Assembly (NCBI RefSeq): GCF_900089775.1
Contig: NZ_FLOB01000001.1
Location: forward strand, 310,001-374,000
Direction: 5' to 3'
Source of the DNA: Marinomonas spartinae
GTDB lineage: Bacteria; Pseudomonadota; Gammaproteobacteria; Pseudomonadales; Marinomonadaceae
Length of the DNA: 64,000 nt
Shown here piece after piece: positions 1-64,000 of this stretch (position 1 is its first letter; every line of letters starts with the position of its first letter). The notes below the pieces were generated by a model. It was not told where the DNA came from. It ran no database searches and saw nothing but the letters and a program-made list of their open reading frames with translations. Both the position numbers and the translations under genes were made by a program.

Positions 1-243
1 AATGTTGTCTGCTACGTAAGTACCGCCACCATGTCGGCTGAATAAAATTCCCCGCGCGATTAGCTTTTGAATGGCTTCTCTGAGTGATGGGCGAGATACC
101 TCAAAGCGGGCGGCTAATTCCCGTTCTGGTGGTAATTTTTGCCCTGGCGTAAAGCTGCCTTCAAGGATCATGCTTTCCAATTGTTGCATAATGATATCGG
201 AGATTTTTGGTGGTTTTACACGGCTGAATGAGTCGGATGTCAT
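1..243 (-). CDS. GntR/FadR-family regulator, PdhR/LldR-like (partial, N-terminus only)
   Basis: Transcriptional regulator, probably of lactate or pyruvate metabolism. Only the first 81 codons are inside the window; the gene runs off the left edge. The ATG is at 243 on the minus strand. The visible part is a complete winged helix-turn-helix of the FadR branch: residues about 11-75 with [18 protein letters not shown] and the wing motif GGGTYV, very close to what I recall of E. coli PdhR. The ligand-binding FCD domain would lie outside. It is divergent from the D-lactate dehydrogenase gene, with two GGT-N3-ACC palindromes in between, so it most likely represses that gene and itself. The choice between PdhR and LldR cannot be made from this fragment. 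Confidence 0.88.
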
Positions 244-304
244 CTTGTTATTCCTTTTTAGCTCAAGGATGGTATGGAACACACGGTTTCTATTTAACTT
301 TTTA

Positions 305-321
305 TAGTGGTCTGACCTATT
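305..321. promoter_or_regulatory. weak GntR-type operator
   Basis: GGT-CTG-ACC core in an imperfect palindrome 62 bp upstream of the GntR-family start codon. It matches the PdhR-type core but not the outer bases. Possibly an autoregulatory site. Confidence 0.35.
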
Positions 322-337
322 TGTCTTTTATACATTT

Positions 338-478
338 TGAGGTTTTTACACGACTACTGCGCTTGCCAGTACTTTGTTAAAAACAGACTCAAAATGCTCA
401 TTTATAGGGATAAACTCCGCTTTCTCGTCTTTTTTGCCGCGTCTTGGCGTCGCTCGTGACATCGTGTAAAGATCTCAT
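338..478. mobile_element. MITE-like element, copy 1
   Basis: A 141-bp block that recurs at 9317-9458 with about 90 percent identity by eye. Its ends are imperfect inverted repeats: the left end reads TGAGGTTTTTACACGA and the right end, read inwards, TGAGATCTTTACACGA (14 of 16 match). It is flanked by the 3-bp direct repeat TTT. It is too short to encode a transposase and has no credible ORF. The rest of the 244-759 intergenic stretch holds only the two operator-like palindromes and the lldR/dld promoter region. Confidence 0.7.
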
Positions 479-623
479 TTGAGATGGCGATGTTTATTTT
501 CTGTGTATAAGTGAAAAAGTGGTAAAACCAATCAAAAATGTCGCTAAAATTCATTAAATGTCGCCAATTTAACCACTTGACAAAAGCCGTCTTGATTTCT
601 ATTGTTGCTCTATATTCACGGTT

Positions 624-640
624 AATTGGTATGACCAATT
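624..640. promoter_or_regulatory. PdhR/LldR-type operator (perfect palindrome)
   Basis: AATTGGT-ATG-ACCAATT, a perfect 7-3-7 palindrome that fits the PdhR consensus ANTTGGTNNNACCNNNT as I recall it. It lies 120 bp upstream of the chosen dehydrogenase start, between the divergent regulator and the enzyme gene, and is the likely operator for lactate-responsive control. Confidence 0.75.
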
Positions 641-759
641 AAAAGAGTTGTCGATGTATTTGTCCAGTCGTACTCTTTTAAAATAATAAAATGCTTTGAG
701 TTGTTTGCTTGGCTTTCAAGGAAAACGGCTTAGCAAGACCATTCACAATGGGACGTTAT

Positions 760-3642
760 ATGACTTCTTCACCTGCAATGACGGATAAAAAAGCCCAATA
801 CGATGCGATCCATCAATCACTGAAAAATACGATAGATGAGTCTCGATTGATTCGAGATCCGCTGCGTACCCTTGCCTATGGTACGGATGCGAGCTTCTAT
901 CGTTTGCTTCCTCAGTTAGTGGTCCGAGTGAACAACGAAGACGAAGTTCGTATGGTACTCAAAGAGGCGAAATCGCGGAATTTGCCGGTAACGTTTCGAG
1001 CGGCGGGCACGAGTTTGTCTGGACAGGCGGTAACCGACTCCATATTGCTTCAGTTGTCCGACCAATGGAAAGGTCATCGCATTCTCGATCAAGGTCAGCG
1101 CATTTCACTGCAACCCGGCATTATCGGTGCACGCGCCAATCAACTACTGGCACCGTTTCAACGTAAAATTGGCCCCGATCCCGCGTCTATCAATGCCTGC
1201 ATGATTGGTGGTATTGCCGCGAATAACGCCAGTGGTATGTGCTGTGGTACGGCACAAAACAGCTACCAGACGATTGAAAGTGCTAGGCTGATTTTTGCGG
1301 ATGGCACTTTACTGGATACCGCCGATGAAAGTAGCCGCTTAGCTTTTGGTAATCACCATGCCGATTTATTAGATACCTTGACTCAACTGTCAAAGCAAGT
1401 TCGAGCTAATGATGACTTGGCAAACAAAATAAGACACAAATATCGTTTAAAGAACACAACAGGATACAGTTTAAATAGCTTGGTGGACTACCAAGACCCG
1501 TTTGATATTTTGCTGCATCTGATGATTGGTTCCGAGGGAACGTTAGGGTTTATTAGCGAAGTCACTTACCAAACGGTGGTGGATCACCCAATCAAAGCGG
1601 CAGCCATGATCTTTTTTGCCGATATGGAGGCGACTTGTCGAGCGGTCACGTCCTTAAAAAGTGCCCCTGTGTCCGCCGTTGAGTTGATCGACCGAGCAGG
1701 GCTTCGGGCAGTTGAAGGCAAACCAGGTATGCCGGAGAGTCTATCCTCTCTGGAAGCGCAAGCGGCGGGCTTGTTGGTGGATGTTCGAGCTGCTACGGAA
1801 GAAGAGTTAGAAAGCAATTTGGCTCTGGTAAAGCAGGCGCTAAATGGGCAGGCAACTCTAAACGACATTGAGTTTACTCAAGACAAAGTCATTTACGATT
1901 CTTATTGGAAGATCCGCAAAGGCTTGTTTCCTGCCGTCGGTGCGGTACGTCCTGTTGGGACGACCGTGATTATTGAAGACGTGGCTTTTCCGGTCGAAAA
2001 ACTCGCCGAAGGTGTGTTAGAACTGCAAGGCGTGTTTCAAAAGCACGGTTACAGTGAAGCAATTTTGTTTGGTCATGCGTTAGAAGGCAATTTGCATTTT
2101 GTCTTTACCCAAGGGTTCGATGATCCGCATGAAGTGAGCCGCTATGCCGCTTTGATGGATGAGGTTGCCCATTTAGTGGCAGGTAAATACAAAGGGTCTT
2201 TAAAGGCAGAACACGGTACAGGGCGAAATATGGCACCTTACGTGGCATTGGAATGGGGTCAAGAGGCCTACGATATCATGTGGCAAATTAAAAATGCCTT
2301 TGATCCACAAGGTTTGCTGAATCCAGATGTCATTCTCTCCCACAATGCCAATTTGCATGTGGAAAATCTGAAGCCGCTGCCTAAGGCCAATGATCTGGTT
2401 GATACCTGTATCGAATGTGGTTTCTGTGAATCGGTTTGTCCGTCGAAAGCGCTAACGCTAACGCCTCGTCAGCGCATTGTGATTTGGCGGGAGATCCAAC
2501 GTTTAACCACATTAGGAACCGATCCTGAGCGTTTAGCCGCTCTGAAAAAAGAGTACGACTATCAAGGTGTCGATACCTGTGCCGCTTGTGGCCTATGTTC
2601 GATGCAATGCCCTGTTGGCATTAATACTGGGGATCTGACCCGTGAGCTGCGCCACGATCGTCACCCAGATAGTAAAGTGGGTTATTGGTTGGGTGAGCAT
2701 TTTGAAGGAGTGACTCAAACCGTTCGGTTAGGATTATCAACGGCCAATGTGGCCCGAAAAATCGTTGGTAATAAGGGGATGGCATCCCTAACAAATATGG
2801 CGAATAAAGTGACAGGTGGCGTGGTGCCCCATTGGCGAACCACCATGCCAAAAGGTGCGGATTCCATTCGTTCATTATGGGCAGAAAAAATGATCCAAGA
2901 TGGCAGTGTCCCTGATAGAGAGTTGGCGAAACCGACAGTGGTGTATTTGCCCAGCTGTGCGACAAGAATGATGGGGGCGGATCCTTCCGGGCAAGACCAA
3001 CGCTCTGTTATGGACGTTATGTTATCTGTACTTAAAAAATCCGGCTATCAGGTTATTGTACCCGAAGAGGTTGAAAGCAGCTGTTGTGGGTTAGCCTTTC
3101 AAAGCAAAGGTCAGTTTGCCGTCGCGGATAAAAAGGCTAAGGATTTAAATGCAATGCTATTGAGTATTAGCGACAACGGGCGTTATCCGATTGTCTGTGA
3201 TACCAGCCCTTGCCTATTGCGTATGACACAAACCTTGGATCCCGTATTGGAATTGTATGAGCAAGTAGGGTTTCTCAAAGAGTTTGTTGTACCAAATTTA
3301 ACCATTACTCAGAAAGCCCCTCGTATTGCCTTACATGTGACATGCAGCACAACGCGCATGGGATTGGCGGATAGCTTTGTTCAACTGGCCCATCAATTGG
3401 CCGATGAGGTAGTGATTCCTCCCGAGGTAACCTGTTGCGGCTTTGCCGGTGATAAAGGGTTTTCTCATCCGGAATTGAACGCTAGCGCCCTGAAAACCCT
3501 ATCGAAAGCGGTAGAAGACTGCAAAGTGGGCTATTCAAACAGCCGCACCTGTGAAATTGGCTTAAGCGAACACAGCGGTATTGAATATCAATCCATCGTC
3601 TACCTCGTTGATCAAGTGTCTGAGGCTTCGTCTGGGTTGTAG
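760..3642 (+). CDS. D-lactate dehydrogenase, FAD and Fe-S (Dld-II type)
   Basis: Respiratory oxidation of D-lactate to pyruvate, electrons passing through FAD and Fe-S clusters to quinone. Domain order: FAD-binding PCMH domain with RAAGTSLSG near residue 80; FAD-oxidase C-terminal domain; two 4Fe-4S ferredoxin motifs, CIECGFCESVCP near 550 and CAACGLCSMQCP near 606; and two CCG-type cysteine-rich motifs, CCGLAF near 773 and CCGFAG near 890. At 960 residues it has the usual length of the fused bacterial Dld-II enzyme. I chose the ATG at 760 because GGGA lies 7 nt upstream. An upstream TTG at 709 is in frame but adds a poorly conserved leader, and the ATGs at 748 and 778 are other options. Divergent from a PdhR/LldR-type regulator with a perfect operator between, so probably lactate-induced. 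Confidence 0.9.
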   Translation: MTSSPAMTDKKAQYDAIHQSLKNTIDESRLIRDPLRTLAYGTDASFYRLLPQLVVRVNNEDEVRMVLKEAKSRNLPVTFRAAGTSLSGQAVTDSILLQLSDQWKGHRILDQGQRISLQPGIIGARANQLLAPFQRKIGPDPASINACMIGGIAANNASGMCCGTAQNSYQTIESARLIFADGTLLDTADESSRLAFGNHHADLLDTLTQLSKQVRANDDLANKIRHKYRLKNTTGYSLNSLVDYQDPFDILLHLMIGSEGTLGFISEVTYQTVVDHPIKAAAMIFFADMEATCRAVTSLKSAPVSAVELIDRAGLRAVEGKPGMPESLSSLEAQAAGLLVDVRAATEEELESNLALVKQALNGQATLNDIEFTQDKVIYDSYWKIRKGLFPAVGAVRPVGTTVIIEDVAFPVEKLAEGVLELQGVFQKHGYSEAILFGHALEGNLHFVFTQGFDDPHEVSRYAALMDEVAHLVAGKYKGSLKAEHGTGRNMAPYVALEWGQEAYDIMWQIKNAFDPQGLLNPDVILSHNANLHVENLKPLPKANDLVDTCIECGFCESVCPSKALTLTPRQRIVIWREIQRLTTLGTDPERLAALKKEYDYQGVDTCAACGLCSMQCPVGINTGDLTRELRHDRHPDSKVGYWLGEHFEGVTQTVRLGLSTANVARKIVGNKGMASLTNMANKVTGGVVPHWRTTMPKGADSIRSLWAEKMIQDGSVPDRELAKPTVVYLPSCATRMMGADPSGQDQRSVMDVMLSVLKKSGYQVIVPEEVESSCCGLAFQSKGQFAVADKKAKDLNAMLLSISDNGRYPIVCDTSPCLLRMTQTLDPVLELYEQVGFLKEFVVPNLTITQKAPRIALHVTCSTTRMGLADSFVQLAHQLADEVVIPPEVTCCGFAGDKGFSHPELNASALKTLSKAVEDCKVGYSNSRTCEIGLSEHSGIEYQSIVYLVDQVSEASSGL

Positions 3643-3835
3643 GTCTTATTTTAGTCCAACAAGGTGATAGAGAGTGATGATTTATTCTTGGGCCTAATCA
3701 AAGGAATTGTGGCGCAGCCATCATGAAGGTGGCAAAAAAAGATGAAAAAAAGCACGGTTTGTTTACACTATATTGACACATGGCGTGGATTGTTTAAAAG
3801 GGTCTTTTTAGTCATCAAGCTGTGAGGAGAACCGT

Positions 3836-5080
3836 GTGAACTTTGCCAAGAAAGCATTGAAGCGGATTGTTGTTTCTAGTTTAGTGATTAGTATTGTCGC
3901 AGGCTCTATTGGTTGGAGACTGACTAATGAGTCTCTTGAGAAAGAGACAGTAAACCTTGCTTTAGAAGTATCTCAAGGAACCATATCGCATTTTAATCTT
4001 AAAGAGGCATCGCCTGAACAACTTTTGGTTCTGGCAAAACAAGTAACGGATCATTTGTTGATTGATTGGTTTGATATTGCAGAGCTTTACGATAAAAATG
4101 GCAATCGGATTGCTCAGTCTAGAACGCCCTCTGGTGACAAGATTGAGGGGGCTTTACCGCAGCACAGCGTTCCAGATTACCAAGAGCCTTTTTACAAAAG
4201 TAGTCATTTAGATTATGACATTTGGGTGCTAAGTACTTTTATCCCCTTAAAAGAACAGGGGGTCATTTGGGGGTATTTGGAAGGGGTTCGTGTTGTGCCT
4301 GATTGGCAGCGAGCTGATATTCGTGACTTCTCTCTTTTGATTGCGTTAATGGCCGCAGGTGCCGCTTGGTTGTGTGCTTTGATCATCTATCCGCTGATTT
4401 TGTTTTTGAATCGTGAAAACCAGCGTTATATCGGTCGAATCAAAGACGCTAACATCGACATGATGTTTACTATGGGCAAAGCCATTGCACTTCGGGATTC
4501 GGATACGGGTTCCCATAATTATCGTGTGGCGTGGCTTGCAACAGAGCTCGCGGAAGCCTATGGCATGGAGGCGGAATCACTCAAGTCTCTGATTCTAGGC
4601 AGCTATTTACATGACGTGGGGAAAATTGCCATTTCGGACGGTATTTTACTGAAACCAGGTAAACTGACATCTGGAGAAATGGAAGTCATGAAAACTCATG
4701 TGCTAGAAGGTGCGAAAATGGTGGATGGCATAGCGTGGCTTAGTAATGCGAAAACCGTTATCGAAGCGCATCATGAAAAATGGGATGGTAATGGTTATCC
4801 TCATAAGCTTTCGGGACAGAATATTCCCATCAGCGCCCGTATATTTTCGATTGTTGATGTGTTTGATGCCCTATGTTCTAAACGACCTTACAAAGAACCG
4901 TTCAGTTATGACAAAGCCCTCTCTATCATTAAAGAAGGCAGTGGTTCGCATTTTGACCCAGAGTTAGTGGTTTTATTTGAATGCCATGCGCGCCGTCTTT
5001 ATGACACTATTATCCATGCCGACGAAGAGACATGCCGGACACTGATGTTGGAAAAAATTGATCGGTATTTTTATTTTTAA
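3836..5080 (+). CDS. membrane HD-GYP domain protein, probable c-di-GMP phosphodiesterase
   Basis: Predicted cyclic-di-GMP phosphodiesterase with an extracytoplasmic sensor. The GTG start at 3836 has GAGGAGA 5 nt upstream. Residues about 11-27 form a first membrane helix, about 28-160 a periplasmic sensor of unrecognised fold, and about 163-190 a second helix. The HD-GYP domain follows: HDVGKI near residue 258 and HHEKWDGNGYP near 310-320. All key HD and GYP residues are present, so activity is expected. Length is 414 residues. It stands alone between the lactate dehydrogenase and a convergent LysR gene; the signal sensed is unknown. Confidence 0.85.
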   Translation: MNFAKKALKRIVVSSLVISIVAGSIGWRLTNESLEKETVNLALEVSQGTISHFNLKEASPEQLLVLAKQVTDHLLIDWFDIAELYDKNGNRIAQSRTPSGDKIEGALPQHSVPDYQEPFYKSSHLDYDIWVLSTFIPLKEQGVIWGYLEGVRVVPDWQRADIRDFSLLIALMAAGAAWLCALIIYPLILFLNRENQRYIGRIKDANIDMMFTMGKAIALRDSDTGSHNYRVAWLATELAEAYGMEAESLKSLILGSYLHDVGKIAISDGILLKPGKLTSGEMEVMKTHVLEGAKMVDGIAWLSNAKTVIEAHHEKWDGNGYPHKLSGQNIPISARIFSIVDVFDALCSKRPYKEPFSYDKALSIIKEGSGSHFDPELVVLFECHARRLYDTIIHADEETCRTLMLEKIDRYFYF

Positions 5081-5205
5081 ATAATTGATAGAGTTATTGT
5101 TGTTTCTCCTAAGAGCCAATTAACACTCTAGTGGACTCACTGATTTTCAGATATCTATATAGAATGTCAGTATATTCAGTGCTATCAATGATAGGCCTAA
5201 TATTT

Positions 5206-6093
5206 TTATAGAAGGCCAGTGGAAACATTATCCAAAGAGCGTTCTATTTCATCCATGAGTAGCGCGCTTTTTGCGTTGGGATGTTTAAACGGTCTTAATG
5301 CATAGATAGTGTCCCGTCGTTGAAAGGGGTCATGTAAGACATGTACTAAACTGCCGTTCTGGATTGACCCATGTACTACCCAGTTTGGTAGGCAGCAAAA
5401 ACCAATTCCTTCGATTGCTAGCATGAGTTGACCATGGAAATCGTCACACTTTGCAGCAATGTGGTTTCTTTCTTCGAGCTTATTCCAGCAAACGGTACTG
5501 TTCTTCGAGTATTTTTTGATTAACGGCATATTTTCTAGCTCGTCGATATGAGTGAGCCGATGTTTAGAGGCAAGATCCGGACTAGCGCATATATGCCAAG
5601 TTTGCTCTCCTAGTTTTTTGGAATATAACGTACTATTTGGCTGATCTCCAATTCTTATGGCTAGATCAAGGCGTTCAACAATAGGATCAACTAACCGTTC
5701 TGTTAGATCAAAACTAAGCTGAATATCTTGATTATTTTGTTTCACTTTTTTTAATATTGGGATAATAATGGTTTTACAGAATGTTGGTAAACAACTGATC
5801 TTGATCTCACCAGATTCTGCATTTTCTATCTGTCGGATATCTTCAATAACACTAGAAAGATGTTTTAATATCTCTTTTGACTCTCGATATAAATGATCCC
5901 CTGATTCGGTTAAGCCAATATAATGACTGGATCGAATGAATAACTTCGCACCAATCGACTCTTCTAAGCGATCGATCTGTCTTGTGACTGTCGATACATG
6001 GACACCAAGTTGTTGTGCCGCTTTCGAGAAACTCCCCTTCTCAACGATGGTTTTGAATAAAAAAATCTGGTCAGAACTGATTGGATAATCCAT
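5206..6093 (-). CDS. LysR-family transcriptional regulator
   Basis: 295-residue LysR-type regulator: N-terminal winged HTH (residues about 8-65, with FSKAAQQLGVHVSTVTRQIDRLEE) and a C-terminal periplasmic-binding-like effector domain from about 90. It is divergent from a Bcr/CflA-like efflux gene, the usual arrangement for a local activator or repressor of the pump. A perfect TTTGCAT-N3-ATGCAAA palindrome directly abuts its start codon and is a candidate autoregulatory site. The inducing compound cannot be inferred. Confidence 0.88.
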   Translation of the reverse strand: MDYPISSDQIFLFKTIVEKGSFSKAAQQLGVHVSTVTRQIDRLEESIGAKLFIRSSHYIGLTESGDHLYRESKEILKHLSSVIEDIRQIENAESGEIKISCLPTFCKTIIIPILKKVKQNNQDIQLSFDLTERLVDPIVERLDLAIRIGDQPNSTLYSKKLGEQTWHICASPDLASKHRLTHIDELENMPLIKKYSKNSTVCWNKLEERNHIAAKCDDFHGQLMLAIEGIGFCCLPNWVVHGSIQNGSLVHVLHDPFQRRDTIYALRPFKHPNAKSALLMDEIERSLDNVSTGLL

Positions 6094-6110
6094 TTTGCAT
6101 CCTATGCAAA
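6094..6110. promoter_or_regulatory. perfect palindrome with T-N11-A core, LysR operator candidate
   Basis: TTTGCAT-CCT-ATGCAAA, a 7-3-7 perfect dyad directly upstream of the LysR start codon in the LysR/MFS intergenic region. The inner 13 bases fit the T-N11-A form of LysR-type sites. Confidence 0.5.
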
Positions 6111-6224
6111 GTTTCTTTGTAATAATTTAGCTGGAAAAATAAAGAGTACTTCATACAATGATTCTTCACTTTAAAGTAAAATTAAGCTGAAGAAATATAG
6201 TAAATATGCTAAAGGTTTTAATAA

Positions 6225-7442
6225 ATGAATGATAGATACTCAGCAAATCAACGTATAAAAAGGCTTATTATGCTGATTACTATTCTAGGGCAAGCATCGA
6301 TTGCCTTGTATCTGCCTGCCCTGCCCGTCATCAGTCAAAATTTAGCTATTGATGCTTTTCAGTCAAAACTTACTGTGACGAGCTTTCTTCTTGGTTTTTC
6401 TGTATCTCCTATGTTTTTCGGTCCTATCTCCGATTATATTGGCAGAAAACCCATTTTATTAGCATCGTTGACTTTAGCATTAATCGGTTTTTTAGGTAAT
6501 AGCATAAGTAAAACCATAGACGTGTTTGTCTTATGTCGTATTCTGGAAGGCTTAGGATGCGGTGGATTATTAACGAGTGGGCGCTCTATTGCTAGAGATG
6601 TTTTCTCAGGAAAAGAACTAGCAAGTGCATCATCCTATTTGTCCATGGGGTTTGCTTTAGGTTTTGGTTTGAGCCCTGTTATTGGCGGTGTGTTAGTCCA
6701 TCATTTGGATTGGAAAGTTATTTTTTATGTGTTAGCTGCTTTTGATCTTATGTTGATACTAGTGTGTACCTTTTATCTTCCTGAAACCAAAAGCCGGGAA
6801 GAGTCTAATAAAAGTAGTCGAATGATGAATATATTGCATGACTATCGATCTGCATTATTTAATCATTGTTTTATGTTGAATGTATTAGGTGGGTTTTGTG
6901 CCTATTGTATTATAGTTTTATATAACATAGTGACCCCCTTTCTTATTCAAGGTGGCTTTGGTTTTTCATCCAGCCAGTATGGTTATCTTGCTGTATTAAT
7001 AGGTGTTCCTTATTTTATAGCTGCATCCATCAATAAAACACTGGTCATGAAAACGAGTGTCTATTTTTCCTGCTTAATTGGTGGCGGGATGATTACCTTA
7101 TCTGGTTTTGTAATGTTCGTCTTAACGACGGTTTATACACCCAATATTTATGTTTTAATCATTAGCTTTATGGTGGCAACGTTTGGTCAAGCTTTAATCT
7201 TTAGTAACACCATTGCGATGGCTCTACAATTGTTCCCAGCAAGGTCGGCGGGTCGAATAAGTGCATTCTTTAGTAGCTTTCAGATGCTTCTTGTCAGTAT
7301 CGTCTCTGTTGGTTTTGCTTTATTGTCAGATAAGAGCGTGACCTCACTGGCCATTGTCATATCTGCATTGGGTGCCGGTGCGTTAATTTGTATTTTTGCT
7401 TCTGAAAAAGCAGGTAAAGTGAGTAAAACGGTGGTTAATTGA
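6225..7442 (+). CDS. MFS drug:H+ antiporter, Bcr/CflA-like
   Basis: 405-residue proton-driven efflux protein of the DHA1 (12-helix) group. The N-terminus carries LYLPALPVISQNL in helix 1, and the loop 2-3 MFS signature appears as GPISDYIGRKP near residues 66-76. Helix 4 has RILEGLGCGGLLTSGRSIARD, typical of Bcr/CflA transporters. Twelve hydrophobic segments can be traced. It is paired with the divergent LysR gene at 5206-6093, which probably controls it. The substrate is unknown; a role in drug or metabolite export is inferred from the family. Confidence 0.85.
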   Translation: MNDRYSANQRIKRLIMLITILGQASIALYLPALPVISQNLAIDAFQSKLTVTSFLLGFSVSPMFFGPISDYIGRKPILLASLTLALIGFLGNSISKTIDVFVLCRILEGLGCGGLLTSGRSIARDVFSGKELASASSYLSMGFALGFGLSPVIGGVLVHHLDWKVIFYVLAAFDLMLILVCTFYLPETKSREESNKSSRMMNILHDYRSALFNHCFMLNVLGGFCAYCIIVLYNIVTPFLIQGGFGFSSSQYGYLAVLIGVPYFIAASINKTLVMKTSVYFSCLIGGGMITLSGFVMFVLTTVYTPNIYVLIISFMVATFGQALIFSNTIAMALQLFPARSAGRISAFFSSFQMLLVSIVSVGFALLSDKSVTSLAIVISALGAGALICIFASEKAGKVSKTVVN

Positions 7443-7563
7443 GCCAATAGCTCAGAGCCGTTGATATTTTGTATGATGGCCTCGATGATGGATAAAAGGA
7501 CGGGCATATTATCTCTGTTAAAATAGCCATAGCCCCGTGAAATAAGACATCAAGAGGATAAAA

Positions 7564-8394
7564 ATGAAACCGACTTTGATAAATGACAAAATGGTTGCTC
7601 GGTTGCAGCACTGCGACAATGAAGTCAATAGTGATTTTAATTCGCCTGAGGAGCTGGCTGAGATGTGTGAAAAGATCGAGAGCCAAGCTAATCCAGAGCA
7701 TTCCGTTAATTTAATAAGCTTGCTTTCAAGCTATCTTAGGGCGAAGGCCATGTCACATTGGTTTCATGGGGGGGATTTAGCGACCTTTAAAAACCTTTGT
7801 TATAACATACTGAAACTGAAATACATTTGTGGGCAACCGCCATGTAATAATCCTAGGGCGCGCTCCGTTATTGGAGATCGCTTATTCTATTTGTTGTCTG
7901 ATCATGAACCCTTAATTTCATGGTTTAGTCAATTAATTTATGATTATGAAGTTGAAGTTAATCATAAAGAGTCCAGTAAAGTTAATGATGGTGCTTACTA
8001 CTCATTGCAACTTGCTTTAGCGTTGCGAGGGGATTTCGATTTGCTGGGAGAGCGGGCGGAATATTTTGTGGAAACCCCACCTAAGAATTGGGCTAAGCGT
8101 TTTTTGGTTGATAATCAGTTCTATTTAGCTTTAGCAAAAGGTGATGAGCAAGGTATGGAGGCGGCAATAAAAGAGCTGGTTACACCTAGAAGGCTTAATT
8201 ATCGAAAAGATTGGGATGAGGGGGCGTATACGCAAGGTCTAATCGGCACATCAGCGATAATATTCAGTAAGCTTGCATGGCGATATGGCTATGAGATCAT
8301 CGTAGACAGTCCTTATCTTCCGACAGAGTGGATCCCTGTAAAGCCGCTAGAGAACTATGAAGATGAGTTTGATTTCATGAAGGCATTTTCTTAA
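7564..8394 (+). CDS. Imm49-like immunity protein, copy 1
   Basis: 276-residue, mostly helical cytoplasmic protein with no signal peptide. I place it in the Imm49 immunity family because of the conserved C-terminal pattern DSPYLPTEWIPVKPLENY followed by a short acidic D-E-F-D-F-M tail, the central LALAKGDEQGME segment, and the overall length. This is recognition from memory, not a search. AAGAGG lies just upstream of the ATG. It is followed 15 bp later by a copy about 85-90 percent identical. No toxin gene is adjacent on either side, so this looks like an orphan immunity locus. Imm49 proteins are thought to neutralise polymorphic toxins delivered by contact-dependent systems; that role here is inferred. 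Confidence 0.65.
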   Translation: MKPTLINDKMVARLQHCDNEVNSDFNSPEELAEMCEKIESQANPEHSVNLISLLSSYLRAKAMSHWFHGGDLATFKNLCYNILKLKYICGQPPCNNPRARSVIGDRLFYLLSDHEPLISWFSQLIYDYEVEVNHKESSKVNDGAYYSLQLALALRGDFDLLGERAEYFVETPPKNWAKRFLVDNQFYLALAKGDEQGMEAAIKELVTPRRLNYRKDWDEGAYTQGLIGTSAIIFSKLAWRYGYEIIVDSPYLPTEWIPVKPLENYEDEFDFMKAFS

Positions 8395-8409
8395 AGGATT
8401 GGGATAAAA

Positions 8410-9237
8410 ATGAAACCGACTTTGATAAATGACAAAATGGTTGCTCGGTTGCAGCACTGCGACAATAGAGTCAATAGTGATTTTAATTCGCCTGAGGAGC
8501 TGGCTGAGATGTGTGAAAAGATCGAGAGCCAAGCTAATCCAGATCATTCCGTTACTTTAATAAGCTTGCTTTCAAGTTATCTTGAAGCAAAGGCTATGTC
8601 ACATTGGTTTCATGGGGGGGATTTGGCGACCTTTAAAAACCTTTGTTATAACATTCTGAAACTGAAATACATTTCTGGGCAACCGCCATGTAATAATCCT
8701 AGGGCGCACTCCGTTATTGGAGATCGCTTATTTTATTTGTTGTCTGATCATGAACCTTTAATTTCATGGTTTAGTCAATTAATGTATGACTATGAAGTCA
8801 AATACAGTGAGCCTAGTATGGCTAATAGTGCTGGCAACTATTCGTTGCAACTTGCTTTAGCATTGCAGGGTGATATTGATTTGCTGGGAGAACGGGCAGA
8901 GTGCTTTATTGAAACCCCGCCTAAGAATTGGACAAAACGCTTTTTGGTTGATAGTCAGTTCTATTTAGCTTTAGCAAAAGGTGATGAGCAAGGGATGGAG
9001 GCGGCAATAAAAGAGCTGGTTACACCTAGAAGGCTTAATTATCGAAAAGATTGGGATGAGGGGGCGTTTACGCAAGGTCTAATCGGCACATCAGCAATAA
9101 TATACAGCAAGCTCGCATGGCGATATGGCTATGAGATCATCGTAGACAGTCCTTATCTTCCGAAAGAGTGGATCCCTGTGCAGCCGCTAGAGAACTATGA
9201 AGATGAGTTTGATTTCATGAAAGCATTTCCTATTTAG
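8410..9237 (+). CDS. Imm49-like immunity protein, copy 2
   Basis: 275-residue tandem paralogue of the preceding gene. The first 100 and last 100 residues are nearly identical. Divergence concentrates at about residues 130-170, where Y-E-V-E-V-N-H-K-E becomes Y-E-V-K-Y-S-E-P, the likely specificity-determining stretch. The repeat includes the 12 bp before the ATG, so the unit duplicated with its ribosome-binding site. The final residues are FPI instead of FS. Probably co-transcribed with copy 1. Function as for copy 1, with the caveat that no cognate toxin is visible in the window. Confidence 0.65.
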   Translation: MKPTLINDKMVARLQHCDNRVNSDFNSPEELAEMCEKIESQANPDHSVTLISLLSSYLEAKAMSHWFHGGDLATFKNLCYNILKLKYISGQPPCNNPRAHSVIGDRLFYLLSDHEPLISWFSQLMYDYEVKYSEPSMANSAGNYSLQLALALQGDIDLLGERAECFIETPPKNWTKRFLVDSQFYLALAKGDEQGMEAAIKELVTPRRLNYRKDWDEGAFTQGLIGTSAIIYSKLAWRYGYEIIVDSPYLPKEWIPVQPLENYEDEFDFMKAFPI

Positions 9238-9316
9238 CTGTAGTGGAATGGGCTCGTTGTCATTGGTATTTTGAATGGCGATCGCGACGGTGTATACAAA
9301 TGACGGATATGCATAT

Positions 9317-9458
9317 TGAGACTTTTGTACGACTACTGCGCTTGCCAATACTTTGTTAACAACAGACTTAAAATGCTCATTTATAGGGATAAACTCCGCT
9401 TTTTCGTCTGTTTTTGCCGCGTCTTGGCGTCGCTTGTGACATCGTGCAAAGGTCTCAT
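9317..9458. mobile_element. MITE-like element, copy 2
   Basis: 142-bp second copy of the element at 338-478. Terminal inverted repeats: left TGAGACTTTTGTACGA; right read inwards TGAGACCTTTGCACGA. It is flanked by TAT on both sides. It interrupts a sequence whose uninterrupted paralogue is at about 7503-7514, upstream of the first Imm49-like gene, which gives an empty site and supports a 3-bp target duplication. Confidence 0.75.
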
Positions 9459-9540
9459 ATTATCACTGTTAAAGTCGCCACCGTTCCAGTGAAATAATGA
9501 ACTAAGAGGATGAAACTGGCTCTGATTAAAAATCAATGAC
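9456..9540 (+). pseudogene. remnant 5' end of a third Imm49-like unit
   Basis: From 9456 the sequence matches the promoter and ribosome-binding region of the first Imm49-like gene (from 7505): 'tattatc', 'ctgttaaa', 'gtgaaata' and 'aagaggat' occur in the same order. An ATG at 9510 begins M-K-x-x-L-I, like the intact copies, but hits a stop after nine codons and the homology then disappears. The matching upstream half is at about 9262-9316, separated by the MITE. The rest of the 9238-9593 gap shows nothing else. Confidence 0.6.
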
Positions 9541-9593
9541 ACGGGCCCTACTTCCATTCCTTCGACTATCTGGTTGACATTGAAAACGGCTGA

Positions 9594-10490
9594 CTAAGGC
9601 GTTGGGTGAAACCAAGTTTGCTTTTCAAGGAATGACATTAACTCATCTTTAAATAACGAGGCTCTGGCTGATAAGCTGCGTCGATAAGGCCACACTAAAT
9701 AAATCTCCCTATCTTGCCCACGCCATTCTGGCAATACTCGAATTAGCTCTCCCTTTTTCAGGTCAGTATTGACAATACTCATTGGAATTAACGAAATACC
9801 TGCCCCTGCCTTGGTCAGGTTAAGTGTGATGTTCATATCGTTGCTGATGTGCTGATGGTCTTTATTCAGCGCATGCCTTTCCCCTGCACTATTGATTAAC
9901 GGCCAATCGGAAAACATTTGAGAGGCGATACTCGGTGCATTTTTCAACTCTTCGATAGAATGAGGCAGAGGGTGCGGCATGTTGGGAGAAGCGACTAAAA
10001 TGGGTTCGATGTGTCCCAGCCGTTTTTGTATCAATGAGGAGTTTGGCTGTGGACCAGAGCGCAGGGCGATGTCTGCGCGGGTACTGATTATGTCTTGCAG
10101 AGTATTGCTTAATTCTATGTCTAGCCTGATATCTGGATACAGTTGGATAAACCCTTGCCAAAATGCGTCCAGTGGTCCACTTCCTAGATTCACCGGTGCT
10201 AAAACCTTTAAATCCCCTTGTAAGCTGTTCAGGGTTTGATCAAGGTTAGAAATGCGCTGGTCTAGGGCATCAACAAACTCAGCACATTCTTGATAGTAAG
10301 CTTCTCCTGCTGGTGTGAGTGTGAGCCCTTTTGTTGAACGATGTAATAACTCGCAGCCAAGTTTTTGTTCGAGGGCACTGATACGACGGGACACAGTGGC
10401 GATGGTCATATCAAGATGCTGTGCCGCCGCCGTGAGGCTATTTTTATTAGCAGCGGTGATAAAAATCTTTAAGTCGTCTAACATTTGCAT
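9594..10490 (-). CDS. LysR-family transcriptional regulator
   Basis: 298-residue LysR-type regulator. The HTH is at residues about 3-62 (LTAAAQHLDMTIATVSRRISALEQKLG). The effector domain belongs to the group that often controls neighbouring oxidoreductase or small-membrane genes (PNSSLIQKRLG and MPHPLPHS motifs). It is divergent from the DUF2798 gene at 10586, with a short AT-rich intergenic region. It probably regulates that gene or itself; the effector is unknown. Confidence 0.87.
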   Translation of the reverse strand: MQMLDDLKIFITAANKNSLTAAAQHLDMTIATVSRRISALEQKLGCELLHRSTKGLTLTPAGEAYYQECAEFVDALDQRISNLDQTLNSLQGDLKVLAPVNLGSGPLDAFWQGFIQLYPDIRLDIELSNTLQDIISTRADIALRSGPQPNSSLIQKRLGHIEPILVASPNMPHPLPHSIEELKNAPSIASQMFSDWPLINSAGERHALNKDHQHISNDMNITLNLTKAGAGISLIPMSIVNTDLKKGELIRVLPEWRGQDREIYLVWPYRRSLSARASLFKDELMSFLEKQTWFHPTP

Positions 10491-10585
10491 ATTTGTAAAA
10501 TGAACTATTAAATTTAGCTATATATTACACATATAGATGCTTGCTAGTCTTGTTTCAAAGAAAATTTAACGATAGGAGTGTTTAT

Positions 10586-10801
10586 ATGAAGCACAGAATT
10601 ATTTTTGCTGTTCTTATGTCGTTTACCTTGTCACTGATTATTTCAGCGTGGATCACTTACGTGAACATCGGCATGCATCCGGATTTTGTTCGTTTTTGGA
10701 TGAATGCTTGGGCGTTAGCTTGGCCAGCCGCTGGCATCATCTCCTTTATCGCAGGGCCTTTTCTGCACAGTTTGGCGTATAAAATTGCCAACAAGATATA
10801 A
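10586..10801 (+). CDS. DUF2798 small membrane protein
   Basis: 71-residue protein with two membrane helices: one N-terminal at about 5-27 and one at about 42-65, with the T-Y-V-N-I-G loop and an A-W-A-L-A-W-P segment before the second helix, which fits DUF2798. I chose the ATG at 10586 because TAGGAG lies 8 nt upstream; an earlier in-frame ATG at 10541 lacks such a site. The family has no assigned function. It is divergent from a LysR gene and followed at once by a clear bidirectional terminator. Confidence 0.78.
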   Translation: MKHRIIFAVLMSFTLSLIISAWITYVNIGMHPDFVRFWMNAWALAWPAAGIISFIAGPFLHSLAYKIANKI

Positions 10802-10833
10802 AAAAGCACAGGGAATATATCTCTGTGCTTTTT
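10801..10833. terminator. bidirectional rho-independent terminator
   Basis: AAAAAGCACAG paired with CTGTGCTTTTT across an 11-nt loop, between the converging DUF2798 and PheS-like genes. It has T-runs on both strands. Confidence 0.85.
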
Positions 10834-10860
10834 GAGTTGTCGTGCCTTTTTCAAAAAGAG

Positions 10861-12015
10861 TTAGATGGCTAAATGCGTCTGGCTGCCCTCGTTAAGCGCT
10901 AAATACACGGTATTGCGGATTTCATTGGCTAATGCGGTGGGAAGGCTTTGGCTAGGATGACGAAGCACTAAGCGTAATAAGAGATTGTCTTGGTGTTCCG
11001 CTATGCCAAGCCTTGCGATGGCGACGGGTGGAAGTGCTTGGTAGGCCGTTCGTGAGACAAGTTGAATGTCTTCTAACCATTCGGCTTGCTCTTCCAGTGC
11101 TAGACGCACTTTATCGCCAATGATGTCCATATCGATATGTTGATCGACAACGAGGGAGAGGTCCCGTCCTGTTATGGGTTGTCGAGAGACTGGCTGCCAA
11201 GGTGAGAGGGTTTGCATTTGTGTTTGCACTCTAGGCTCTGGGTCGCGTAATAAGCGAATGTCAGGAATGCCCTTGCGTAGCATAAGTACTCTATCTAATC
11301 CCAACCCCATAGCAAGGCCCGTATAGTGTTCACTAGACCAGCCATTTCGATCAAGTAAGGCGGGATCAATGTTGCCACACTCGCCTATTTCGACAAGTTC
11401 ACCCTGATCGATGTTGCCTTGTTCAATGGCATCCAGCTGCACACCGTTTTGGGTATACGGATGGGGAGAGGTGGATATTGCCACTTTATGGTTGGGTAAT
11501 AAGGTGCCCATTAATGCGGCAATACTGTCATGCAAAATCTGTTCGTCACTGGCTTGGCTTTTCGGCAGGACAATCCAGATGTCCAGTTGGTGGGGCTCGG
11601 CACTGTGCCAGCGATCAATGCAGTCGCGGCGATAGACAAGGCCATGACTTAATAATCCAAGTGACTCTGGACGATAATGGCGCCAGCTGCTTAACCAGGC
11701 GGGAACGGCGCTAGAGGTTTGCGTTCGTAGCATTAAATCTTTATTGACATAACGGCTATAGCGACTGTCTCTGGAGGCGCCATCGTCGGGATAGCCAAGG
11801 GCGTCATAGTTTTCGTAAACAGGCACTATGGGGTTGGCGTTTAGCCTTTGAATGTAACAAGACCACAGGGATTGGATGGCGGTTTCGGCCTCGCTGATGA
11901 GCTGTTGCATGGCATGAATGCCTTGCTTTGGGTCGGTTAGGTCGCGTAGGGAGAGTGCCTTAAGCAGTTGTTCGAGGGTGAGATATTCGTAGGTTAAATC
12001 GTTGTTAGTAGACAT
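10861..12015 (-). CDS. orphan PheS-like ligase with FDX-ACB domain (SrmL-like)
   Basis: 384-residue class II aminoacyl-tRNA-synthetase paralogue. The PheS-type catalytic core carries motif-2-like sequence GLVYRRDCIDRWH and motif 3 GLAMGLGLDRVLMLRKG near residue 235. A C-terminal ferredoxin-fold anticodon-binding domain follows from about 280 (ITGRDLSLVVD), as in mitochondrial PheRS and the end of PheT. It lacks the long N-terminal coiled coil of true PheS and has no pheT neighbour, so it is not the housekeeping enzyme. It resembles proteins I recall being named 'PheS-related mystery ligase SrmL'; the substrate is unknown. I chose the ATG at 12015 because GGAG lies 7 nt upstream; an in-frame ATG at 12036 exists. 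A short ORF and competing stems precede it. Confidence 0.75.
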   Translation of the reverse strand: MSTNNDLTYEYLTLEQLLKALSLRDLTDPKQGIHAMQQLISEAETAIQSLWSCYIQRLNANPIVPVYENYDALGYPDDGASRDSRYSRYVNKDLMLRTQTSSAVPAWLSSWRHYRPESLGLLSHGLVYRRDCIDRWHSAEPHQLDIWIVLPKSQASDEQILHDSIAALMGTLLPNHKVAISTSPHPYTQNGVQLDAIEQGNIDQGELVEIGECGNIDPALLDRNGWSSEHYTGLAMGLGLDRVLMLRKGIPDIRLLRDPEPRVQTQMQTLSPWQPVSRQPITGRDLSLVVDQHIDMDIIGDKVRLALEEQAEWLEDIQLVSRTAYQALPPVAIARLGIAEHQDNLLLRLVLRHPSQSLPTALANEIRNTVYLALNEGSQTHLAI

Positions 12016-12068
12016 AGTTATGCTCCATAAATCCAAGATAAAAAGTGAAAGTCGTCTTTTTTGGATTC

Positions 12069-12155
12069 CTCCGAGTCGGGACTCGGAGAGAGCTTGTCTA
12101 TGAAAGGTTATTTCAAGTAGAACAAAGCCGCCGGGTCCAGTGTAGGGACTCGGAG
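12069..12155 (-). promoter_or_regulatory. possible attenuator-like leader with competing stems
   Basis: In minus-strand RNA order, the 9-mer CTCCGAGTC occurs twice (12155-12147 inside the short ORF, and 12088-12080), followed by one complementary GACTCGGAG (12077-12069). Either copy can pair with the single complement, so two mutually exclusive stems are possible ahead of the PheS-like gene. No U-tract follows the downstream hairpin, so a simple terminator is not shown. Another hairpin lies upstream at 12225-12257. Confidence 0.4.
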
Positions 12156-12194
12156 GCGGATAAATCGATGTGGACGTGCGAGTAAATAAGTCAT
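12108..12194 (-). CDS. 28-residue leader ORF upstream of the PheS-like ligase
   Basis: Short ORF with an ATG at 12194 preceded by CTAGGA with an 8-nt spacing, ending in TAA at 12108. The peptide begins M-T-Y-L-L-A-R-P-H-R-F-I-R and ends A-L-F-Y-L-K. It is basic and contains two Phe and two Tyr. It overlaps the first of the two identical stem elements, which would let translation decide which RNA stem forms. It could be a regulatory leader peptide, a substrate of the adjacent ligase, or a chance ORF; conservation would decide. Confidence 0.35.
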   Translation of the reverse strand: MTYLLARPHRFIRLRVPTLDPAALFYLK

Positions 12195-12277
12195 GATTTT
12201 GATCCTAGCAGCTTGTCTTTTACAGAACAAGACACGCTTGAAGCGATTGCCTTGTTCCTAGCTGTCATAGATAAGAC

Positions 12278-12928
12278 CTAAACCGCATTTGGCGCTGTTG
12301 GTTCTGAGTAATCTTCTTGTTGAAGCGGATCTTGTTCTGCTTTTCCCCACTGCTTTTCCAATGGCAGTACACCTGCCCATACTGGCCAGTCGTTATCGGC
12401 AGGGTCGTCAACGGGGGGCTCAGCGCGCATTTTGACAGAAGCTTCGTCGATTTTGATTCGAACCACGCCCGTGGCTTTGATTTCCTGTTCGTTCACTGGG
12501 CGTAGTGTTTCCCAGCGGCCAGGGCTGACTTTGTCTAAGAAGAGTTTGAACTGGCGAACTTTTTCTTCTTGGTCCTCAATACGTTCTGGTACACCAAATA
12601 AGGTGACGGAACGATAGTTCACCGAATGGTGCATGGCAGAACGTGCCAATACCAAACCATCCAATAGACTGACGTTAATGCAAACTTTTTCAGGCTCGTC
12701 GATTGGTCCTTTGACATTGCGCGCTTTGGAATGGGCGTGCCAGTAGAAATAATCGCCTTCTCGCCAATGGCTGGTGGGCGTAACGAAGGCTTGGCCGTCT
12801 TTAGTTTGTCCTACATGACACATTAACGCCGCATCGATAATGTCTAGGGCTAGGTCTTTATCGTAGGAGGCGCGGTTTGGTCCACGCTTTACTCTGCTTA
12901 ATGACGTTTCTGTGAGTGACTGGCTCAT
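12278..12928 (-). CDS. pyridoxamine 5'-phosphate oxidase-like flavin-binding protein
   Basis: 216-residue split-barrel protein of the Pyridox_ox_2 group (flavin-nucleotide-binding). Supporting segments are YDKDLALDIIDAALMCHVGQ, FVTPTSHWREGDYFYWHAHSKARN and SAMHHSVNYRSVTLFG, the usual FMN-contacting order in this family. The exact reaction is unknown for most members. It is divergent from a MocR-type PLP-dependent regulator, and such pairs are common; the regulator probably controls this gene in response to a B6 or amino-compound signal. AAGGAG precedes the start. Confidence 0.83.
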   Translation of the reverse strand: MSQSLTETSLSRVKRGPNRASYDKDLALDIIDAALMCHVGQTKDGQAFVTPTSHWREGDYFYWHAHSKARNVKGPIDEPEKVCINVSLLDGLVLARSAMHHSVNYRSVTLFGVPERIEDQEEKVRQFKLFLDKVSPGRWETLRPVNEQEIKATGVVRIKIDEASVKMRAEPPVDDPADNDWPVWAGVLPLEKQWGKAEQDPLQQEDYSEPTAPNAV

Positions 12929-13034
12929 GAATTCTCTCCTTGTATCTTGTTAGATGGCTAGCTATAACAAGACTTTAGAGAAATCTGGCTTTAATAAAAA
13001 TAGCCAGAATGAAGATAAACAAGCAGGCCAGATT

Positions 13035-14588
13035 ATGAAGCACGCGGTAGCCAGTTTGCGCTTCTCTTTAAGTGAAGATGCGCCCTATTACCAACAATTG
13101 ATTGAGCAAATCCAGCACGGCATTGCATCCGGGCAATTATCTGTAAACGATAAATTACCGTCGTCGCGGACCTTGGCATTGTCCTTGGGCGTGTCTCGGA
13201 GTACGACGTCCAGAGCCTATGAACAGCTCATTGCCGAAGGGATTCTCGTGAGTGAGCAAAAGCGTGGTGTATTTGTTGCGGCGACTACGATTAGTAGCAT
13301 AGCAGCGCAATCTGTCAGGGCTACGTCGCCTATTGAGGTAGAGAAGATGGCCAATGAGGAAAAGACGGTCGAACAAGCGTGGCTAGCCTTTGACTCTGGG
13401 GCGGATGTGTCTGTCTTTCCGAGTAAAGAGTGGGCCGCTAGTATGCGCCGCAGCTGGTTAAAACCGGATTGGAGAGTATTAAATGGTGATTATGAATCAG
13501 GTTTGCCAGCGCTGAAGGAAGCGATCAGGGACTACCTTTATCAAGTGCGAGGTTTGCTATGTGATGGTGAGCAAGTGTTCTTGACAGCGGGTAATCGCGA
13601 TGCATTGTTACAGCTGCAACATGTTTTCGTCAGCGTTGCGAAAAAAGCCAAATGGTGGGTTGAAGATCCCACTTATTTGCCGATAATCGAGACACTTTCA
13701 CAACAAGGAAACGTTGGTCTTCTGCCCATGGACGATGACGGCGCCTGTTTGCAAACTGCAGACAATTCAAGCTTCTCTCCAGATAATATCGCAGTGCTGA
13801 CACCCGGCCGACAGTATCCTTTAGGTATAACAATGAGCTCGCCAAGACGGCAAGAGTGGATTCAGCGTTTACAAGATCCCTCCTCTTCTTGGTGGTTAGT
13901 GGAAGATGATTATGACAATGAATTTGTCTATCAGGGTCGAAGTAATGTACCGCTCATGCAAACCGCGAGTTTGCATGAGGTAGCAAAGGATCGTTTGTTT
14001 TTTATTGGTAGTTTTTCCAAGGTGCTTTTTCGCGGTTTGCGCTTGGGTTTTATTATCGCTCCTTTGAAACATGCTAAACAATTGGCAAGGAGTCAAAAGT
14101 TGCTAGGTTCTTCCGTGTCTTTACCCATACAACCTGCCGTAGCGGACTTTATGATTCAGGGGAACTTTGGCCGACATATGAATCGTATGCGCCGCTACTA
14201 TCGCTTAAAGCGAGATGCCTTGCTGGCACTGTTGGAGGCGTGTCTAGTTCCTTGGTTTGTATGGCAACGGCCGAGTGGTGGCATGCATGTTTTGATTGAA
14301 TTGGCACCGTGTTGGTTTGATGAACTGCGTGGCCCCGTCGAAACGATGGAAGCAGACAAGTCTAAGGGCCTGAAGCCGCCGCTGTGGGATGAGGTCATCG
14401 CGGCGAGGATGAAAGAGCAAGGCCTCCTGTTATCGACCTTGTCGAGCCATTTTGTAAAAAAGCCTAGCCGACAGGGCTTTATTCTCGGGTTTAGCAGTAC
14501 TCCAGAAGACGTGATGCGTGTTTTGGTACAGGCACTGGCTGAGGTTTGTAGAGAACTTTGTCCTAGAGATAGGCATATTAGAGTGTAA
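13035..14588 (+). CDS. MocR/PdxR-type regulator (GntR HTH fused to aminotransferase domain)
   Basis: 517-residue MocR-family regulator. An N-terminal winged HTH (about 10-78, LPSSRTLALSLGVSRSTTSRAYEQL) joins a class I aminotransferase-like domain from about 105, with the PLP lysine expected in FFIGSFSKVLFRGLRLGF. It binds PLP and controls B6 or amino acid genes in characterised cases. The ATG at 12954 is also in frame and would give 544 residues, but that leaves only 25 bp to the divergent gene. The ATG at 13035 (MKHAVASLRF) gives a normal MocR N-terminus and room for a promoter, so I chose it. Likely target: the divergent flavin-binding gene. Confidence 0.83.
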   Translation: MKHAVASLRFSLSEDAPYYQQLIEQIQHGIASGQLSVNDKLPSSRTLALSLGVSRSTTSRAYEQLIAEGILVSEQKRGVFVAATTISSIAAQSVRATSPIEVEKMANEEKTVEQAWLAFDSGADVSVFPSKEWAASMRRSWLKPDWRVLNGDYESGLPALKEAIRDYLYQVRGLLCDGEQVFLTAGNRDALLQLQHVFVSVAKKAKWWVEDPTYLPIIETLSQQGNVGLLPMDDDGACLQTADNSSFSPDNIAVLTPGRQYPLGITMSSPRRQEWIQRLQDPSSSWWLVEDDYDNEFVYQGRSNVPLMQTASLHEVAKDRLFFIGSFSKVLFRGLRLGFIIAPLKHAKQLARSQKLLGSSVSLPIQPAVADFMIQGNFGRHMNRMRRYYRLKRDALLALLEACLVPWFVWQRPSGGMHVLIELAPCWFDELRGPVETMEADKSKGLKPPLWDEVIAARMKEQGLLLSTLSSHFVKKPSRQGFILGFSSTPEDVMRVLVQALAEVCRELCPRDRHIRV

Positions 14589-14794
14589 ATAAAATGTGGT
14601 TTTATGTTTTATAAAAAGGATTTTTGAAAAAAAATCGTGAAGAAAGTGAGTTCAATCGCTAAACTGGGGTTTGTGTACTGGGTATTTTTTGTTATATTCC
14701 GCCCAACAAATACAAATTCAAGTGTCAGCTGTAAGTTTACATTGTTGATATAGCGGCTTCTTTATGGATTTATAGCAATCGTTTGGAAAAAAAA

Positions 14795-15139
14795 GTGAAC
14801 AAATGTAGCACCTTGTCATCTAAAAAAGAGTCTCTTACTAAGCAAATAGCCTTTTATTTGCTAGGGGCTTTTGTGTGCTCTTTTTTTACGTTTTATTTAG
14901 TGTCTGATGTTTCCATTCCATCGTATCTCATTGTTCTTCCACCCCAAATTTTAGAAGCGTTGCCATCAATCAGCAGTGCTTTTGCTCTCGTAATATTGGT
15001 TGGGTACTTGTTGAAATTGACAAGTATCAACTTTGCTCGTTGTCAAATGACCACCTTATTGTGCTGTTCTCCTGCTCGGATCATCACGAATGATCCACAG
15101 GAAGCCAGGTGTAGAGCACCCTTTTTCAGATTTAGGTGA
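14795..15139 (+). CDS. hypothetical small membrane protein upstream of cyoA
   Basis: About 114 residues from a GTG at 14795 preceded by GGAA (a TTG at 14783 is also possible). It has two hydrophobic stretches, at about 22-42 and 62-82, the second after a Pro-rich loop. The C-terminal 35 residues are Cys- and Arg-rich, with no recognisable domain. I do not recognise the family. It sits between the MocR gene and the cyo operon and may be a lineage-specific gene or a spurious ORF; its 3' end overlaps a small hairpin (GGATCAT...ATGATCC at 15077-15095). The stretch 14589-14794 holds an AT-rich presumed promoter. Confidence 0.4.
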   Translation: MNKCSTLSSKKESLTKQIAFYLLGAFVCSFFTFYLVSDVSIPSYLIVLPPQILEALPSISSAFALVILVGYLLKLTSINFARCQMTTLLCCSPARIITNDPQEARCRAPFFRFR

Positions 15140-15145
15140 TCCAAT

Positions 15146-15189
15146 AACACGATTACCTCGTTAATAAGAACTAACGAGGTAATGGTGTT
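15146..15189. terminator. long hairpin upstream of cyoA
   Basis: ATTACCTCGTTA (15152-15163) pairs perfectly with TAACGAGGTAAT (15172-15183), and the stem extends through AACAC/GTGTT with one mismatch. It ends in a short T-run, so it may terminate the upstream transcript. A weaker CCGG hairpin followed by six T's lies near 15231-15252. Confidence 0.6.
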
Positions 15190-15304
15190 TTAGTGCTGTC
15201 CGCAGTGCTCGGAACATCTTTGCTGAAATGCCGGTAATGTGCCGGTTTTTTCGTTCTGCTTCTTGATGGGCAAGTTGCAGTGTTGTGAACCTCAGGGTTA
15301 GAGG

Positions 15305-16363
15305 ATGATTCTCTTGTTAACTCGTATCCTAAGTAAAATCGCTTTGGCGATAACAGTGGCGTTACTCGCTGGTTGTCAGGGTGGCGTGCTTGATCCTAAA
15401 GGACAAGTCGGTATTGAAGAGAAGCAACTCATTATTGTTGCGACTGTTCTTATGCTGCTTGTTGTAATTCCTGTGATCTTTATGACACTTTATTTCGCTT
15501 GGAAATATCGTGAAGGTCGCAATGAGATTTACGAACCAAAATGGTCGCACTCTACAAAAATTGAAGCTATCGTTTGGACGATTCCTATTATCATTGTCAT
15601 TATTCTTGGCGTGATCACTTGGAAGTCGACTCATGCATTAGATCCTTACAAGCCTCTAAAATCGGACAAAGATCATATCAACGTTCAGGTCGTTTCGATG
15701 AACTGGAAGTGGTTGTTTATCTATCCGGATCTTGGTATTGCTTCGGTGAACGAGCTGAGATTTCCAGCTAATGTTCCTGTGTCATTTCAGATAACTTCTG
15801 AGGCAACAATGAACTCGTTCTTCATTCCTCAATTGGGTAGTCAAATTTACTCAATGGCGGGCATGATTACTAAGCTTCATTTGATTGCTAATGAGCCTGG
15901 TACATATAAAGGTTATTCGGCTAACTATAGTGGTCCTGGCTTTACTGGTATGAAATTTAATGCCATTGCCATGGATAGCGAAGCGGACTTTGATAAGTGG
16001 GTTGAAGGCGTGAAAGCCGGGTCTATTAGCGGCGTGAAAAACAACGGCATCTTAGATCAGAGCTCTTACGATGAACTTGCTAAGTACGACTTACATGCTC
16101 ACGTTCATAAGCCGACACCTGTTCAATATTATAGTTCTATTCAGCCTGGTATTTTCATGAACAATGTTATGAAGTTCATGAAAGATTACGGCACGGTAGA
16201 CATATTGGAAGGTACCTCTTTTGATGTCCCTAAGATGCGTCAGATGAAGAATAGCAATATGAATCAAGGTGGGATGTCGCATGGTGAAATGAGCCACGGT
16301 GAAATGAACCACGGCTCGTCTGAAGATTCATCTCACAAGATGCATATGGAGGAAGACAAATAA
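15305..16363 (+). CDS. cyoA: cytochrome bo3 ubiquinol oxidase subunit II
   Basis: Subunit II of the proton-pumping quinol oxidase in the inner membrane. Lipoprotein signal with lipobox LAGC (Cys23), two membrane helices (about 40-65 and 85-107), then the cupredoxin domain, which lacks the CuA ligand set, as expected for a quinol rather than cytochrome c oxidase ([23 protein letters not shown] is typical CyoA). At 352 residues it is somewhat long. The last 35 residues form a Met/His-rich tail with repeated M-S-H-G-E units. It overlaps cyoB by one base, and the operon order cyoABCDE is standard. Confidence 0.95.
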
Positions 16364-18348
16364 TGTCTATTCTAGGCAAACTTTCTTTGGACTCAATTCC
16401 ATACCACGAACCTATCCTAGTAACAACTTTCTGTGTTGTTGCTCTTTTGGCTGTGGTAATTGTGTTCTTGATCACTCGCTATAATAAGTGGGGTGTTCTT
16501 TGGAATGATTGGCTGACGTCAATCGACCATAAACGTCTTGGTATCATGTACATCGTACTGGCCTTGATAATGTTGCTGCGAGGCTTCTCAGATGCCATCT
16601 TAATGCGTACTCAGCTGGCGCTGGCTACCGATGGTGACCCAGGTTATCTGCCTCCGCATCACTACGACCAGATCTTTACCGCTCATGGTGTCATCATGAT
16701 CATCTTTATGGCGATGCCATTTATGATTGGTTTGATGAACATCGTAGTGCCGTTACAGATTGGTGCTCGTGATGTTGCCTTCCCGTTCCTAAACAATTTA
16801 AGTTTTTGGTTAACGGCTGGTGGCGCTATCCTAATCAACATCTCTTTGTTCGTCGGTGAATTTGCTAAAACAGGGTGGGTGGCGTATCCGCCATTGGCTG
16901 GTTTGCAGTTCAGTCCGGACGTGGGGGTTGATTACTACATCTGGGCCTTACAGATATCGGGTATCGGTACAACACTGACTGCCGTTAACTTCTTGGCAAC
17001 TGTGTTCAAAATGCGTGCTCCTGGCATGAAATTGATGGATATGCCGATCTTCACTTGGACCTGTACTTGGGCCAATATCTTGATCGCGGCTTCTTTCCCA
17101 ATTTTGACTGCTGTCTTGGCACTGTTGACGCTTGACCGCTATTTGGATTTCCACTTCTTCACAAACGAAGGTGGTGGTAACTCAATGATGTATATCAACT
17201 TGTTCTGGGCATGGGGTCACCCTGAGGTGTATATCCTTGTACTTCCAGCATTTGGTATCTTCTCTGAAGTAGTATCGACCTTCACTGGTAAGCGTTTGTT
17301 TGGTTATAAGTCCATGGTATGGGCGACAGCCTCGATTTCCATTCTTGGTTTCATCGTATGGCTTCACCACTTCTTTACCATGGGTTCCAGCGCCAACGTT
17401 AACGCCTTCTTCGGTGTGATGACAATGGTTATCGCGGTGCCGACAGGTGTGAAATTGTTTAACTGGTTGTTCACTATGTACCATGGTCGTCTTCGTATCA
17501 CGGTGCCAGTTATGTGGACGCTTGGTTTTATGGTGACTTTCACCATCGGCGGTATGACAGGTGTATTGCTTGCTGTCCCTGGTGCGGACTACGTATTGCA
17601 TAACAGCTTATTCTTGATTGCCCATTTCCATAACACCATCATTGGTGGTGCGGTCTTTGGCTACTTGGCTGGTTTTGCATTCTGGTTCCCGAAAGCGATG
17701 GGCTTCCACCTTAACGTTAAGTTGGGTAAAGCGGCTTTCTGGTGTTGGTTGATTGGTTTCTTCTTAGCCTTTATGCCTCTGTACGTATTGGGCTTCTTGG
17801 GAATGACGCGTCGTCTAAACCATACCAATAATCCACAGTGGGATATGTGGTTATACATTGCATTGATCGGTGCACTAGTGATTATGGCCGGTATTGTCTT
17901 CCAGCTTCTTCAGTTGTATGTGAGCTTCCGTGATCGTAAAGAGAACCTAGATACAACGGGTGATCCATGGAATGGACATACGCTTGAATGGTCGACTGCG
18001 TCGCCACCACAAGTGTATAACTTTGCTGAGATCCCAACGATCCATGATATCGATGCGTTTACTGATATGAAGGAAAAAGGTACAGCTTACGTTCGTAAAG
18101 ACAACTATGCACCTATTCATATGCCTAAAAACACTAAGGCAGGTATGGCCATTGCGGGTTGTGTGACCGTCATGGGCTTTGCTCTTATCTGGCATATTTG
18201 GTGGTTAGCTGCTCTTGGACTATTAGGAGGATTTATTTCTCTAGTCTCTCGTGCTTATACCTCTGATGTGGATTACTACATCCAGCCTGATGAGATCATA
18301 CGTACTGAGTCGGCACATTTAGATAGTAACAACGTGGCTAAGGGGTAA
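16363..18348 (+). CDS. cyoB: cytochrome bo3 ubiquinol oxidase subunit I
   Basis: Catalytic subunit I carrying low-spin heme b, heme o3 and CuB, where O2 is reduced to water with proton pumping. At 661 residues it has the normal length for CyoB. Visible ligand motifs: the helix [21 protein letters not shown] histidine, [15 protein letters not shown] (the CuB/cross-linked His-Tyr motif), [10 protein letters not shown], and [12 protein letters not shown] for the heme ligands. About 15 membrane helices. Its start overlaps the end of cyoA and it is followed after 2 bp by cyoC, so expression is coupled. Confidence 0.97.
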
Positions 18349-18350
18349 TC

Positions 18351-18962
18351 ATGAGCACGACACATATGAATGCACATATTGCTCACGATGAGCATCATGA
18401 CCACGATCCAGCACCTCATAACGTGTTTGGATTCTGGTTGTACCTGATGACGGACTGTTTATTATTTGCGTCTCTGTTTGCTACCTACGCTGTGCTCTTT
18501 ATGAACACAGCTGGAGGTGTATCGAGTAAGGATATTTTTGAACTGGACTTTGTTCTAGTTGAAACAGCCGTGTTACTTGTTTCAAGTGTCACCTATGGTT
18601 TCGCTTTGATCTGCGCTCGTAATCACAAGCGTGCTAGTACCTTAATGTGGTTAGGTATTACTTTCTTGTTAGGCTTGACGTTTATCGGCATGGAATTGTA
18701 CGAGTTCCATCACCTAATTGAGAATGGTAATGGTCCACAAAGAAGTGCTTTCCTATCTGCGTTCTTTACGCTGGTAGGTACCCACGGTTTGCACGTGACT
18801 GCAGGTTTGATCTGGATGTTTATCATGATGGTCGAACTGGTTAAGTCGGGCTTCGGTAGCCGAACAGTGACTCGTCTCAGCTGCTTAAGTTTGTTCTGGC
18901 ATTTCCTAGATGTTGTCTGGATTTGTGTTTTCACTGTTGTTTATCTGATGGGAGCGGTCTAA
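18351..18962 (+). CDS. cyoC: cytochrome bo3 ubiquinol oxidase subunit III
   Basis: 203-residue subunit III of the bo3 oxidase with five membrane helices. The N-terminus is His-rich ([13 protein letters not shown]), followed by [24 protein letters not shown] and the conserved GMELYEF and [14 protein letters not shown] segments. It is part of the cyo operon and its stop overlaps the start of cyoD by one base. It is not catalytic but stabilises the complex. Confidence 0.95.
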
Positions 18963-19282
18963 TGAGTGATCATTCTTCTCAAGCCAATTCTCACGTCGGC
19001 TATGGGTCATACATCAAGGGTTTCATCCTGTCAGTCATTCTGACAGGGATTCCATTTTGGTTGGTTATGACTGAAGCATTTGATAAAGGGCCAACTTACA
19101 TTACGATTATTATATTCGCAATCGTACAGATCTTTGTTCATATGAAGTACTTCCTTCACTTGAACTTCTCTGAAGAAGGTAAGTTAGACACTTATTCTAT
19201 TATCTTTGCTTTTGTGATCATTATCATGGTTGTTGGATTGTCCGTTTGGATTATCTACGCTTCTAACGCGATGATGATGTAA
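18962..19282 (+). CDS. cyoD: cytochrome bo3 ubiquinol oxidase subunit IV
   Basis: 106-residue subunit IV with three membrane helices. It begins [20 protein letters not shown] and carries the family motif IFVHMKYFLHLNFS. I chose the ATG at 18962, which overlaps the cyoC stop codon, rather than an upstream in-frame start inside cyoC. It assists assembly of the CuB centre in characterised homologues. Confidence 0.93.
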   Translation: MSDHSSQANSHVGYGSYIKGFILSVILTGIPFWLVMTEAFDKGPTYITIIIFAIVQIFVHMKYFLHLNFSEEGKLDTYSIIFAFVIIIMVVGLSVWIIYASNAMMM

Positions 19283-19349
19283 GTGAACGTGATGAGTATG
19301 CAGACTTCTTTTATTATAAGTCATGCGCATCCAATGGGAGTCCATAAAG

Positions 19350-20243
19350 ATGTTTAAGCGTTATCTGCAGGTGACTAAACCTGGCATCATTATGGGTAAC
19401 CTCATCTCTGTTGCGGGGGGCTTCTTTTTAGCCTCTCGCGGCGAGGTTGACTGGATTTTGATGCTCGCGACAGTGATTGGATTGTCGCTGGTAGTGGCTT
19501 CTGGCTGTGCCATGAATAACTACATTGACCGAGACATTGATGCAAAGATGCAGCGTACACGTAACCGTGTCACTGTCACGGGTGAAATGTCCGGTAAAGC
19601 GGCTTTCTTCCACTCATTGGTAATTGGCTTAATCGGCTTTGGCTTGTTGGCTTACTTTACCAACTGGGTAGCTGTGTTTTTTGCGGGTTTTGGTTACTTT
19701 GTGTACGTCGTTTTGTACACCATGTATTTCAAACGCAATTCTGTCTATGGCACCTTTATCGGTAGTTTATCAGGTGCCGTGCCACCTGTGGTTGGTTACT
19801 GTGCGGCCTCAGGTCAGTTTGATGCGGGCGCAGCCATTTTGTTAGCGATGTTTTCTATCTGGCAAATGCCGCATTCTTATGCCATTGCTATTTTTCGCTA
19901 CAAAGATTATGCAGCCGCGAATATTCCAGTATTGCCCGTTGCTGAAGGTATTTCAAAAGCGAAGCGACACATTGTGCTGCACATTGCGGCCTTTGCGATT
20001 GTATCCGCTTTATTGCCTTTGACTGGCTACGTTGGGATCGGCTTTATGGTCGTCGCGCTTGCAACCAGTTTGTGGTGGCTTGGTATGGCTCTTAAGGGGT
20101 ATGCCAAGGATATCGATATTAATGGATGGGCACGTCAGGTGTTTTTCTTTTCCATTTTTACGGTAACGGCTTTAAGTATCACAATGTCAGTGGATTTTAG
20201 AGCTTTGCCATCTGACTTTTTGGTTTTTGCTTCAGCGCACTAA
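19350..20243 (+). CDS. cyoE: protoheme IX farnesyltransferase (heme O synthase)
   Basis: UbiA-family membrane prenyltransferase that farnesylates heme B to heme O for the bo3 oxidase. 297 residues, about nine helices. The Asp-rich motifs are visible: [18 protein letters not shown] near 60 and the second region [15 protein letters not shown] chose the ATG at 19350 because GGGAG lies 9 nt upstream; an in-frame ATG at 19323 has no good site. It is the last gene of the cyo operon and is followed by a strong terminator. Confidence 0.95.
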
Positions 20244-20252
20244 TGTGTTTCT

Positions 20253-20276
20253 AAAACGGGCTTAGGCCCGTTTTTT
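20253..20276 (+). terminator. terminator of the cyo operon
   Basis: AAAACGGGC, 4-nt loop, GCCCGTTTTTT, starting 10 bp after the cyoE stop. Confidence 0.92.
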
Positions 20277-20423
20277 ATTATTCTATTTCCGCTTATTTTC
20301 TGCCTTTCTTTTTCTTTTGTTACGAATGAATCTTGTGTTTTTGAGCAGCATGTTTAAGACTTGTTTAAATAGTGTTCTTTTGTACCAAGCCGATTATTTG
20401 TATTCAAAACAAAGGATTTTGTA

Positions 20424-22085
20424 ATGAAGTGGCTTTTTGTGTCCTTTTGGACTGTACTGATATCTGTCTTCGTTGGCACCGCGAATGCGATGAGTTGCCA
20501 AGAGCTGGTATTAGATTTGCCTCAAGGGGTAAGTGCCAAGGCCGATATGCATTTTCCCGATGCTCAGGTGCGTTATCCCTATTGCCTGGTGCAAGGGGCG
20601 CTTCCTAAACGCTTGGGTGTTGACGGAAAGCGCTACCAAATAAAGTTTGAACTACGTTTGCCACGCTTTTGGCAAGGGCGTCTTGCCTATCAGTTTAATG
20701 GTGGTAATGATGGCGAGGTCAGGCCTGCTCTTGGTAACATGACTGGCCAGATCACGGCCCAGTACGCTGTAAATCAAGGCTTTGCGGTCATTTCCAGTAA
20801 TGGGGGCCATAATCAGGATAAGGGGGACTCATCTAACTTGGTCGGCAGCGCGATGTTTGGATATGATCCCCAAGCGCGTCGCGATTTTGGCTACGATGTG
20901 GTTCGTAAGCTTTATCCCATTGCTCGTTTAATGACGGAGCGTTATTACAACACACCTATTCGCTACAGTTATGGCATTGGTGCCTCCAATGGGGGGCGTG
21001 TGGCGATGGTCGCTGCTACGCGCTTTCCGAATTTTTTTGATGGACTCTTAGTTGGGTATCCTGGAATCAATATGCCCAAAGCCGCCCTTCAGCATGCTTG
21101 GGATATACAGTCTCTTCATGCGGTCAACGCAGACCTTGCTAAGGCGTTGACCCCTCGGGATTTATCCTTGTTTGTACGAGGACTATTGAGACAGTGTGAT
21201 GATTTGGATGGTATTCGAGACCATTTAATTTTCGCCTCTAAGGCCTGCCAACGGGTGTTTGAACCCACTTCATTGGTGTGTAAAAGCGAATTTGATCGTA
21301 ACTGTCTGCCTGTGGATAAAGTCGCTGCGATTATTCGTATGTTTCAGGGGCCTCATAATAGTCGAAACGAAGCTCTTTACTCTAGCTGGGTTTATGATGC
21401 GGGGATGCTGTCCAGTAATTGGCGTACTTGGAAAATAGAAAGTACGGTAGATAATTGGTCTCGTAAGCCAATAATCGATGTTCTGGGAGCGGCTTCATTG
21501 GCGACGATTTTTATGACACCACCGGTAAAAGTCGCGAGTAACCCGTTTTCACTTGAGCAATTTTTATTGGATTTTGACTTTGATAAAGATGCACCAAAAA
21601 TTTTCGCAACCAGTCAGAGGTTTCCCGAGTCTGCCATGAGCGTTATGACACCGCCGGATGTGATGGATCCTAAATTGACGGTATTTCGTCAGCATGGCGG
21701 TAAAATGATTATTTTCCACGGTAATAGTGATCCGGTGTTTTCAGTGAGAGATACCATGCGTTGGTATGATTACCTGAATTTTAATTTAGCGGGCAAAGCA
21801 AACCAGTTTGTTCGTTTTTATCGTGTACCTGGTATGTCTCATGGAGAAGGCGGCCCGACATTGGACCGCTTTGATATGTTAATGCCATTAGTGAACTGGG
21901 TAGAAAGGCGGCAACGTCCTAATACCATTGTTGCGGCGACACACCTTCCCAACCCAGAGTTACCCGAGAGCATGATAGGCATTACTCGTCCACTGTGCCC
22001 TTACCCGTCCTATGCGGTTTATCAGCGAGGACCTTATGCTTTGGCGAGTTCGTTTGCCTGTGGCGTGGACGCGTACTCTTATTAA
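20424..22085 (+). CDS. tannase/feruloyl esterase family protein
   Basis: Secreted or periplasmic alpha/beta-hydrolase of the tannase family, 553 residues, with a signal peptide cleaved after about ANA (residue 22). Candidate triad: Ser188 in GASNGGR, Asp436 in GNSDP and His473 in MSHGEGG. Characterised tannases and feruloyl esterases have Cys next to the catalytic Ser and to the His (CS-D-HC), joined by a disulfide. Here these positions are Ala187 and Gly474 (Ser472 on the other side), so the disulfide is absent. It probably cleaves an aromatic or other bulky ester; the substrate is unknown. AAGGA precedes the ATG. It overlaps the convergent SDR gene by 4 bp. Confidence 0.82.
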   Translation: MKWLFVSFWTVLISVFVGTANAMSCQELVLDLPQGVSAKADMHFPDAQVRYPYCLVQGALPKRLGVDGKRYQIKFELRLPRFWQGRLAYQFNGGNDGEVRPALGNMTGQITAQYAVNQGFAVISSNGGHNQDKGDSSNLVGSAMFGYDPQARRDFGYDVVRKLYPIARLMTERYYNTPIRYSYGIGASNGGRVAMVAATRFPNFFDGLLVGYPGINMPKAALQHAWDIQSLHAVNADLAKALTPRDLSLFVRGLLRQCDDLDGIRDHLIFASKACQRVFEPTSLVCKSEFDRNCLPVDKVAAIIRMFQGPHNSRNEALYSSWVYDAGMLSSNWRTWKIESTVDNWSRKPIIDVLGAASLATIFMTPPVKVASNPFSLEQFLLDFDFDKDAPKIFATSQRFPESAMSVMTPPDVMDPKLTVFRQHGGKMIIFHGNSDPVFSVRDTMRWYDYLNFNLAGKANQFVRFYRVPGMSHGEGGPTLDRFDMLMPLVNWVERRQRPNTIVAATHLPNPELPESMIGITRPLCPYPSYAVYQRGPYALASSFACGVDAYSY

Positions 22086-22831
22086 CGTCCTCCGCCCACG
22101 TCGATGAAACCGCCAGTGGTATAGCTGGATTTGTTGCTCAGCAGCCACAAAATTGCTTCCGCTACTTCTTCTGGTTGCCCCCCTCTTTGTAGCGGTAAGT
22201 TGGGTCCTATTCGGTCCACTCTACCTGCTTCGCCACCGTCAGCATGCATATCTGTATAAATGAGTCCTGGTCTAACGACGTTGACACGTATGCCGTCGCT
22301 GGCAACTTCTAAAGCAAAGCCGCGTGAGAACGAATCGACTGCGCCTTTACTCGCCGCATAGTCCACGTATTCATTGGGAGAGCCATACACGGAAGCCAAA
22401 GACGAGACATTAACGATGCTGCCGCCTTGTCCACCTTTGCTGCGTGCCATGTCTTGGAAAGCCTCTTGGCAGCATTGCATGGTGCCAAAAACATTGGTCT
22501 GAAAAATACGTTGCCAACGCTCTGGAGTCGTCTCGACAAAAGAGGTTTGTTGATCCAATACTCCGGCACTGTTGACCAACCCCTGAATTGGTCCCCATTT
22601 TTTTCGAATCAATGAGAACATTTCTGTTACTTGTGAGGCTTCGCTGATATCGGCTTGTACACAATGGGCTTTTCCGCCAGCAGCGACAATCGACTGTTGA
22701 ATAGCGTTCGCGGCACTTTCATCATAGCGATAGTTGATAACGACCTCATAACCTTGCTGGGCCGCTAAGGTCGCGGTCGCGGCACCAATGCCTCGGCTAC
22801 CACCCGTAATCAATAAGATGGGCTGACTCAT
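22082..22831 (-). CDS. short-chain dehydrogenase/reductase (classical SDR)
   Basis: 249-residue NAD(P)H-dependent oxidoreductase with a Rossmann fold. It has the cofactor motif TGGSRGIGAAT (residues about 9-19), NSAG near 86, catalytic Ser in NVSSLAS, and YxxxK in YVDYAASKGAVD. The C-terminus has the common GGFIDVGGG ending. It resembles the YgfF/glucose dehydrogenase-like group; the substrate is unknown. It converges on the tannase-family gene with a 4-bp tail overlap and is divergent from the MarR gene at 23022. Confidence 0.87.
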   Translation of the reverse strand: MSQPILLITGGSRGIGAATATLAAQQGYEVVINYRYDESAANAIQQSIVAAGGKAHCVQADISEASQVTEMFSLIRKKWGPIQGLVNSAGVLDQQTSFVETTPERWQRIFQTNVFGTMQCCQEAFQDMARSKGGQGGSIVNVSSLASVYGSPNEYVDYAASKGAVDSFSRGFALEVASDGIRVNVVRPGLIYTDMHADGGEAGRVDRIGPNLPLQRGGQPEEVAEAILWLLSNKSSYTTGGFIDVGGGR

Positions 22832-22958
22832 GATATGTCCTTATGGTTTGTTTATCAGGTTACGACATTAGCAACTTTCTTTTTTAGAAGACAGCGTTTT
22901 AGCTCTCAACAGTGTGACTGAAACCGGATCTATTAAGGAAGCATTGCGTACTTTAAAT

Positions 22959-22968
22959 AATGATCATT
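22959..22968. promoter_or_regulatory. possible MarR operator
   Basis: AATGATCATT perfect palindrome in the SDR/MarR intergenic region, 54 bp upstream of the MarR start and next to AT-rich TATAAT-like sequence. It is the location expected for autorepression. Confidence 0.3.
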
Positions 22969-23021
22969 GAATATAATAAGCTTTGTATATAATAATCAAC
23001 TCATACTGAATTGGGGGCAAT

Positions 23022-23468
23022 ATGACGGATAAAAGCGTAGGTAACAATATTGGTTTCTTAATGACAGATGTGCTGCGTTTGATGCGCCGTGAGTACAACA
23101 AAAACTCAAGTGCCATGACGCTCATGCAGGCGAAAACATTGCTTTCTGTCTCCCGTTATCCGGGGATTCGACAAGTTACCTTAGCCGAGCACTTAGAAAT
23201 TCAGCCGATTTCCTTGGCGCGTTTAATTGATCAATTAGCCAAAACTGGATTGGTGGAAAGACGAGCTGACTCTGCTGACCGTCGGGCTTATTGCTTGTAC
23301 GTGACCGATGCCGCTGCTGAGCAATTGATGAAGATAAACCAAGCGATTGGTGAAGTGAGACTGAAAGCGTTTGATGGGTTAACCGTGCTTGAAATAGAGC
23401 AACTACAAGCTCTTTTAGAGAAAATACACCACAATTTGCAAGATGACCCATCTGAGAATGTTTCGTAA
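23022..23468 (+). CDS. MarR-family regulator of the EmrAB-type pump
   Basis: 148-residue winged-HTH repressor of the MarR/EmrR group, with the DNA-binding core VTLAEHLEIQPISLARLIDQLAKTGLVERRADSADRRAY (residues about 50-88). It is the first gene of a MarR-HlyD-MFS operon, the same order as E. coli emrRAB, so it is the probable repressor relieved by pump substrates. A GGGGGC ribosome-binding sequence precedes the ATG. Confidence 0.88.
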   Translation: MTDKSVGNNIGFLMTDVLRLMRREYNKNSSAMTLMQAKTLLSVSRYPGIRQVTLAEHLEIQPISLARLIDQLAKTGLVERRADSADRRAYCLYVTDAAAEQLMKINQAIGEVRLKAFDGLTVLEIEQLQALLEKIHHNLQDDPSENVS

Positions 23469-23531
23469 TGCGATCGGCTTCTTAATTCAACCAAAGCGAC
23501 AAAATCGACTCTTTTTGGAGAGCTAAATAAC

Positions 23532-24593
23532 ATGAGTGAACAAGACAATAACCCCATCGAGACAAAGCAATCTACCAATCGAGGAAAGCGTCGTCTTTTG
23601 TTGATAGGCGTCCCTCTTTTGATCGTTTTGGTCTCAGCCGTCATTTATATGCTGGGCGGGCGTGATGTAGAAACGGATGATGCTTATGTGCAAGCGGATA
23701 TGACGGCCATTACGAACCAAGTGTCTGGGCTTATTAAAACGGTGGATGTGAAAGAAAACCAAGATGTAAACAAAGGGCAATTACTGTATAGCATTGATGC
23801 GAGGCCTTACCAACTGGCAGTGGATAAAGCCAAAAGTCAATTGAACTTAGTCCGCAATAACTTATTAGCCAAGAAAGCCGCTTATCAACAAGAGTTGGTC
23901 AAACTTGAATTAGCAAAAACGCAATTGGCCTTTAATCAACGTGAAGAAATACGCCAAGAAAACGTGTTTAAAAAGCATTTTATTTCAGATTCTGATTACG
24001 ACAAAGCCCAGCAAGCAGTACGTGTCAGCGTATTGAATGTGGCTGAGCTGAAAAACAATATTAAAGAACTGAAAGCGGATTTAGGCGGCAATCCAGACAT
24101 GCCAGTGGAAGATCAGGCCAACTATAAAATCTATCAGTCTGCACTTGATCAAGCTGAGTTGAACCTAAGTTATGTCAAGGTCGTTGCGCCAAGTAATGGC
24201 ATTGTTGCGCACCTGCCTCTGGTAGGGGAATACACAAATACAGGGGCGACTCGCATGATGCTGGTGTCAGATCATAAGCGTATTGAAGCGAATTTCACTG
24301 AGAAGCAGTTAACCTATGTGAAGCCTGGTCAAAGTGTCGATGTTTCGGTGGATACCTACCCAGGTGTAGTGTGGAAAGGTAAAGTAGAAAGTATTAGTCC
24401 TGCCACCGGCTCTCGGTTTTCGGTATTACCTGCACAAAATGCGACAGGTAACTGGGTAAAAGTCGCACAACGCTTGGCCGTTCGAATTAGTATTCAAGAT
24501 CAACCTGGTATGCCAGTGCTTCGAGATGGCATGAGTGCCGATGTGACGATTGATACGAATCACCACCGCAGTTTATTTGGTATCCAACTGTAA
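23532..24593 (+). CDS. EmrA-like membrane fusion protein (HlyD family)
   Basis: 353-residue periplasmic adaptor. A cytoplasmic tail and one membrane helix (about 23-45) are followed by the biotinyl-lipoyl-like region VETDDAYVQADMTAI...SGLIKTVDVKENQDVNKGQLL, a coiled-coil hairpin (about 95-180), then the returning lipoyl half and beta barrel (VVAPSNGIVAHLPLVGEYTN). It links the MFS pump of the next gene to an outer-membrane channel, which is not encoded here. It starts 63 bp after the MarR gene and ends 9 bp before the pump gene. Confidence 0.92.
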   Translation: MSEQDNNPIETKQSTNRGKRRLLLIGVPLLIVLVSAVIYMLGGRDVETDDAYVQADMTAITNQVSGLIKTVDVKENQDVNKGQLLYSIDARPYQLAVDKAKSQLNLVRNNLLAKKAAYQQELVKLELAKTQLAFNQREEIRQENVFKKHFISDSDYDKAQQAVRVSVLNVAELKNNIKELKADLGGNPDMPVEDQANYKIYQSALDQAELNLSYVKVVAPSNGIVAHLPLVGEYTNTGATRMMLVSDHKRIEANFTEKQLTYVKPGQSVDVSVDTYPGVVWKGKVESISPATGSRFSVLPAQNATGNWVKVAQRLAVRISIQDQPGMPVLRDGMSADVTIDTNHHRSLFGIQL

Positions 24594-24602
24594 GGTGGAG
24601 CT

Positions 24603-26135
24603 ATGACAAATAATCAGTCCTCAACCAGTCACAGAGGCTTTCAGATGACCGTTAATACGCTGATGATCACGCTTTCTGTGATGTTAGCGACCATTATGCA
24701 GGCGTTGGATACCACCATAGCCAACGTTGCTTTGCCGCATATGAAAGGATCAATGGGGACGACACAGGATCAAATTTCCTGGGTGTTGACTTCCTATATC
24801 GTAGCGGCAGCAATCTGCATGCCTCTGACGGGCTTTGTGGCCTCACGAATTGGCCGTAAGCGTTTGTTTATGGCCTCCGTAGTGGGTTTTACCATTTCAT
24901 CTATCCTCTGTGGCGCGGCTCAATCGCTGGATCAAATTGTCTTGTTTCGATTGTTACAAGGGGTGTTTGGTGCCAGCCTAGTGCCTTTGTCTCAGTCCGT
25001 CTTATTGGACACCTACCCAAGAGAAAAACACGGTTCTGCCATGGCCATGTGGGGTGTGGGGGTTATGGTTGGGCCAATTTTGGGCCCTTATCTTGGAGGG
25101 GTTCTGACAGAGTATTATAGCTGGCGTTGGGTGTTCTACATCAATGTTCCATTTGGCATTATCGCTTGGTTTGGGATCGCTCGGTATGTGAAAGAAACCG
25201 AAATTGATCTGTCCCGTAAGTTTGATTTGTTTGGCTTTGCACTGTTAGGGATTTGTATTGGCGCGTTGCAGTTGATGTTGGATCGGGGACAATCCCAGAA
25301 CTGGTTTAATAGTCCAGAAATTATCATTGAATGTATGCTCACCGTGATTACTGGCTATATGTTCATTGTGCATGCGTTTACTCACAGCCATCCCTTTGTT
25401 GACCCAGGGATGTTTCGGGATCGAAACTTTACGGTAGGCATGATTTTTATCTTTATTGTAGGGGTGATTTTATTAACCTCCATGTCTCTTTTACCGCCCT
25501 TTATGCAGGATCTCATGGGCTATCCCGTGATTTCTGTTGGTACGATTTTAGCCCCTCGTGGTTTTGGTACCATGGCGGCCATGTTGGTGGTAGGGAGGTT
25601 GTCGGGTAAGGTCGATCCTCGCTATATGATCACCCTAGGTTTAGTGTTGGTTATTATCTCCTTGTGGCAAATGACGCACTTTACGGCCGATGTCACGGCG
25701 TTCACGATTATTTATAGCGGAATGATACAAGGAATGGGATTAGGCTTTTTGTTTGTTCCATTATCTACAGTCTCTTTTGCTACGTTGAATCCGAAATACC
25801 GTAATGAAGGGACAGCAATGTTCAGTCTGTTACGTAACATAGGTAGTAGTATCGGCATTTCGGTTGTGACCACCTATCTTGCACAGCGAGTACAAATTAA
25901 TCATTCTGCATTTGCTGACTATATGACCCCTTTTAACCTAAATTTGAATGTGGCACAGCAAGAAGGTGTACTGAATACACAGACCACTCAGGGGTTGGCG
26001 TACCTTGATCAAATAGTGAACTCACAAGCGATGACTTTGGCTTATTTGCAAGACTTTAGGTTTGTGATGTGGGTCGCGATTTGTGCTTTGCCTTTGGTCT
26101 TTTTAATCAAGGGAGAAGGCAAAAAAGCCAAGTAA
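24603..26135 (+). CDS. EmrB/QacA-type MFS multidrug transporter (DHA2, 14 helices)
   Basis: 510-residue proton-coupled efflux pump of the DHA2 family. It has LDTTIANVALPHMKGSMG in helix 1, the motif RIGRKR in loop 2-3, and the motif C segment GVGVMVGPILGPYLGG in helix 5. Fourteen helices can be traced. It functions with the EmrA-like adaptor encoded immediately upstream to extrude drugs across both membranes. GGTGGAG precedes the ATG. Confidence 0.92.
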   Translation: MTNNQSSTSHRGFQMTVNTLMITLSVMLATIMQALDTTIANVALPHMKGSMGTTQDQISWVLTSYIVAAAICMPLTGFVASRIGRKRLFMASVVGFTISSILCGAAQSLDQIVLFRLLQGVFGASLVPLSQSVLLDTYPREKHGSAMAMWGVGVMVGPILGPYLGGVLTEYYSWRWVFYINVPFGIIAWFGIARYVKETEIDLSRKFDLFGFALLGICIGALQLMLDRGQSQNWFNSPEIIIECMLTVITGYMFIVHAFTHSHPFVDPGMFRDRNFTVGMIFIFIVGVILLTSMSLLPPFMQDLMGYPVISVGTILAPRGFGTMAAMLVVGRLSGKVDPRYMITLGLVLVIISLWQMTHFTADVTAFTIIYSGMIQGMGLGFLFVPLSTVSFATLNPKYRNEGTAMFSLLRNIGSSIGISVVTTYLAQRVQINHSAFADYMTPFNLNLNVAQQEGVLNTQTTQGLAYLDQIVNSQAMTLAYLQDFRFVMWVAICALPLVFLIKGEGKKAK

Positions 26136-26158
26136 AAGACCGAGCTATTTGTCGAAAA

Positions 26159-26185
26159 GGCGCAATGGCATTTTTCATTAGCGCC
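26159..26185. terminator. hairpin between convergent operons
   Basis: GGCGC/GCGCC stem continued by AATG/CATT with one bulged A, between the pump operon and the converging ABC operon. It is followed by CCTTTTCG on the minus strand, so it would act mainly for the ABC genes. Weak T-tract. Confidence 0.5.
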
Positions 26186-26215
26186 TGCTGACCCTTTCAA
26201 TGATGATCTAGCGAC

Positions 26216-26944
26216 TTAAAGTACGGAGTTCACAAAGTTTTTCAGCTCGTCGGTTTGCGGATTGGCAAATACCTCTTTCGCAGGACCTTCTTCCCAGACT
26301 TTACCTTGGTGCATAAAGACGACTCGATCGCCCACATCTCGAGCAAAGTTCATTTCGTGGGTCACCAGCACCAGTGTCATGCCTTCTTTGGCAAGTTGTT
26401 CTAGTACTTTTAGCACATCGCCAACCAGTTCTGGATCAAGTGCCGAGGTGATTTCATCACACAATAACACTTTCGGGTTCATGGCTAAGGCGCGGGCGAT
26501 GGCGACACGTTGCTGTTGTCCGCCAGAAAGCTTCTCTGGGAAACTATCAAACTTATCCGCTAAGCCGACTTTGTCGAGCATGGCTTTGGCGGTTTCCTGC
26601 GCTTCCTGCTTGCTTTTTTTGAGAACGATGGTGGGCGCTAACATGATGTTTTCGCCGACCGTTAAATGAGGGAAAAGGTTAAAGCTTTGGAAAATCATCC
26701 CGACGCTACGGGCCAATATTCTGACTTGAATCTCTTCTGTCGTCACTTCTTTGCCATCGACTGTGATGCCGCCTTTTTGGTATTTTTCCAAGCCGTTCAT
26801 ACAGCGCAATAAAGTGCTTTTCCCTGATCCACTACGACCTATGATGGAGATCACTTCACCCGCTTTTATATTGAGGTTAATGCCTTTTAAAACGTGCAGA
26901 TCGCCGTAGTATTTGTGTACTTCATGAATATTAACGAGAGACAT
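26216..26944 (-). CDS. polar amino acid ABC transporter, ATP-binding protein
   Basis: 242-residue ATPase of the GlnQ/HisP group. It has Walker [10 protein letters not shown] (about 36-44), the signature [16 protein letters not shown], Walker [15 protein letters not shown], and the switch histidine in LVTHEM. It powers uptake with the two permeases encoded directly upstream; its start overlaps the end of the neighbouring permease gene by 14 bp. The family pattern shows amino acid import, but the substrate cannot be named. Confidence 0.95.
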
Positions 26945-27581
26945 TGAATTTCTTCTCCAAAATTTTACTGGTCAGCGATAAGGGATAACACAGTGCAAAG
27001 TAAATGAGGGCGACAAAGGCAAAGACTTTGAATGGCTCAAAGGTGGCATTATTGAGCATAGTGCCGGCTTTGGTGAGCTCCACAAAACCAATGACTGAGG
27101 CTAAGGCTGTGCCTTTGACAACCTGTACGGAAAACCCGATAGAGGGAGCAAGGGCGACTTTAAACGCTTGTGGCAATACCACATAGCGCAGGGTTTGTAG
27201 AAAGCTCAGTCCTAAACAACGGGAGGCTTCCCACTGGCCTTTTGGTAAGGTGTCGATACAACCACGCCAAATTTCCACCAAGAAAGCACTGGTGAACAAG
27301 GTCAAAGAAAGGACGGCGGCGTTCCACGCAGAAATATTTAGTCCCACCAAAGACAAACCGAAGAAGCAAAGGAACATTTGCATTAATAGCGGTGTACCTT
27401 GAAACACTTCCACATAAAGTTTGATCAGTCCTGCCAGCGCCGGATTTTTAGTCAAACGAGCGGCCGTCAAGCACAAGGCAACACTGATACCACCAGCAAA
27501 CGCGGCCAGGGACAACAGAACTGTCCATTGAGTGGCAATTAATAAGTTACGAATAATGTCGTAGTTAGAAAACTCAATCAT
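26931..27581 (-). CDS. polar amino acid ABC transporter, permease
   Basis: 216-residue membrane permease of the HisM/GlnP group, five helices. It has the EAA-type loop GQWEASRCLGLSFLQTLRYVVLPQAF, which contacts the ATPase. It overlaps the preceding permease gene by 4 bp (ATGA) and the ATPase gene by 14 bp, so the operon is translationally coupled. Confidence 0.93.
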   Translation of the reverse strand: MIEFSNYDIIRNLLIATQWTVLLSLAAFAGGISVALCLTAARLTKNPALAGLIKLYVEVFQGTPLLMQMFLCFFGLSLVGLNISAWNAAVLSLTLFTSAFLVEIWRGCIDTLPKGQWEASRCLGLSFLQTLRYVVLPQAFKVALAPSIGFSVQVVKGTALASVIGFVELTKAGTMLNNATFEPFKVFAFVALIYFALCYPLSLTSKILEKKFNVSR

Positions 27582-28240
27582 CTTTCTGCTCGATAAGAGA
27601 ACAATCTCTTTCCAATGAGGTTAAAGGCTTTACGCATGAGAATGGCTAAAAACAAATATAGGAATGCCGTGACCAAGTAGCTTTCAAAGCTGCGAAAGTT
27701 ACGGGATTGTACAAAGTTGGCTGCATAAGTTAGGTCTTGTACTGAAATTTGTGACAGTACCGCCGAGCCCAGCATGACTATAATGCATTGACTGGTAAGG
27801 GCCGGATAGATCTTTTCGATTGCAGGAATGATGACAACACGAAACAAGGTTTGTTTAAAACTTAAGCCAAGTACTTTACCCGCTTCCCATTGTCCTTTTG
27901 GTGTGGAAGCAAGGCCGGCACGTATGATTTCTGTGCTGTAGGCGGCAAGGTTCACCACCATAGCAATGGTACCTGCTTCCCAGGCGGAGAGCTTGAAGCC
28001 AATACTCGGTAAACCAAAAAAGATAAAAAACAGTTGGACGATAAAGGGCGTATTACGAATGAGTTCTACGTAGACATTGACGACGCGTGACAGCCAGGTT
28101 GCGCCGTATTGGCGAGCCACCGCAAATGTGACTCCCAATACCAAGCCCAAAACCGTTGCTAACAAACTGATTTCCACAGTGGTTATTAGGCCATGTATAA
28201 ATACATGGCTATAGGGTAAAAGAGCGGCAAAATCTAACAT
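27578..28240 (-). CDS. polar amino acid ABC transporter, permease
   Basis: 220-residue second permease of the same transporter, with EAA loop GQWEAGKVLGLSFKQTLFRVVIIPAI. It pairs with the product of the next gene as a heterodimer. It is separated by 5 bp from the binding-protein gene upstream. Confidence 0.93.
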   Translation of the reverse strand: MLDFAALLPYSHVFIHGLITTVEISLLATVLGLVLGVTFAVARQYGATWLSRVVNVYVELIRNTPFIVQLFFIFFGLPSIGFKLSAWEAGTIAMVVNLAAYSTEIIRAGLASTPKGQWEAGKVLGLSFKQTLFRVVIIPAIEKIYPALTSQCIIVMLGSAVLSQISVQDLTYAANFVQSRNFRSFESYLVTAFLYLFLAILMRKAFNLIGKRLFSYRAER

Positions 28241-28245
28241 GGAGA

Positions 28246-29037
28246 TTATTCACCAAAGCCTTTCGGTAACGGTGCTTTTAACCATTTAAGAGAGATTTTG
28301 TTAAGGGTGCCGTCTTTTAGCGCTTTGCTGATCAGTTCATTCACTTTGGCTTTGAGCGCTGGCTCATTCTTCATCATACCGATGTAGCAAGGCGAGTTTT
28401 TCAATACAAACTTACTAACGGGGGCATGGCTTGGATCGCGTTTGGCAATATTGGCAGCGACAAGGTTGCCTGTTGCGATAAGATTGACCTGCCCAGATAA
28501 GTAAGCCGATAGAGTGGTATTATTGTCTTCAAAACGCTGTATTGTGGTGCTTTTGGGCGCTATTTTGGTGAGTTCCAGATCTTCTATCGCCCCACGAGTC
28601 ACCCCGACTGTTTTATTCGCAAGGTCAGCAGCATCGTGAACGGGAATGTCTTTTTCACCAAATACCCCTAGGAAGAACGGTGCATAAGCTTTGGAAAAAT
28701 CGATGGCCTTTTCGCGTTCAGGGTTTTTCCCGAGGCTGGAAATGACCAAGTCTACCTTATGGGTTTGAAGGTAAGGGATGCGATTGGCACTGGTTACTGG
28801 CACCAGTTGCAGTTTAACGTCCAACTGTTTAGCTATGTAGTTGGCCATATCAATGTCAATACCTTGCGGCTGCATATCGAGACCGACAGAACCAAAGGGG
28901 GGGAAGTCTTGAGGGACAGCAATACGGATGAGATGACGTTGCTGAATATCTTCTAGGGTATTCGCCTGAGCGGCGGCGATAGAACTTAAAGACGCTACGA
29001 TAACAAGCACTTTGCCGAAAAAAGACTTCATACTCAT
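28246..29037 (-). CDS. polar amino acid ABC transporter, periplasmic binding protein
   Basis: 263-residue solute-binding protein (SBP_bac_3). The signal peptide is cleaved after about AQA, near residue 24. The mature protein begins with IRIAVPQDFPPFGSVG and contains the family's GIDIDMANYIAKQL and DLVISSLGKNPEREKAIDFSKAY segments. I chose the ATG at 29037 because AAGGA lies 7 nt upstream; a longer in-frame start at 29115 would fall inside the promoter palindrome and push the signal peptide inward. First gene of a four-gene operon. Confidence 0.9.
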   Translation of the reverse strand: MSMKSFFGKVLVIVASLSSIAAAQANTLEDIQQRHLIRIAVPQDFPPFGSVGLDMQPQGIDIDMANYIAKQLDVKLQLVPVTSANRIPYLQTHKVDLVISSLGKNPEREKAIDFSKAYAPFFLGVFGEKDIPVHDAADLANKTVGVTRGAIEDLELTKIAPKSTTIQRFEDNNTTLSAYLSGQVNLIATGNLVAANIAKRDPSHAPVSKFVLKNSPCYIGMMKNEPALKAKVNELISKALKDGTLNKISLKWLKAPLPKGFGE

Positions 29038-29094
29038 GGGGTGTTCCTTGATTTTGGGCGATGATGTTAAACGCAGGATTGCAACAGGTGTGCC

Positions 29095-29118
29095 AGTATG
29101 AAATTTATATTTCATACT
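29095..29118. promoter_or_regulatory. 24-bp perfect palindrome in the ABC-operon promoter
   Basis: AGTATGAAAT and its exact inverse ATTTCATACT separated by TTAT, 58 bp upstream of the binding-protein start. The symmetry and position fit a strong operator; the regulator is not identified. A separate small hairpin (TATAGGGC...GCCCTATA) lies at 29246-29266 in the same intergenic region. Confidence 0.6.
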
Positions 29119-29388
29119 ATTTATAAGGTAATGTATTTATAGAACTATTTTGCAAGACTTAACCGAGTGGTTATTTTTTTGCAGGCAATTACCTGAGGTA
29201 TGATCGAGTGATATTGGTTTAAACTGGTGCAATGCAACGACCTATTATAGGGCGCTTTGCCCTATATCAATGGACTGAGCAAATTCTAAAGGCTATCTGG
29301 TGTGTCTATCCCTAGTACTTCTATCTCTCGCAGGCTATTATGCATGCCCATATAACGTATCAAAAGGCAGCGATTGTAGGAGGCGAGG

Positions 29389-29997
29389 ATGAATTCATAT
29401 AATCGACATTTTATTTTAGGCTATGGCAGTCTAATCAACAGTCAAAGTCGTGCTAAAACAGGGGAAACTGGCCGAGTTTGGCCAGTGAAGTTACATGGCT
29501 TTGAGCGCCATTGGTCTGTGATGTCTGCTGAGTTTGGTATGAGTTCTGTCGCGGTGATCCAGTCGCCTAAACAGGCTTGTAATGGTGTATTAGTGGAGGT
29601 GCCAGCAGATCAACTGCCGTTATTTGATGAGCGTGAGAGTGGCTATGAACGCACAAAAATTGAGCTGTCTCAATTAACGACTTATCAAGATGACCCTCTT
29701 CCTGAGGGAACCTATTGGGTCTATCACACCGCCGATTTGGTCGCCCCTCATTCTGACTGTCCCATTGCTTTAAGCTATGTCGATGTAATTTTATCGGGCT
29801 GCCTAGAGCATGGTGATGCCTTTGTGCAAGACTTTTTGGCCCAAACCAAAGGCTGGAATGCCCCATTGTTAAATGATCGACAAACACCTCGCTATCCCCG
29901 TGTTCAGCCAGACCTGTGTACAGATCGTTTGAATCGGTTATTAGCACCTGTTACCACCCTTTCTACTAAAGAGTTATCTGTAACCTATGAACCTTAA
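29389..29997 (+). CDS. gamma-glutamylcyclotransferase-like (GGCT fold) protein
   Basis: 202-residue cytoplasmic protein with the GGCT-fold signature FILGYGSLIN at residues 8-17 and the acidic region LPLFDERESGYERTKIE, whose Glu would be the catalytic acid in active members. A role in gamma-glutamyl or related amide turnover is possible; no substrate can be assigned. Its 3' end overlaps the rsmC start by 11 bp, so the two are co-translated. Confidence 0.78.
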   Translation: MNSYNRHFILGYGSLINSQSRAKTGETGRVWPVKLHGFERHWSVMSAEFGMSSVAVIQSPKQACNGVLVEVPADQLPLFDERESGYERTKIELSQLTTYQDDPLPEGTYWVYHTADLVAPHSDCPIALSYVDVILSGCLEHGDAFVQDFLAQTKGWNAPLLNDRQTPRYPRVQPDLCTDRLNRLLAPVTTLSTKELSVTYEP

Positions 29998-31048
29998 TGC
30001 GACAAGCCAACTATTGGCACGCAATGAATCTGAGCTGACTGGCAAAGTGTTGTTTGCCAACCCAGAAGACACCTATGCACGAGAGTTGAGCAGCCTAGCG
30101 GATGTGTATGTATGGAATCAATCCAAAACGCAATATGATGCGCTCATACAAGTGGGGTTTGACGAGAGTAAATTGTTGTTTAGCGAGCAATGGGATGCGC
30201 ATTTAGGCAGTGATTTTGATCATGTCATTATTTATCAACCCAAGGCAAAAGAGCTTCTGAGCTATCTTTTAGCGGTGACATTGCCACATTTAAAAGAAGG
30301 CGGACAAGTCTGGTTAGTGGGTGACAATAAAAGTGGTGTGAAATCCGCGACCAAATATCTAGAAGCGAGTTTAGACGAGGTCGGTAAGGTGGACAGTGCG
30401 AAGCACTGCTTGTTGTATCAAGGTTATAAACGTCGTCCTGCTGAACCTTTTGTTTTGGAAAAATGGGTGACCACTTGGTCTTTGGAAGTGGCAGGCCAGT
30501 CGCTAGTGTTATGCAGCTTACCAGGCGTATTTGGCCATAAAAAACTCGATAAAGGGACAGAGCTATTATTAGAGCAATTGAGCCAGCATCGCTTTATGAG
30601 CGATGTGAAAAATGCCCGCTTGCTCGATTTCGGTTGCGGAGATGGCATTATTGCCCTTTGGCTCTATCACAAAACGGGCGCGCCTATTACGGCGTTGGAT
30701 GACAGTGCTTTAGCTATCAAGGCAACGCAGTTGACGTTTGCCGCGAATCAGGCGAGCCAGGCATTGACGGTGATTGCATCCAATGGTCTTAAAGAGGTGA
30801 AAGGTCGTTTTAACTATGTGATCACCAATCCACCTTTTCATTCAGGTATTAATACGGATTACAGTATTGCTGAGCATTTCTTTATGGGCGTGAAAGATTA
30901 TTTGACGCTAAATGGAGAACTGTTCGTGGTGGCCAATGATTTTTTGCGTTACGCCCCCTTGTTGGATGCGGCATTAGGTTCTCATACCCGTCTTTTGCGT
31001 GATAAAGGTTTTGCCATTTATCACGGACGGCAGCCAAAGAAAAAATAA
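29987..31048 (+). CDS. rsmC: 16S rRNA m2G1207 methyltransferase
   Basis: 353 residues, two tandem Rossmann methyltransferase domains as in RsmC. The N-terminal half is degenerate and acts in substrate handling. The C-terminal half carries the SAM motif LLDFGCGDGIIALWL (near 209-223) and the catalytic NPPFH (VITNPPFHSGINTDY, near 280). It methylates G1207 of 16S rRNA. It overlaps the GGCT-like gene and is followed by a strong terminator. Confidence 0.9.
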   Translation: MNLNATSQLLARNESELTGKVLFANPEDTYARELSSLADVYVWNQSKTQYDALIQVGFDESKLLFSEQWDAHLGSDFDHVIIYQPKAKELLSYLLAVTLPHLKEGGQVWLVGDNKSGVKSATKYLEASLDEVGKVDSAKHCLLYQGYKRRPAEPFVLEKWVTTWSLEVAGQSLVLCSLPGVFGHKKLDKGTELLLEQLSQHRFMSDVKNARLLDFGCGDGIIALWLYHKTGAPITALDDSALAIKATQLTFAANQASQALTVIASNGLKEVKGRFNYVITNPPFHSGINTDYSIAEHFFMGVKDYLTLNGELFVVANDFLRYAPLLDAALGSHTRLLRDKGFAIYHGRQPKKK

Positions 31049-31058
31049 CCCAGAACAT

Positions 31059-31096
31059 CATTATAGCGTTACTTAGAGTAACGCTATAATGTTTTT
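31059..31096 (+). terminator. terminator of rsmC
   Basis: 14-bp perfect stem CATTATAGCGTTAC/GTAACGCTATAATG with a 5-nt loop, followed by TTTTT, 11 bp after the stop. Confidence 0.92.
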
Positions 31097-31180
31097 CCTC
31101 CCTTCGTTTACCGAGATTATTTGTTGATCGCAAAACGCTGCACTAGAGCGCCAAACTTCTCCAAACTTCCCGAAATACTG

Positions 31181-31372
31181 TCATTTGATTGATGACTTTG
31201 ACTTTTCCTTACTCACAAGCAGCGGTTTTTGTTGCGACATATACACTAATTTTTTTGACGGTAGAGTCACCATTAAGTAGAGGGCCATAGCCATAATGGC
31301 AACAAGGAAAACTGCGATCCACACCGCAATTTTCATAAATAACACATTGTGTAGTGAGCGTTCTGCTGCCAC
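31181..31372 (-). CDS. hypothetical small membrane protein
   Basis: 63-residue protein from a GTG at 31372 with GGAAG 7 nt upstream; an internal ATG would give 51 residues. One strong membrane helix (about 14-37: KIAVWIAVFLVAIMAMALYLMV), then a basic Lys/Ser-rich tail. No family recognised. It is isolated between rsmC and the amine-catabolism cluster. The 31373-31790 gap beyond it holds the control sequences listed separately. Confidence 0.5.
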   Translation of the reverse strand: MAAERSLHNVLFMKIAVWIAVFLVAIMAMALYLMVTLPSKKLVYMSQQKPLLVSKEKSKSSIK

Positions 31373-31515
31373 ACCATAGCTTCCATTTTTACCCAGCCTC
31401 TTTTTTAAAGTACAGCGAAATTATGTTCCGCCATTTTGTGATACTAGATGCGCTTTTTGCTGCTTGTCTTGGTTTGTTTTCATAGTAGTAAAGGGTATTC
31501 AACTCTTGTCTACTT

Positions 31516-31532
31516 TGGGTCAATTTCACCCA
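31516..31532. promoter_or_regulatory. inverted repeat TGGGT-N7-ACCCA, site 1
   Basis: TGGGT-CAATTTC-ACCCA in the long region upstream of the first permease gene. The same 17-bp element, one base changed, occurs at 36330-36346 upstream of the MarR gene. It lies about 100 bp before the sigma54-like element, an enhancer-like position. Confidence 0.55.
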
Positions 31533-31626
31533 TATTGACTCGAAATTGTGCATTGAAAGTGACGTGAAATTTGAAGGATCATTCTGTTTTTATTTAAACT
31601 GTTGTTTTGTATAACAATTTAAAAAG

Positions 31627-31642
31627 TGGCATGGAAAATGGA
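31627..31642 (+). promoter_or_regulatory. sigma54-like promoter element, unit 1
   Basis: TGGCATGGAAAATGGA resembles a -24/-12 promoter, but the -12 GC is GG. It is conserved with the element at 36466-36481. The start codon is about 150 bp downstream. Confidence 0.35.
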
Positions 31643-31652
31643 TTGAAATAAA

Positions 31653-31671
31653 TGTGTGCGTTTAGCACATA
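31653..31671. promoter_or_regulatory. possible MarR operator, unit 1
   Basis: TGTGTGC-N5-GCACATA inverted repeat, with another GCACATA half-site at 31681-31687. The same half-sites occur just before the MarR gene at 36496-36507 and 36524-36530. Confidence 0.45.
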
Positions 31672-31790
31672 TTTCAGATTGCACATAGTTATGAGTCGGT
31701 GACGAGTATGCTTAGACCTACGATTGAAGGCTCTATAACGGCAATGACACAAGAATAAAAAAGATAAAACAAATATATCGAGGAGTCTCT

Positions 31791-33161
31791 ATGAGCGAAG
31801 CGGTAGCAAACACGATTATAGAAGGGGATGCTAGCTCATCCGTTGACAATACGAGCCAACTAAAAAGGACGTTAGGTCTAAAAGAACTGGTTGCTTATGG
31901 ATTGGCATTTATTGCTCCTGTTGTGCCATTAACTACGTTCGGATTTGTTTGGGATGTGTCTGGTGGTTTAATCGCACTGGCCTTTGTGGTCGCGACAATT
32001 TGTATGTATTTTACTGCAAAAAGTTATGTGACCATGGCCGAACAAGTCCCGTCTGCAGGCTCCATATATAGTTATGTGCGTTTCGGTTTAGGGCACTTTG
32101 CGGGATTTGTTGGTGGTTGGCTGATTTTGCTTGATTACTTATTAATTCCCGCCCTCGTTTTCCTACTCATGTCGTTTAGTTGTCATATCCTAATTCCTTC
32201 CATAGACAGAAGTACTTGGATTTTCATTTTAGTAGGTTCTTCTTTTCTTATTAACTGGTTTGGGGTGCAGGTAACAGCGAAAGCCAGTCTTTATTCTGTC
32301 ATTGGTCAATTTATTATTGTTGGTGGTGTAATTGCCCTAGCGATTATTGCGTTACAGCATGGTAAGGGTACCGGCGGAGTGACGTTGGCTCCGCTATACA
32401 ATAGCGTGGGATTTAGTTGGCATTATGTCTTTGCTGGTGCCTCTGTATGTGTTTTATCTTTTTTAGGTTTCGATGCCATTTCAACCCTATCAGAAGAGAC
32501 GAGTAGTAAAGATCCCAAGCAAATTGGCCGTGCCATTATGATCGTTCTAGCAATATGTGGCGTGGTGTTTACTTTTACTTCTTTGGTCATTGGTAATTTG
32601 ATGAAAGGAATCGAATACTCTAACCCAGCTACTGCCATTTTCGAGATTTTATCCATCCAAGTTGGTCCTTGGGCCTCAACCGCCTTGGCGTGGTTGTTAA
32701 CTATCGTTGTTGGCTTTTCGAATACCCTACCTATGCAATCCAGTGTTGCTCGAGTGCTTTTTGCAATGGGGCGTGATCGTCAGTTGCCGTTTGTTCTTTC
32801 CAAGCTTCATCCTAAACACAAAACACCTTTTGTCGCGATGATCGTTTCTACCCTTTTTACCTTGGCAACAGCTTTAGTGATGCAAGATCGCCTTGATACG
32901 CTCACGTCACTGGTTAACTTTGGTGCGTTATCTGGTTTCCTTTTGCTGCATGTTGCCGTGTTTGTCCGCTTTGGTATGAAAAACCCAAATCGTAAATGGT
33001 TTGCCCATGTCATTGTGCCTTTTATCGGGATTGCTGTTGTGATTGGTGTGTTATCAGGAATGAATAAAGATGCCATGATTTTGGGCAGTATTTGGTTGGC
33101 AACAGGCATTATTTACGCGTTGGTAAATCGGGAAAAAGCCAAGATTGAGATGGCCGTTTGA
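31791..33161 (+). CDS. APC-family amino acid/amine permease, paralogue 1
   Basis: 456-residue inner-membrane importer of the APC superfamily, about 12 helices. The cytoplasmic N-terminus is followed by LKRTLGLKELVAYGLAFIAPVVPLTTFG and the consensus helix pair EQVPSAGSIYSYVRFGLG (residues about 83-100). The FLGFDAISTLSEET motif resembles amine and amino acid permeases such as PuuP. It is the first gene of a permease-amidase-amine oxidase operon, so it probably imports the amide or amine substrate. A second permease at 37126, about 80 percent identical, lies beyond the MarR gene. Confidence 0.88.
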   Translation: MSEAVANTIIEGDASSSVDNTSQLKRTLGLKELVAYGLAFIAPVVPLTTFGFVWDVSGGLIALAFVVATICMYFTAKSYVTMAEQVPSAGSIYSYVRFGLGHFAGFVGGWLILLDYLLIPALVFLLMSFSCHILIPSIDRSTWIFILVGSSFLINWFGVQVTAKASLYSVIGQFIIVGGVIALAIIALQHGKGTGGVTLAPLYNSVGFSWHYVFAGASVCVLSFLGFDAISTLSEETSSKDPKQIGRAIMIVLAICGVVFTFTSLVIGNLMKGIEYSNPATAIFEILSIQVGPWASTALAWLLTIVVGFSNTLPMQSSVARVLFAMGRDRQLPFVLSKLHPKHKTPFVAMIVSTLFTLATALVMQDRLDTLTSLVNFGALSGFLLLHVAVFVRFGMKNPNRKWFAHVIVPFIGIAVVIGVLSGMNKDAMILGSIWLATGIIYALVNREKAKIEMAV

Positions 33162-33190
33162 GCTGATTAAAAAAATAATAGGAAAAAATT

Positions 33191-34729
33191 ATGAGTGATT
33201 ACTTTATTAATAAGAATGAGGCGACTACCTCAAAAGTGTCGAACCTAATGGATGAAAAAACCGCTGTGTTAACTGGTCCTGCTCATATAATGTTAAGGCG
33301 GCTTAGGGAAAAAGAGTTCAGTGCCACAGAGTTATTAGAGTGGCATTTTAACCGAGTCGATCAGTTAAACGGCCAACTTAATATTATTGTTGATCAGGAT
33401 AGAGAACGAGCAATGGCGGCAGCCCGACGGGTGGATCGTCTGCGTGTATTAGGTAAGCCAATTGGGGTTCTGGCGGGGCTTCCTATGACCATAAAAGACT
33501 CATTTGAAGTCATCGGTATGAAAGCCACATGTGGTTTGCCCAATTTTGCCAACCATCGTCCCCAAAAGGATGCGGTTCTGGTGAAGCGCATTCGTGATGC
33601 AGGTGCGTCTATCTTTGGTAAAACGAATTTACCTGCTGGGTGTGGAGATCACCAAAGTTATAACGAGGTTTATGGTGTGACCAATAACCCATGGAATATC
33701 AAACATACAGTGGGAGGCTCTTCTGGTGGCTCTGCAGCATCATTAGCAGCGGGTTTTACGGCATTAGAGCTTGGCAGTGATATTGGTGGCTCTATTCGTT
33801 GTCCATCACATTTTTGTGGTGTGTTTGGCCATAAACCCACTTACGGTGTGTTACCTGTTGCTGGCCATATACCTCCAGGCCCTTTTGCGACCACGCCATC
33901 TCAATTAACCGTTATGGGGCCGATGGCACGTGATGCCTCGGATTTACGTTTGCTGTTTGGCGTATTGTGTGGGTTACACGAATCCGATGAATCAGCGGCT
34001 GTTGATCTTCCAGCACAACGCTATGCACACTTACATGAATACAAAGTGGGGGTTTGGTTGGATGCATTCCCTCTTGATGAAGGTTATGCCAAGGCGATTT
34101 TGCAATTTGTGGAAGATCTTCGCCAAGAAGGCGTCCATGTGGATGTTGGTGTTCATCCAGATATCGATCCGCAAAATATCCATGATACCTATTTAAAAAC
34201 GCTATTTGGTGTCATTGGTAGCCGAATGGAAAAGGATGTGAAAGAGGCATTCTTAGCGCAAGCCCAGTCTTTTGAAGGCAAGCCATTTGCGAAAGAACTG
34301 TATGAATATACCAAAAATCCTGCCCATGAAAGTGAATCCGTCAACCAAGCTCGTGCAGAAAATAGTGAAAAATGGGAGCACTTCTTCCAGCAGTATGATG
34401 TACTGATTTGTCCTGTTACGTCCACAGTTGCTTTCGAGCATCAGTTGGAAGGCCATGGCCCTAGTGCTCAGATTGGTCGTGTCTTGACCATCAGCGGTCA
34501 ACAAGCTCCTTATCTCTATAACTTGTCGTGGCCGGGCTTAGCGACTTTAGCTAACTTACCAGCGACGGCTATGCCAACCGGCTATTTGGTTAATGGTTTA
34601 CCTGCTGGGGTGCAAATCATCGGCGGTCTCTATCAGGATAATACCACCTTGGCGTTTGCGGAAATGGCTGCCAGACAGCTTAACCCGTTCTCTTGCCCTC
34701 CACTGTCATTAGAAAATTCCGTTGCTTAG
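33191..34729 (+). CDS. amidase (amidase signature family)
   Basis: 512-residue amidase with the Ser-Ser-Lys triad visible: Lys in GLPMTIKDSFEV, the Gly/Ser-rich signature VGGSSGGSAASLAAG, and the nucleophile region ELGSDIGGSIRCPSHFCGVFGHKPT. It hydrolyses an amide to acid plus ammonia or amine. It lies 30 bp after the permease and 11 bp before the amine oxidase, so it acts in the same pathway. It could release an amine from an N-acyl amine, or hydrolyse an amide made by the neighbouring flavoenzyme. The substrate is not identifiable. Confidence 0.9.
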   Translation: MSDYFINKNEATTSKVSNLMDEKTAVLTGPAHIMLRRLREKEFSATELLEWHFNRVDQLNGQLNIIVDQDRERAMAAARRVDRLRVLGKPIGVLAGLPMTIKDSFEVIGMKATCGLPNFANHRPQKDAVLVKRIRDAGASIFGKTNLPAGCGDHQSYNEVYGVTNNPWNIKHTVGGSSGGSAASLAAGFTALELGSDIGGSIRCPSHFCGVFGHKPTYGVLPVAGHIPPGPFATTPSQLTVMGPMARDASDLRLLFGVLCGLHESDESAAVDLPAQRYAHLHEYKVGVWLDAFPLDEGYAKAILQFVEDLRQEGVHVDVGVHPDIDPQNIHDTYLKTLFGVIGSRMEKDVKEAFLAQAQSFEGKPFAKELYEYTKNPAHESESVNQARAENSEKWEHFFQQYDVLICPVTSTVAFEHQLEGHGPSAQIGRVLTISGQQAPYLYNLSWPGLATLANLPATAMPTGYLVNGLPAGVQIIGGLYQDNTTLAFAEMAARQLNPFSCPPLSLENSVA

Positions 34730-34740
34730 GAGAAAATATA

Positions 34741-36135
34741 ATGGGAAATGTTTCCTTAACGAAAGAATGTGATGTTGTTGTTATCGGTGCTGGCCTCTCT
34801 GGTTTGCAAACTGCCACCCTTTTAAAAGAGCAAGGATTATCTGTACTCGTATTAGAAGCGCGTGATCGTGTGGGTGGCCGTTTGTTAAGTCACACGTTGA
34901 AAAATGGAGCGCGAGTGGATCTTGGTGGCCAATGGCTTGGGCCAACCCATCATCGAGCCCATAAAGTTGCACAATCATTAGGCGAAGAACTCTTTCCGAC
35001 TTATAACAAAGGAAAGAACGTTTTCATGATGACGGGAGAAAAACAAGTAAGAGACAGTTTCTTTCCTGAGATGGATGACGATATTGCGGAAGAAATTGAA
35101 CGCGCCATGGATCGTTTGAATGAGTTGGCGTCCGAAATAGATACGACGAAGCCGTGGGCAAAGGAAGAACATCGTGCATACGATAAAATCACATACGCTG
35201 ATTGGATTCGTCAGAATACGACGTCGGATATTGCGAGGGACGCTATGACGTTCATTGCTATGTCGATTTTTTCGGCAGAAGCTCATGAACTGTCAATGTT
35301 GCATGTCCTGTTCTATGTGGCGTCCGGTGAAGGCATTGATACCTTAATTAATACAGAAGGTGGGGCTCAAGAACTTCGTTTTATCAATGGAGCACAACAG
35401 TTGCCCATTGGTTTGGCTAAACGTCTTGGTGACGATGTACTACTGAACCAGGCTGTTACTTGTGTTGAGCATTTTAGTAATAACGTGGTGGTTTCTACTC
35501 ACTCTCTTCAAGTGAACGCAAAGCGCGTTGTTGTTGCTTTGCCTCCAGCGTTGGCGGGTCGTTTGTCCTATAAACCCGCTCTTCCCGGTATTCGTGATCA
35601 ATTAACACAGCGTACTGCCATGGGAGCCGTCATCAAAGTGATTGTCACATTTGAGAAGCCTTTCTGGCGTGACGAGGAGCTTAGCGGTTTGGCGTCATCT
35701 ACCACTTTGCCATTGAGTTTGACCTATGACAACTCACCGAAAGATGGGAGTTGTGGCATTTTGGTTGGCTTTATGGAAGCGGATGAAGGTCGTTACTGGG
35801 GAACTAAAACAGCCCAAGAGCGTGAGCAAAAAGTCATCGAGTGTCTACGCGACTACTTTGGTTCACAAGTCGATCGTTACACTGAATATAAAGAACTAGA
35901 TTGGGCACAAGAAGAGTACTCGCGTGGTGCTTATGGTGGTTACTTGCCACCAGGTGCTTGGAGCATTTTTGGCGAGGCCGTTAGTCAACCGATTAATAGT
36001 ATCCATTTTGCGGGTACTGAAACCGCTTCGCAATGGGCCGGTTATATGGAAGGAGCGTTGCAATCGGCAGAACGTGTTTCGCAAGAGATTCTTGATATTT
36101 TCAACATGAAGCAGAGTCATCAAACTGTGAACTAG
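34741..36135 (+). CDS. flavin-containing amine oxidase
   Basis: 464-residue FAD enzyme of the monoamine oxidase superfamily. It has the N-terminal dinucleotide-binding motif VVVIGAGLSGLQTA (about 12-25), then LEARDRVGGRLLSHTL and the substrate-domain LGGQWLGPTHHRA. The C-terminal FAD contact is IHFAGTETASQWAGYMEGALQS. I chose the ATG at 34741 because AGGAG lies upstream; a longer frame starts inside the amidase gene. It oxidises an amine or amino acid to an imine/aldehyde, or possibly decarboxylates an amino acid to an amide, as some relatives do. It is immediately downstream of the amidase. Confidence 0.88.
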   Translation: MGNVSLTKECDVVVIGAGLSGLQTATLLKEQGLSVLVLEARDRVGGRLLSHTLKNGARVDLGGQWLGPTHHRAHKVAQSLGEELFPTYNKGKNVFMMTGEKQVRDSFFPEMDDDIAEEIERAMDRLNELASEIDTTKPWAKEEHRAYDKITYADWIRQNTTSDIARDAMTFIAMSIFSAEAHELSMLHVLFYVASGEGIDTLINTEGGAQELRFINGAQQLPIGLAKRLGDDVLLNQAVTCVEHFSNNVVVSTHSLQVNAKRVVVALPPALAGRLSYKPALPGIRDQLTQRTAMGAVIKVIVTFEKPFWRDEELSGLASSTTLPLSLTYDNSPKDGSCGILVGFMEADEGRYWGTKTAQEREQKVIECLRDYFGSQVDRYTEYKELDWAQEEYSRGAYGGYLPPGAWSIFGEAVSQPINSIHFAGTETASQWAGYMEGALQSAERVSQEILDIFNMKQSHQTVN

Positions 36136-36166
36136 GAGATGACTAAAGGAAGCCAATAAGGGATTA

Positions 36167-36199
36167 GACATTACCAGCCTGGTAGAGGTTGGTAATGTC
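36167..36199. terminator. hairpin after the amine oxidase gene
   Basis: GACATTACCA/TGGTAATGTC 10-bp perfect stem 31 bp after the stop codon, no T-tract. A weak terminator or RNA 3'-end stabiliser. The rest of 36200-36546 holds the MarR control region. Confidence 0.45.
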
Positions 36200-36329
36200 A
36201 TATTAATGGCACCACGAGTTACGATGAAGCGTAAACCCCAAGGGGTAAAAGCACGCTTATTAGCCTACACGATGTATGAAAGGGATAACTAGATACACCG
36301 TCTTTGTCCTTTTCTTTTGTTCTCCCTTT

Positions 36330-36346
36330 TGGGTCAATTCCACCCA
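36330..36346. promoter_or_regulatory. inverted repeat TGGGT-N7-ACCCA, site 2
   Basis: TGGGT-CAATTCC-ACCCA, matching the element at 31516-31532. It lies about 130 bp before the second sigma54-like element. Confidence 0.55.
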
Positions 36347-36465
36347 ACATAGCCCCAAATAGGGCATTCTAGCTAGGTAGTGGTACAGTGCCTAGCTTAA
36401 TGTTTTATAAACAAACTATTGTTTTTTATAACAATAGTTGTTGTTTTAGATCACAACGAGAAAAG

Positions 36466-36481
36466 TGGCACGAAATGTGGA
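36466..36481 (+). promoter_or_regulatory. sigma54-like promoter element, unit 2
   Basis: TGGCACGAAATGTGGA has a good -24 half (TGGCACG) but GG instead of GC at -12. It is aligned with the unit 1 element. Confidence 0.35.
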
Positions 36482-36495
36482 TTAAAAAACTTAAT

Positions 36496-36507
36496 TGTGT
36501 GCACATA
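36496..36507. promoter_or_regulatory. possible MarR operator, unit 2
   Basis: TGTGTGCACATA, a near-perfect palindrome 40 bp before the MarR start, plus GCACATA at 36524-36530. It shares half-sites with the first permease promoter. Confidence 0.5.
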
Positions 36508-36546
36508 TCACATAACATAAATTGCACATATTTTCGGAGGTAGTTA

Positions 36547-37017
36547 ATGGCTAGTAAATATCTCACTCTCAGATTGGATGAATTAAATTCTCGTGCAAAA
36601 GAAGTGGGGAGTATGCGCCACGAATCCCAGTTGGGCCTCACTTTACGTGAGGTTCGATTGATTATTCTGATCGCCGATGAAACAGGCATTAATATCAATA
36701 GCTTGGTCGAAAACTCCTTTTTAGAACGGACTATCGTTTCTAGAACGGTCACAAAACTATGTCAATCGGGCTTAGTGAGAAGAGTCGTAAACGACAAAGA
36801 TGCACGTCAAACTCAGCTCTTTTTAACGCCAGAAGGTGTCACAACAGCACAAAAAGCCAAAAAGCTTTCAAATGAAGGGGTTGCAAGCATGCTAGCCACA
36901 TTAACTCCCTATGAAAGAGAGGTCTTTGAGTTATCTCTTGAAAAAGTGTTAGCGAAAGTTCTGACGGATCTTGAGGAGGAAAAAAAGAAACAAAAACAGT
37001 CACAGAACGTGTGTTAG
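36547..37017 (+). CDS. MarR-family regulator of the amide/amine cluster
   Basis: 156-residue winged-HTH protein with the DNA-binding core ININSLVENSFLERTIVSRTVTKLCQSGLVRRVVNDKDARQTQLFLT (about 58-102) and a basic C-terminal tail. It lies between the amine oxidase and the second permease gene, all on the same strand. The TGTGTGC/GCACATA half-sites shared by its own promoter and that of the first permease make it the best candidate repressor of both transcription units. Confidence 0.86.
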   Translation: MASKYLTLRLDELNSRAKEVGSMRHESQLGLTLREVRLIILIADETGININSLVENSFLERTIVSRTVTKLCQSGLVRRVVNDKDARQTQLFLTPEGVTTAQKAKKLSNEGVASMLATLTPYEREVFELSLEKVLAKVLTDLEEEKKKQKQSQNVC

Positions 37018-37125
37018 CTCTCAGTGTTTATCAATGCAGTGTCCAAAACAATAAAAGAAGCCTTGCCATGACCATATGCCACGGCTTCAAAGAATAAAAA
37101 AACATAATAAATCAAGGTACCGATC

Positions 37126-38493
37126 ATGAATGAAACAGTATTAGAAGTAACAGCGAAACAAGGCATCAAGCAATCTGATGACGTGCAATCACTGAAAAGA
37201 TCATTGGGCTTGAAAGAGTTAGTGGCTTACGGTTTAGCCTTTATTGCCCCCGTGGCGCCACTGACCACCTTTGGTTTTGTGTGGAATGTCTCTGGTGGCT
37301 TTATTGCCCTAGCCTATGTGGTGGCCACCATTTGTATGTATTTCACGGCAAGAAGCTATGTCACCATGTCGGAGCAAGTTCAATCCGCCGGTTCTATATA
37401 CAGCTATGTTCGATTCGGCTTAGGCAATTTTGCCGGTTTTATCGGTGGTTGGCTGATTTTATTGGACTATTTATTGATTCCCGCCTTGGTATTTGTGCTG
37501 ATGTCATTCAGTACAAATATTTTGGTGCCATCGATTAGTCGTGAGAACTGGATCTTAATCTTAGTGGGGACGTCTTTTCTTATTAACTGGTTTGGTGTCA
37601 ATGTTACAGCGAAAGCCAGTTTGTACGCGGTCATCGCGCAATTTTTAATGGTGGGTGGCGTGGTTGCCTTGGCGATTTTTGCGCTACAGGATGGCAAAGG
37701 TACCGGCGCAGTGACCTTAGAGCCCCTCTATAACAGCGTGGATTTTAGCTGGCACTATGTGTTAGCGGGCGCTTCTATTTGTGTTTTGTCCTTTTTAGGG
37801 TTTGATGCCATCACCACATTAGGTGAAGAGACTCGAACGAAAGATCCTAAGATGATTGGCCGTGCCATTATGATTGTCCTGGCACTGTGTGGTGTGGTGT
37901 TTACGGTGACGACCTTGGTGGTAGGTAACTTGATGAAGGGCATTGAGTACTCGAATCCCGCTACCGCTATTTTTGAAATTTTAGCCATACAGGTTGGCCC
38001 TTGGGCGTCGACGACATTGGCGTGGTTACTGGCGATTATTGTGGGCTTTTCTAATACGTTACCAATGCAGTCTAGTGTAGCGCGTGTGTTGTATGCTATG
38101 GGACGTGATCGTCAATTGCCGCACTTTTTGTCTAAATTGCATCCTAAATTTCAAACGCCTTATATGGCAATGTTAGTCGCAACGATAGTGACCCTAGCAA
38201 CGGCCTTGATTATGAAAGATAACCTCGACATCTTAGCCTCGCTGGTTAATTTTGGTGCATTATCCGGGTTTTTATTATTGCATGTGGCAGTGTTTGTGCG
38301 TTTTGGACTGAACAATCCTGATCGTAAATGGTTTGTCCATATTATTGTGCCTATTGTGGGAGCTGCGATTGTACTTGCGGTGTTCTCTGGGATGGATCGC
38401 TTTGCGATGATCTTGGGAGGAACTTGGCTATCGGCTGGGATTATTTATGGCTTAGTGAATCGACAAAAAACAAAAATTGTCATGGAGGTATAG
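37126..38493 (+). CDS. APC-family amino acid/amine permease, paralogue 2
   Basis: 455-residue permease, about 80 percent identical to the product at 31791-33161 over its whole length, with the same SLKRSLGLKELVAYGLAFIAP, EQVQSAGSIYSYVRFGLGNF and FLGFDAITTLGEET segments. Differences concentrate at the N-terminal tail, near LEPLYNSVDF and at the C-terminus, so affinity or substrate preference may differ. It is in the same direction as the MarR gene 108 bp upstream and ends at a strong terminator. Confidence 0.88.
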   Translation: MNETVLEVTAKQGIKQSDDVQSLKRSLGLKELVAYGLAFIAPVAPLTTFGFVWNVSGGFIALAYVVATICMYFTARSYVTMSEQVQSAGSIYSYVRFGLGNFAGFIGGWLILLDYLLIPALVFVLMSFSTNILVPSISRENWILILVGTSFLINWFGVNVTAKASLYAVIAQFLMVGGVVALAIFALQDGKGTGAVTLEPLYNSVDFSWHYVLAGASICVLSFLGFDAITTLGEETRTKDPKMIGRAIMIVLALCGVVFTVTTLVVGNLMKGIEYSNPATAIFEILAIQVGPWASTTLAWLLAIIVGFSNTLPMQSSVARVLYAMGRDRQLPHFLSKLHPKFQTPYMAMLVATIVTLATALIMKDNLDILASLVNFGALSGFLLLHVAVFVRFGLNNPDRKWFVHIIVPIVGAAIVLAVFSGMDRFAMILGGTWLSAGIIYGLVNRQKTKIVMEV

Positions 38494-38500
38494 ACCTCTT

Positions 38501-38540
38501 CGAAAAAAAGAACAGGCCTGATGGCCTGTTCTTTTTTTCG
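38501..38540 (+). terminator. strong terminator of the second permease
   Basis: 18-bp perfect stem CGAAAAAAAGAACAGGCC with its inverse around TGAT, beginning 8 bp after the stop. It has seven T's at the end and A's in front, so it works on both strands. Confidence 0.95.
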
Positions 38541-38587
38541 TATCTGTTGGACGCTGCTTGACTATCTAATTAAGGAAGGTCGCGTGA

Positions 38588-39073
38588 TTAGGTTAGTTCG
38601 AAGACTTTAATGTCGACAGTGTCTGCCGCTGGATAGGTAACTGAACCGGTAAAAATACTGTCGTTTAACCAGAACAAAGGCCCTTCTGGTGCGGAAAAAA
38701 CGGGTGTACAGCGGCAGTAATATTCACTTTCTGGAATGGGCCAAATACCTTGCTCAACCATCTCTTGGCCTTTTTTAGTGTTACGAATTAGCCCAGTATT
38801 TTGGATGTTAATCACTTGGCCCGCTTCGGTTTGTAGGGAGTAGATGGCGTTCAGTATTCCCACTTTATCGGCCCGCTCACGAAAAAAATCTGCACCATTA
38901 GGTAACACCACTCCTTTTATCTTCGATTGATCGTTACCAATCGCGTAGAACTCGCCACCTATGATGGGATAGTTCATACAGATACCGTCTGGTGTTTTGC
39001 CCAGTTCAACGGGTGGGGTGATTTTCGCTATGATGTTCATTCTAAAGGTCAGTTGGTGAGTAGATGTTGGCAT
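38588..39073 (-). CDS. DUF3237 family protein
   Basis: 161-residue cytoplasmic beta-barrel-like protein. It has the family pattern: an N-terminal FRMNIIAKI strand, PIIGGEFYAIG, the central GVVLPNGADF and a C-terminal YYCRCTPVFSAPEGPLFWLNDSIFTG segment. DUF3237 has no established function; members often accompany aromatic or lactone metabolism. It is a single gene converging on the permease terminator. Confidence 0.78.
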   Translation of the reverse strand: MPTSTHQLTFRMNIIAKITPPVELGKTPDGICMNYPIIGGEFYAIGNDQSKIKGVVLPNGADFFRERADKVGILNAIYSLQTEAGQVINIQNTGLIRNTKKGQEMVEQGIWPIPESEYYCRCTPVFSAPEGPLFWLNDSIFTGSVTYPAADTVDIKVFELT

Positions 39074-39307
39074 GATGGTGTCCTTATTATTTATTTTTGA
39101 GCGTTTTTTTGTTTTATTATTAAACTATTTTTATTTTGATTGCTATGAAATATAACAAAAATCAGCAGGTCTATGTGTTCTTCTCTTACTTTATAAGGCT
39201 GTTTTGCGTCGTAAATCATAAAATTTAAACGACACTGTGCGTTAATATAAGCGTATGATTTTCACTGTAAGTTGCTACATCGTTGTTTGATCGGATGGGA
39301 GTCTGTC

Positions 39308-39979
39308 GTGTTATCGCGTTTGCCAAAGTGGGTGGAGTACGGTGCGTTTTTACTGGCTATGGTTGCAGGTTTTGTCAATGCCGTGGCCTTGTTAGGGTTT
39401 GAACATCAAGCGGTCTCGCATGTGTCTGGGACAGCGACATTAGTGGGCAGCCAAATTGTGAATGACACAGGAGAACTGTTCCGCTTAGTGGGCATCCTGT
39501 TGAGCTTTTTATTGGGTTCGGCCATTTCTGGTTTTATGCTAACCAGCTCATCGCTTAAGCTGGGGCGTTTCTATGATGTGTTGTTGATTCTCGAAGCTTC
39601 TCTTTTATTGGTCTCTATGTATTTTTTAATGCAAGGTAATGACATTGGGCCTTTCTTTGCGTCGACCGCCTGTGGTTTACAAAATGCTCTGGCGACGACC
39701 TACAGTGGCGCCGTTGTTAGGACGACCCACCTGACAGGGATCTTTACGGACTTGGGGATCATGCTCGGAGGCGCCTTTCGTGGTAAAAAGGTCGATAAGC
39801 GTAAAACTTGGCTTTTGGTGACCATCGTAATTGGTTTTATTTCTGGTGGTTCTTTTGGCACCTTGGTGTTCGATGTATACCGTTTTAAAGCGTTGGCTGT
39901 CCCCGCCACACTGTGTTTTGTATTAGCGATTGTCTATAGGATATACCGTCGACGCTTGATTCAAGTGGAGGTGAATTAA
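39308..39979 (+). CDS. YoaK family (DUF1275) membrane protein
   Basis: 223-residue integral membrane protein with six hydrophobic segments. DUF1275 features: FLLAMVAGFVNAVALLGF at the start, the VSHVSGTATLVG motif, CGLQNALATTYSGAVVRTTHLTGIFTDLG in the middle, and a basic C-terminus. Function unknown. I chose the GTG at 39308 because GGGAG lies 6 nt upstream; an in-frame start at 39272 has no such site. Confidence 0.83.
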   Translation: MLSRLPKWVEYGAFLLAMVAGFVNAVALLGFEHQAVSHVSGTATLVGSQIVNDTGELFRLVGILLSFLLGSAISGFMLTSSSLKLGRFYDVLLILEASLLLVSMYFLMQGNDIGPFFASTACGLQNALATTYSGAVVRTTHLTGIFTDLGIMLGGAFRGKKVDKRKTWLLVTIVIGFISGGSFGTLVFDVYRFKALAVPATLCFVLAIVYRIYRRRLIQVEVN

Positions 39980-40089
39980 GCCTTTTAGCGTCATAGTATA
40001 AAAAACACTGGCGTATAACAGGATCGACAAGGCAAAGTGTTCTATAGTGGAAGCCAAATAATCTGAATAAAAGCAAGCAGGAGCAGATC

Positions 40090-40605
40090 ATGACACAGCA
40101 TTTGGTACTGAGTTTTATTGGTGATGATAAGCCTGGTGTGGTGGAGAGTTTGTCGGATGTGATTCGCCGATATCATGGTAATTGGCTGGAAAGCCGTATG
40201 GCTCATTTAGCGGATAAATTTGCGGGTATTTTGACGTTAACGGTTCCAGTAGACCAACAAGAGGCGCTCATTCAGGCCTTGCGTGCCTTTGATCAAAAAG
40301 GCTTCAGTGTGACGGTGGAAAAAGCCAATGTCACTACTACTGGTGGGCAGATGTTGTATTTGTCTGTAGTGGGTAACGATAAGCCAGGGATTGTTCAGGA
40401 AGTCTCACAAGTGTTGCATTCGTTGATGATCAATGTCAAAGAACTGCATACTTCCTGCGAACCTGCGCCAATGAGCTCTGAAATGCTGTTCAAAGCAGAT
40501 CTCGTACTGCGAGTGCCTGACGGCTTGCAATTGTCGGATATTGAAGCTGCTTTGGAACGTATTGGCAGTGACTTAATGATAGAGTTGAATTCGGATCCTG
40601 TTTAA
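40090..40605 (+). CDS. GcvR-like protein with two ACT domains
   Basis: 171-residue protein with two ACT domains: residues about 3-75 (LVLSFIGDDKPGVVESLSDVI) and 88-165 (YLSVVGNDKPGIVQEVSQVL). This is the architecture of GcvR, the partner of GcvA in glycine-cleavage control in E. coli. No gcv genes or GcvA are nearby, so the regulated system is uncertain. CAGGAG precedes the ATG. Confidence 0.82.
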   Translation: MTQHLVLSFIGDDKPGVVESLSDVIRRYHGNWLESRMAHLADKFAGILTLTVPVDQQEALIQALRAFDQKGFSVTVEKANVTTTGGQMLYLSVVGNDKPGIVQEVSQVLHSLMINVKELHTSCEPAPMSSEMLFKADLVLRVPDGLQLSDIEAALERIGSDLMIELNSDPV

Positions 40606-40673
40606 CTCTGGACTGGCCTCTGTGTAAGGAAACATTAGGGATAACCGCCCTACACGCCATGTTGGCTATTTTT

Positions 40674-40707
40674 TTGTGACGTTAAACTTGTTAATTTAAC
40701 GTCACAA
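40674..40707. promoter_or_regulatory. 13-bp inverted repeat before the MFS gene
   Basis: TTGTGACGTTAAA and its inverse TTTAACGTCACAA separated by 8 bp, about 115 bp upstream of the MFS start. There is no T-tract after it on either strand, so an operator or RNA element is more likely than a terminator. Confidence 0.4.
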
Positions 40708-40820
40708 TATCAAGGAGTGAAACGCTGACCTCTCTCTTTTCTTCCCGACTGGGAAGCTCTTCTCCTAAAGCCAGCGCTTTTCTTTATCGCATATCGATTA
40801 TTCCTATTAGGAGGCGATGA

Positions 40821-42044
40821 TTGAGCAAAACCTTTCGGTCCCTATCGAACCCGAATTATCGATTGTGGTTCATCGGGGCGGTTATCTCCAATATCGGTAC
40901 CTGGTTGCAACGTACCGCTCAAGACTGGATTGTGATCGCTGAATTATCGGATAAAAATGCGTCTGCCGTTGGGCTGGTGGTGTTTTTACAATTTGCACCG
41001 CAAATTCTATTGTTGCCGATCACTGGTTGGACAGTCGATAAATTCAACCGTCGGAAAATCCTCATTGTGACGCAAGTATTGATGGCGATATTGGCATTGG
41101 CTCTTGGGCTGTTAATATTGAGTAATTCGGTAGCGTTATGGCAAGTGTGTGTCTGTGCTTTTTTATTAGGCTGTGTCGCGGCGTTTGATGCGCCTGCGCG
41201 GCAATCCTTTGTGTCCGATATCGTCAACGAAAAAGAACTGTCTAATGCGGTATCGTTGAATTCTTTGTCTTTTAATACTGCACGCCTCGTTGGGCCAGCG
41301 ATTGCGGGGGTATTGATTGCCTGGATTGGCGCAGGGTGGGTGTTTTTGCTTAATGCCGTATCTTTTATTCCCATGTTAACGTCCCTATATCGTTTGCGCT
41401 CGCGTTTGTCAGAAAGAGAAAATGTCGTTACGGTAGAAGTCGGAGGAGCAGGGTTTTCATCGAACTTTTTCGATGGCTTCCGCTATATCGCCAAAAGCAG
41501 AAAAATGACCACCGTGGCCCTGATGACGTTCCTGATTTGTTCATTTGGTATGAACTTCGCTGTGTACTTGTCTTCTATGACGGTGCATGTATTTAAAGGT
41601 CATTCAGATCAATATGGGTTTTTGATTTCTACCATGGCGATCGGCTCGATGACAGGGGCGGTGATCACCGCGAGGCGGATACAGCCGACGATGCTGTTTA
41701 TCACTATTGCGGCCTCAGGGGTAGCGATTAGTAGTATAGTGGCGGCGTATTGCACGAGCTTCTATGGTTTTTGTGTGGCTTTGGTCTTTTTAGGGTTGAG
41801 TTTACAAGCTTTTAATACCTCGTCTAATACAATGATGCAGCTGTCAACGGAGCGCCACTATCGGGGGCGGGTAATGGCGATTGTGATCGCCACGGCCTTG
41901 GGTAGCACGGCATTAGGTGGTCCTGTAGTCGGAGCGGTGGCCGATTGGCTGGGGCCTCGCTGGGGGGTCGGTATTGGTGGCTTATCGGCTTTGATTGCGG
42001 TTGGATTTGGGGTTCGCTATCTACGTGAAAAGACAGCCGCGTGA
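40821..42044 (+). CDS. MFS transporter, EntS/MFS_3-like
   Basis: 407-residue 12-helix transporter of the MFS_3 group. The N-terminus FRSLSNPNYRLWFIGAVISNIGTWLQRTAQDWIV, the RRKILIVTQ loop and FDAPARQSFVSDIV in helix 4 are typical of this group, which includes the siderophore exporter EntS. The TTG start at 40821 has AGGAGG 6 nt upstream. It converges on the iron-binding-protein gene 42154-43233. Export of a small molecule is inferred; the substrate is unknown. Confidence 0.84.
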   Translation: MSKTFRSLSNPNYRLWFIGAVISNIGTWLQRTAQDWIVIAELSDKNASAVGLVVFLQFAPQILLLPITGWTVDKFNRRKILIVTQVLMAILALALGLLILSNSVALWQVCVCAFLLGCVAAFDAPARQSFVSDIVNEKELSNAVSLNSLSFNTARLVGPAIAGVLIAWIGAGWVFLLNAVSFIPMLTSLYRLRSRLSERENVVTVEVGGAGFSSNFFDGFRYIAKSRKMTTVALMTFLICSFGMNFAVYLSSMTVHVFKGHSDQYGFLISTMAIGSMTGAVITARRIQPTMLFITIAASGVAISSIVAAYCTSFYGFCVALVFLGLSLQAFNTSSNTMMQLSTERHYRGRVMAIVIATALGSTALGGPVVGAVADWLGPRWGVGIGGLSALIAVGFGVRYLREKTAA

Positions 42045-42091
42045 CATCCTGAATAGTTTTGAGCTGTCAGTTGCAAACCATTTCATAGAAA

Positions 42092-42118
42092 AAGCCAGTA
42101 TGGAATCCATACTGGCTT
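42092..42118 (-). terminator. terminator of the iron-binding-protein gene
   Basis: AAGCCAGTAT...ATACTGGCTT stem; TTTTTC follows on the minus strand, 36 bp after the binding-protein stop codon. Confidence 0.8.
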
Positions 42119-42153
42119 AACAAAAATCGTCAACGTATTTTAGGACGAGACAA

Positions 42154-43233
42154 TTATATCTTAACCATAAAGGTGCCTTTTGGCACAACTGGCAGGTATT
42201 TCTTATAGAAGTTTATATAATCCTGCTGTGGGTGCAAATCGCTAAACAGCTTGGGATACAGGGCTTTGGCGTAGAATTCGATCAGGGCTCCGTCCATAAT
42301 GGTACGACAAGCGCCATGATAGGCACCATACATCCGATTATTTTTGATGGCGGATAGCGTCGACCAGCCAGTACGATTTTTGAATCCGGCTAAACGCTCT
42401 CTGGCCACTTTTTTAGAAATCCCCTGTCCCATCAACATGCCATCACTTTTTCCTACTTCGTATCCTGTTATTACGATGACGTCAGGATTAGAGGCAATGA
42501 TTTGTTCTGGGTTCATTTTTCCCCACCATTCCACATAAGGGGCGGCAATATTATCTCCCCCTGCAATGGTGCTAATGGCGCCCCACATATTTTTACCAAA
42601 GGTATAACCAATGTCGTTGACCCCAGAGGCGCCAAACTCCGTGTAGACTTTTGGCTTAGGTAAATTGGCTTTGGCAAGTCGGCTCTTAATCATGTGGATG
42701 GTATGAGCGTATTGGTTGGCGATTTCTTCGGCACGCTTCTGTTGGCCTGTTATCACCCCAATGATTTTGGTGCTTAACACATGGCGCTTTAAGGTTTCGG
42801 CATTGTAGTCCACCACCACGACAGGAATGCCAGCATTTTCCAAGCGTTTTACATCGTCACCAAGCGCTTTGTATTGCCAAGCTGCCAGCATAATAAGGTC
42901 TGGGTTTAGGCTGATGACCTTTTCCACTGAAAAGGTTTTTGTGTCTACTCGGCCAATAGCTGGGATTTTAGCTAACGATGGGCGATGTTTAACATACATG
43001 TCCCAGTTTGCTTTGCGGGCTTGCCAAATGTATCTTGACATACCAACCACATGGTCATAAGCGGCTTCGGTACCGATGGCCATATAGTCTTCAGGGTAAA
43101 ACCCTACAATGACTCGTTTTGCTGGCGCATCAAAGGTGACGTGTCGTCCTAATACGTCGGTAATGGTCGTTGTCTGAGCGACGCTGAGGGTTGAGAACAG
43201 CAGTGCTGCAGTGCAGAGTAGTTTTTTAAGCAT
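42154..43233 (-). CDS. iron/siderophore ABC transporter, periplasmic binding protein
   Basis: 359-residue class III binding protein of the FepB/BtuF type. The signal peptide is cleaved near residue 19 (SVAQ). The mature part starts TITDVLGRHVTFDAPAKRVIVG, with SLNPDLIMLAAWQYKA and NPDVIVITGYEVG in the lobes. It delivers an iron complex or related ligand to the FecCD-type permease encoded divergently. A Fur box lies in the shared intergenic region, so iron repression is expected. Confidence 0.88.
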   Translation of the reverse strand: MLKKLLCTAALLFSTLSVAQTTTITDVLGRHVTFDAPAKRVIVGFYPEDYMAIGTEAAYDHVVGMSRYIWQARKANWDMYVKHRPSLAKIPAIGRVDTKTFSVEKVISLNPDLIMLAAWQYKALGDDVKRLENAGIPVVVVDYNAETLKRHVLSTKIIGVITGQQKRAEEIANQYAHTIHMIKSRLAKANLPKPKVYTEFGASGVNDIGYTFGKNMWGAISTIAGGDNIAAPYVEWWGKMNPEQIIASNPDVIVITGYEVGKSDGMLMGQGISKKVARERLAGFKNRTGWSTLSAIKNNRMYGAYHGACRTIMDGALIEFYAKALYPKLFSDLHPQQDYINFYKKYLPVVPKGTFMVKI

Positions 43234-43355
43234 GAAAAGTATCCTTAAGGAATCATCAACACATTTTTTAACTTACGAACAAGGGTGGCTTTAGAAAAGG
43301 CCATAAAAAACACAAGAATTACTTGTGCGAATATTACGTTCAATTACAATACATA

Positions 43356-43374
43356 TGCAAATCATTATCATTGC
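43356..43374. promoter_or_regulatory. Fur box
   Basis: TGCAAATCATTATCATTGC closely matches the 19-bp Fur consensus (GATAATGATAATCATTATC), in the 337-bp gap between the divergent iron-transport genes. Apart from AT-rich promoter sequence nothing else is seen in the gap. Confidence 0.8.
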
Positions 43375-43570
43375 TTTTTCTAATTATATTGCGAATAGCT
43401 CTTTAATGATTCTGTAGAAACGCGATAATAGGCGACTAAATTTGTATTATTAAAAAGCAAGGAAGCTAAGAACAAGGCGTTTTAGTAATGGTTTTCTTAA
43501 ATAAAAGATGTATTGCCTTAGGTTACGACGATGTTATTCAATGTTCAGGGGCAATGCAGGATAAAAATAC

Positions 43571-44626
43571 ATGATAGATTCAAATATAGTCCATAGTGCC
43601 CTTAAGGCTCAGCGAAGCTACGAAAGACGACGCTTTTTGATAATCGCTTTGCTGGCTTCGATATTGGTATTGTCCTTTGTTTTCGATATTGCCACTGGCC
43701 CATCTATGATCAGTGTGCTGGATGTCACCCATGCCTTGGCGCATCTGTTTGGTTTCCCCGTTGAGGTAGCGAATACGACACAAATTATTGTCTCCAACCT
43801 ACGCTTACCGATGGCCGTCATGGCGGTAGTTGTGGGTGGCTCGTTAGGGGTAGGTGGGGCTGAGATGCAAACCTTACTAAATAACCCAATGGCCAGCCCT
43901 TACACCTTAGGGATGGCGGCGGCATCGGGGTTTGGGGCGGCTTTGATGTTGTATTTAGGCTCCCTAGGCTTGGAATCGAATGTGGCTGTACCCATCGGGG
44001 CCTTTGTGTGCTGTATGTTGTCAGCGAGTTTGTTGTTTGGGTTGGCGATGATGCGCCATATTACCTCTGGACAATTAATTTTAGCCGGGATTGCGTTACT
44101 CTTCTTATTTCAATCACTACTCTCTTTGGTGCAATTTGTTTCTTCGCCAGAGTTGAGCCAGCAAATTTTGTTTTGGTTGTTTGGTAGTTTAACGAAATCC
44201 AGTTGGTCTAATGTCAGTATTACCGCTGGGATGATCACTCTGTGTCTGATTATTTTGATAAAAGACTCGTGGAAGCTGACCGCCTTACGTTTAGGGGAAG
44301 AGAGGGCAAAAAGTCTAGGGGTTGACGTGACACGCCTACGGCTAAAAACTCTGGTGCTTGTCGCGATTATGACGGCTACTGTCACCAGCTTTGTTGGCAT
44401 CATCGGCTTTATCGGTATTGTCGCGCCCAATATTGCTCGTATGTTAGTGGGGGAAGATCAACGTTACTTTTTGCCTTTATCCTTTCTTGTGGGGGCGTTT
44501 TTATTATCCAGTGCGTCGGTATTGTCTAAAGTGATTGTACCTGGGGCACTGTTTCCTATTGGTATTGTGACGGCCATTATCGGGGTGCCGTTTTTCTTCT
44601 GGTTGATCATGAGTAAGAGACGCTAA
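43571..44626 (+). CDS. iron/siderophore ABC transporter, FecCD-type permease
   Basis: 351-residue permease with about ten helices. FecCD motifs: LRLPMAVMAVVVGGSLGVGGAEMQTLLNNPMASPYTLGMAAASGFGA and the ATPase-contact loop GEERAKSLGVDVTRLRLKTL. The end carries GFIGIVAPNIARMLVGEDQRYFLPLS. It imports the ligand presented by the divergently encoded binding protein. It is one base from the ATPase gene. Confidence 0.93.
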   Translation: MIDSNIVHSALKAQRSYERRRFLIIALLASILVLSFVFDIATGPSMISVLDVTHALAHLFGFPVEVANTTQIIVSNLRLPMAVMAVVVGGSLGVGGAEMQTLLNNPMASPYTLGMAAASGFGAALMLYLGSLGLESNVAVPIGAFVCCMLSASLLFGLAMMRHITSGQLILAGIALLFLFQSLLSLVQFVSSPELSQQILFWLFGSLTKSSWSNVSITAGMITLCLIILIKDSWKLTALRLGEERAKSLGVDVTRLRLKTLVLVAIMTATVTSFVGIIGFIGIVAPNIARMLVGEDQRYFLPLSFLVGAFLLSSASVLSKVIVPGALFPIGIVTAIIGVPFFFWLIMSKRR

Positions 44627-44627
44627 T

Positions 44628-45422
44628 ATGTTAGAAGTTCGTCATTTACATCTCGCCTTTGATGATTTGGTGCTAGCGGATGATATGAGCTTTACCCTTA
44701 AGGCTGGGCAAACTCATGTGATTATTGGCCCGAACGGCACAGGTAAGAGCTCGTTGCTGAAAGCTCTATTTGGCGATTTAGCGCCTCAGCAAGGACGTAT
44801 TTTCTTCCAGGATAAAGAAATAGACCGCAAACATCTTGGTGAGTGGCGCCAACATTTTGGTTATATGCCCCAAGACATTCGCCTTGATGTAGGCCTGAGT
44901 GTATTAGAAGTCGTGCTACTTGGTCAGCTGGATGCTTTGTCCTTAAAACTTGGTGATAGCTTACTAGAAGAAGCGCTTGGCGCGTTGAACCAGATTGGGC
45001 TTGTACATCTTGCCAATCGTGATGTTCGGACATTAAGCGGTGGACAATGCCAAATGGTGCTGTTTGCTCAAGCTCTTATGCGTCAGCCAAAAATTCTCAT
45101 GCTGGACGAGCCTGTCAGTGCATTGGATCTGCATTTTCAGCAAGTCATGTTGGATCATTTAGATTCACAAACCAAAGCGAAAGACTGGGTTTCAGTGATG
45201 GTTCTACACGATCTGAATCTGGCAGCACAGTATGCTGATAACTTGTTGGTATTAAAGGGCGGTAAGCTGGTGGCTCATGGGGCACCTAAAGATGTATTGA
45301 CGCCACAGTTAGTGAAAGCGGTGTATGGCGTCAAAGCCGATGTCATTCTCGATAGTGCAGGCGTCCCTTTTATTCGCACACAACGTAATGGCCATGAAGC
45401 GCCTTTAGCTGCGGTGGTGTAA
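44628..45422 (+). CDS. iron/siderophore ABC transporter, ATP-binding protein
   Basis: 264-residue FepC/FecE-type ATPase. It has Walker A GPNGTGKSS (about 33-41), Q-loop GYMPQDI, the signature LSGGQCQMVLFAQALM (a variant, with QCQMV for the usual QRQR), Walker B ILMLDEPVSALD and the switch His in VLHDL. It energises the permease encoded directly upstream. Confidence 0.93.
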   Translation: MLEVRHLHLAFDDLVLADDMSFTLKAGQTHVIIGPNGTGKSSLLKALFGDLAPQQGRIFFQDKEIDRKHLGEWRQHFGYMPQDIRLDVGLSVLEVVLLGQLDALSLKLGDSLLEEALGALNQIGLVHLANRDVRTLSGGQCQMVLFAQALMRQPKILMLDEPVSALDLHFQQVMLDHLDSQTKAKDWVSVMVLHDLNLAAQYADNLLVLKGGKLVAHGAPKDVLTPQLVKAVYGVKADVILDSAGVPFIRTQRNGHEAPLAAVV

Positions 45423-45474
45423 ACTCTACAGTTTTCACCCCTTCCTTATCTAAGAGTATCCCAATAGATTATTC

Positions 45475-46701
45475 ATGAATACCTCTGATTTTCTTAATGA
45501 CTGGCGTCGCTTGTCGGCTGCCAGTCGCGTCTTGATTATTAACAGTTTTACCTTCAACCTTGGTTTTTACATGCTGCTGCCCTATCTTGCGGATCATTTG
45601 CAGCGGTCATTGGGGTTGAGCCCTTGGTATGTCGGTTTGGTCATTGGTCTGCGTGTACTGAGTCAGCAGGGCTTGTTCCTAATCGGGGGAACACTGGGGG
45701 ATTATTTAGGCTATAAGCGTTTGATCCTGTTAGGCTGCTTGATTCGGGTATTGGGCTTTGCTCTATTGGGGCTCGCACAAAACTTGCCGTTGTTGTTACT
45801 GGGTGCTTTTTTCACTGGCTTTGCAGGGGCGCTATTTACGCCCTCTAGTAATGCATATTTGGCTTATCAGGCACCCGATCAAGTGCAACGAAACCGTATT
45901 TTTGCCATGCAAAACTGGGCACGTGAAGGCGGGCTGCTTCTTGGGCCTTTGGTCGGTGTGTCACTTATGGCCGTCAGCTTTATGTGGGTTGGCCTGGTGT
46001 CGGCGCTGTTGTTTTTGGCATTATTTTTCATTCAGTGGCGCTTTTTACCCGAGCTGAGTGAGCAAGTGAAACGTTCTTCTGCGGAGCAACGCTTCTGGCA
46101 ACAGTGGTCTAGCATGGTAAAAAATAAGCGTTTTATGGGCTTTATCCTCTATGCTTGTGCATTTCATTTGTTCTTTCAACAATTGTATTTGTCTCTGCCG
46201 AATGAAGTATCAAACCGTGGTCTTGGTACTTATGTGATTACTTGGGTATTTATGACCACGTCGATTTTAGGTATTACGTTGCAAATGCCGATCAGTCATT
46301 GGGTCTCTCGGACCATCGGTAGTGCTAAAGCGATGGGATTAGGGTTACTGCTCATGGGTGGGTCATTTCTGTGTTTTTTAATCAATGTGACGGGGTGGCC
46401 TTGGCTCAATTTTATTGCTTATGGTGTTCTATTTAGTTTGGGGTCTATGCTGTTGTTACCGCTATTAGGTGCGTACGTTCCGCTCTTTTGTGATAAATCG
46501 GAGTTGGGGAGTTACTACGGACTTTATTCCTGTGTAGGCGGTGTAGCCGCCTTTTTGGGAAACGTTATTATAGGCTGGCTGTTATCAGTAAATGGGTTCA
46601 ATCATCAGTGGATTTGGCTAGGCTTAGCACTGCTCGGTGTCCTCTCTGGGATGGGGATGTATCGGCAAGTTTGTGGCTTATCGACTAAAGAAACGATATA
46701 A
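45475..46701 (+). CDS. MFS transporter in the iron-uptake operon
   Basis: 408-residue MFS protein of the MdtH-like group: FTFNLGFYMLLPYLADHL at the start, GGTLGDYLGYKRLILLG in loop 2-3, and GFAGALFTPSSNAYLAYQAP in helix 4. Twelve helices. It lies 52 bp after the ATPase gene in the same direction, so it is probably co-regulated by iron. Siderophore export or cytoplasmic-to-periplasmic recycling of the chelator is a reasonable inference, not shown. Confidence 0.83.
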   Translation: MNTSDFLNDWRRLSAASRVLIINSFTFNLGFYMLLPYLADHLQRSLGLSPWYVGLVIGLRVLSQQGLFLIGGTLGDYLGYKRLILLGCLIRVLGFALLGLAQNLPLLLLGAFFTGFAGALFTPSSNAYLAYQAPDQVQRNRIFAMQNWAREGGLLLGPLVGVSLMAVSFMWVGLVSALLFLALFFIQWRFLPELSEQVKRSSAEQRFWQQWSSMVKNKRFMGFILYACAFHLFFQQLYLSLPNEVSNRGLGTYVITWVFMTTSILGITLQMPISHWVSRTIGSAKAMGLGLLLMGGSFLCFLINVTGWPWLNFIAYGVLFSLGSMLLLPLLGAYVPLFCDKSELGSYYGLYSCVGGVAAFLGNVIIGWLLSVNGFNHQWIWLGLALLGVLSGMGMYRQVCGLSTKETI

Positions 46702-46736
46702 AGCCAATGTATGTCGCGCCGGTAGATTAGAAAAGG

Positions 46737-46774
46737 TAGCCTAAGTGCTCTTTTGATGTATGGCACTTAGGCTA
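46737..46774. terminator. hairpin between convergent genes
   Basis: TAGCCTAAGTGC/GCACTTAGGCTA 12-bp stem with a 14-nt loop; CCTTTTCT follows on the minus strand. Probable terminator for the serine hydrolase and the MFS gene. Confidence 0.6.
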
Positions 46775-46804
46775 GTCTTCACGGAGTATTCAGCAATGAA
46801 AGCG

Positions 46805-48070
46805 TTACTTAGCGGGTGTCCAATGGGAAACTCTATCGAAGAAGGCAAGCGCCTCTTTTTCCGCTTCAATCATTCTTTCTTGTGGGAAATAGCTTAGTTT
46901 TACAATCACCGTTTTGGTGTCTGGGTCGACGAAAATAAACTGGCCTTGTAACCCGATGGCTGAGTAGGCCTTGCAGTTTGGCATAGTCCACCATTGGTAG
47001 CCGTAACCACCACTTTTCGGATCCTCAGGCAAGACTGGACGAGTTGCCAAGTCTACATACTGTTCACTGATAATTCGGTGACCATTAAATTCCCCTTTGT
47101 TGAGCATGAGCTGACCGATTCGAGCCCAGTCGCGAAGTGTGGCGTTAAATCCGGCACCTGTAAACTCGCGACCCACGCCTGGCTGACCATCCATGATGAA
47201 GAAGCCATTTTGTTCCATGCCCATGGGTTCCCAAACTTTTCGAGCCATATAAGAAGAGAGGTTTTCGCCGTTCAATACCTTTTCGAGTAAAACACCCAAT
47301 ACGGCAGTATCAATGGTTTTGTATTCAGATACCGTACCTGGTGTATGTTTGCGTTTTAAGGTTTTGGCGGTGTCTGCAAAGCGGGCGACATTTTTGACTA
47401 AAGCCAATATGTGGTTTTTTGCTGCTACACCTGGATGAATAAAGTCATAACGTTCTTCGTAATCTACGCCGGAAGTCATTTCCAATACTTGGCGAATAGT
47501 CACACCTTCATAGGCACCCGTTGCTAGTTCAGGAAGGTAGTGGGTAATCTGCTCGTCTAAGGATTCGATACGACCTTCTTCATAAGCAATACCAACCAAA
47601 ATGGACACTAATGATTTGGTCATAGACCATCCCATGTGAGTAGTATTTGGTTGCATATGGTTAAGGTAGTTTTCGTAAACGATCTTGCCATCTTTCATGA
47701 CCAACATGGCATTGGTATAGGTGCGATCTAGAAAGTCGTTCGTTGTGTAGCTTTTACCTTCAAACGAATAGGTCAAGTCCATGTTGGCGTCTTCGTGGGG
47801 CAATACTGATACGGGACCAGAGTGCCCGACTTGACGTGTGGTAAACAGTGTGTCCATAGAACGAAAAGTGAGCGTGTTTACATCGCCATCTAGCATGGCC
47901 CAGCGAAGATTTTGGATTGCTACAGGGACCTCTGAAGCCGGTCCGACATTTGCCACTAAAGGGTTTACCTCGTTAGGGTTTACCTTATTGGTCGCGGTAG
48001 GATCGGATGGTAATGTGCTGGACGGTGTATCATCGATAGGCAAGTTTTTGATTGTTTTATTTGCCAACAT
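46805..48070 (-). CDS. serine hydrolase, class C beta-lactamase fold (NylB-like)
   Basis: 421-residue cytoplasmic hydrolase with no signal peptide. It has the SxxK motif S149-M-T-K152, a Tyr motif at about Y250 (SEYKTID), and SGVDYEERYD around Tyr204. The C-terminal GYGYQWWT...GLQGQFIFVDP resembles 6-aminohexanoate-dimer hydrolase (NylB) and EstB-type esterases more than true beta-lactamases. It hydrolyses an ester or linear amide of unknown identity. It is followed upstream by a LuxR-type gene in the same direction, 219 bp apart, which may regulate it. Confidence 0.82.
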   Translation of the reverse strand: MLANKTIKNLPIDDTPSSTLPSDPTATNKVNPNEVNPLVANVGPASEVPVAIQNLRWAMLDGDVNTLTFRSMDTLFTTRQVGHSGPVSVLPHEDANMDLTYSFEGKSYTTNDFLDRTYTNAMLVMKDGKIVYENYLNHMQPNTTHMGWSMTKSLVSILVGIAYEEGRIESLDEQITHYLPELATGAYEGVTIRQVLEMTSGVDYEERYDFIHPGVAAKNHILALVKNVARFADTAKTLKRKHTPGTVSEYKTIDTAVLGVLLEKVLNGENLSSYMARKVWEPMGMEQNGFFIMDGQPGVGREFTGAGFNATLRDWARIGQLMLNKGEFNGHRIISEQYVDLATRPVLPEDPKSGGYGYQWWTMPNCKAYSAIGLQGQFIFVDPDTKTVIVKLSYFPQERMIEAEKEALAFFDRVSHWTPAK

Positions 48071-48289
48071 AGAGAGCTCTCCTGATAGAAATTATTCTTA
48101 TGTAGAGACCGTTATTGTCTGAGAATAACGATTATTTTAAATAAGGCGGTATTCTCTATCATCTGAACTGTGCTGATAACTGTCATCTCCCATATGGGAT
48201 ATCTTTGCGACTTCTTGAGAGTTGGTCATCTTATTTTAGGCAGTTGAACCTAGGTAAATGGTGTGACGGGCTAGAAATAGTTTGCAGTG

Positions 48290-49429
48290 TTAAAAATAGC
48301 GCGAGGTGCTGGCAGAGACAGATGACCAAAGTCGTTGTACCAATTCGGATTGTCGATTAATACGCATTTTTGAGAAAACACTTTTTAGTTGAATACGAGC
48401 CGTACCTATTGAGACGCCACGACGCTCAGCATAATCGGTTAAGGAGTGCCCCTCAGCAAGAGCTATGGCCAACAGTGACTCTGTCGGTGTTAAGCCAAAG
48501 AGCGTTTGAACTTCATTTTGCTGTAAATTTTTTGTGTCTTTGCCTTTTAAAAACATAATAGCATTGTGTTTGGCCACCATATTTAAATCCACACATAAGG
48601 AAGGGCTTTGGTCGACAGGGGAAAGCAATACTTCGATTGATTGCTCGCTATTCTTGCCCAGTACCGCAATGCGCCTAATGCTTCTGGAGGAGGAAGAAAT
48701 GGTTTGTTGGAAATGCGTTTTGAACTCTTGCAAGTCTTGTGATTGTTTAAATACGAGCTTTTGGTTGATGAGCGATAGGTCGTTCGATTGTTCGATAAGC
48801 TGATGGGCACACGTGTTGCACCAAGATATGTTGGCCTCACTGTCTAAGAGTAACACCCCTGTGCCTAATTGATTCATTGCGCTGGTCATATGGCTATGAA
48901 GATGCAATGTGGCGTTCATTTTCTCAGTCAACGAAACAGCTTGTTTGATATGAGGAGCGAGTCGCATGAGCAAGGCCTGAACATCGGGTGAAAAGGCTCT
49001 GTCTTCTCCCACAAGATGATGGGCGATTAAGCTGATATAGGCTCCAGACTCTCCTTGCATATCTAACATGATGGCTTTGCCTAGCCCTGCATTCGAGAGT
49101 TGGTGTTGAAAGCGTTGAAAGCGCGGGCTATGGGGCGAAAAGTAATCATCATCGCAGATTATCTGAATCGGACTTTGTAGCGGAATATCGTACCGCGGAT
49201 TATCGCTATTATTAACCCATTTATCGTGGAGCTCAGCATGTTGTAGGGAAAAAGCATCGCGGACACTCCACTTAAGAGTATAGGTATTGTTGGTCTCACG
49301 ACGATAGATTTGTAGTGCGACGCTGGAGGCGTTTAGCGTTTTTTTTAATTGATTTAGCACACTTACCCATTGATGAGGCGCATCTACACAGCCATAGATA
49401 TCGGAGATGAGATTGTTCTCTTGCAACAT
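48290..49429 (-). CDS. LuxR-type HTH regulator with a PAS-like middle
   Basis: 379-residue regulator. The C-terminal LuxR HTH (about 315-375: FGLTPTESLLAIALAEGHSLTDYAERRGVSIGTARIQLKSVFSKM) is clear. The N-terminal 180 residues look GAF-like, and the segment around LGTGVLLLDSEANISWCNTCAHQL is PAS-like, as in many orphan LuxR proteins. There is no receiver domain, so it senses a ligand directly. AGGAGGGA precedes the start. It may control the adjacent NylB-like hydrolase or the photolyase genes. Confidence 0.82.
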   Translation of the reverse strand: MLQENNLISDIYGCVDAPHQWVSVLNQLKKTLNASSVALQIYRRETNNTYTLKWSVRDAFSLQHAELHDKWVNNSDNPRYDIPLQSPIQIICDDDYFSPHSPRFQRFQHQLSNAGLGKAIMLDMQGESGAYISLIAHHLVGEDRAFSPDVQALLMRLAPHIKQAVSLTEKMNATLHLHSHMTSAMNQLGTGVLLLDSEANISWCNTCAHQLIEQSNDLSLINQKLVFKQSQDLQEFKTHFQQTISSSSRSIRRIAVLGKNSEQSIEVLLSPVDQSPSLCVDLNMVAKHNAIMFLKGKDTKNLQQNEVQTLFGLTPTESLLAIALAEGHSLTDYAERRGVSIGTARIQLKSVFSKMRINRQSELVQRLWSSVSASTSRYF

Positions 49430-49592
49430 ACTTATTTTTTTCCCTCCTAGGTTATCAGGTCAGGTTATCAGCTCATTAACTATCGAGATCCTAAATCGTT
49501 TTATGTTCTAGTAATATAGACTTTACCCTGAGGAAGCCTAAAAGACTATCCCTGAAGCAAGTAGAGTGGTGAGGTGAAGAGAGAGGCTGACG

Positions 49593-51155
49593 TTACAATG
49601 CTTCAATATGATCCAAACACCATTCGGCGCGCGCCAATATCGCATGCTTTTGTTCTTTGGATTGTTTATCCCAGTTTCCGTAAATCATGCCGATACGTGG
49701 GTTAGTGGCGATCCTAGAGCGATGTTTGATCATAAAATGCCAGTAGAGGCTATTGAACGGGCAGGCCTTTTCACTGACTTTCTCTTTGACGTTATAGTGA
49801 CAGTTATTGCAGTAGTCACTCATTTTTTGGGTATAACTGCCACTGGCTGCATAAGGTTTGGAGGCAATCCATCCTCCGTCAGCAAACTGACTCATCCCCC
49901 GTGTATTTGGTAGTTCAACCCATTCTAGGGCATCGATATAAATGCCTAAATACCACTCATCCACTTGATCTGGCTGAATGCCAGTTAATAAACAGAAGTT
50001 ACCTGTCACCATAAGCCTTTGAATATGGTGAGCATAAGCATAGTGGAGAGATTGGCCAATGGCACTAGCAAGGCAGTGCATCTTAGTGTGTCCATGCCAA
50101 AAATAACGGGGGAGATCTCGCTCCGCTTTTAATACATTTTGTTGCCGATAATTCGGCATATTGATCCAATACATACCTCGCATATATTCACGCCACCCCA
50201 GTATTTGCCGGACAAAGCCCTCAATTTGCGCAATGTCGATGGCATCATTACGCTCATATTGTGTAATAGCGGCTTTGATAACGTGTTTTGGACTAATCAA
50301 CTTACTGTTGAGAGCAAAGGATAAACGTGAATGATATAAGCTCCAACTATGGGGGCTTCTATGAGTCATTGCATCTTGGAAGCGACCAAAGTTGGGCAAT
50401 AAATGTTCACAAAAAAACGCCAGTAAGTTTAGTGCGTCTTGACTGGTCACAGGCCAAGCTAAGTTGGCTTCTACTGTACCAAGGGAGGCAATGTCATGAC
50501 GTTCTATGCGCTCAAGCAAATGTGTTACATCGTGCTGAAAACATAAAGGGGCAGGGATATTACCCAGATCGTGCTCTTTGAGTTTATTGCGATTATGACT
50601 ATCGAAGTTCCACTTTCCCCCTTCGGGCTGGCCTTCCCCTGCCATCAAGACATTAAAACGCTGGCGCATTCTACGATAAAAATGCTCCATTCGAACCGGA
50701 TGATTGGCTTGAAAATAATGGGGAATTTCATGGAACGGCAATAAGAAATGCTCACTATCGACCATATGTACGGAAGGGACCGACTGTTGGGTGATAAGGG
50801 TTTGATATTGCTTGAATACACGATATTCATCAGGGCGCTGCAATTCAATATGCTGCACTTTGTGCTGGCTCGCCAGTGTCAGGATGATCTCATCAAGCGT
50901 TTGTCCTTGCGTGTCATCCAACGTGAGATAACACACCTGATGACCATGGTCTTTTAAAGCCTCTGAAAAACGTTCCATAGAGAGAAAAAAGGCGCACAAT
51001 TTTTGGATATGATGTGTGACGTAAGTCGCTTCTGGGTGCAGTTCTGCGATCAAATATAGGATGCCCTGATCTCTTTTTTGAAACCAAGAATGGGCCGCGT
51101 TTAATTGATCGCCGAGAATAACACGCAGTGTATGGTAAGAACGGTTTGTATCCAT
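49593..51155 (-). CDS. Fe-S bacterial cryptochrome/(6-4) photolyase (CryPro/PhrB type)
   Basis: 520-residue member of the FeS-BCP photolyase group. It starts LRVILGDQLNAAHSWF, has GWREYMRGMYWINMPNY in the FAD-binding domain and NFCLLTGIQPDQVDEWYLGIYIDALEWVELPNTRGMSQFADGG near the lesion site. The 4Fe-4S cysteines include the cluster YCNNCHYNVKEKVSEKACPF (about 437-457) and one further N-terminal Cys expected from the family. It repairs UV (6-4) photoproducts using light. It lies 12 bp downstream of the DASH gene and is probably co-transcribed with it. Confidence 0.9.
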   Translation of the reverse strand: MDTNRSYHTLRVILGDQLNAAHSWFQKRDQGILYLIAELHPEATYVTHHIQKLCAFFLSMERFSEALKDHGHQVCYLTLDDTQGQTLDEIILTLASQHKVQHIELQRPDEYRVFKQYQTLITQQSVPSVHMVDSEHFLLPFHEIPHYFQANHPVRMEHFYRRMRQRFNVLMAGEGQPEGGKWNFDSHNRNKLKEHDLGNIPAPLCFQHDVTHLLERIERHDIASLGTVEANLAWPVTSQDALNLLAFFCEHLLPNFGRFQDAMTHRSPHSWSLYHSRLSFALNSKLISPKHVIKAAITQYERNDAIDIAQIEGFVRQILGWREYMRGMYWINMPNYRQQNVLKAERDLPRYFWHGHTKMHCLASAIGQSLHYAYAHHIQRLMVTGNFCLLTGIQPDQVDEWYLGIYIDALEWVELPNTRGMSQFADGGWIASKPYAASGSYTQKMSDYCNNCHYNVKEKVSEKACPFNSLYWHFMIKHRSRIATNPRIGMIYGNWDKQSKEQKHAILARAEWCLDHIEAL

Positions 51156-51167
51156 GGTTCCTAAGCG

Positions 51168-52487
51168 CTAAGACGTTGGGTAAATGGGCCAGTCGGCGGC
51201 ATCGACGGAATCTAATGATTCGTCAAAACGGTGGCCTTGCCATTTGTGTATAAAATGATTCTGTGGATCGTATTGCTCGGTTTGTTTTGCTAAATTAAAG
51301 TGGCGTCCACCTCTTGGGTCAGCGCCAACTCCTGCAATGTATTGCCAATTTCCCCAGTTTGATCCAACGCTATAATCGATCAATTGTTCTTCAAAATAAG
51401 CGGCGCCGTAGCGCCAATCGATGCTTAACTCATTGATTAAACAACTGGCAGCCAGTTGTCGGCCACGATTGCTGATAAAGCCCGTTTGATTAAGTTGCTT
51501 CATGCAAGCATTAACCAGTGGATAAGGTGTATTGCCCTGACACCATTTACGGAAGCGCTCTGCATAATAACTGCCGTGAGTCTGTTTGCCAGATAGGCCA
51601 CTGGGCAAAAAAAGTTGTTTACCATAACAGGTTGCATACCAGTGAAAGTACTCACGCCACAGCAACTCGAAATAAATCCAATAGGTCGACTCGTTCGCCC
51701 CATGGTTCCGTTCATAAGCATCGATACTGGCTTTAATTTGACGAGGGGATAAACTGCCTTGTGCCAACCAGGGGGAGAATTTTGTGGAGTTTTCCCAACC
51801 ATCCAGCGAATTACGTACCTCTTTATAGTGACTCGGTAGATTTGTCGAAAAGTAATCGCTTAACTGACTTACGGCAGCATACTCTCCACCCGTAAATGCC
51901 CCATTACTTTCGACATGCTCAATTTGCCAAGGGCGAATTAACGGCATATCAAACTGGGGGACCGGAGGCAGTGTTCTTGGTGTTGGAAGTGGAGAAAGGG
52001 GCGAGATTTCTTCGACCAAATGACGAAACTGTGTGAAAGTATCTGGCAATTTTGATCCGGAAAAAGGGAGTTGCGAGGGTGAAAACAAACTTAAGCCATG
52101 ATCAATATGAAGGTGGACATCAGGATAGAGTTTCGTAAGACGGTTGAGTGACTGCTGCTCATCCCAACCTCCATGGTGGTTACGGTATAGGTGGGAAATA
52201 GGCACCGTATCAAATAGTAGACTCAAGCCGGCAACAGCATCCATGGTACTGACAAACAAGGTTTGCCCGAGAGCGTTTAGTTTAATTGTAAGATCATTGA
52301 GAGCCTGCACCAAAAAGTCTCGACGAATGCCTGACATACCTTGTGTCGAATAACGGCTAGGGCGACGTTGATGGGGCTCATCGCAATACAAACAGACGAG
52401 ATAGTCCATTTCTTGCGCGGCTTTCCACAACATGCTTTGATCCGAACAACGTAAATCATCCCCAAACCAAACTACGCCTACTTTCAT
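51168..52487 (-). CDS. cryptochrome DASH / photolyase-family protein
   Basis: 439-residue photolyase-superfamily protein with an N-terminal Rossmann antenna domain (VGVVWFGDDLRCSDQSML) and a C-terminal FAD domain (FSPWLAQGSLSPRQI, ELLWREYFHWYATCYG). The ending has the DASH-like NRGRQLAASCLINELSIDWRYGAAYFEEQLIDYSVGSNWGNWQYIAGVGADPRG. I chose the ATG at 52487 (AGGAG upstream) over an in-frame ATG at 52520. It is likely a single-stranded-DNA photolyase or blue-light sensor. It is paired with the Fe-S photolyase. Confidence 0.9.
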   Translation of the reverse strand: MKVGVVWFGDDLRCSDQSMLWKAAQEMDYLVCLYCDEPHQRRPSRYSTQGMSGIRRDFLVQALNDLTIKLNALGQTLFVSTMDAVAGLSLLFDTVPISHLYRNHHGGWDEQQSLNRLTKLYPDVHLHIDHGLSLFSPSQLPFSGSKLPDTFTQFRHLVEEISPLSPLPTPRTLPPVPQFDMPLIRPWQIEHVESNGAFTGGEYAAVSQLSDYFSTNLPSHYKEVRNSLDGWENSTKFSPWLAQGSLSPRQIKASIDAYERNHGANESTYWIYFELLWREYFHWYATCYGKQLFLPSGLSGKQTHGSYYAERFRKWCQGNTPYPLVNACMKQLNQTGFISNRGRQLAASCLINELSIDWRYGAAYFEEQLIDYSVGSNWGNWQYIAGVGADPRGGRHFNLAKQTEQYDPQNHFIHKWQGHRFDESLDSVDAADWPIYPTS

Positions 52488-52683
52488 CGTACGCTCCTGT
52501 TTCGTTGTCTTACTGAACAAGTCTAGTACGTTTTAATCAATAATTCAGATTGCTCTGCCTATTCACAATATCTAGCGTGTGCAAAAAATAGATTATTTTT
52601 TATTGGCGAGCAAAAACCATAGTGAAAATGAGGTTATAATAGGCGGTATTATTTCTGTTAACGTCAAAGGTTGTTATAAAACG

Positions 52684-53022
52684 ATGAGTCTTCCAAATTG
52701 CCCGCAATGTAATTCTTCTTACGTCTATGAAGATCAAGCCATGCTGATTTGTCCAGAGTGCGCCCACGAATGGAACCCGAATGAAGAGGTTGTGGATGAG
52801 GACGCGCTTATTATCAAAGATGCGGGTGGCAATCTGCTACAAGAAGGTGACAAAGTGACCTTGGCAAAAGATCTAAAAGTAAAAGGCTCGTCTCAAGTGC
52901 TTAAAATCGGCACCAAAGCGACCATCAAACGCCTAGTCGACGGTGATCATGATATTGACTGTAAATTGGATGGCGGTGGCGACATGATGCTGAAATCTAA
53001 GTTTGTGAAAAAAATGTCTTAA
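52684..53022 (+). CDS. YjdM/PhnA-like zinc-ribbon protein
   Basis: 112-residue cytoplasmic protein. The N-terminal zinc ribbon [31 protein letters not shown] has four cysteines (C-P-x-C and C-P-x-C). A small beta-barrel C-terminal domain follows ([32 protein letters not shown]). It corresponds to E. coli YjdM, once called PhnA; it is not phosphonoacetate hydrolase and its function is unclear. I chose the ATG at 52684 because homologues start there; a longer in-frame ORF begins at 52579. Confidence 0.88.
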
Positions 53023-53040
53023 GGTTTCCTTATCACCATA

Positions 53041-53078
53041 AAAAACCGGCTTAACACATTATCGCTAAGGCGGTTTTT
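53041..53078. terminator. bidirectional terminator
   Basis: AAAAACCG...CGGTTTTTTTT stem continued through CTTA/TAAG with one mismatch, between the convergent YjdM-like and DMT genes. Confidence 0.85.
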
Positions 53079-53101
53079 TTTGTCCTTTGATTCGCTAGGC
53101 A

Positions 53102-54037
53102 TCAATTTTTTAGAGCTAATTTTTCGTTTTCCTTATTGCGCAATTTGCAGCGTTTAGGAAAATTAATATAACCAATCAAGGTGCCGACGAGGATCAATAC
53201 CAGCGCAATGGTTAAGCCGCTGGTCCAGTGCTCACCAAATAGAGGGACAGCCAGTACGCTGGCAAACACTGGCACCAATGCCATCAAACTGCCCATTTTA
53301 GTGGCACCGATGATATGTACGGCACGACCATAAAAAATCATCTGCACTACCGTCGCCATAATCCCTTGGTAAAACGCCTGGATACCGAGCATTTGCCAAG
53401 AGGCGTCGCCTAAATGGTGTGGTAAGAAAAACACATACACGGGCGTAAATAGTATGGTCGTCACCGTAATAATGCCCAGTGTCGCGTGCCAAGGGGCAAA
53501 CTTCCAACGGCGTAGCAATACCGTGAAAATACCCCAGAAAACACAGGCAATCACAAAGCTAATATCGCCTAGCCAATAGGGAGCGCCTGACAGCATGGTT
53601 TCTATTAATAGGGCGAGAATCCCTAAACTGCTTACTAGGATACCGATCCAAGAAGCTGCCGAATGACGTTCATTCGCTAAGAAATAGGCAAATACCGCAA
53701 TCATAATCGGCATTAAACCGGGTAAAAGTAACGCCGCGTGTGTTGCTGGTGCGTGCTGAAAACCGTTATAAACGAACAAGGCATAGCCTAAACCGCCAAT
53801 ACTGCCCAGAACAAACATACGCCATTGCAAAATGGTCTTACGGTGCTGCCAGATAAAAGGCGAAAATAAAATGAAGGCCGTGCCAAAACGCACTATCATC
53901 ATATCGGGCAGCGCCAATGAACCGAGTGCTCCTGCTTTAGAAACCAAAATAAAACCTGTCCAAATTGCCACCGCTGCTAGTGCATACGCTAGCCCTTTGA
54001 TTGGCAAGGAGGAGGTCTCCATTGTCGAATTTTGCAT
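53102..54037 (-). CDS. EamA/DMT-family exporter
   Basis: 311-residue drug/metabolite transporter with two EamA repeats, ten helices. It has AYALAAVAIWTGFILVSKAGALGSLALPDMMIVRFG in repeat 1 and AVFWGIFTVLLRRWK-type sequence in repeat 2 (ACVFWGIFTVLLRRWKFAPW). The C-terminal tail is basic. It is divergent from a LysR gene with two matched LysR-type boxes between, so the LysR protein very probably controls it. The substrate is unknown. Confidence 0.88.
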   Translation of the reverse strand: MQNSTMETSSLPIKGLAYALAAVAIWTGFILVSKAGALGSLALPDMMIVRFGTAFILFSPFIWQHRKTILQWRMFVLGSIGGLGYALFVYNGFQHAPATHAALLLPGLMPIMIAVFAYFLANERHSAASWIGILVSSLGILALLIETMLSGAPYWLGDISFVIACVFWGIFTVLLRRWKFAPWHATLGIITVTTILFTPVYVFFLPHHLGDASWQMLGIQAFYQGIMATVVQMIFYGRAVHIIGATKMGSLMALVPVFASVLAVPLFGEHWTSGLTIALVLILVGTLIGYINFPKRCKLRNKENEKLALKN

Positions 54038-54086
54038 AATATCCCCTCTTTCCTTTAAGTTTTAGACAGTATAAAGTGATGGGGTG

Positions 54087-54101
54087 TTCATTAATAATGA
54101 A
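54087..54101. promoter_or_regulatory. LysR-type box 1
   Basis: TTCATTA-A-TAATGAA, perfect 15-bp palindrome of the T-N11-A type, between the DMT and LysR genes. Confidence 0.65.
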
Positions 54102-54118
54102 TAATTAAGAACAAGTCA

Positions 54119-54133
54119 TTCACTAAAAATGAA
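54119..54133. promoter_or_regulatory. LysR-type box 2
   Basis: TTCACTAAAAATGAA, an imperfect copy of box 1, spaced 32 bp away (about three helical turns), the usual recognition/activation site arrangement. It lies just before the LysR start codon. Confidence 0.6.
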
Positions 54134-54144
54134 AGAGTTGCTAA

Positions 54145-55005
54145 ATGGATATTTCAGATCTTTTGGTTTTCAAAGCGGTGGTCGAACACAAAGGCGTTAC
54201 TCGTGCAGCACAAGCACTTCATCGGGTGCCGTCCAATGTCACCGCACGGCTAAAAAAATTGGAAAGCGAACTGAATGTAGAGCTGTTTTTGCGAGAGAAT
54301 AACAGACTTTCCGTCACGTCTGCTGGTTTGAGATTGTTGGACTACGCCGATAAAATTCTACAACTACAAAAGAGCGCCATTGCGGAATTAACCCAAGCGG
54401 AACCGTCTGGGTTATTACGTTTGGGATCCATGGAAAGCAGTGCCGCATCACGTTTGCCTCGCATTCTAACCTACTATCATGATGCCTACCCAGCGGTGCA
54501 AATTGAGCTGATGACCGCCGCTTCCATGCCTTTAATTGAGCGTGTGTTAGAAGGGACGTTAGATGTGGTGATGAGCTCTGATCCGCCGGACGATCCCAGA
54601 TTATCCTGCACTTATTGCTTTGAAGAAGAGTTGGTATTGATCATGCCTGCCGCTTGGGGGGAACTGGAAACCTTGCCGGAGTCTCTCACCATGGTGGGCT
54701 ATAACAAAGGCTGCTCATACCGTGATCGTTTAGAGAAGTGGCTAAAGCGTTATGAGCGTACCTGCGAGCGCATTATCGAGATTCCCAGCTACTACACCAT
54801 GATCAGCTGTGTGATTGCCGGAATGGGCATTGGCATGGTACCGCGTTCGCTGCTAGCACTACACCAAACCGAAGGCTTAACCTTCCGCACCGTCGAACCA
54901 GATATTGCCAATGCCCCCACCTATCTAGTGTCCCGCAAAGATAGTCCTTCCAGCGCAATCAATGCGTTTGTGGAGTGTACTCAGTACGTTTTTAATGGGG
55001 CCTAA
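54145..55005 (+). CDS. LysR-family transcriptional regulator of the adjacent DMT exporter
   Basis: 286-residue LysR protein: HTH at about 3-60 (KGVTRAAQALHRVPSNVTARLKKLESEL), effector domain from about 88. It resembles regulators of the PtxR/YeiE-like group that sit beside EamA exporters. It is divergent from the DMT gene, and two related T-N11-A boxes fill the intergenic region. It is the last ordinary gene before the AT-rich immunity island. Confidence 0.88.
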   Translation: MDISDLLVFKAVVEHKGVTRAAQALHRVPSNVTARLKKLESELNVELFLRENNRLSVTSAGLRLLDYADKILQLQKSAIAELTQAEPSGLLRLGSMESSAASRLPRILTYYHDAYPAVQIELMTAASMPLIERVLEGTLDVVMSSDPPDDPRLSCTYCFEEELVLIMPAAWGELETLPESLTMVGYNKGCSYRDRLEKWLKRYERTCERIIEIPSYYTMISCVIAGMGIGMVPRSLLALHQTEGLTFRTVEPDIANAPTYLVSRKDSPSSAINAFVECTQYVFNGA

Positions 55006-55088
55006 CTATTCGTTTATATTATCTGTAAAAACAATTAAGAAAAAGGAGGCTAACGTTATATATTTTAATATCCTACAGCGTTTTTAAA

Positions 55089-55448
55089 TCATGTAAATGA
55101 GCTAAAAATTACTAAAAGTGCTACTCGATAAAAGAAAGTATGAAGTTTCATGATTTTTTTATCAGTGTTTGTTGTTCTTCCTTCAAGTATTTTAGGGTCA
55201 AATATATAGACTTTTTTCTTCTCTGTAAAAAAACTAGGATTAAAAACTGCTTTTTTATAATAGTTGAAACGACGATAAAATAAATCAAATTGATCCTTAT
55301 CTATACCATGAGAAAGTATTACTTTATCTAGTTTTTTAACAACTTTTAAGTAATAAATAAGTGTGACTATATAATATAGAATAATAGATAAAACCATAAA
55401 GCCTGCCAGAATACTTACTGTATTTTCTATATTAAGTGAAAAAGACAT
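55089..55448 (-). CDS. small two-helix membrane protein, candidate immunity paralogue 7
   Basis: 119 residues: helix 1 at about 10-34, a conserved basic cytoplasmic or periplasmic loop, helix 2 at about 105-118. Family pattern: K-V-V-K-K-L-D-K, then G-I-D-K-D-Q-F-D, R-F-N-Y-Y-K-K-A-V-F, F-D-P-K, and D-K-K-I-M-K-L-H-T-F-F-Y-R. It is most like paralogue 2 (57697-58074). It is last in the array, and no terminator is evident downstream (55006-55088). AGGAA precedes the ATG. No known family is recognised; an immunity role is inferred from the array and the upstream toxin-like gene. Confidence 0.6.
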   Translation of the reverse strand: MSFSLNIENTVSILAGFMVLSIILYYIVTLIYYLKVVKKLDKVILSHGIDKDQFDLFYRRFNYYKKAVFNPSFFTEKKKVYIFDPKILEGRTTNTDKKIMKLHTFFYRVALLVIFSSFT

Positions 55449-55474
55449 GTATCTTTCCTATTGACTTTTGAATT

Positions 55475-55590
55475 TCATAAATCGCAAGCGTTATTGATAG
55501 AGTCGTAGATTTTTTCTGACTATTAAGTCCTTTAATGTTACAGAAGTAAAAATAATACCTCTACTAACGGATATGATGGTTTTTTTGGGT
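55475..55590 (-). pseudogene. decayed toxin-like C-terminal fragment 3
   Basis: With one frameshift, the minus strand reads G-I-I-F-T-S-V-T-L-K-D-L then S-E-K-I-Y-D-S-I-N-N-A-C-D-L and a stop, directly before paralogue 7. The layout matches the fragments before paralogues 2 and 4 and distantly the end of the 352-residue protein. Weak. Confidence 0.3.
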
Positions 55591-55634
55591 CTGTAAAAAT
55601 ACTACATTCTAATCGTTTGAAAATTAAAATGATT

Positions 55635-56020
55635 TCATATTGAAACTGATGTTAAAAACATTAAAAAAGAAGAAAGTAGCAATATTATAATAACTTTATC
55701 TGACTTGGTTACTATCGATTTCAAAGAGTATGGATCAAAGAAATTTTTTTATTGTTTTTTTCTACAAAGATTTTTTTAAAGCTTCTGGGATGGAAAATAG
55801 CCCAAGCATAAAATGTATATCTACCCCATAAACCATCAAATCTATCCTTATTTATTCCTTTAGATAATAAAAAATCGTCTATTTTTTTAACAGTTTTTAA
55901 TCTATAAGTAAGAAGAGAAAGTCCTAAAAGGGCTAAATTGGATAAGACTAAAAAAATAAAAATAATCGATGGTGCTGAGTCGTTATGAGATTGCATAACC
56001 TTAAACCCTCTCTTAATCAT
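55635..56020 (-). pseudogene. candidate immunity paralogue 6, frameshifted
   Basis: The intact frame gives 99 residues ending K-K-I-S-L-I-H-T-L. It has helix 1 and the K-T-V-K-K-I-D, G-I-N-K-D-R-F-D, G-R-Y-T-F-Y-A-W-A-I-F-H-P block but not helix 2. Adding one A in the A7 run at 55744-55750 continues into F-D-P-Y-S-L-K-S-I-V-T-K-S-D-K-V-I-I-I and a second helix, stopping at 55635: exactly the missing C-terminus. It is therefore a single-base deletion, a slippage site, or a sequencing error. The likely start is the ATG at 55996 or 56020. Confidence 0.6.
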
Positions 56021-56025
56021 ACTTT

Positions 56026-56448
56026 TTACTTAATAAAGCTATCATAGATAATTAAAAATATAAGGGTAACAATAAAAGAGGTCGAAAAAAAGGCTCTTGT
56101 TTTTATTATTTTTCTATCTATAGGTGTGATTTTTTTTAGAAATAATTCTGGGTCAAATAACCTCTCTTTTAGCTCATCCTTATCAAAAAAATCTGGAGTT
56201 AAAATGGCTCTTTTATAGAGCTTAAAACGACCCCAAGTTATGTCAAAACCATCCTTGTCAACACCATGTGATGCTAATATAGTATCTATTTTTCTTACTA
56301 TCTTAAAATAATAAACTACAGTTAAAATAGAAGTTAAGAATAATGATAGGGTCATTATAAGTGCTAGTATATTTATTATGATTGAAATATTAGACATATT
56401 GACTTTGATAAGTTGTTTTATATCTAACTCCTTACTATATAATTTCAT
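56026..56448 (-). CDS. small two-helix membrane protein, candidate immunity paralogue 5
   Basis: 140 residues, or 123 from the ATG at 56397. Helix 1 is at about 24-47, helix 2 at about 116-135. The conserved block is present: F-K-I-V-R-K-I-D-T-I-L, G-V-D-K-D-G-F-D, G-R-F-K-L-Y-K-R-A-I, F-D-P-E, D-R-K-I-I-K. Five bp separate it from paralogue 6. Function inferred as for the others. Confidence 0.58.
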   Translation of the reverse strand: MKLYSKELDIKQLIKVNMSNISIIINILALIMTLSLFLTSILTVVYYFKIVRKIDTILASHGVDKDGFDITWGRFKLYKRAILTPDFFDKDELKERLFDPELFLKKITPIDRKIIKTRAFFSTSFIVTLIFLIIYDSFIK

Positions 56449-56488
56449 AAAGAGTATTATCGAAAGTTACTACTTTTCCTTTTAATTT

Positions 56489-56863
56489 TCAAGGTATGAT
56501 TAGCTCTTTTACTATAAGAGCTATTGCAAACAGAATATAAGAGGATCTATAAAAGTAACTGTGCCATTTCATGATTTTTTTATCACAAGATGTGATCATT
56601 CCAGATAGCAGTTTAGGGTCAAATATATTTTTTCTTTTTTCAATAACGTCTGGTTGAAATACTGCTTTTTTGTATAAAATAAATCGAGCGTAGAAGAGGT
56701 CGAAATTATTTATGTCTATACCATTTTTGTATAACACATTGTCAATTTTTCTTACGATTTTAAAATAATAAATAATGGTCATTATAATGGCGAATAGTAA
56801 GCATAAAAATGCCAAAAAACCAAAAATACCTACTATATCTGAGTTTGTTAGTGTAAAAGGCAT
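56489..56863 (-). CDS. small two-helix membrane protein, candidate immunity paralogue 4
   Basis: 124 residues: helix 1 at about 9-34, conserved block F-K-I-V-R-K-I-D-N-V-L, G-I-D-I-N-N-F-D, A-R-F-I-L-Y-K-K-A-V-F-Q-P, F-D-P-K, D-K-K-I-M-K-W-H, and helix 2 at about 105-122. AAGGAAGG precedes the ATG. A decayed toxin-like fragment lies directly upstream. Confidence 0.6.
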   Translation of the reverse strand: MPFTLTNSDIVGIFGFLAFLCLLFAIIMTIIYYFKIVRKIDNVLYKNGIDINNFDLFYARFILYKKAVFQPDVIEKRKNIFDPKLLSGMITSCDKKIMKWHSYFYRSSYILFAIALIVKELIIP

Positions 56864-56884
56864 ATTCCCTTCCTTATCGCTTTT

Positions 56885-57000
56885 CTAGACATCTGAAGTC
56901 GAAAACCTTATTAACTATATTATATAGCTAACTACTTCCATTTTTAGAAAATGTTACAGAATCATCAGAAATATGATAGAGAGAAAATTCGCCTATTTTT
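56885..57000 (-). pseudogene. decayed toxin-like C-terminal fragment 2
   Basis: The minus strand reads I-G-E-F-S-L-Y-H-I-S-D-D-S-V-T-F-S-K-N-G-S-S, then an in-frame stop, then L-Y-N-I-V-N-K-V-F-D-F. It is about 80 percent identical in DNA to the fragment at 58100-58261. It immediately precedes paralogue 4. Confidence 0.5.
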
Positions 57001-57049
57001 ATTAAAGATCATATTTCATGAAGGTTTAATTTATAATATGATTTTTCTA

Positions 57050-57421
57050 TTAGTAGTAGTCTGTAAAAACAATTAAAAAAATAGTTATGGAGAAAAATAT
57101 AGCAAAGAAAAACCAATGAGAAAGCATTATAATTCGATCAATTAGACTTAATTCAGATCGAATTATCTCAGGGTCGAAAAGTCGTTGTTTACGCCCTGAT
57201 TTTGCAAAATTTTTTGGAAAAAAAGTTGCCCAAACATAAAGTGAATGCCTTCCAAAAAAAATATCAAAACTTTCTTTTCTTATAGAGTTGTTTTTTAATA
57301 TTTTATCTATTTTTCTAACAACTTTTATTCTGAATGCTGCTAAGAAACATAGGTTTAATATTAAGGATAAAAATAATATAAAAATTAATATAAAGACCTG
57401 ATTATCCGTAAGTGAAAACAT
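57050..57421 (-). CDS. small two-helix membrane protein, candidate immunity paralogue 3
   Basis: 123 residues, closely related to paralogue 1 (58334-58702). It shares F-R/Y-R-I-K-V-V-R-K-I-D-K-I-L-K, S-I-R-K-E-S-F-D-I, F-G-R-H-x-L-Y-V-W-A-T-F-F-P-K-N-F and R-L-F-D-P-E-I-I-R. Helix 1 is at about 9-31 and helix 2 at about 100-119. GAGG lies upstream of the ATG at 57421. Confidence 0.6.
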   Translation of the reverse strand: MFSLTDNQVFILIFILFLSLILNLCFLAAFRIKVVRKIDKILKNNSIRKESFDIFFGRHSLYVWATFFPKNFAKSGRKQRLFDPEIIRSELSLIDRIIMLSHWFFFAIFFSITIFLIVFTDYY

Positions 57422-57424
57422 CGA

Positions 57425-57590
57425 TTTTATCGCCTCTATATGACCTTTATTTTCTGAAAAATTAAATAGGAAAAAATGCCTTTTGTAATAATTAAAACGA
57501 GGATATAAGTAATCTATCTTTGCGCTATTATTACATGATTTTTTATCTTTTTTTGGGGTCTATAAAATAATAAACAATAGTCATTATAAT
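57425..57590 (-). pseudogene. decayed immunity paralogue
   Basis: In the gap between paralogues 2 and 3 the minus strand contains M-T-I-V-Y-Y-F, then F-I-D-P-K-K-R and a stop. In another frame it contains D-Y-L-Y-P-R-F-N-Y-Y-K-R, recognisable pieces of the family core. It is a deleted and frameshifted copy. Confidence 0.5.
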
Positions 57591-57696
57591 ATCAAAAAAT
57601 ACAATATTTAGATTATTTATTTTGAAAAAGAGACTGTTGTTATTTCTGTGATTAATTGAATATAATGTTTTTATATTGGCTATAATTTTTTAAATT

Positions 57697-58074
57697 CTAT
57701 AATTTAAGCTGTATGGCAATGACTAAAAGTGCTAAAAATACTAAAGCCGCTCTATAAAGAAAAGTATGCAGCTTCATAATTTTTTTATCGGTAGGTGTGA
57801 TTTTTCCTTCAATTATTTTGGGGTCAAATATATAGTATTTTCTTTTTTCTGTAAAAAAATCAGGTTTAAATACTGCCTTTTTATAATAAGTAAAACGTAA
57901 ATAGCCTTGATCAAATTGATCCCTATCGATTCCATGGGAAAGTACTATTTTGTCAATTTTTTGGACGACTTTTAAGTAATAAATAAATGTTGATATAATA
58001 GATAAAAGTATAAATAGCATCCCGAAACAACACAAAAGGAATATAAGAGGTGACTGACCTGTCGGAATAGTCAT
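57697..58074 (-). CDS. small two-helix membrane protein, candidate immunity paralogue 2
   Basis: 125 residues: helix 1 at about 9-34, core L-K-V-V-Q-K-I-D-K-I-V-L-S-H-G-I-D-R-D-Q-F-D, then R-F-T-Y-Y-K-K-A-V-F-K-P, I-F-D-P-K, D-K-K-I-M-K-L-H-T-F-L-Y-R, and helix 2 at about 105-122. It is closest to paralogue 7. AGGAG precedes the ATG. It follows a toxin-like C-terminal fragment. Confidence 0.62.
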   Translation of the reverse strand: MTIPTGQSPLIFLLCCFGMLFILLSIISTFIYYLKVVQKIDKIVLSHGIDRDQFDQGYLRFTYYKKAVFKPDFFTEKRKYYIFDPKIIEGKITPTDKKIMKLHTFLYRAALVFLALLVIAIQLKL

Positions 58075-58099
58075 ATTTTCTCCTAATTAATTTTATTTT

Positions 58100-58261
58100 T
58101 CATAAATCGAAAACCTTATTAACCATATCATATAGCCAACCACTTCCATTTTCAGAAAATGTTACAAAATCACCAGAAATATGATAAAGAGAAAATTTTC
58201 CAATATATAAATATGGTGCCAACATAGAACTAATTAATACAGAATAACCCGCTGTTATAGT
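58100..58261 (-). pseudogene. toxin-like C-terminal fragment 1
   Basis: An open stretch of about 53 codons without a convincing start. It begins T-I-T-A-G-Y-S-V-L, recalling A-G-F-T-V-L at residues 281-286 of the 352-residue protein. A hydrophobic segment and S-G-D-F-V-T-F-S-E-N-G-S-G-W-L-Y-D-M-V-N-K-V-F-D-L follow, comparable to that protein's S-G-Y-L-S...F-Y-D-A-I-I-D-F-F end. It is a leftover toxin tip with its own immunity gene (paralogue 2) next to it. Confidence 0.5.
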
Positions 58262-58333
58262 CTATATGTCTTGTGAGAAATTTAAACCTCGTTCGTTTCT
58301 TTTTTTAAAGTTTAATATAGTGGTCTATTGGTT

Positions 58334-58702
58334 TTATCTATCTGTAAAAACAACCAGAAAGATAGATCCGGAAAAAAATAAAATAAAGAAAAACCATTGA
58401 GAAAACATTATGATTCGATCAATTTTACTTAATTCTGGTCGAATGATTTCGGGATCGAAAAGTCGCTCTTTTCGTCCTGATTTTACAAAGTTTTTTGGAA
58501 AAAAAGTTGCCCAGACGTAAAGGCCGTGCCTTCCAAATAAAATATCGAAACTCTCTTTTCTTATGGAATTACTTTTTAATATTTTATCAATTTTCCTGAC
58601 GACTTTTATTCTATAGGTTGCTAGAAAAAATAAATATAATATTAATGAGATGAGTATTGTGAACATCAATATAAAAAATTGACTATCCGTGAGCGAAAGC
58701 AT
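58334..58702 (-). CDS. small two-helix membrane protein, candidate cognate immunity paralogue 1
   Basis: 122 residues. Its start lies inside the 3' end of the effector-like gene (20-bp overlap), so the two are translationally coupled. Helix 1 is at about 9-31 and helix 2 at about 98-119. The middle is basic, with I-K-V-V-R-K-I-D-K-I-L, S-I-R-K-E-S-F-D, G-R-H-G-L-Y-V-W-A-T-F-F-P-K and F-D-P-E. Being directly coupled to the putative toxin, it is the best candidate cognate immunity protein, protecting the inner membrane. No established family recognised. Confidence 0.65.
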   Translation of the reverse strand: MLSLTDSQFFILMFTILISLILYLFFLATYRIKVVRKIDKILKSNSIRKESFDILFGRHGLYVWATFFPKNFVKSGRKERLFDPEIIRPELSKIDRIIMFSQWFFFILFFSGSIFLVVFTDR

Positions 58703-59741
58703 CTACTTTATCACCTGTATTTGTTTTTTCAAAAAAATCAATAATCGCATCATAAAAAGACTTACTACTTTCTCCTATTTTTTCTGATAGATATCCTGAT
58801 CCAGCTACTACAGCTATAGTCCCTACGGCTAACGTAAAAACTAAAAGAGGCCCTCCTATTGCTATTCCAGCAGCCATAGTTCCTAATACTGTAAAACCAG
58901 CATATGCTATTCCTGCACTGCTAACACCTTGGACTAGACTGCCTGTTAGATCTCTTCCTGCTTTTATAGACTGTTCACGTGTTTTAGCATTTTTAAGGTT
59001 TTTTATACCATTATAAATTCTATAACCAATATCAATCGCTATTAATCCAACACCAAGGATTTTAACATATCTGATTAAGTTAATTAATTTTTTGAAGTCA
59101 GTGCGATTTTCTACGAAAAAGCTCCCTGTTTTTCTTGATGACTTGGCCATTTCCTTTTCTATTTTTGGATTAGTGAAAGGGCTTTTCTTCATTAGCTTTC
59201 TTTTTGCTATGAATGATTTTAGATCAGAATGAAAACGGTTTTTTAGTTCTATGACTTTGCTTTCTATTTGTATTTCTCTTTGGCGAATTGAATATATATC
59301 TATATTCTCTCTGAGCTTTCTATTATGCTCTACCATCAATTCGCTCAATTCGTCCATTTTTTTCTTTAGTAAGCCTACTTTAGTATCAACATACCCTTGA
59401 GCACCTCCTACAACAGTTAAAGTATTTGGTACTGTTAAAGTTTTTGATATAGAGTCACCGGGGTGTGCAAATAGATCAGCTAGAGCCATTGTCACATCTT
59501 CACCATAAGTGTCGATCATCGTTTTAATCTTTTTACTTTGTTCCGGTCCTAGCATTTTTAGATCGGTATGGGAGATAGCAGGGCCTTTGCACATTCCTGT
59601 GGACAGATAGAGTCGGTTGCCTGGGATGATATCGGTTGTGAGGCCATTTTTTTGCTTAAAGGCATCGAAGGAGCCTTTTTCCATAAAGTTATGGTAGTTT
59701 TCAGGGGTGATTGGTGTGGAAGGCAGTATCATCTGCTGCAT
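58683..59741 (-). CDS. candidate membrane-active antibacterial effector with LysM-like N-terminus
   Basis: 352 residues, no signal peptide. Residues about 12-48 look like a LysM or peptidoglycan-binding motif (F-K-Q-K-N-G-L...I-I-P-G-N-R-L-Y-L). Residues about 60-210 are helical and charged (coiled-coil-like at 122-180). Residues about 225-242 and 266-316 are strongly hydrophobic and Gly/Ala-rich, as in pore-forming toxin hairpins, followed by a short amphipathic end. AAGGAG precedes the ATG. It is first of a cluster of small inner-membrane proteins, the first overlapping its stop. Together this suggests a contact-delivered (for example type VI) pore-forming effector; no secretion genes or PAAR/Rhs domain are visible, so the delivery route is inferred. 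Confidence 0.55.
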   Translation of the reverse strand: MQQMILPSTPITPENYHNFMEKGSFDAFKQKNGLTTDIIPGNRLYLSTGMCKGPAISHTDLKMLGPEQSKKIKTMIDTYGEDVTMALADLFAHPGDSISKTLTVPNTLTVVGGAQGYVDTKVGLLKKKMDELSELMVEHNRKLRENIDIYSIRQREIQIESKVIELKNRFHSDLKSFIAKRKLMKKSPFTNPKIEKEMAKSSRKTGSFFVENRTDFKKLINLIRYVKILGVGLIAIDIGYRIYNGIKNLKNAKTREQSIKAGRDLTGSLVQGVSSAGIAYAGFTVLGTMAAGIAIGGPLLVFTLAVGTIAVVAGSGYLSEKIGESSKSFYDAIIDFFEKTNTGDKVDAFAHG

Positions 59742-60028
59742 TGCGAACTCCTTTTCTCTTGGCAGGGTAATATTATTAGGACACTAACCTTAACAATGGA
59801 GAAAATGAAGTGCTACTCACTCTATTTGCACAATATTTGTTCTTTCCTGTCTTCTTCTGCCAGTGGTAAGTAGAAGCCGGATAATAAGCAAGTGATTTGG
59901 AAAGTCGTATCGCTCCTCATACTCTTTGTGTAATGCCGTGTAATACCATTTTGCTTGATGTTTCTATATAACTCTTTCTGGATTATGGCCTAGTGGATGG
60001 CATGTAAAATATTCTGGAGAGTGTGACA

Positions 60029-61126
60029 ATGTGTACTGACTTTATAATAAGTGCGAAAGATGGCGCTTTCATCAATGGGCGAACCATGGAGTTTGCCGAA
60101 GATTTGCGGTCAAATATTTTTTTTAGGAAAGCGGGTTATCGATTTTTAAACGAAAATAGACCTAGCCGCGCGCAATTTATTTGGACTGGCAAATACAGTT
60201 ATGTGGGAGTCAATGCGTTAGGTTTAGACTGTGTATCCGACGGTATCAATACCGAGGGGTTGTCTGGTGGTGCCTTGTGGTTGCCTGAAAGCGAGTATCC
60301 TGAAAGCACCAACCCTGCCAACACCATTAGTAATCTTGATTTTTTGCAGTGGCTGCTAAGTAGCTTTTCTAGCTGCAACGAAGTGGTGTTAGCGATGGGA
60401 AAAATAGTGGATGAAGAGAGTCCGCTAAACACCTTTTTTGAATACAAAGACTCCATTTACTTCCAACCTCAAGTGCAAGTCACGCCGATTAGTTACCAAG
60501 AATTGGATAGAAGTGGCCCTTCAGGGATTTACCCTATTCATTTCCCTCTTCATGACAAAACGGGCCATAGTATTGTCATTGAATTTATCAATGGAAAAGT
60601 TCGTATATACAATAACCCAGTACATACCTGCACCAATTCGCCAGAATTTCCATTTCATATGAATAATCTACGAAACTATGTGAACCTTCAAAAGGAGAAT
60701 GTCAAAAGCGCGACGTTGCAGGGTTATGATTTTACATCAACGGGCAATGGCTCTGGCTTAAAAGGACTTCCTGGTGATCCAACACCACCGAGCCGATTTA
60801 TTAAGACGGCTTTCACGTCGGGTTTTGTGAACCAAGGGAAAGATTCGAATGAGGCACTGAATATAGGCTTTCATATCATGAATACAGTCGACATTCCTAA
60901 AGGCCTAGTGGTTGAGCCTCAAAATGAAGGGGCTGGAGAAGATTATACCCAGTGGGTGGCGAGTAAAGATTTAACCAACGGTGTGTTCTGTATTCGTTTT
61001 TATGAATTGTCACAAGTGACCGCGATCACATTAAACGACGTGGACTGGGATGAGAAAGATGGTAAATGTTATCGTCCGGAAGCGATAAGTCCTTACAATA
61101 TCAAGTTAACTGAGGTAAGCCGCTAG
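60029..61126 (+). CDS. Ntn-hydrolase of the choloylglycine hydrolase/penicillin V acylase family
   Basis: 365 residues beginning M-C-T-D-F; after Met removal Cys2 is the N-terminal nucleophile, which fixes the start at the ATG at 60029 rather than the GTG at 60023. The conserved N-G-R18-T-M-E21-F motif follows, with the family's N-N-P-V-H-T-C-T-N-S-P-E-F segment later. There is no signal peptide, so it is cytoplasmic. It hydrolyses a linear amide: bile salt, penicillin V or acyl-homoserine lactone in characterised relatives. In a marine bacterium a role on AHLs or other N-acyl amides is possible but unproven. It marks the return to normal base composition after the island. Confidence 0.85.
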   Translation: MCTDFIISAKDGAFINGRTMEFAEDLRSNIFFRKAGYRFLNENRPSRAQFIWTGKYSYVGVNALGLDCVSDGINTEGLSGGALWLPESEYPESTNPANTISNLDFLQWLLSSFSSCNEVVLAMGKIVDEESPLNTFFEYKDSIYFQPQVQVTPISYQELDRSGPSGIYPIHFPLHDKTGHSIVIEFINGKVRIYNNPVHTCTNSPEFPFHMNNLRNYVNLQKENVKSATLQGYDFTSTGNGSGLKGLPGDPTPPSRFIKTAFTSGFVNQGKDSNEALNIGFHIMNTVDIPKGLVVEPQNEGAGEDYTQWVASKDLTNGVFCIRFYELSQVTAITLNDVDWDEKDGKCYRPEAISPYNIKLTEVSR

Positions 61127-61138
61127 AGGTTATTCTCG

Positions 61139-61190
61139 AATGGCGCGAGGAGTAGGACAAAATGATGGTTTTGTTCTACTGCGTGCCATT
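61139..61190. terminator. long hairpin between convergent genes
   Basis: GTAGGACAAAA/TTTTGTTCTAC (one G-U pair) enclosed by AATGGC/GCCATT. It lies between the stops of the Ntn-hydrolase and LacI genes. No clear T-tract. Confidence 0.5.
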
Positions 61191-61224
61191 GGTTAGACAC
61201 GTCATCTTGTTTGCTTTTAGCATG

Positions 61225-62271
61225 TTATTTGTTGTTGCTGCTCGCTATGCTTGGGGAGGTTTTTCTTACGATCAGTTGCACGGGGATTCTCTCTAGCTGC
61301 TGTGCTTTGGTTGCGTCGCGTCCTCTGGCTTCTAAGCACGAGAGTGCTCTTAGTGCGGTCTCCTTGATGTTTTGGGAAATGGTGGTTAATTGATAACTGT
61401 ATTGAGCCGTAAGGGGCGTATCGTCAAAACCAATTAAGTGGAAATCATGGGGAGCGTCTAGACCCTGTTCGCGCATGCCATCTAAATAACCACAGGCCAG
61501 CTGTGCGTTGGCACAAAAGAGGCCGTCGATGGTTTGCCCCGATTGAAAGATTCTGTGGGCCGCGATTCGTCCACCTTGGTAGCCCTCTTCAGGAGCCTCG
61601 ATAGAGAGTAAACGAAGCGCTTCGTTTTGCTGTAAACGTCGATCGTCAATGGTCTGACGAAAGGCATTACCTCGACTCACGCCGGACCAGGTAGAGTGTT
61701 TATAGTTCAGCCAGCCTATGGTCTGACAACCAGAGCGAATCAGTTGGTCGGCCGCTAGCGTGGCTCCCATGGAGTTATCCGAACAAACAAAATCGACTTC
61801 AGGGAGAGCCATATGACGATTAATGCCCACCACGGGAATATTATGCTGAACGCATTCTTTGATTAAATTAACAGGGGGTTGGCCGGATGTGACGATGACG
61901 CCAGACACCCGAAACTGTGTAAATCGACGAATGGTTTCGGTTAAATCTTGCTGGCTTGTTACCTCAGTGACTAAGGCTTGATAGCCTTGCTGTTGAATTT
62001 CCGTTAACAGGCCTTCCAGTAGGCTGCTACGGAAGGGATCGCTTAAATGGGCCACGACGACGCCGATTAACTGGCTGCGCTTACGGTTCAGGCCTTGGGC
62101 AAGAAAGTTAACTTGGTAGCCTAATTCTTCGGCGGCCTTTTGTACTTTTTCTCGTGTTGCTTGTGACACACTGCCATTGTTCGTTAATGTACGGGAGACC
62201 GCTGCTCTAGAAACACCGGCTTTGTTAGCAACGTCTTGTGCCGTGACGGTTTGATGTTTTTTCTCGGACAT
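61225..62271 (-). CDS. LacI-family transcriptional regulator
   Basis: 348-residue LacI/GalR repressor. HTH TAQDVANKAGVSRAAVSRTLTNNGSVSQATREKV (about 9-44) with the hinge GYQVNFLAQGL, then a periplasmic-binding-like sensor domain (LIGVVVAHLSDPFRSSLLEGL). It lies downstream of the MBL-fold gene in the same direction, divergent from the ABC ATPase. The TGAACACGTGTTCA palindrome at the ABC promoter is its likely operator. The inducer is unknown. Confidence 0.87.
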   Translation of the reverse strand: MSEKKHQTVTAQDVANKAGVSRAAVSRTLTNNGSVSQATREKVQKAAEELGYQVNFLAQGLNRKRSQLIGVVVAHLSDPFRSSLLEGLLTEIQQQGYQALVTEVTSQQDLTETIRRFTQFRVSGVIVTSGQPPVNLIKECVQHNIPVVGINRHMALPEVDFVCSDNSMGATLAADQLIRSGCQTIGWLNYKHSTWSGVSRGNAFRQTIDDRRLQQNEALRLLSIEAPEEGYQGGRIAAHRIFQSGQTIDGLFCANAQLACGYLDGMREQGLDAPHDFHLIGFDDTPLTAQYSYQLTTISQNIKETALRALSCLEARGRDATKAQQLERIPVQLIVRKTSPSIASSNNK

Positions 62272-62342
62272 GATGATCCTTTCAGGACGGTATGAGTGAA
62301 TAAAATCAAGGCATTGCTATCCAGTAAACGGGATGTGTTGCC

Positions 62343-63080
62343 CTAGGTTAAATCGAATGTCTGCCCATCCTGACTCAGAAATAATCGTGGCTCGTTGGTG
62401 ATGCTCTGGCGAATCTGGGGTAATGCTTCATCAAAGCAGTGGTACAGGCCCAACTTGTTTAGATTGGATCGTGCTAATAAGCGTAAACAATCCGGTAAAT
62501 CCCCATGGGATGCCTCTTTTGGCAATGAATGAAAAGCCGCACATTCCTGAAATGCCAAATCTGTATTGAGCATTAATGCTTCACTCTCGGGGGTAGGTCG
62601 ACCATCCCCACTGTAGAAAAAGTGTCGATCATCAATGGTTAAGCGAATGGCTCGATTCGCCATTTCATGTTGCGTCAGGGCGGTTTTTATCGACCAATGA
62701 CGCCACTGGAAGTCTTCTTCAATCTCGTGCCAACGGATCTCAAAACAAACATGGCGCTCCGGCCAGACTGCGAGCGCGACTAAGGATTCCAACGGCTCCT
62801 GTTGTTCTTTTTGACAAAAAATATCCAGTGCTTGTGTGCGCTGCATACTTTTCCACTGATTGATTAGGGCCGCCAAACCAGAGCAATGATCAGGGTGGAT
62901 ATGAGTGAAATAAATGGCTTGAATGGCATTTATATCAGTGTGACGTTGCCACAGAGCCCTTGGCACCGTTGGTCCACAGTCGATAAGCCATTGGTTTTTA
63001 TGCTTATCCTCAATCCGCACAGAAGAGGTATTATGGATTTTGGAAAAGGCACTACCGCAACCGATTACGTCGATTTTCAT
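62343..63080 (-). CDS. metallo-beta-lactamase-fold hydrolase
   Basis: 245-residue MBL-fold protein related to RNase Z/PhnP-type phosphodiesterases. It starts MKIDVIGCGSAF, has the metal motif THIHPDHCSGL (HxHxDH, about 59-69) and FFYSGDGRPT later, with a C-terminal His in LYHCFDEAL. It is probably a phosphodiesterase or related hydrolase acting on the compound imported by the divergent ABC transporter. It is transcribed with the LacI gene, 71 bp apart. Confidence 0.8.
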   Translation of the reverse strand: MKIDVIGCGSAFSKIHNTSSVRIEDKHKNQWLIDCGPTVPRALWQRHTDINAIQAIYFTHIHPDHCSGLAALINQWKSMQRTQALDIFCQKEQQEPLESLVALAVWPERHVCFEIRWHEIEEDFQWRHWSIKTALTQHEMANRAIRLTIDDRHFFYSGDGRPTPESEALMLNTDLAFQECAAFHSLPKEASHGDLPDCLRLLARSNLNKLGLYHCFDEALPQIRQSITNEPRLFLSQDGQTFDLT

Positions 63081-63186
63081 TTCTGCTCACCATACTGTCT
63101 TTTTAACTTAATTAAAATGTCACAAAGTTCCGACAAAGTAGGCACCAATAATGTCGCTTAGAGATTGCATTTTTTTTACAAAGCAG

Positions 63187-63200
63187 TGAACACGTGTTCA
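63187..63200. promoter_or_regulatory. LacI-type operator
   Basis: TGAACACGTGTTCA, a perfect 14-bp palindrome with the central CG typical of LacI/GalR operators, 44 bp before the ABC ATPase start, in the divergent region of the MBL/LacI unit. Confidence 0.7.
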
Positions 63201-63243
63201 TTCTTTTAAAGCGACCACGTATTGGCACACTTTGGAGTGAAGT

Positions 63244-64000
63244 ATGACGCGTTTGCATATCGATAACCTGCAAGTTGGCTACGGTAATAAGCGGATATTA
63301 AACAACATCAGCTTGACGGTAGAGCAAGGCGAGATGATGGCGCTACTTGGTCCATCAGGTTGCGGTAAGACAACATTGTTAAACGCATTGTGTGGCTTTT
63401 TGCCAATAAAACAGGGCGATATTTTTGTAGGACAACGGACGATCAGTCACCTGCCTGCAGAAAAACGCAATATCACCATGGTGTTTCAAAGCTATGCACT
63501 TTGGCCGCATATGACCGTGGCGCAAAATATCGGATATGGTTTAAAGGTACAAAAGATCAAACAGAAAGAGATCCAAACACGGGTCAAAGCGTTACTCGAT
63601 ATTGTCAAATTAACGGGCTTAGAAGAAGAGAAGGTGACGGCGCTCTCCGGTGGACAACGTCAGCGAGTGGCGCTCGCCCGAGCATTAGCTATTCGCCCTG
63701 ACGTGCTGGTATTGGACGAGCCTCTATCCAATCTGGATGCCAAAGTCAGGCTGGCGGTTCGCCATGAAATCAAAGCCTTACAAAAACAACTAGGCTTTAC
63801 TTCACTGATTGTCACCCATGATCAAGAAGAGGCCTTAGTGATGGCGGATCGCGTTGCCATTTTGAACCAGGGTAATATTGAGCAAGTGGGGACGCCTGAA
63901 GCGATTTACCATGCCCCTGCTAGCGCCTTTGTGGCGGATTTTATGGGGGCGGACAATCATCTGACTTGGCCCATTCATCCATCCATGGTGGGGGATTCAT
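63244..64000 (+). CDS. ABC transporter ATP-binding protein (partial, cut by the right edge)
   Basis: The first 252 codons of an ATPase of the iron/polyamine/phosphonate-type importer group. It has Walker A GPSGCGKTT (about 38-46), Q-loop MVFQSYALWPHMT, signature LSGGQRQRVALARALA, Walker B VLVLDEPLSNLDAKVR, the switch His in IVTHDQEEAL, and the start of a C-terminal TOBE-like region at the window edge. Permease and binding-protein genes would be expected downstream. The substrate is unknown; the MBL-fold neighbour hints at a phosphoester or phosphonate-like compound. Confidence 0.9.
   Translation, partial: MTRLHIDNLQVGYGNKRILNNISLTVEQGEMMALLGPSGCGKTTLLNALCGFLPIKQGDIFVGQRTISHLPAEKRNITMVFQSYALWPHMTVAQNIGYGLKVQKIKQKEIQTRVKALLDIVKLTGLEEEKVTALSGGQRQRVALARALAIRPDVLVLDEPLSNLDAKVRLAVRHEIKALQKQLGFTSLIVTHDQEEALVMADRVAILNQGNIEQVGTPEAIYHAPASAFVADFMGADNHLTWPIHPSMVGDS

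Follow-up and report, generated by a model that had tools for sequence, protein, structure and literature searches.

A conserved leader with a single phenylalanine codon precedes the PheS-related ligase gene srmL of Marinomonas and may act as a ribosome-mediated attenuator

The window analyzed here, by which we mean the whole 64,000-nucleotide stretch of Marinomonas spartinae DNA, carries on its minus strand srmL, a gene for a PheS-related ligase, preceded by a short leader. The 179 bases from the leader ATG to srmL contain a 28-codon ORF (12194-12108) with the translation MTYLLARPHRFIRLRVPTLDPAALFYLK followed by a stop codon, two copies of CTCCGAGTC (12155-12147 and 12088-12080), and one copy of GACTCGGAG (12077-12069). 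The features of the leader and gene, in order of transcription apart from nested elements, are as follows.

12225-12230, minus strand: possible -35 element TTGTTC, lying 17 bases ahead of the -10-like box; putative, from reading of the sequence, and without a match in the strict scan.
12202-12210, minus strand: extended -10-like box, TGCTAGGAT, at which strong Marinomonas conservation starts in an eight-genome alignment.
12108-12194, minus strand: predicted leader ORF of 28 codons, open in all eight Marinomonas leaders.
12161-12167, minus strand: CGATTTA, with the Arg-Phe codons (CGA, TTT) and the proposed control codon; unchanged in all but one of the 14 bacterial srmL leaders.
12146-12155, minus strand: arm 1, first copy of CTCCGAGTCC, from the pairing search and folds.
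12128-12138, minus strand: arm 2, GGACCCGGCGG, from folds; its partner is arm 1 or arm 3.
12093-12126, minus strand: small hairpin whose loop contains the stop codon, from the minimum-energy fold.
12089-12095, minus strand: AAGCTCT directly before arm 3, in folds a possible partner of the srmL Shine-Dalgarno sequence (GGAGC).
12079-12088, minus strand: arm 3, second copy of CTCCGAGTCC, from the pairing search, folds and duplex energies.
12069-12077, minus strand: arm 4, GACTCGGAG, which forms a duplex of -17.5 kcal/mol with arm 3.
12061-12067, minus strand: AATCCAA, left arm of the hairpin adjoining the Shine-Dalgarno sequence, kept in 8/8 genomes and paired in folds.
12030-12036, minus strand: TTGGATT, right arm of the same hairpin, kept in 8/8.
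12023-12026, minus strand: srmL Shine-Dalgarno sequence GGAG, from alignment and folds.
10861-12015, minus strand: srmL, 384 amino acids, PheS-related ligase (NF051887), by profile score and a fold like that of single-chain mitochondrial PheRS.

The region upstream of srmL (12278-14588) carries a PNPOx-like gene and, divergently oriented, a gene for a MocR-type regulator; ORFs similar to this pair adjoin srmL in one other Marinomonas genome (G067), and one similar to the PNPOx-like gene does so in two (G017 and G025). Elsewhere the window holds two tandem, very similar ORFs (7564-8394 and 8410-9237), the first of which matches the Imm49 immunity protein. A strict promoter and terminator scan of the window returned neither, and Rfam gave no match in the window at the gathering cut-off and none up to an E value of 5 in 12000-12300; a known RNA family (T-box, riboswitch or other Rfam leader) was accordingly rejected as the identity of the leader, no covariance model matching it. 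A repeat or mobile element was also rejected, the genome containing one full copy of the leader and one 23-base match, and plasmids and phages searched with the leader at an E value of 0.01 gave no match.

A pairing search recovered a 10-bp pairing of 12147-12156 with 12068-12077 and a further 9-bp pairing, both perfect, which confirms the report of the first-pass annotation that the ORF is accompanied by two identical elements sharing one downstream partner. The 262-base region as a whole has a more stable fold than 200 of 200 shuffles (z -4.19). An additional arm had been overlooked, however: either copy of CTCCGAGTCC can serve as a pairing partner for GGACCCGG (12138-12131). With this arm 2 (GGAC.CGG, inside the leader ORF) added, the leader has the classical 1:2, 2:3 and 3:4 arms; arm 2 is the shared partner of arms 1 and 3, which explains their likeness, and arm 3 is the shared partner of arms 2 and 4, which accounts for the resemblance between those two. 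The wiring drawn earlier, in which the two identical elements vie for the one downstream partner, must be revised on this basis: the deciding contest would lie between 2:3 (duplex energy -10.7 kcal/mol) and 3:4, and a ribosome at the Phe codon would mask arm 1.

Within Marinomonas, srmL is present in 8 of 48 genomes and the leader stands directly upstream of it in all eight. We compared the stretch from TGCTAG to the srmL ATG between the window's genome (G000) and four less closely related Marinomonas genomes (G025, G017, G066 and G067) and found 82-85% identity, above the 65-67% of the srmL coding sequence and the 28-61% of the 150 bases upstream of the leader in the same comparisons. In two genomes, G066 and G061, the sequence ahead of TGCTAG shows no relationship to that of the others, indicating that the conserved unit starts at this box. 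The leader ATG follows 7 bases after the box; if the box serves as a -10 element, the transcript would start at or adjoining this ATG. The AGGA earlier described as a good ribosome-binding site overlaps the TGCTAG(G/T)AT box and is replaced by AGTA in five of the eight genomes, so that it is not a conserved ribosome-binding site. Among the five distinct Marinomonas leader ORFs, 13 codons change their amino acid and 2 vary silently, so that conservation falls mostly on the RNA; the Arg-Phe pair at codons 9-10 (start = 0) is invariant. One diverged copy of the leader was also encountered (G018, L011 1470-1602), in a genome without srmL; it is decayed, has 76-78% identity, and has lost CGATTTA and the 3:4 hairpin, and the ORF directly behind it resembles what we take to be a GH8 cellulase. 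When the 48 genomes were searched with this copy, E values of 1.7e-10 or better were obtained in the eight srmL genomes and G018, and the 40 genomes without srmL yielded one strong match, the decayed copy itself, and short, weak ones (best E value 1.9e-4). Thirteen weak DNA matches elsewhere in the genus were aligned and set aside, as they resembled chance.

Beyond the genus srmL is scattered: it scores over the cut-off in 3 of 369 genomes of the class (the window's own included), is found at an E value of 1e-70 in 1 of 397 genomes of the phylum (the window's own), and occurs in four plasmid records, two of them fragments, and in one phage record; further viral scans gave no new contig. Twenty loci were considered: eight from Marinomonas, one each from Reinekea and Rhizobium tropici, two from genomes that share a genus (G152 and G275), two from plasmids (one of Azotobacter, one of Glutamicibacter), and six from phage or viral contigs 181-635 kb long; two corynebacterial fragments were excluded. 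The first-pass annotation had named conservation next to srmL in other genomes as a check on its reading, and the leader was found at 8/8 Marinomonas srmL genes, while six other bacterial ones share its short ORF and Arg-Phe codons. An Arg-Phe codon pair is present in 14 of 14 bacterial leaders, as CGATTTA in 13 and as CGATTTT in Glutamicibacter, the G275 leader being represented by a 27-base match near a contig end. A short ORF with this pair precedes srmL in Reinekea, Rhizobium, G152, Azotobacter and Glutamicibacter (and partly, at the contig edge, in G275), and it is open in all five of these leaders, which are readable in full. The encoded peptides are MTKLPAQYITRFISPREPNGSGGK in Reinekea, MAIHRAQRFSRSRVPVHRDAAACARR in G152, MMNNRSHRFSRPWVRSDQDRAARA in Azotobacter and MSWQQRFSSPRPGNGRGVLDVRL in Glutamicibacter, with 35 residues ending in ARRFTCGQPDGLARGF in Rhizobium; across all lineages the C-termini vary (LK, GGK, ARR, RA, VRL, RGF, MV, KE). 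The Arg codon CGA is conserved as strongly as the Phe codon, and our model offers no explanation for it.

The phage loci differ among themselves. Two of the six have Phe-rich leaders, MNTNTTFNFFFSHKMV and MNMLNKNNFSFFMFDFFGTQARGAILLKE, with Phe runs and without the Arg-Phe motif, each followed by a terminator-like hairpin; at the other four, no leader ORF was seen in the 350 bases upstream of srmL. At two of these four, srmL lies in an array of tRNA genes and has tRNA-Phe as a near neighbor: on L100, tRNA-Phe occurs 212 bases ahead of the matched srmL stretch and again 165 bases behind it, and on L103 it occurs 120 bases ahead, with tRNA-Val between. Several other neighborhoods were also noted. 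On the viral contig L101, srmL stands behind an ORF (upstream of 2498) whose end resembles histidyl-tRNA synthetase by eye; on the Glutamicibacter plasmid (L094 3320-6101) it adjoins a gene for a chloramphenicol exporter of the Cmx/CmrA family; and a corynebacterial plasmid has an srmL fragment near erm(X) and tet(65).

The four-arm layout recurs with different stems. By eye, arm 1 begins 10-12 bases after the start of CGA in Marinomonas, Reinekea, G152, Azotobacter and Glutamicibacter, its sequence being different each time, and its pairing with a downstream arm was computed in all of these except Reinekea, where pairing with arm 4 was seen by eye and includes one G-U. Arm 1 is CTCCCGGGTTCC in G152, where the 3:4 hairpin AACGCCCCCGGGTTCC-GGAACCCGGGGGCGTT is followed by a T-run; it is GCCCCTGGGT in Azotobacter, where the 3:4 hairpin ATGCCCCTGG...CCAGGGGCAT again precedes a T-run and the scan gives an overlapping, shorter stem; and it is CCCTCGGG in Reinekea, with AAACCCCCGG...CCGGGGGTTT as the 3:4 hairpin. 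In Glutamicibacter and Rhizobium the four arms are not all assignable with confidence.

We then asked how the position of a ribosome would affect these structures, using leaders cut before arm 4, masking a ribosome codon by codon and measuring the pairing of arm 3 with the ORF (2:3). Ten leaders were folded: four from Marinomonas (G000, G025, G066, G067) and those of Reinekea, Rhizobium, G152, Azotobacter and the phages L098 and L102. A ribosome-dependent switch was clear in six, three of them Marinomonas; between no ribosome and a ribosome at Phe, the 2:3 probability rose from 0.09 to 0.72 in G025, 0.07 to 0.72 in G066, 0.05 to 0.71 in G067, 0.06 to 0.77 in Reinekea, 0.00 to 0.74 in G152 and 0.02 to 0.62 in L098. 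The window's own leader showed a weaker change (0.44 to 0.71), and a switch was absent in Azotobacter (0.95 with and without ribosome), L102 (0.71 to 0.78) and Rhizobium (0.36 to 0.39), as it was in Glutamicibacter, folded separately (0.74 without and 0.67 with ribosome). With the ribosome at the stop codon, the probability was at most 0.07 in five of the clear-switch leaders, the exception being G152 at 0.42; there, codons 1, 5 and 6, before Phe, also gave 0.55-0.64 and positions near the stop about 0.4-0.5, so the response of this leader is not specific to Phe.

As a null, nine ORFs were each recoded synonymously 200 times. The change seen in the actual leader was reached by 28 of the 200 for G000, 2 for G025, 0 for G067, 9 for Reinekea, 0 for G152 and 4 for L098, and among non-switching leaders by 109 for Azotobacter, 74 for L102 and 36 for Rhizobium. 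The null is weaker for stalled pairing alone, which 4 to 34 of 200 recodings reached in the five supporting leaders, compared with 0-9 for the change (G000 10, G025 4, G067 5, Reinekea 21, G152 15, L098 34; Azotobacter 7, L102 19, Rhizobium 180). All 32 runs, made on eight leaders (five Marinomonas, Reinekea, G152 and L098, the four non-switching ones being left out) with four footprint sizes each, placed the Phe codon within the switch window; this switch window covers several codons, of which Phe is the only one kept in all. Theory holds that sensitivity needs many control codons (PMC1183508); at the switch position of bacterial srmL leaders a single Phe codon is conserved, and Phe runs occur at two of the six phage loci. 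The attenuation logic proposed by the first-pass annotation thus holds in part, in that the layout recurs at distant srmL genes with other stems and some of the lineages are predicted to fold according to ribosome position; the wiring proposed here differs from the one it drew.

The output step probably differs between lineages. Terminator-like sites were found by scan in G152, Azotobacter (overlapping arm 4), Rhizobium and the phages L098 and L102, and a hairpin with a T-run that the scan missed is visible by eye in Reinekea; the scan found none in the Marinomonas window or in Glutamicibacter. Given that an intrinsic terminator was looked for in Marinomonas and not found, we do not class this leader as a transcription attenuator, and as it has no U-tract, it probably acts on translation. 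In the ribosome-free fold of six Marinomonas leaders, the accessibility of the srmL Shine-Dalgarno sequence was 0.05-0.07, its partner in the minimum-energy structure being AAGCTC before arm 3 in five of the six and other bases in the leader of the window itself; for the Glutamicibacter Shine-Dalgarno sequence, GGAGAC, the partner is GTCTCCGCAGG. At equilibrium 3:4 still wins (0.98) in Marinomonas with a ribosome at Phe, and the Shine-Dalgarno sequence stays mostly closed (0.05-0.45); any switch must therefore be kinetic, with 2:3 acting during RNA synthesis.

The enzyme itself belongs to a family that NCBI calls a mystery ligase. SrmL from the window scores 451 bits against NF051887 ("PheS-related mystery ligase", NCBIfam; cut-off 300) in the TTG-started frame 10861-12036, G152 scores 517 and ten others 387-524, so that all 12 are over the cut-off. 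A profile of these 12 has human mitochondrial PheRS as its best PDB match (E value 2.5e-36), and a structure predicted from 10 sequences (mean pLDDT 83.5, pTM 0.68) places seven human mitochondrial PheRS entries first in both Foldseek (TM 0.58-0.64) and VIA-align (Z 27-29, residues 5-383). The predicted chain combines a catalytic core with a C-terminal ferredoxin-fold anticodon-binding domain; bacterial PheS chains match the catalytic part, about residues 31-272. The rmsd to mitochondrial PheRS structures is 5 or more, at 20-26% identity, so that domain placement differs or is poorly predicted. FxF is the Phe pocket motif of PheRS; all 12 SrmL have HxYT aligned to the FxFT of mitochondrial PheRS, and FxF is absent, so phenylalanine may not be the substrate. 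Against TIGR00469 (cut-off 258 bits), SrmL of the window reaches 94 bits and those listed at most 158. Because both this score and the FxF motif are features that define PheRS, and SrmL falls below the one and lacks the other, we do not class it as a PheRS. The genome has a separate pheT with a PheS-like match directly before it; just before the PheS-like gene (L113, about 338-385), a hairpin with a T-rich tail is visible by eye, perhaps a housekeeping PheRS attenuator. Among the matches listed from the open-licence PMC literature, no paper concerned SrmL or a bacterial single-chain PheRS, and the text of a 2022 review of duplicated synthetases makes no mention of PheRS or PheS (PMC9437257).

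Attenuation by a ribosome at the Phe codon is the best reading that joins the conservation, the arms, the ORFs and the fold, and we consider it fairly likely that the leader is a Phe-tRNA-sensing, ribosome-mediated attenuator of SrmL, a stand-by PheRS-like enzyme. Under this model, srmL would be held off until translation slows at the Phe codon. In the default state 1:2 and 3:4 would be paired, with the 3:4 hairpin and U-tract stopping transcription in Reinekea, G152, Azotobacter and the two phages, and with 3:4 in Marinomonas forming part of the fold that hides the srmL Shine-Dalgarno sequence. Were charged tRNA-Phe scarce, the ribosome would wait with UUU in its A site and cover arm 1; 2:3 could then form on the emerging RNA, 3:4 would be delayed, and srmL would be expressed. 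SrmL might in this way serve as a single-chain, PheRS-like stand-by for when housekeeping PheST falls short. The putative link between SrmL and phenylalanine is drawn from the leader, the phage leaders, the tRNA-Phe neighbors and the fold.

One may postulate alternatively that the ribosome switch is real and its trigger something other than low Phe-tRNA, with a drug or nascent peptide stalling the ribosome at Arg-Phe, by analogy with the leaders of resistance genes, and SrmL countering the drug. The single Phe codon in the switch window would suit such a trigger, and so would the exact preservation of CGATTTA in 13 of 14 bacterial leaders, even those of GC-rich hosts, the chloramphenicol exporter gene beside srmL and the srmL piece that shares a plasmid with erm(X) and tet(65); the plasmid neighborhood is weak evidence, however, the residues preceding Arg-Phe are not conserved, and two phage leaders have Phe runs without the motif, and we regard this explanation as improbable. 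Still less probable, in our view, is a protein- or metabolite-binding leader in which the hairpins matter and the ORF is incidental: nucleotides are indeed better conserved than the peptide in Marinomonas, but Rfam found no match in the window, and ORFs that place Phe at the switch position are found again alongside stems of other sequence. That the basic peptide itself is what matters, as a substrate of the ligase (a suggestion of the first-pass annotation) or its partner, as for a tRNA-dependent peptide ligase, is hardly credible, for although an ORF adjoins the ligase gene at 16 of 20 loci, the C-termini vary from one lineage to another, amino-acid-changing codons outnumber silent ones 13 to 2 in Marinomonas, and no ORF was seen in 350 upstream bases at 4 of 20 loci.

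If the leader is a Phe-tRNA-sensing attenuator, it offers the mystery ligase a testable function, since switch-on by Phe limitation would make SrmL part of phenylalanine charging. Lineages ranging from Proteobacteria to an actinobacterial plasmid would then have retained a synthetase attenuator centered on one control codon, its stems and output (transcription stop or hidden Shine-Dalgarno sequence) being rebuilt between lineages, and large phages would carry SrmL either downstream of a classical Phe-rich leader or as a neighbor of tRNA-Phe. A broader and more doubtful proposal is that SrmL is a mobile, inhibitor-tolerant, single-chain second PheRS of bacteria, plasmids and large phages, with the leader as a one-codon sensor of Phe-tRNA failure; were this true, its scattered spread would point to natural PheRS inhibitors selecting for SrmL.

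Parts of this arrangement have precedents. Candidate attenuators with a leader peptide and alternative hairpins stand before the synthetase genes leuS and trpS of Actinobacteria (PMC1262725); unlike srmL, these concern other amino acids, and the trp leaders described there carry repeated control codons. The trpL transcript of Sinorhizobium meliloti is leaderless and begins with the leader-ORF ATG (PMC7298713), and by eye the ATG in Marinomonas, Reinekea, Rhizobium and Glutamicibacter similarly follows 7 bases after a -10-like box; unlike the srmL leaders, for which the transcript start is a prediction, trpL has consecutive Trp codons and a terminator. SrmL itself resembles the single-chain mitochondrial PheRS, its best PDB match by sequence and fold, in joining a core and a C-terminal ferredoxin-fold domain in one chain, and differs from it in its low identity (20-26%), its 94 bits against a cut-off of 258 and its HxYT in place of FxFT. 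The E. coli pheST leader peptide contains several Phe codons, whereas in bacterial srmL leaders a lone conserved Phe codon adjoins CGA, and the Marinomonas leader is without a conserved ribosome-binding site and a U-tract. Like the pheST attenuator, for which tRNA-Phe-dependent attenuation is documented (PMC4082710), the srmL leader stands before a gene for a PheRS-like enzyme, and the two Phe-rich phage srmL leaders are closer to pheST than the bacterial srmL leaders are.
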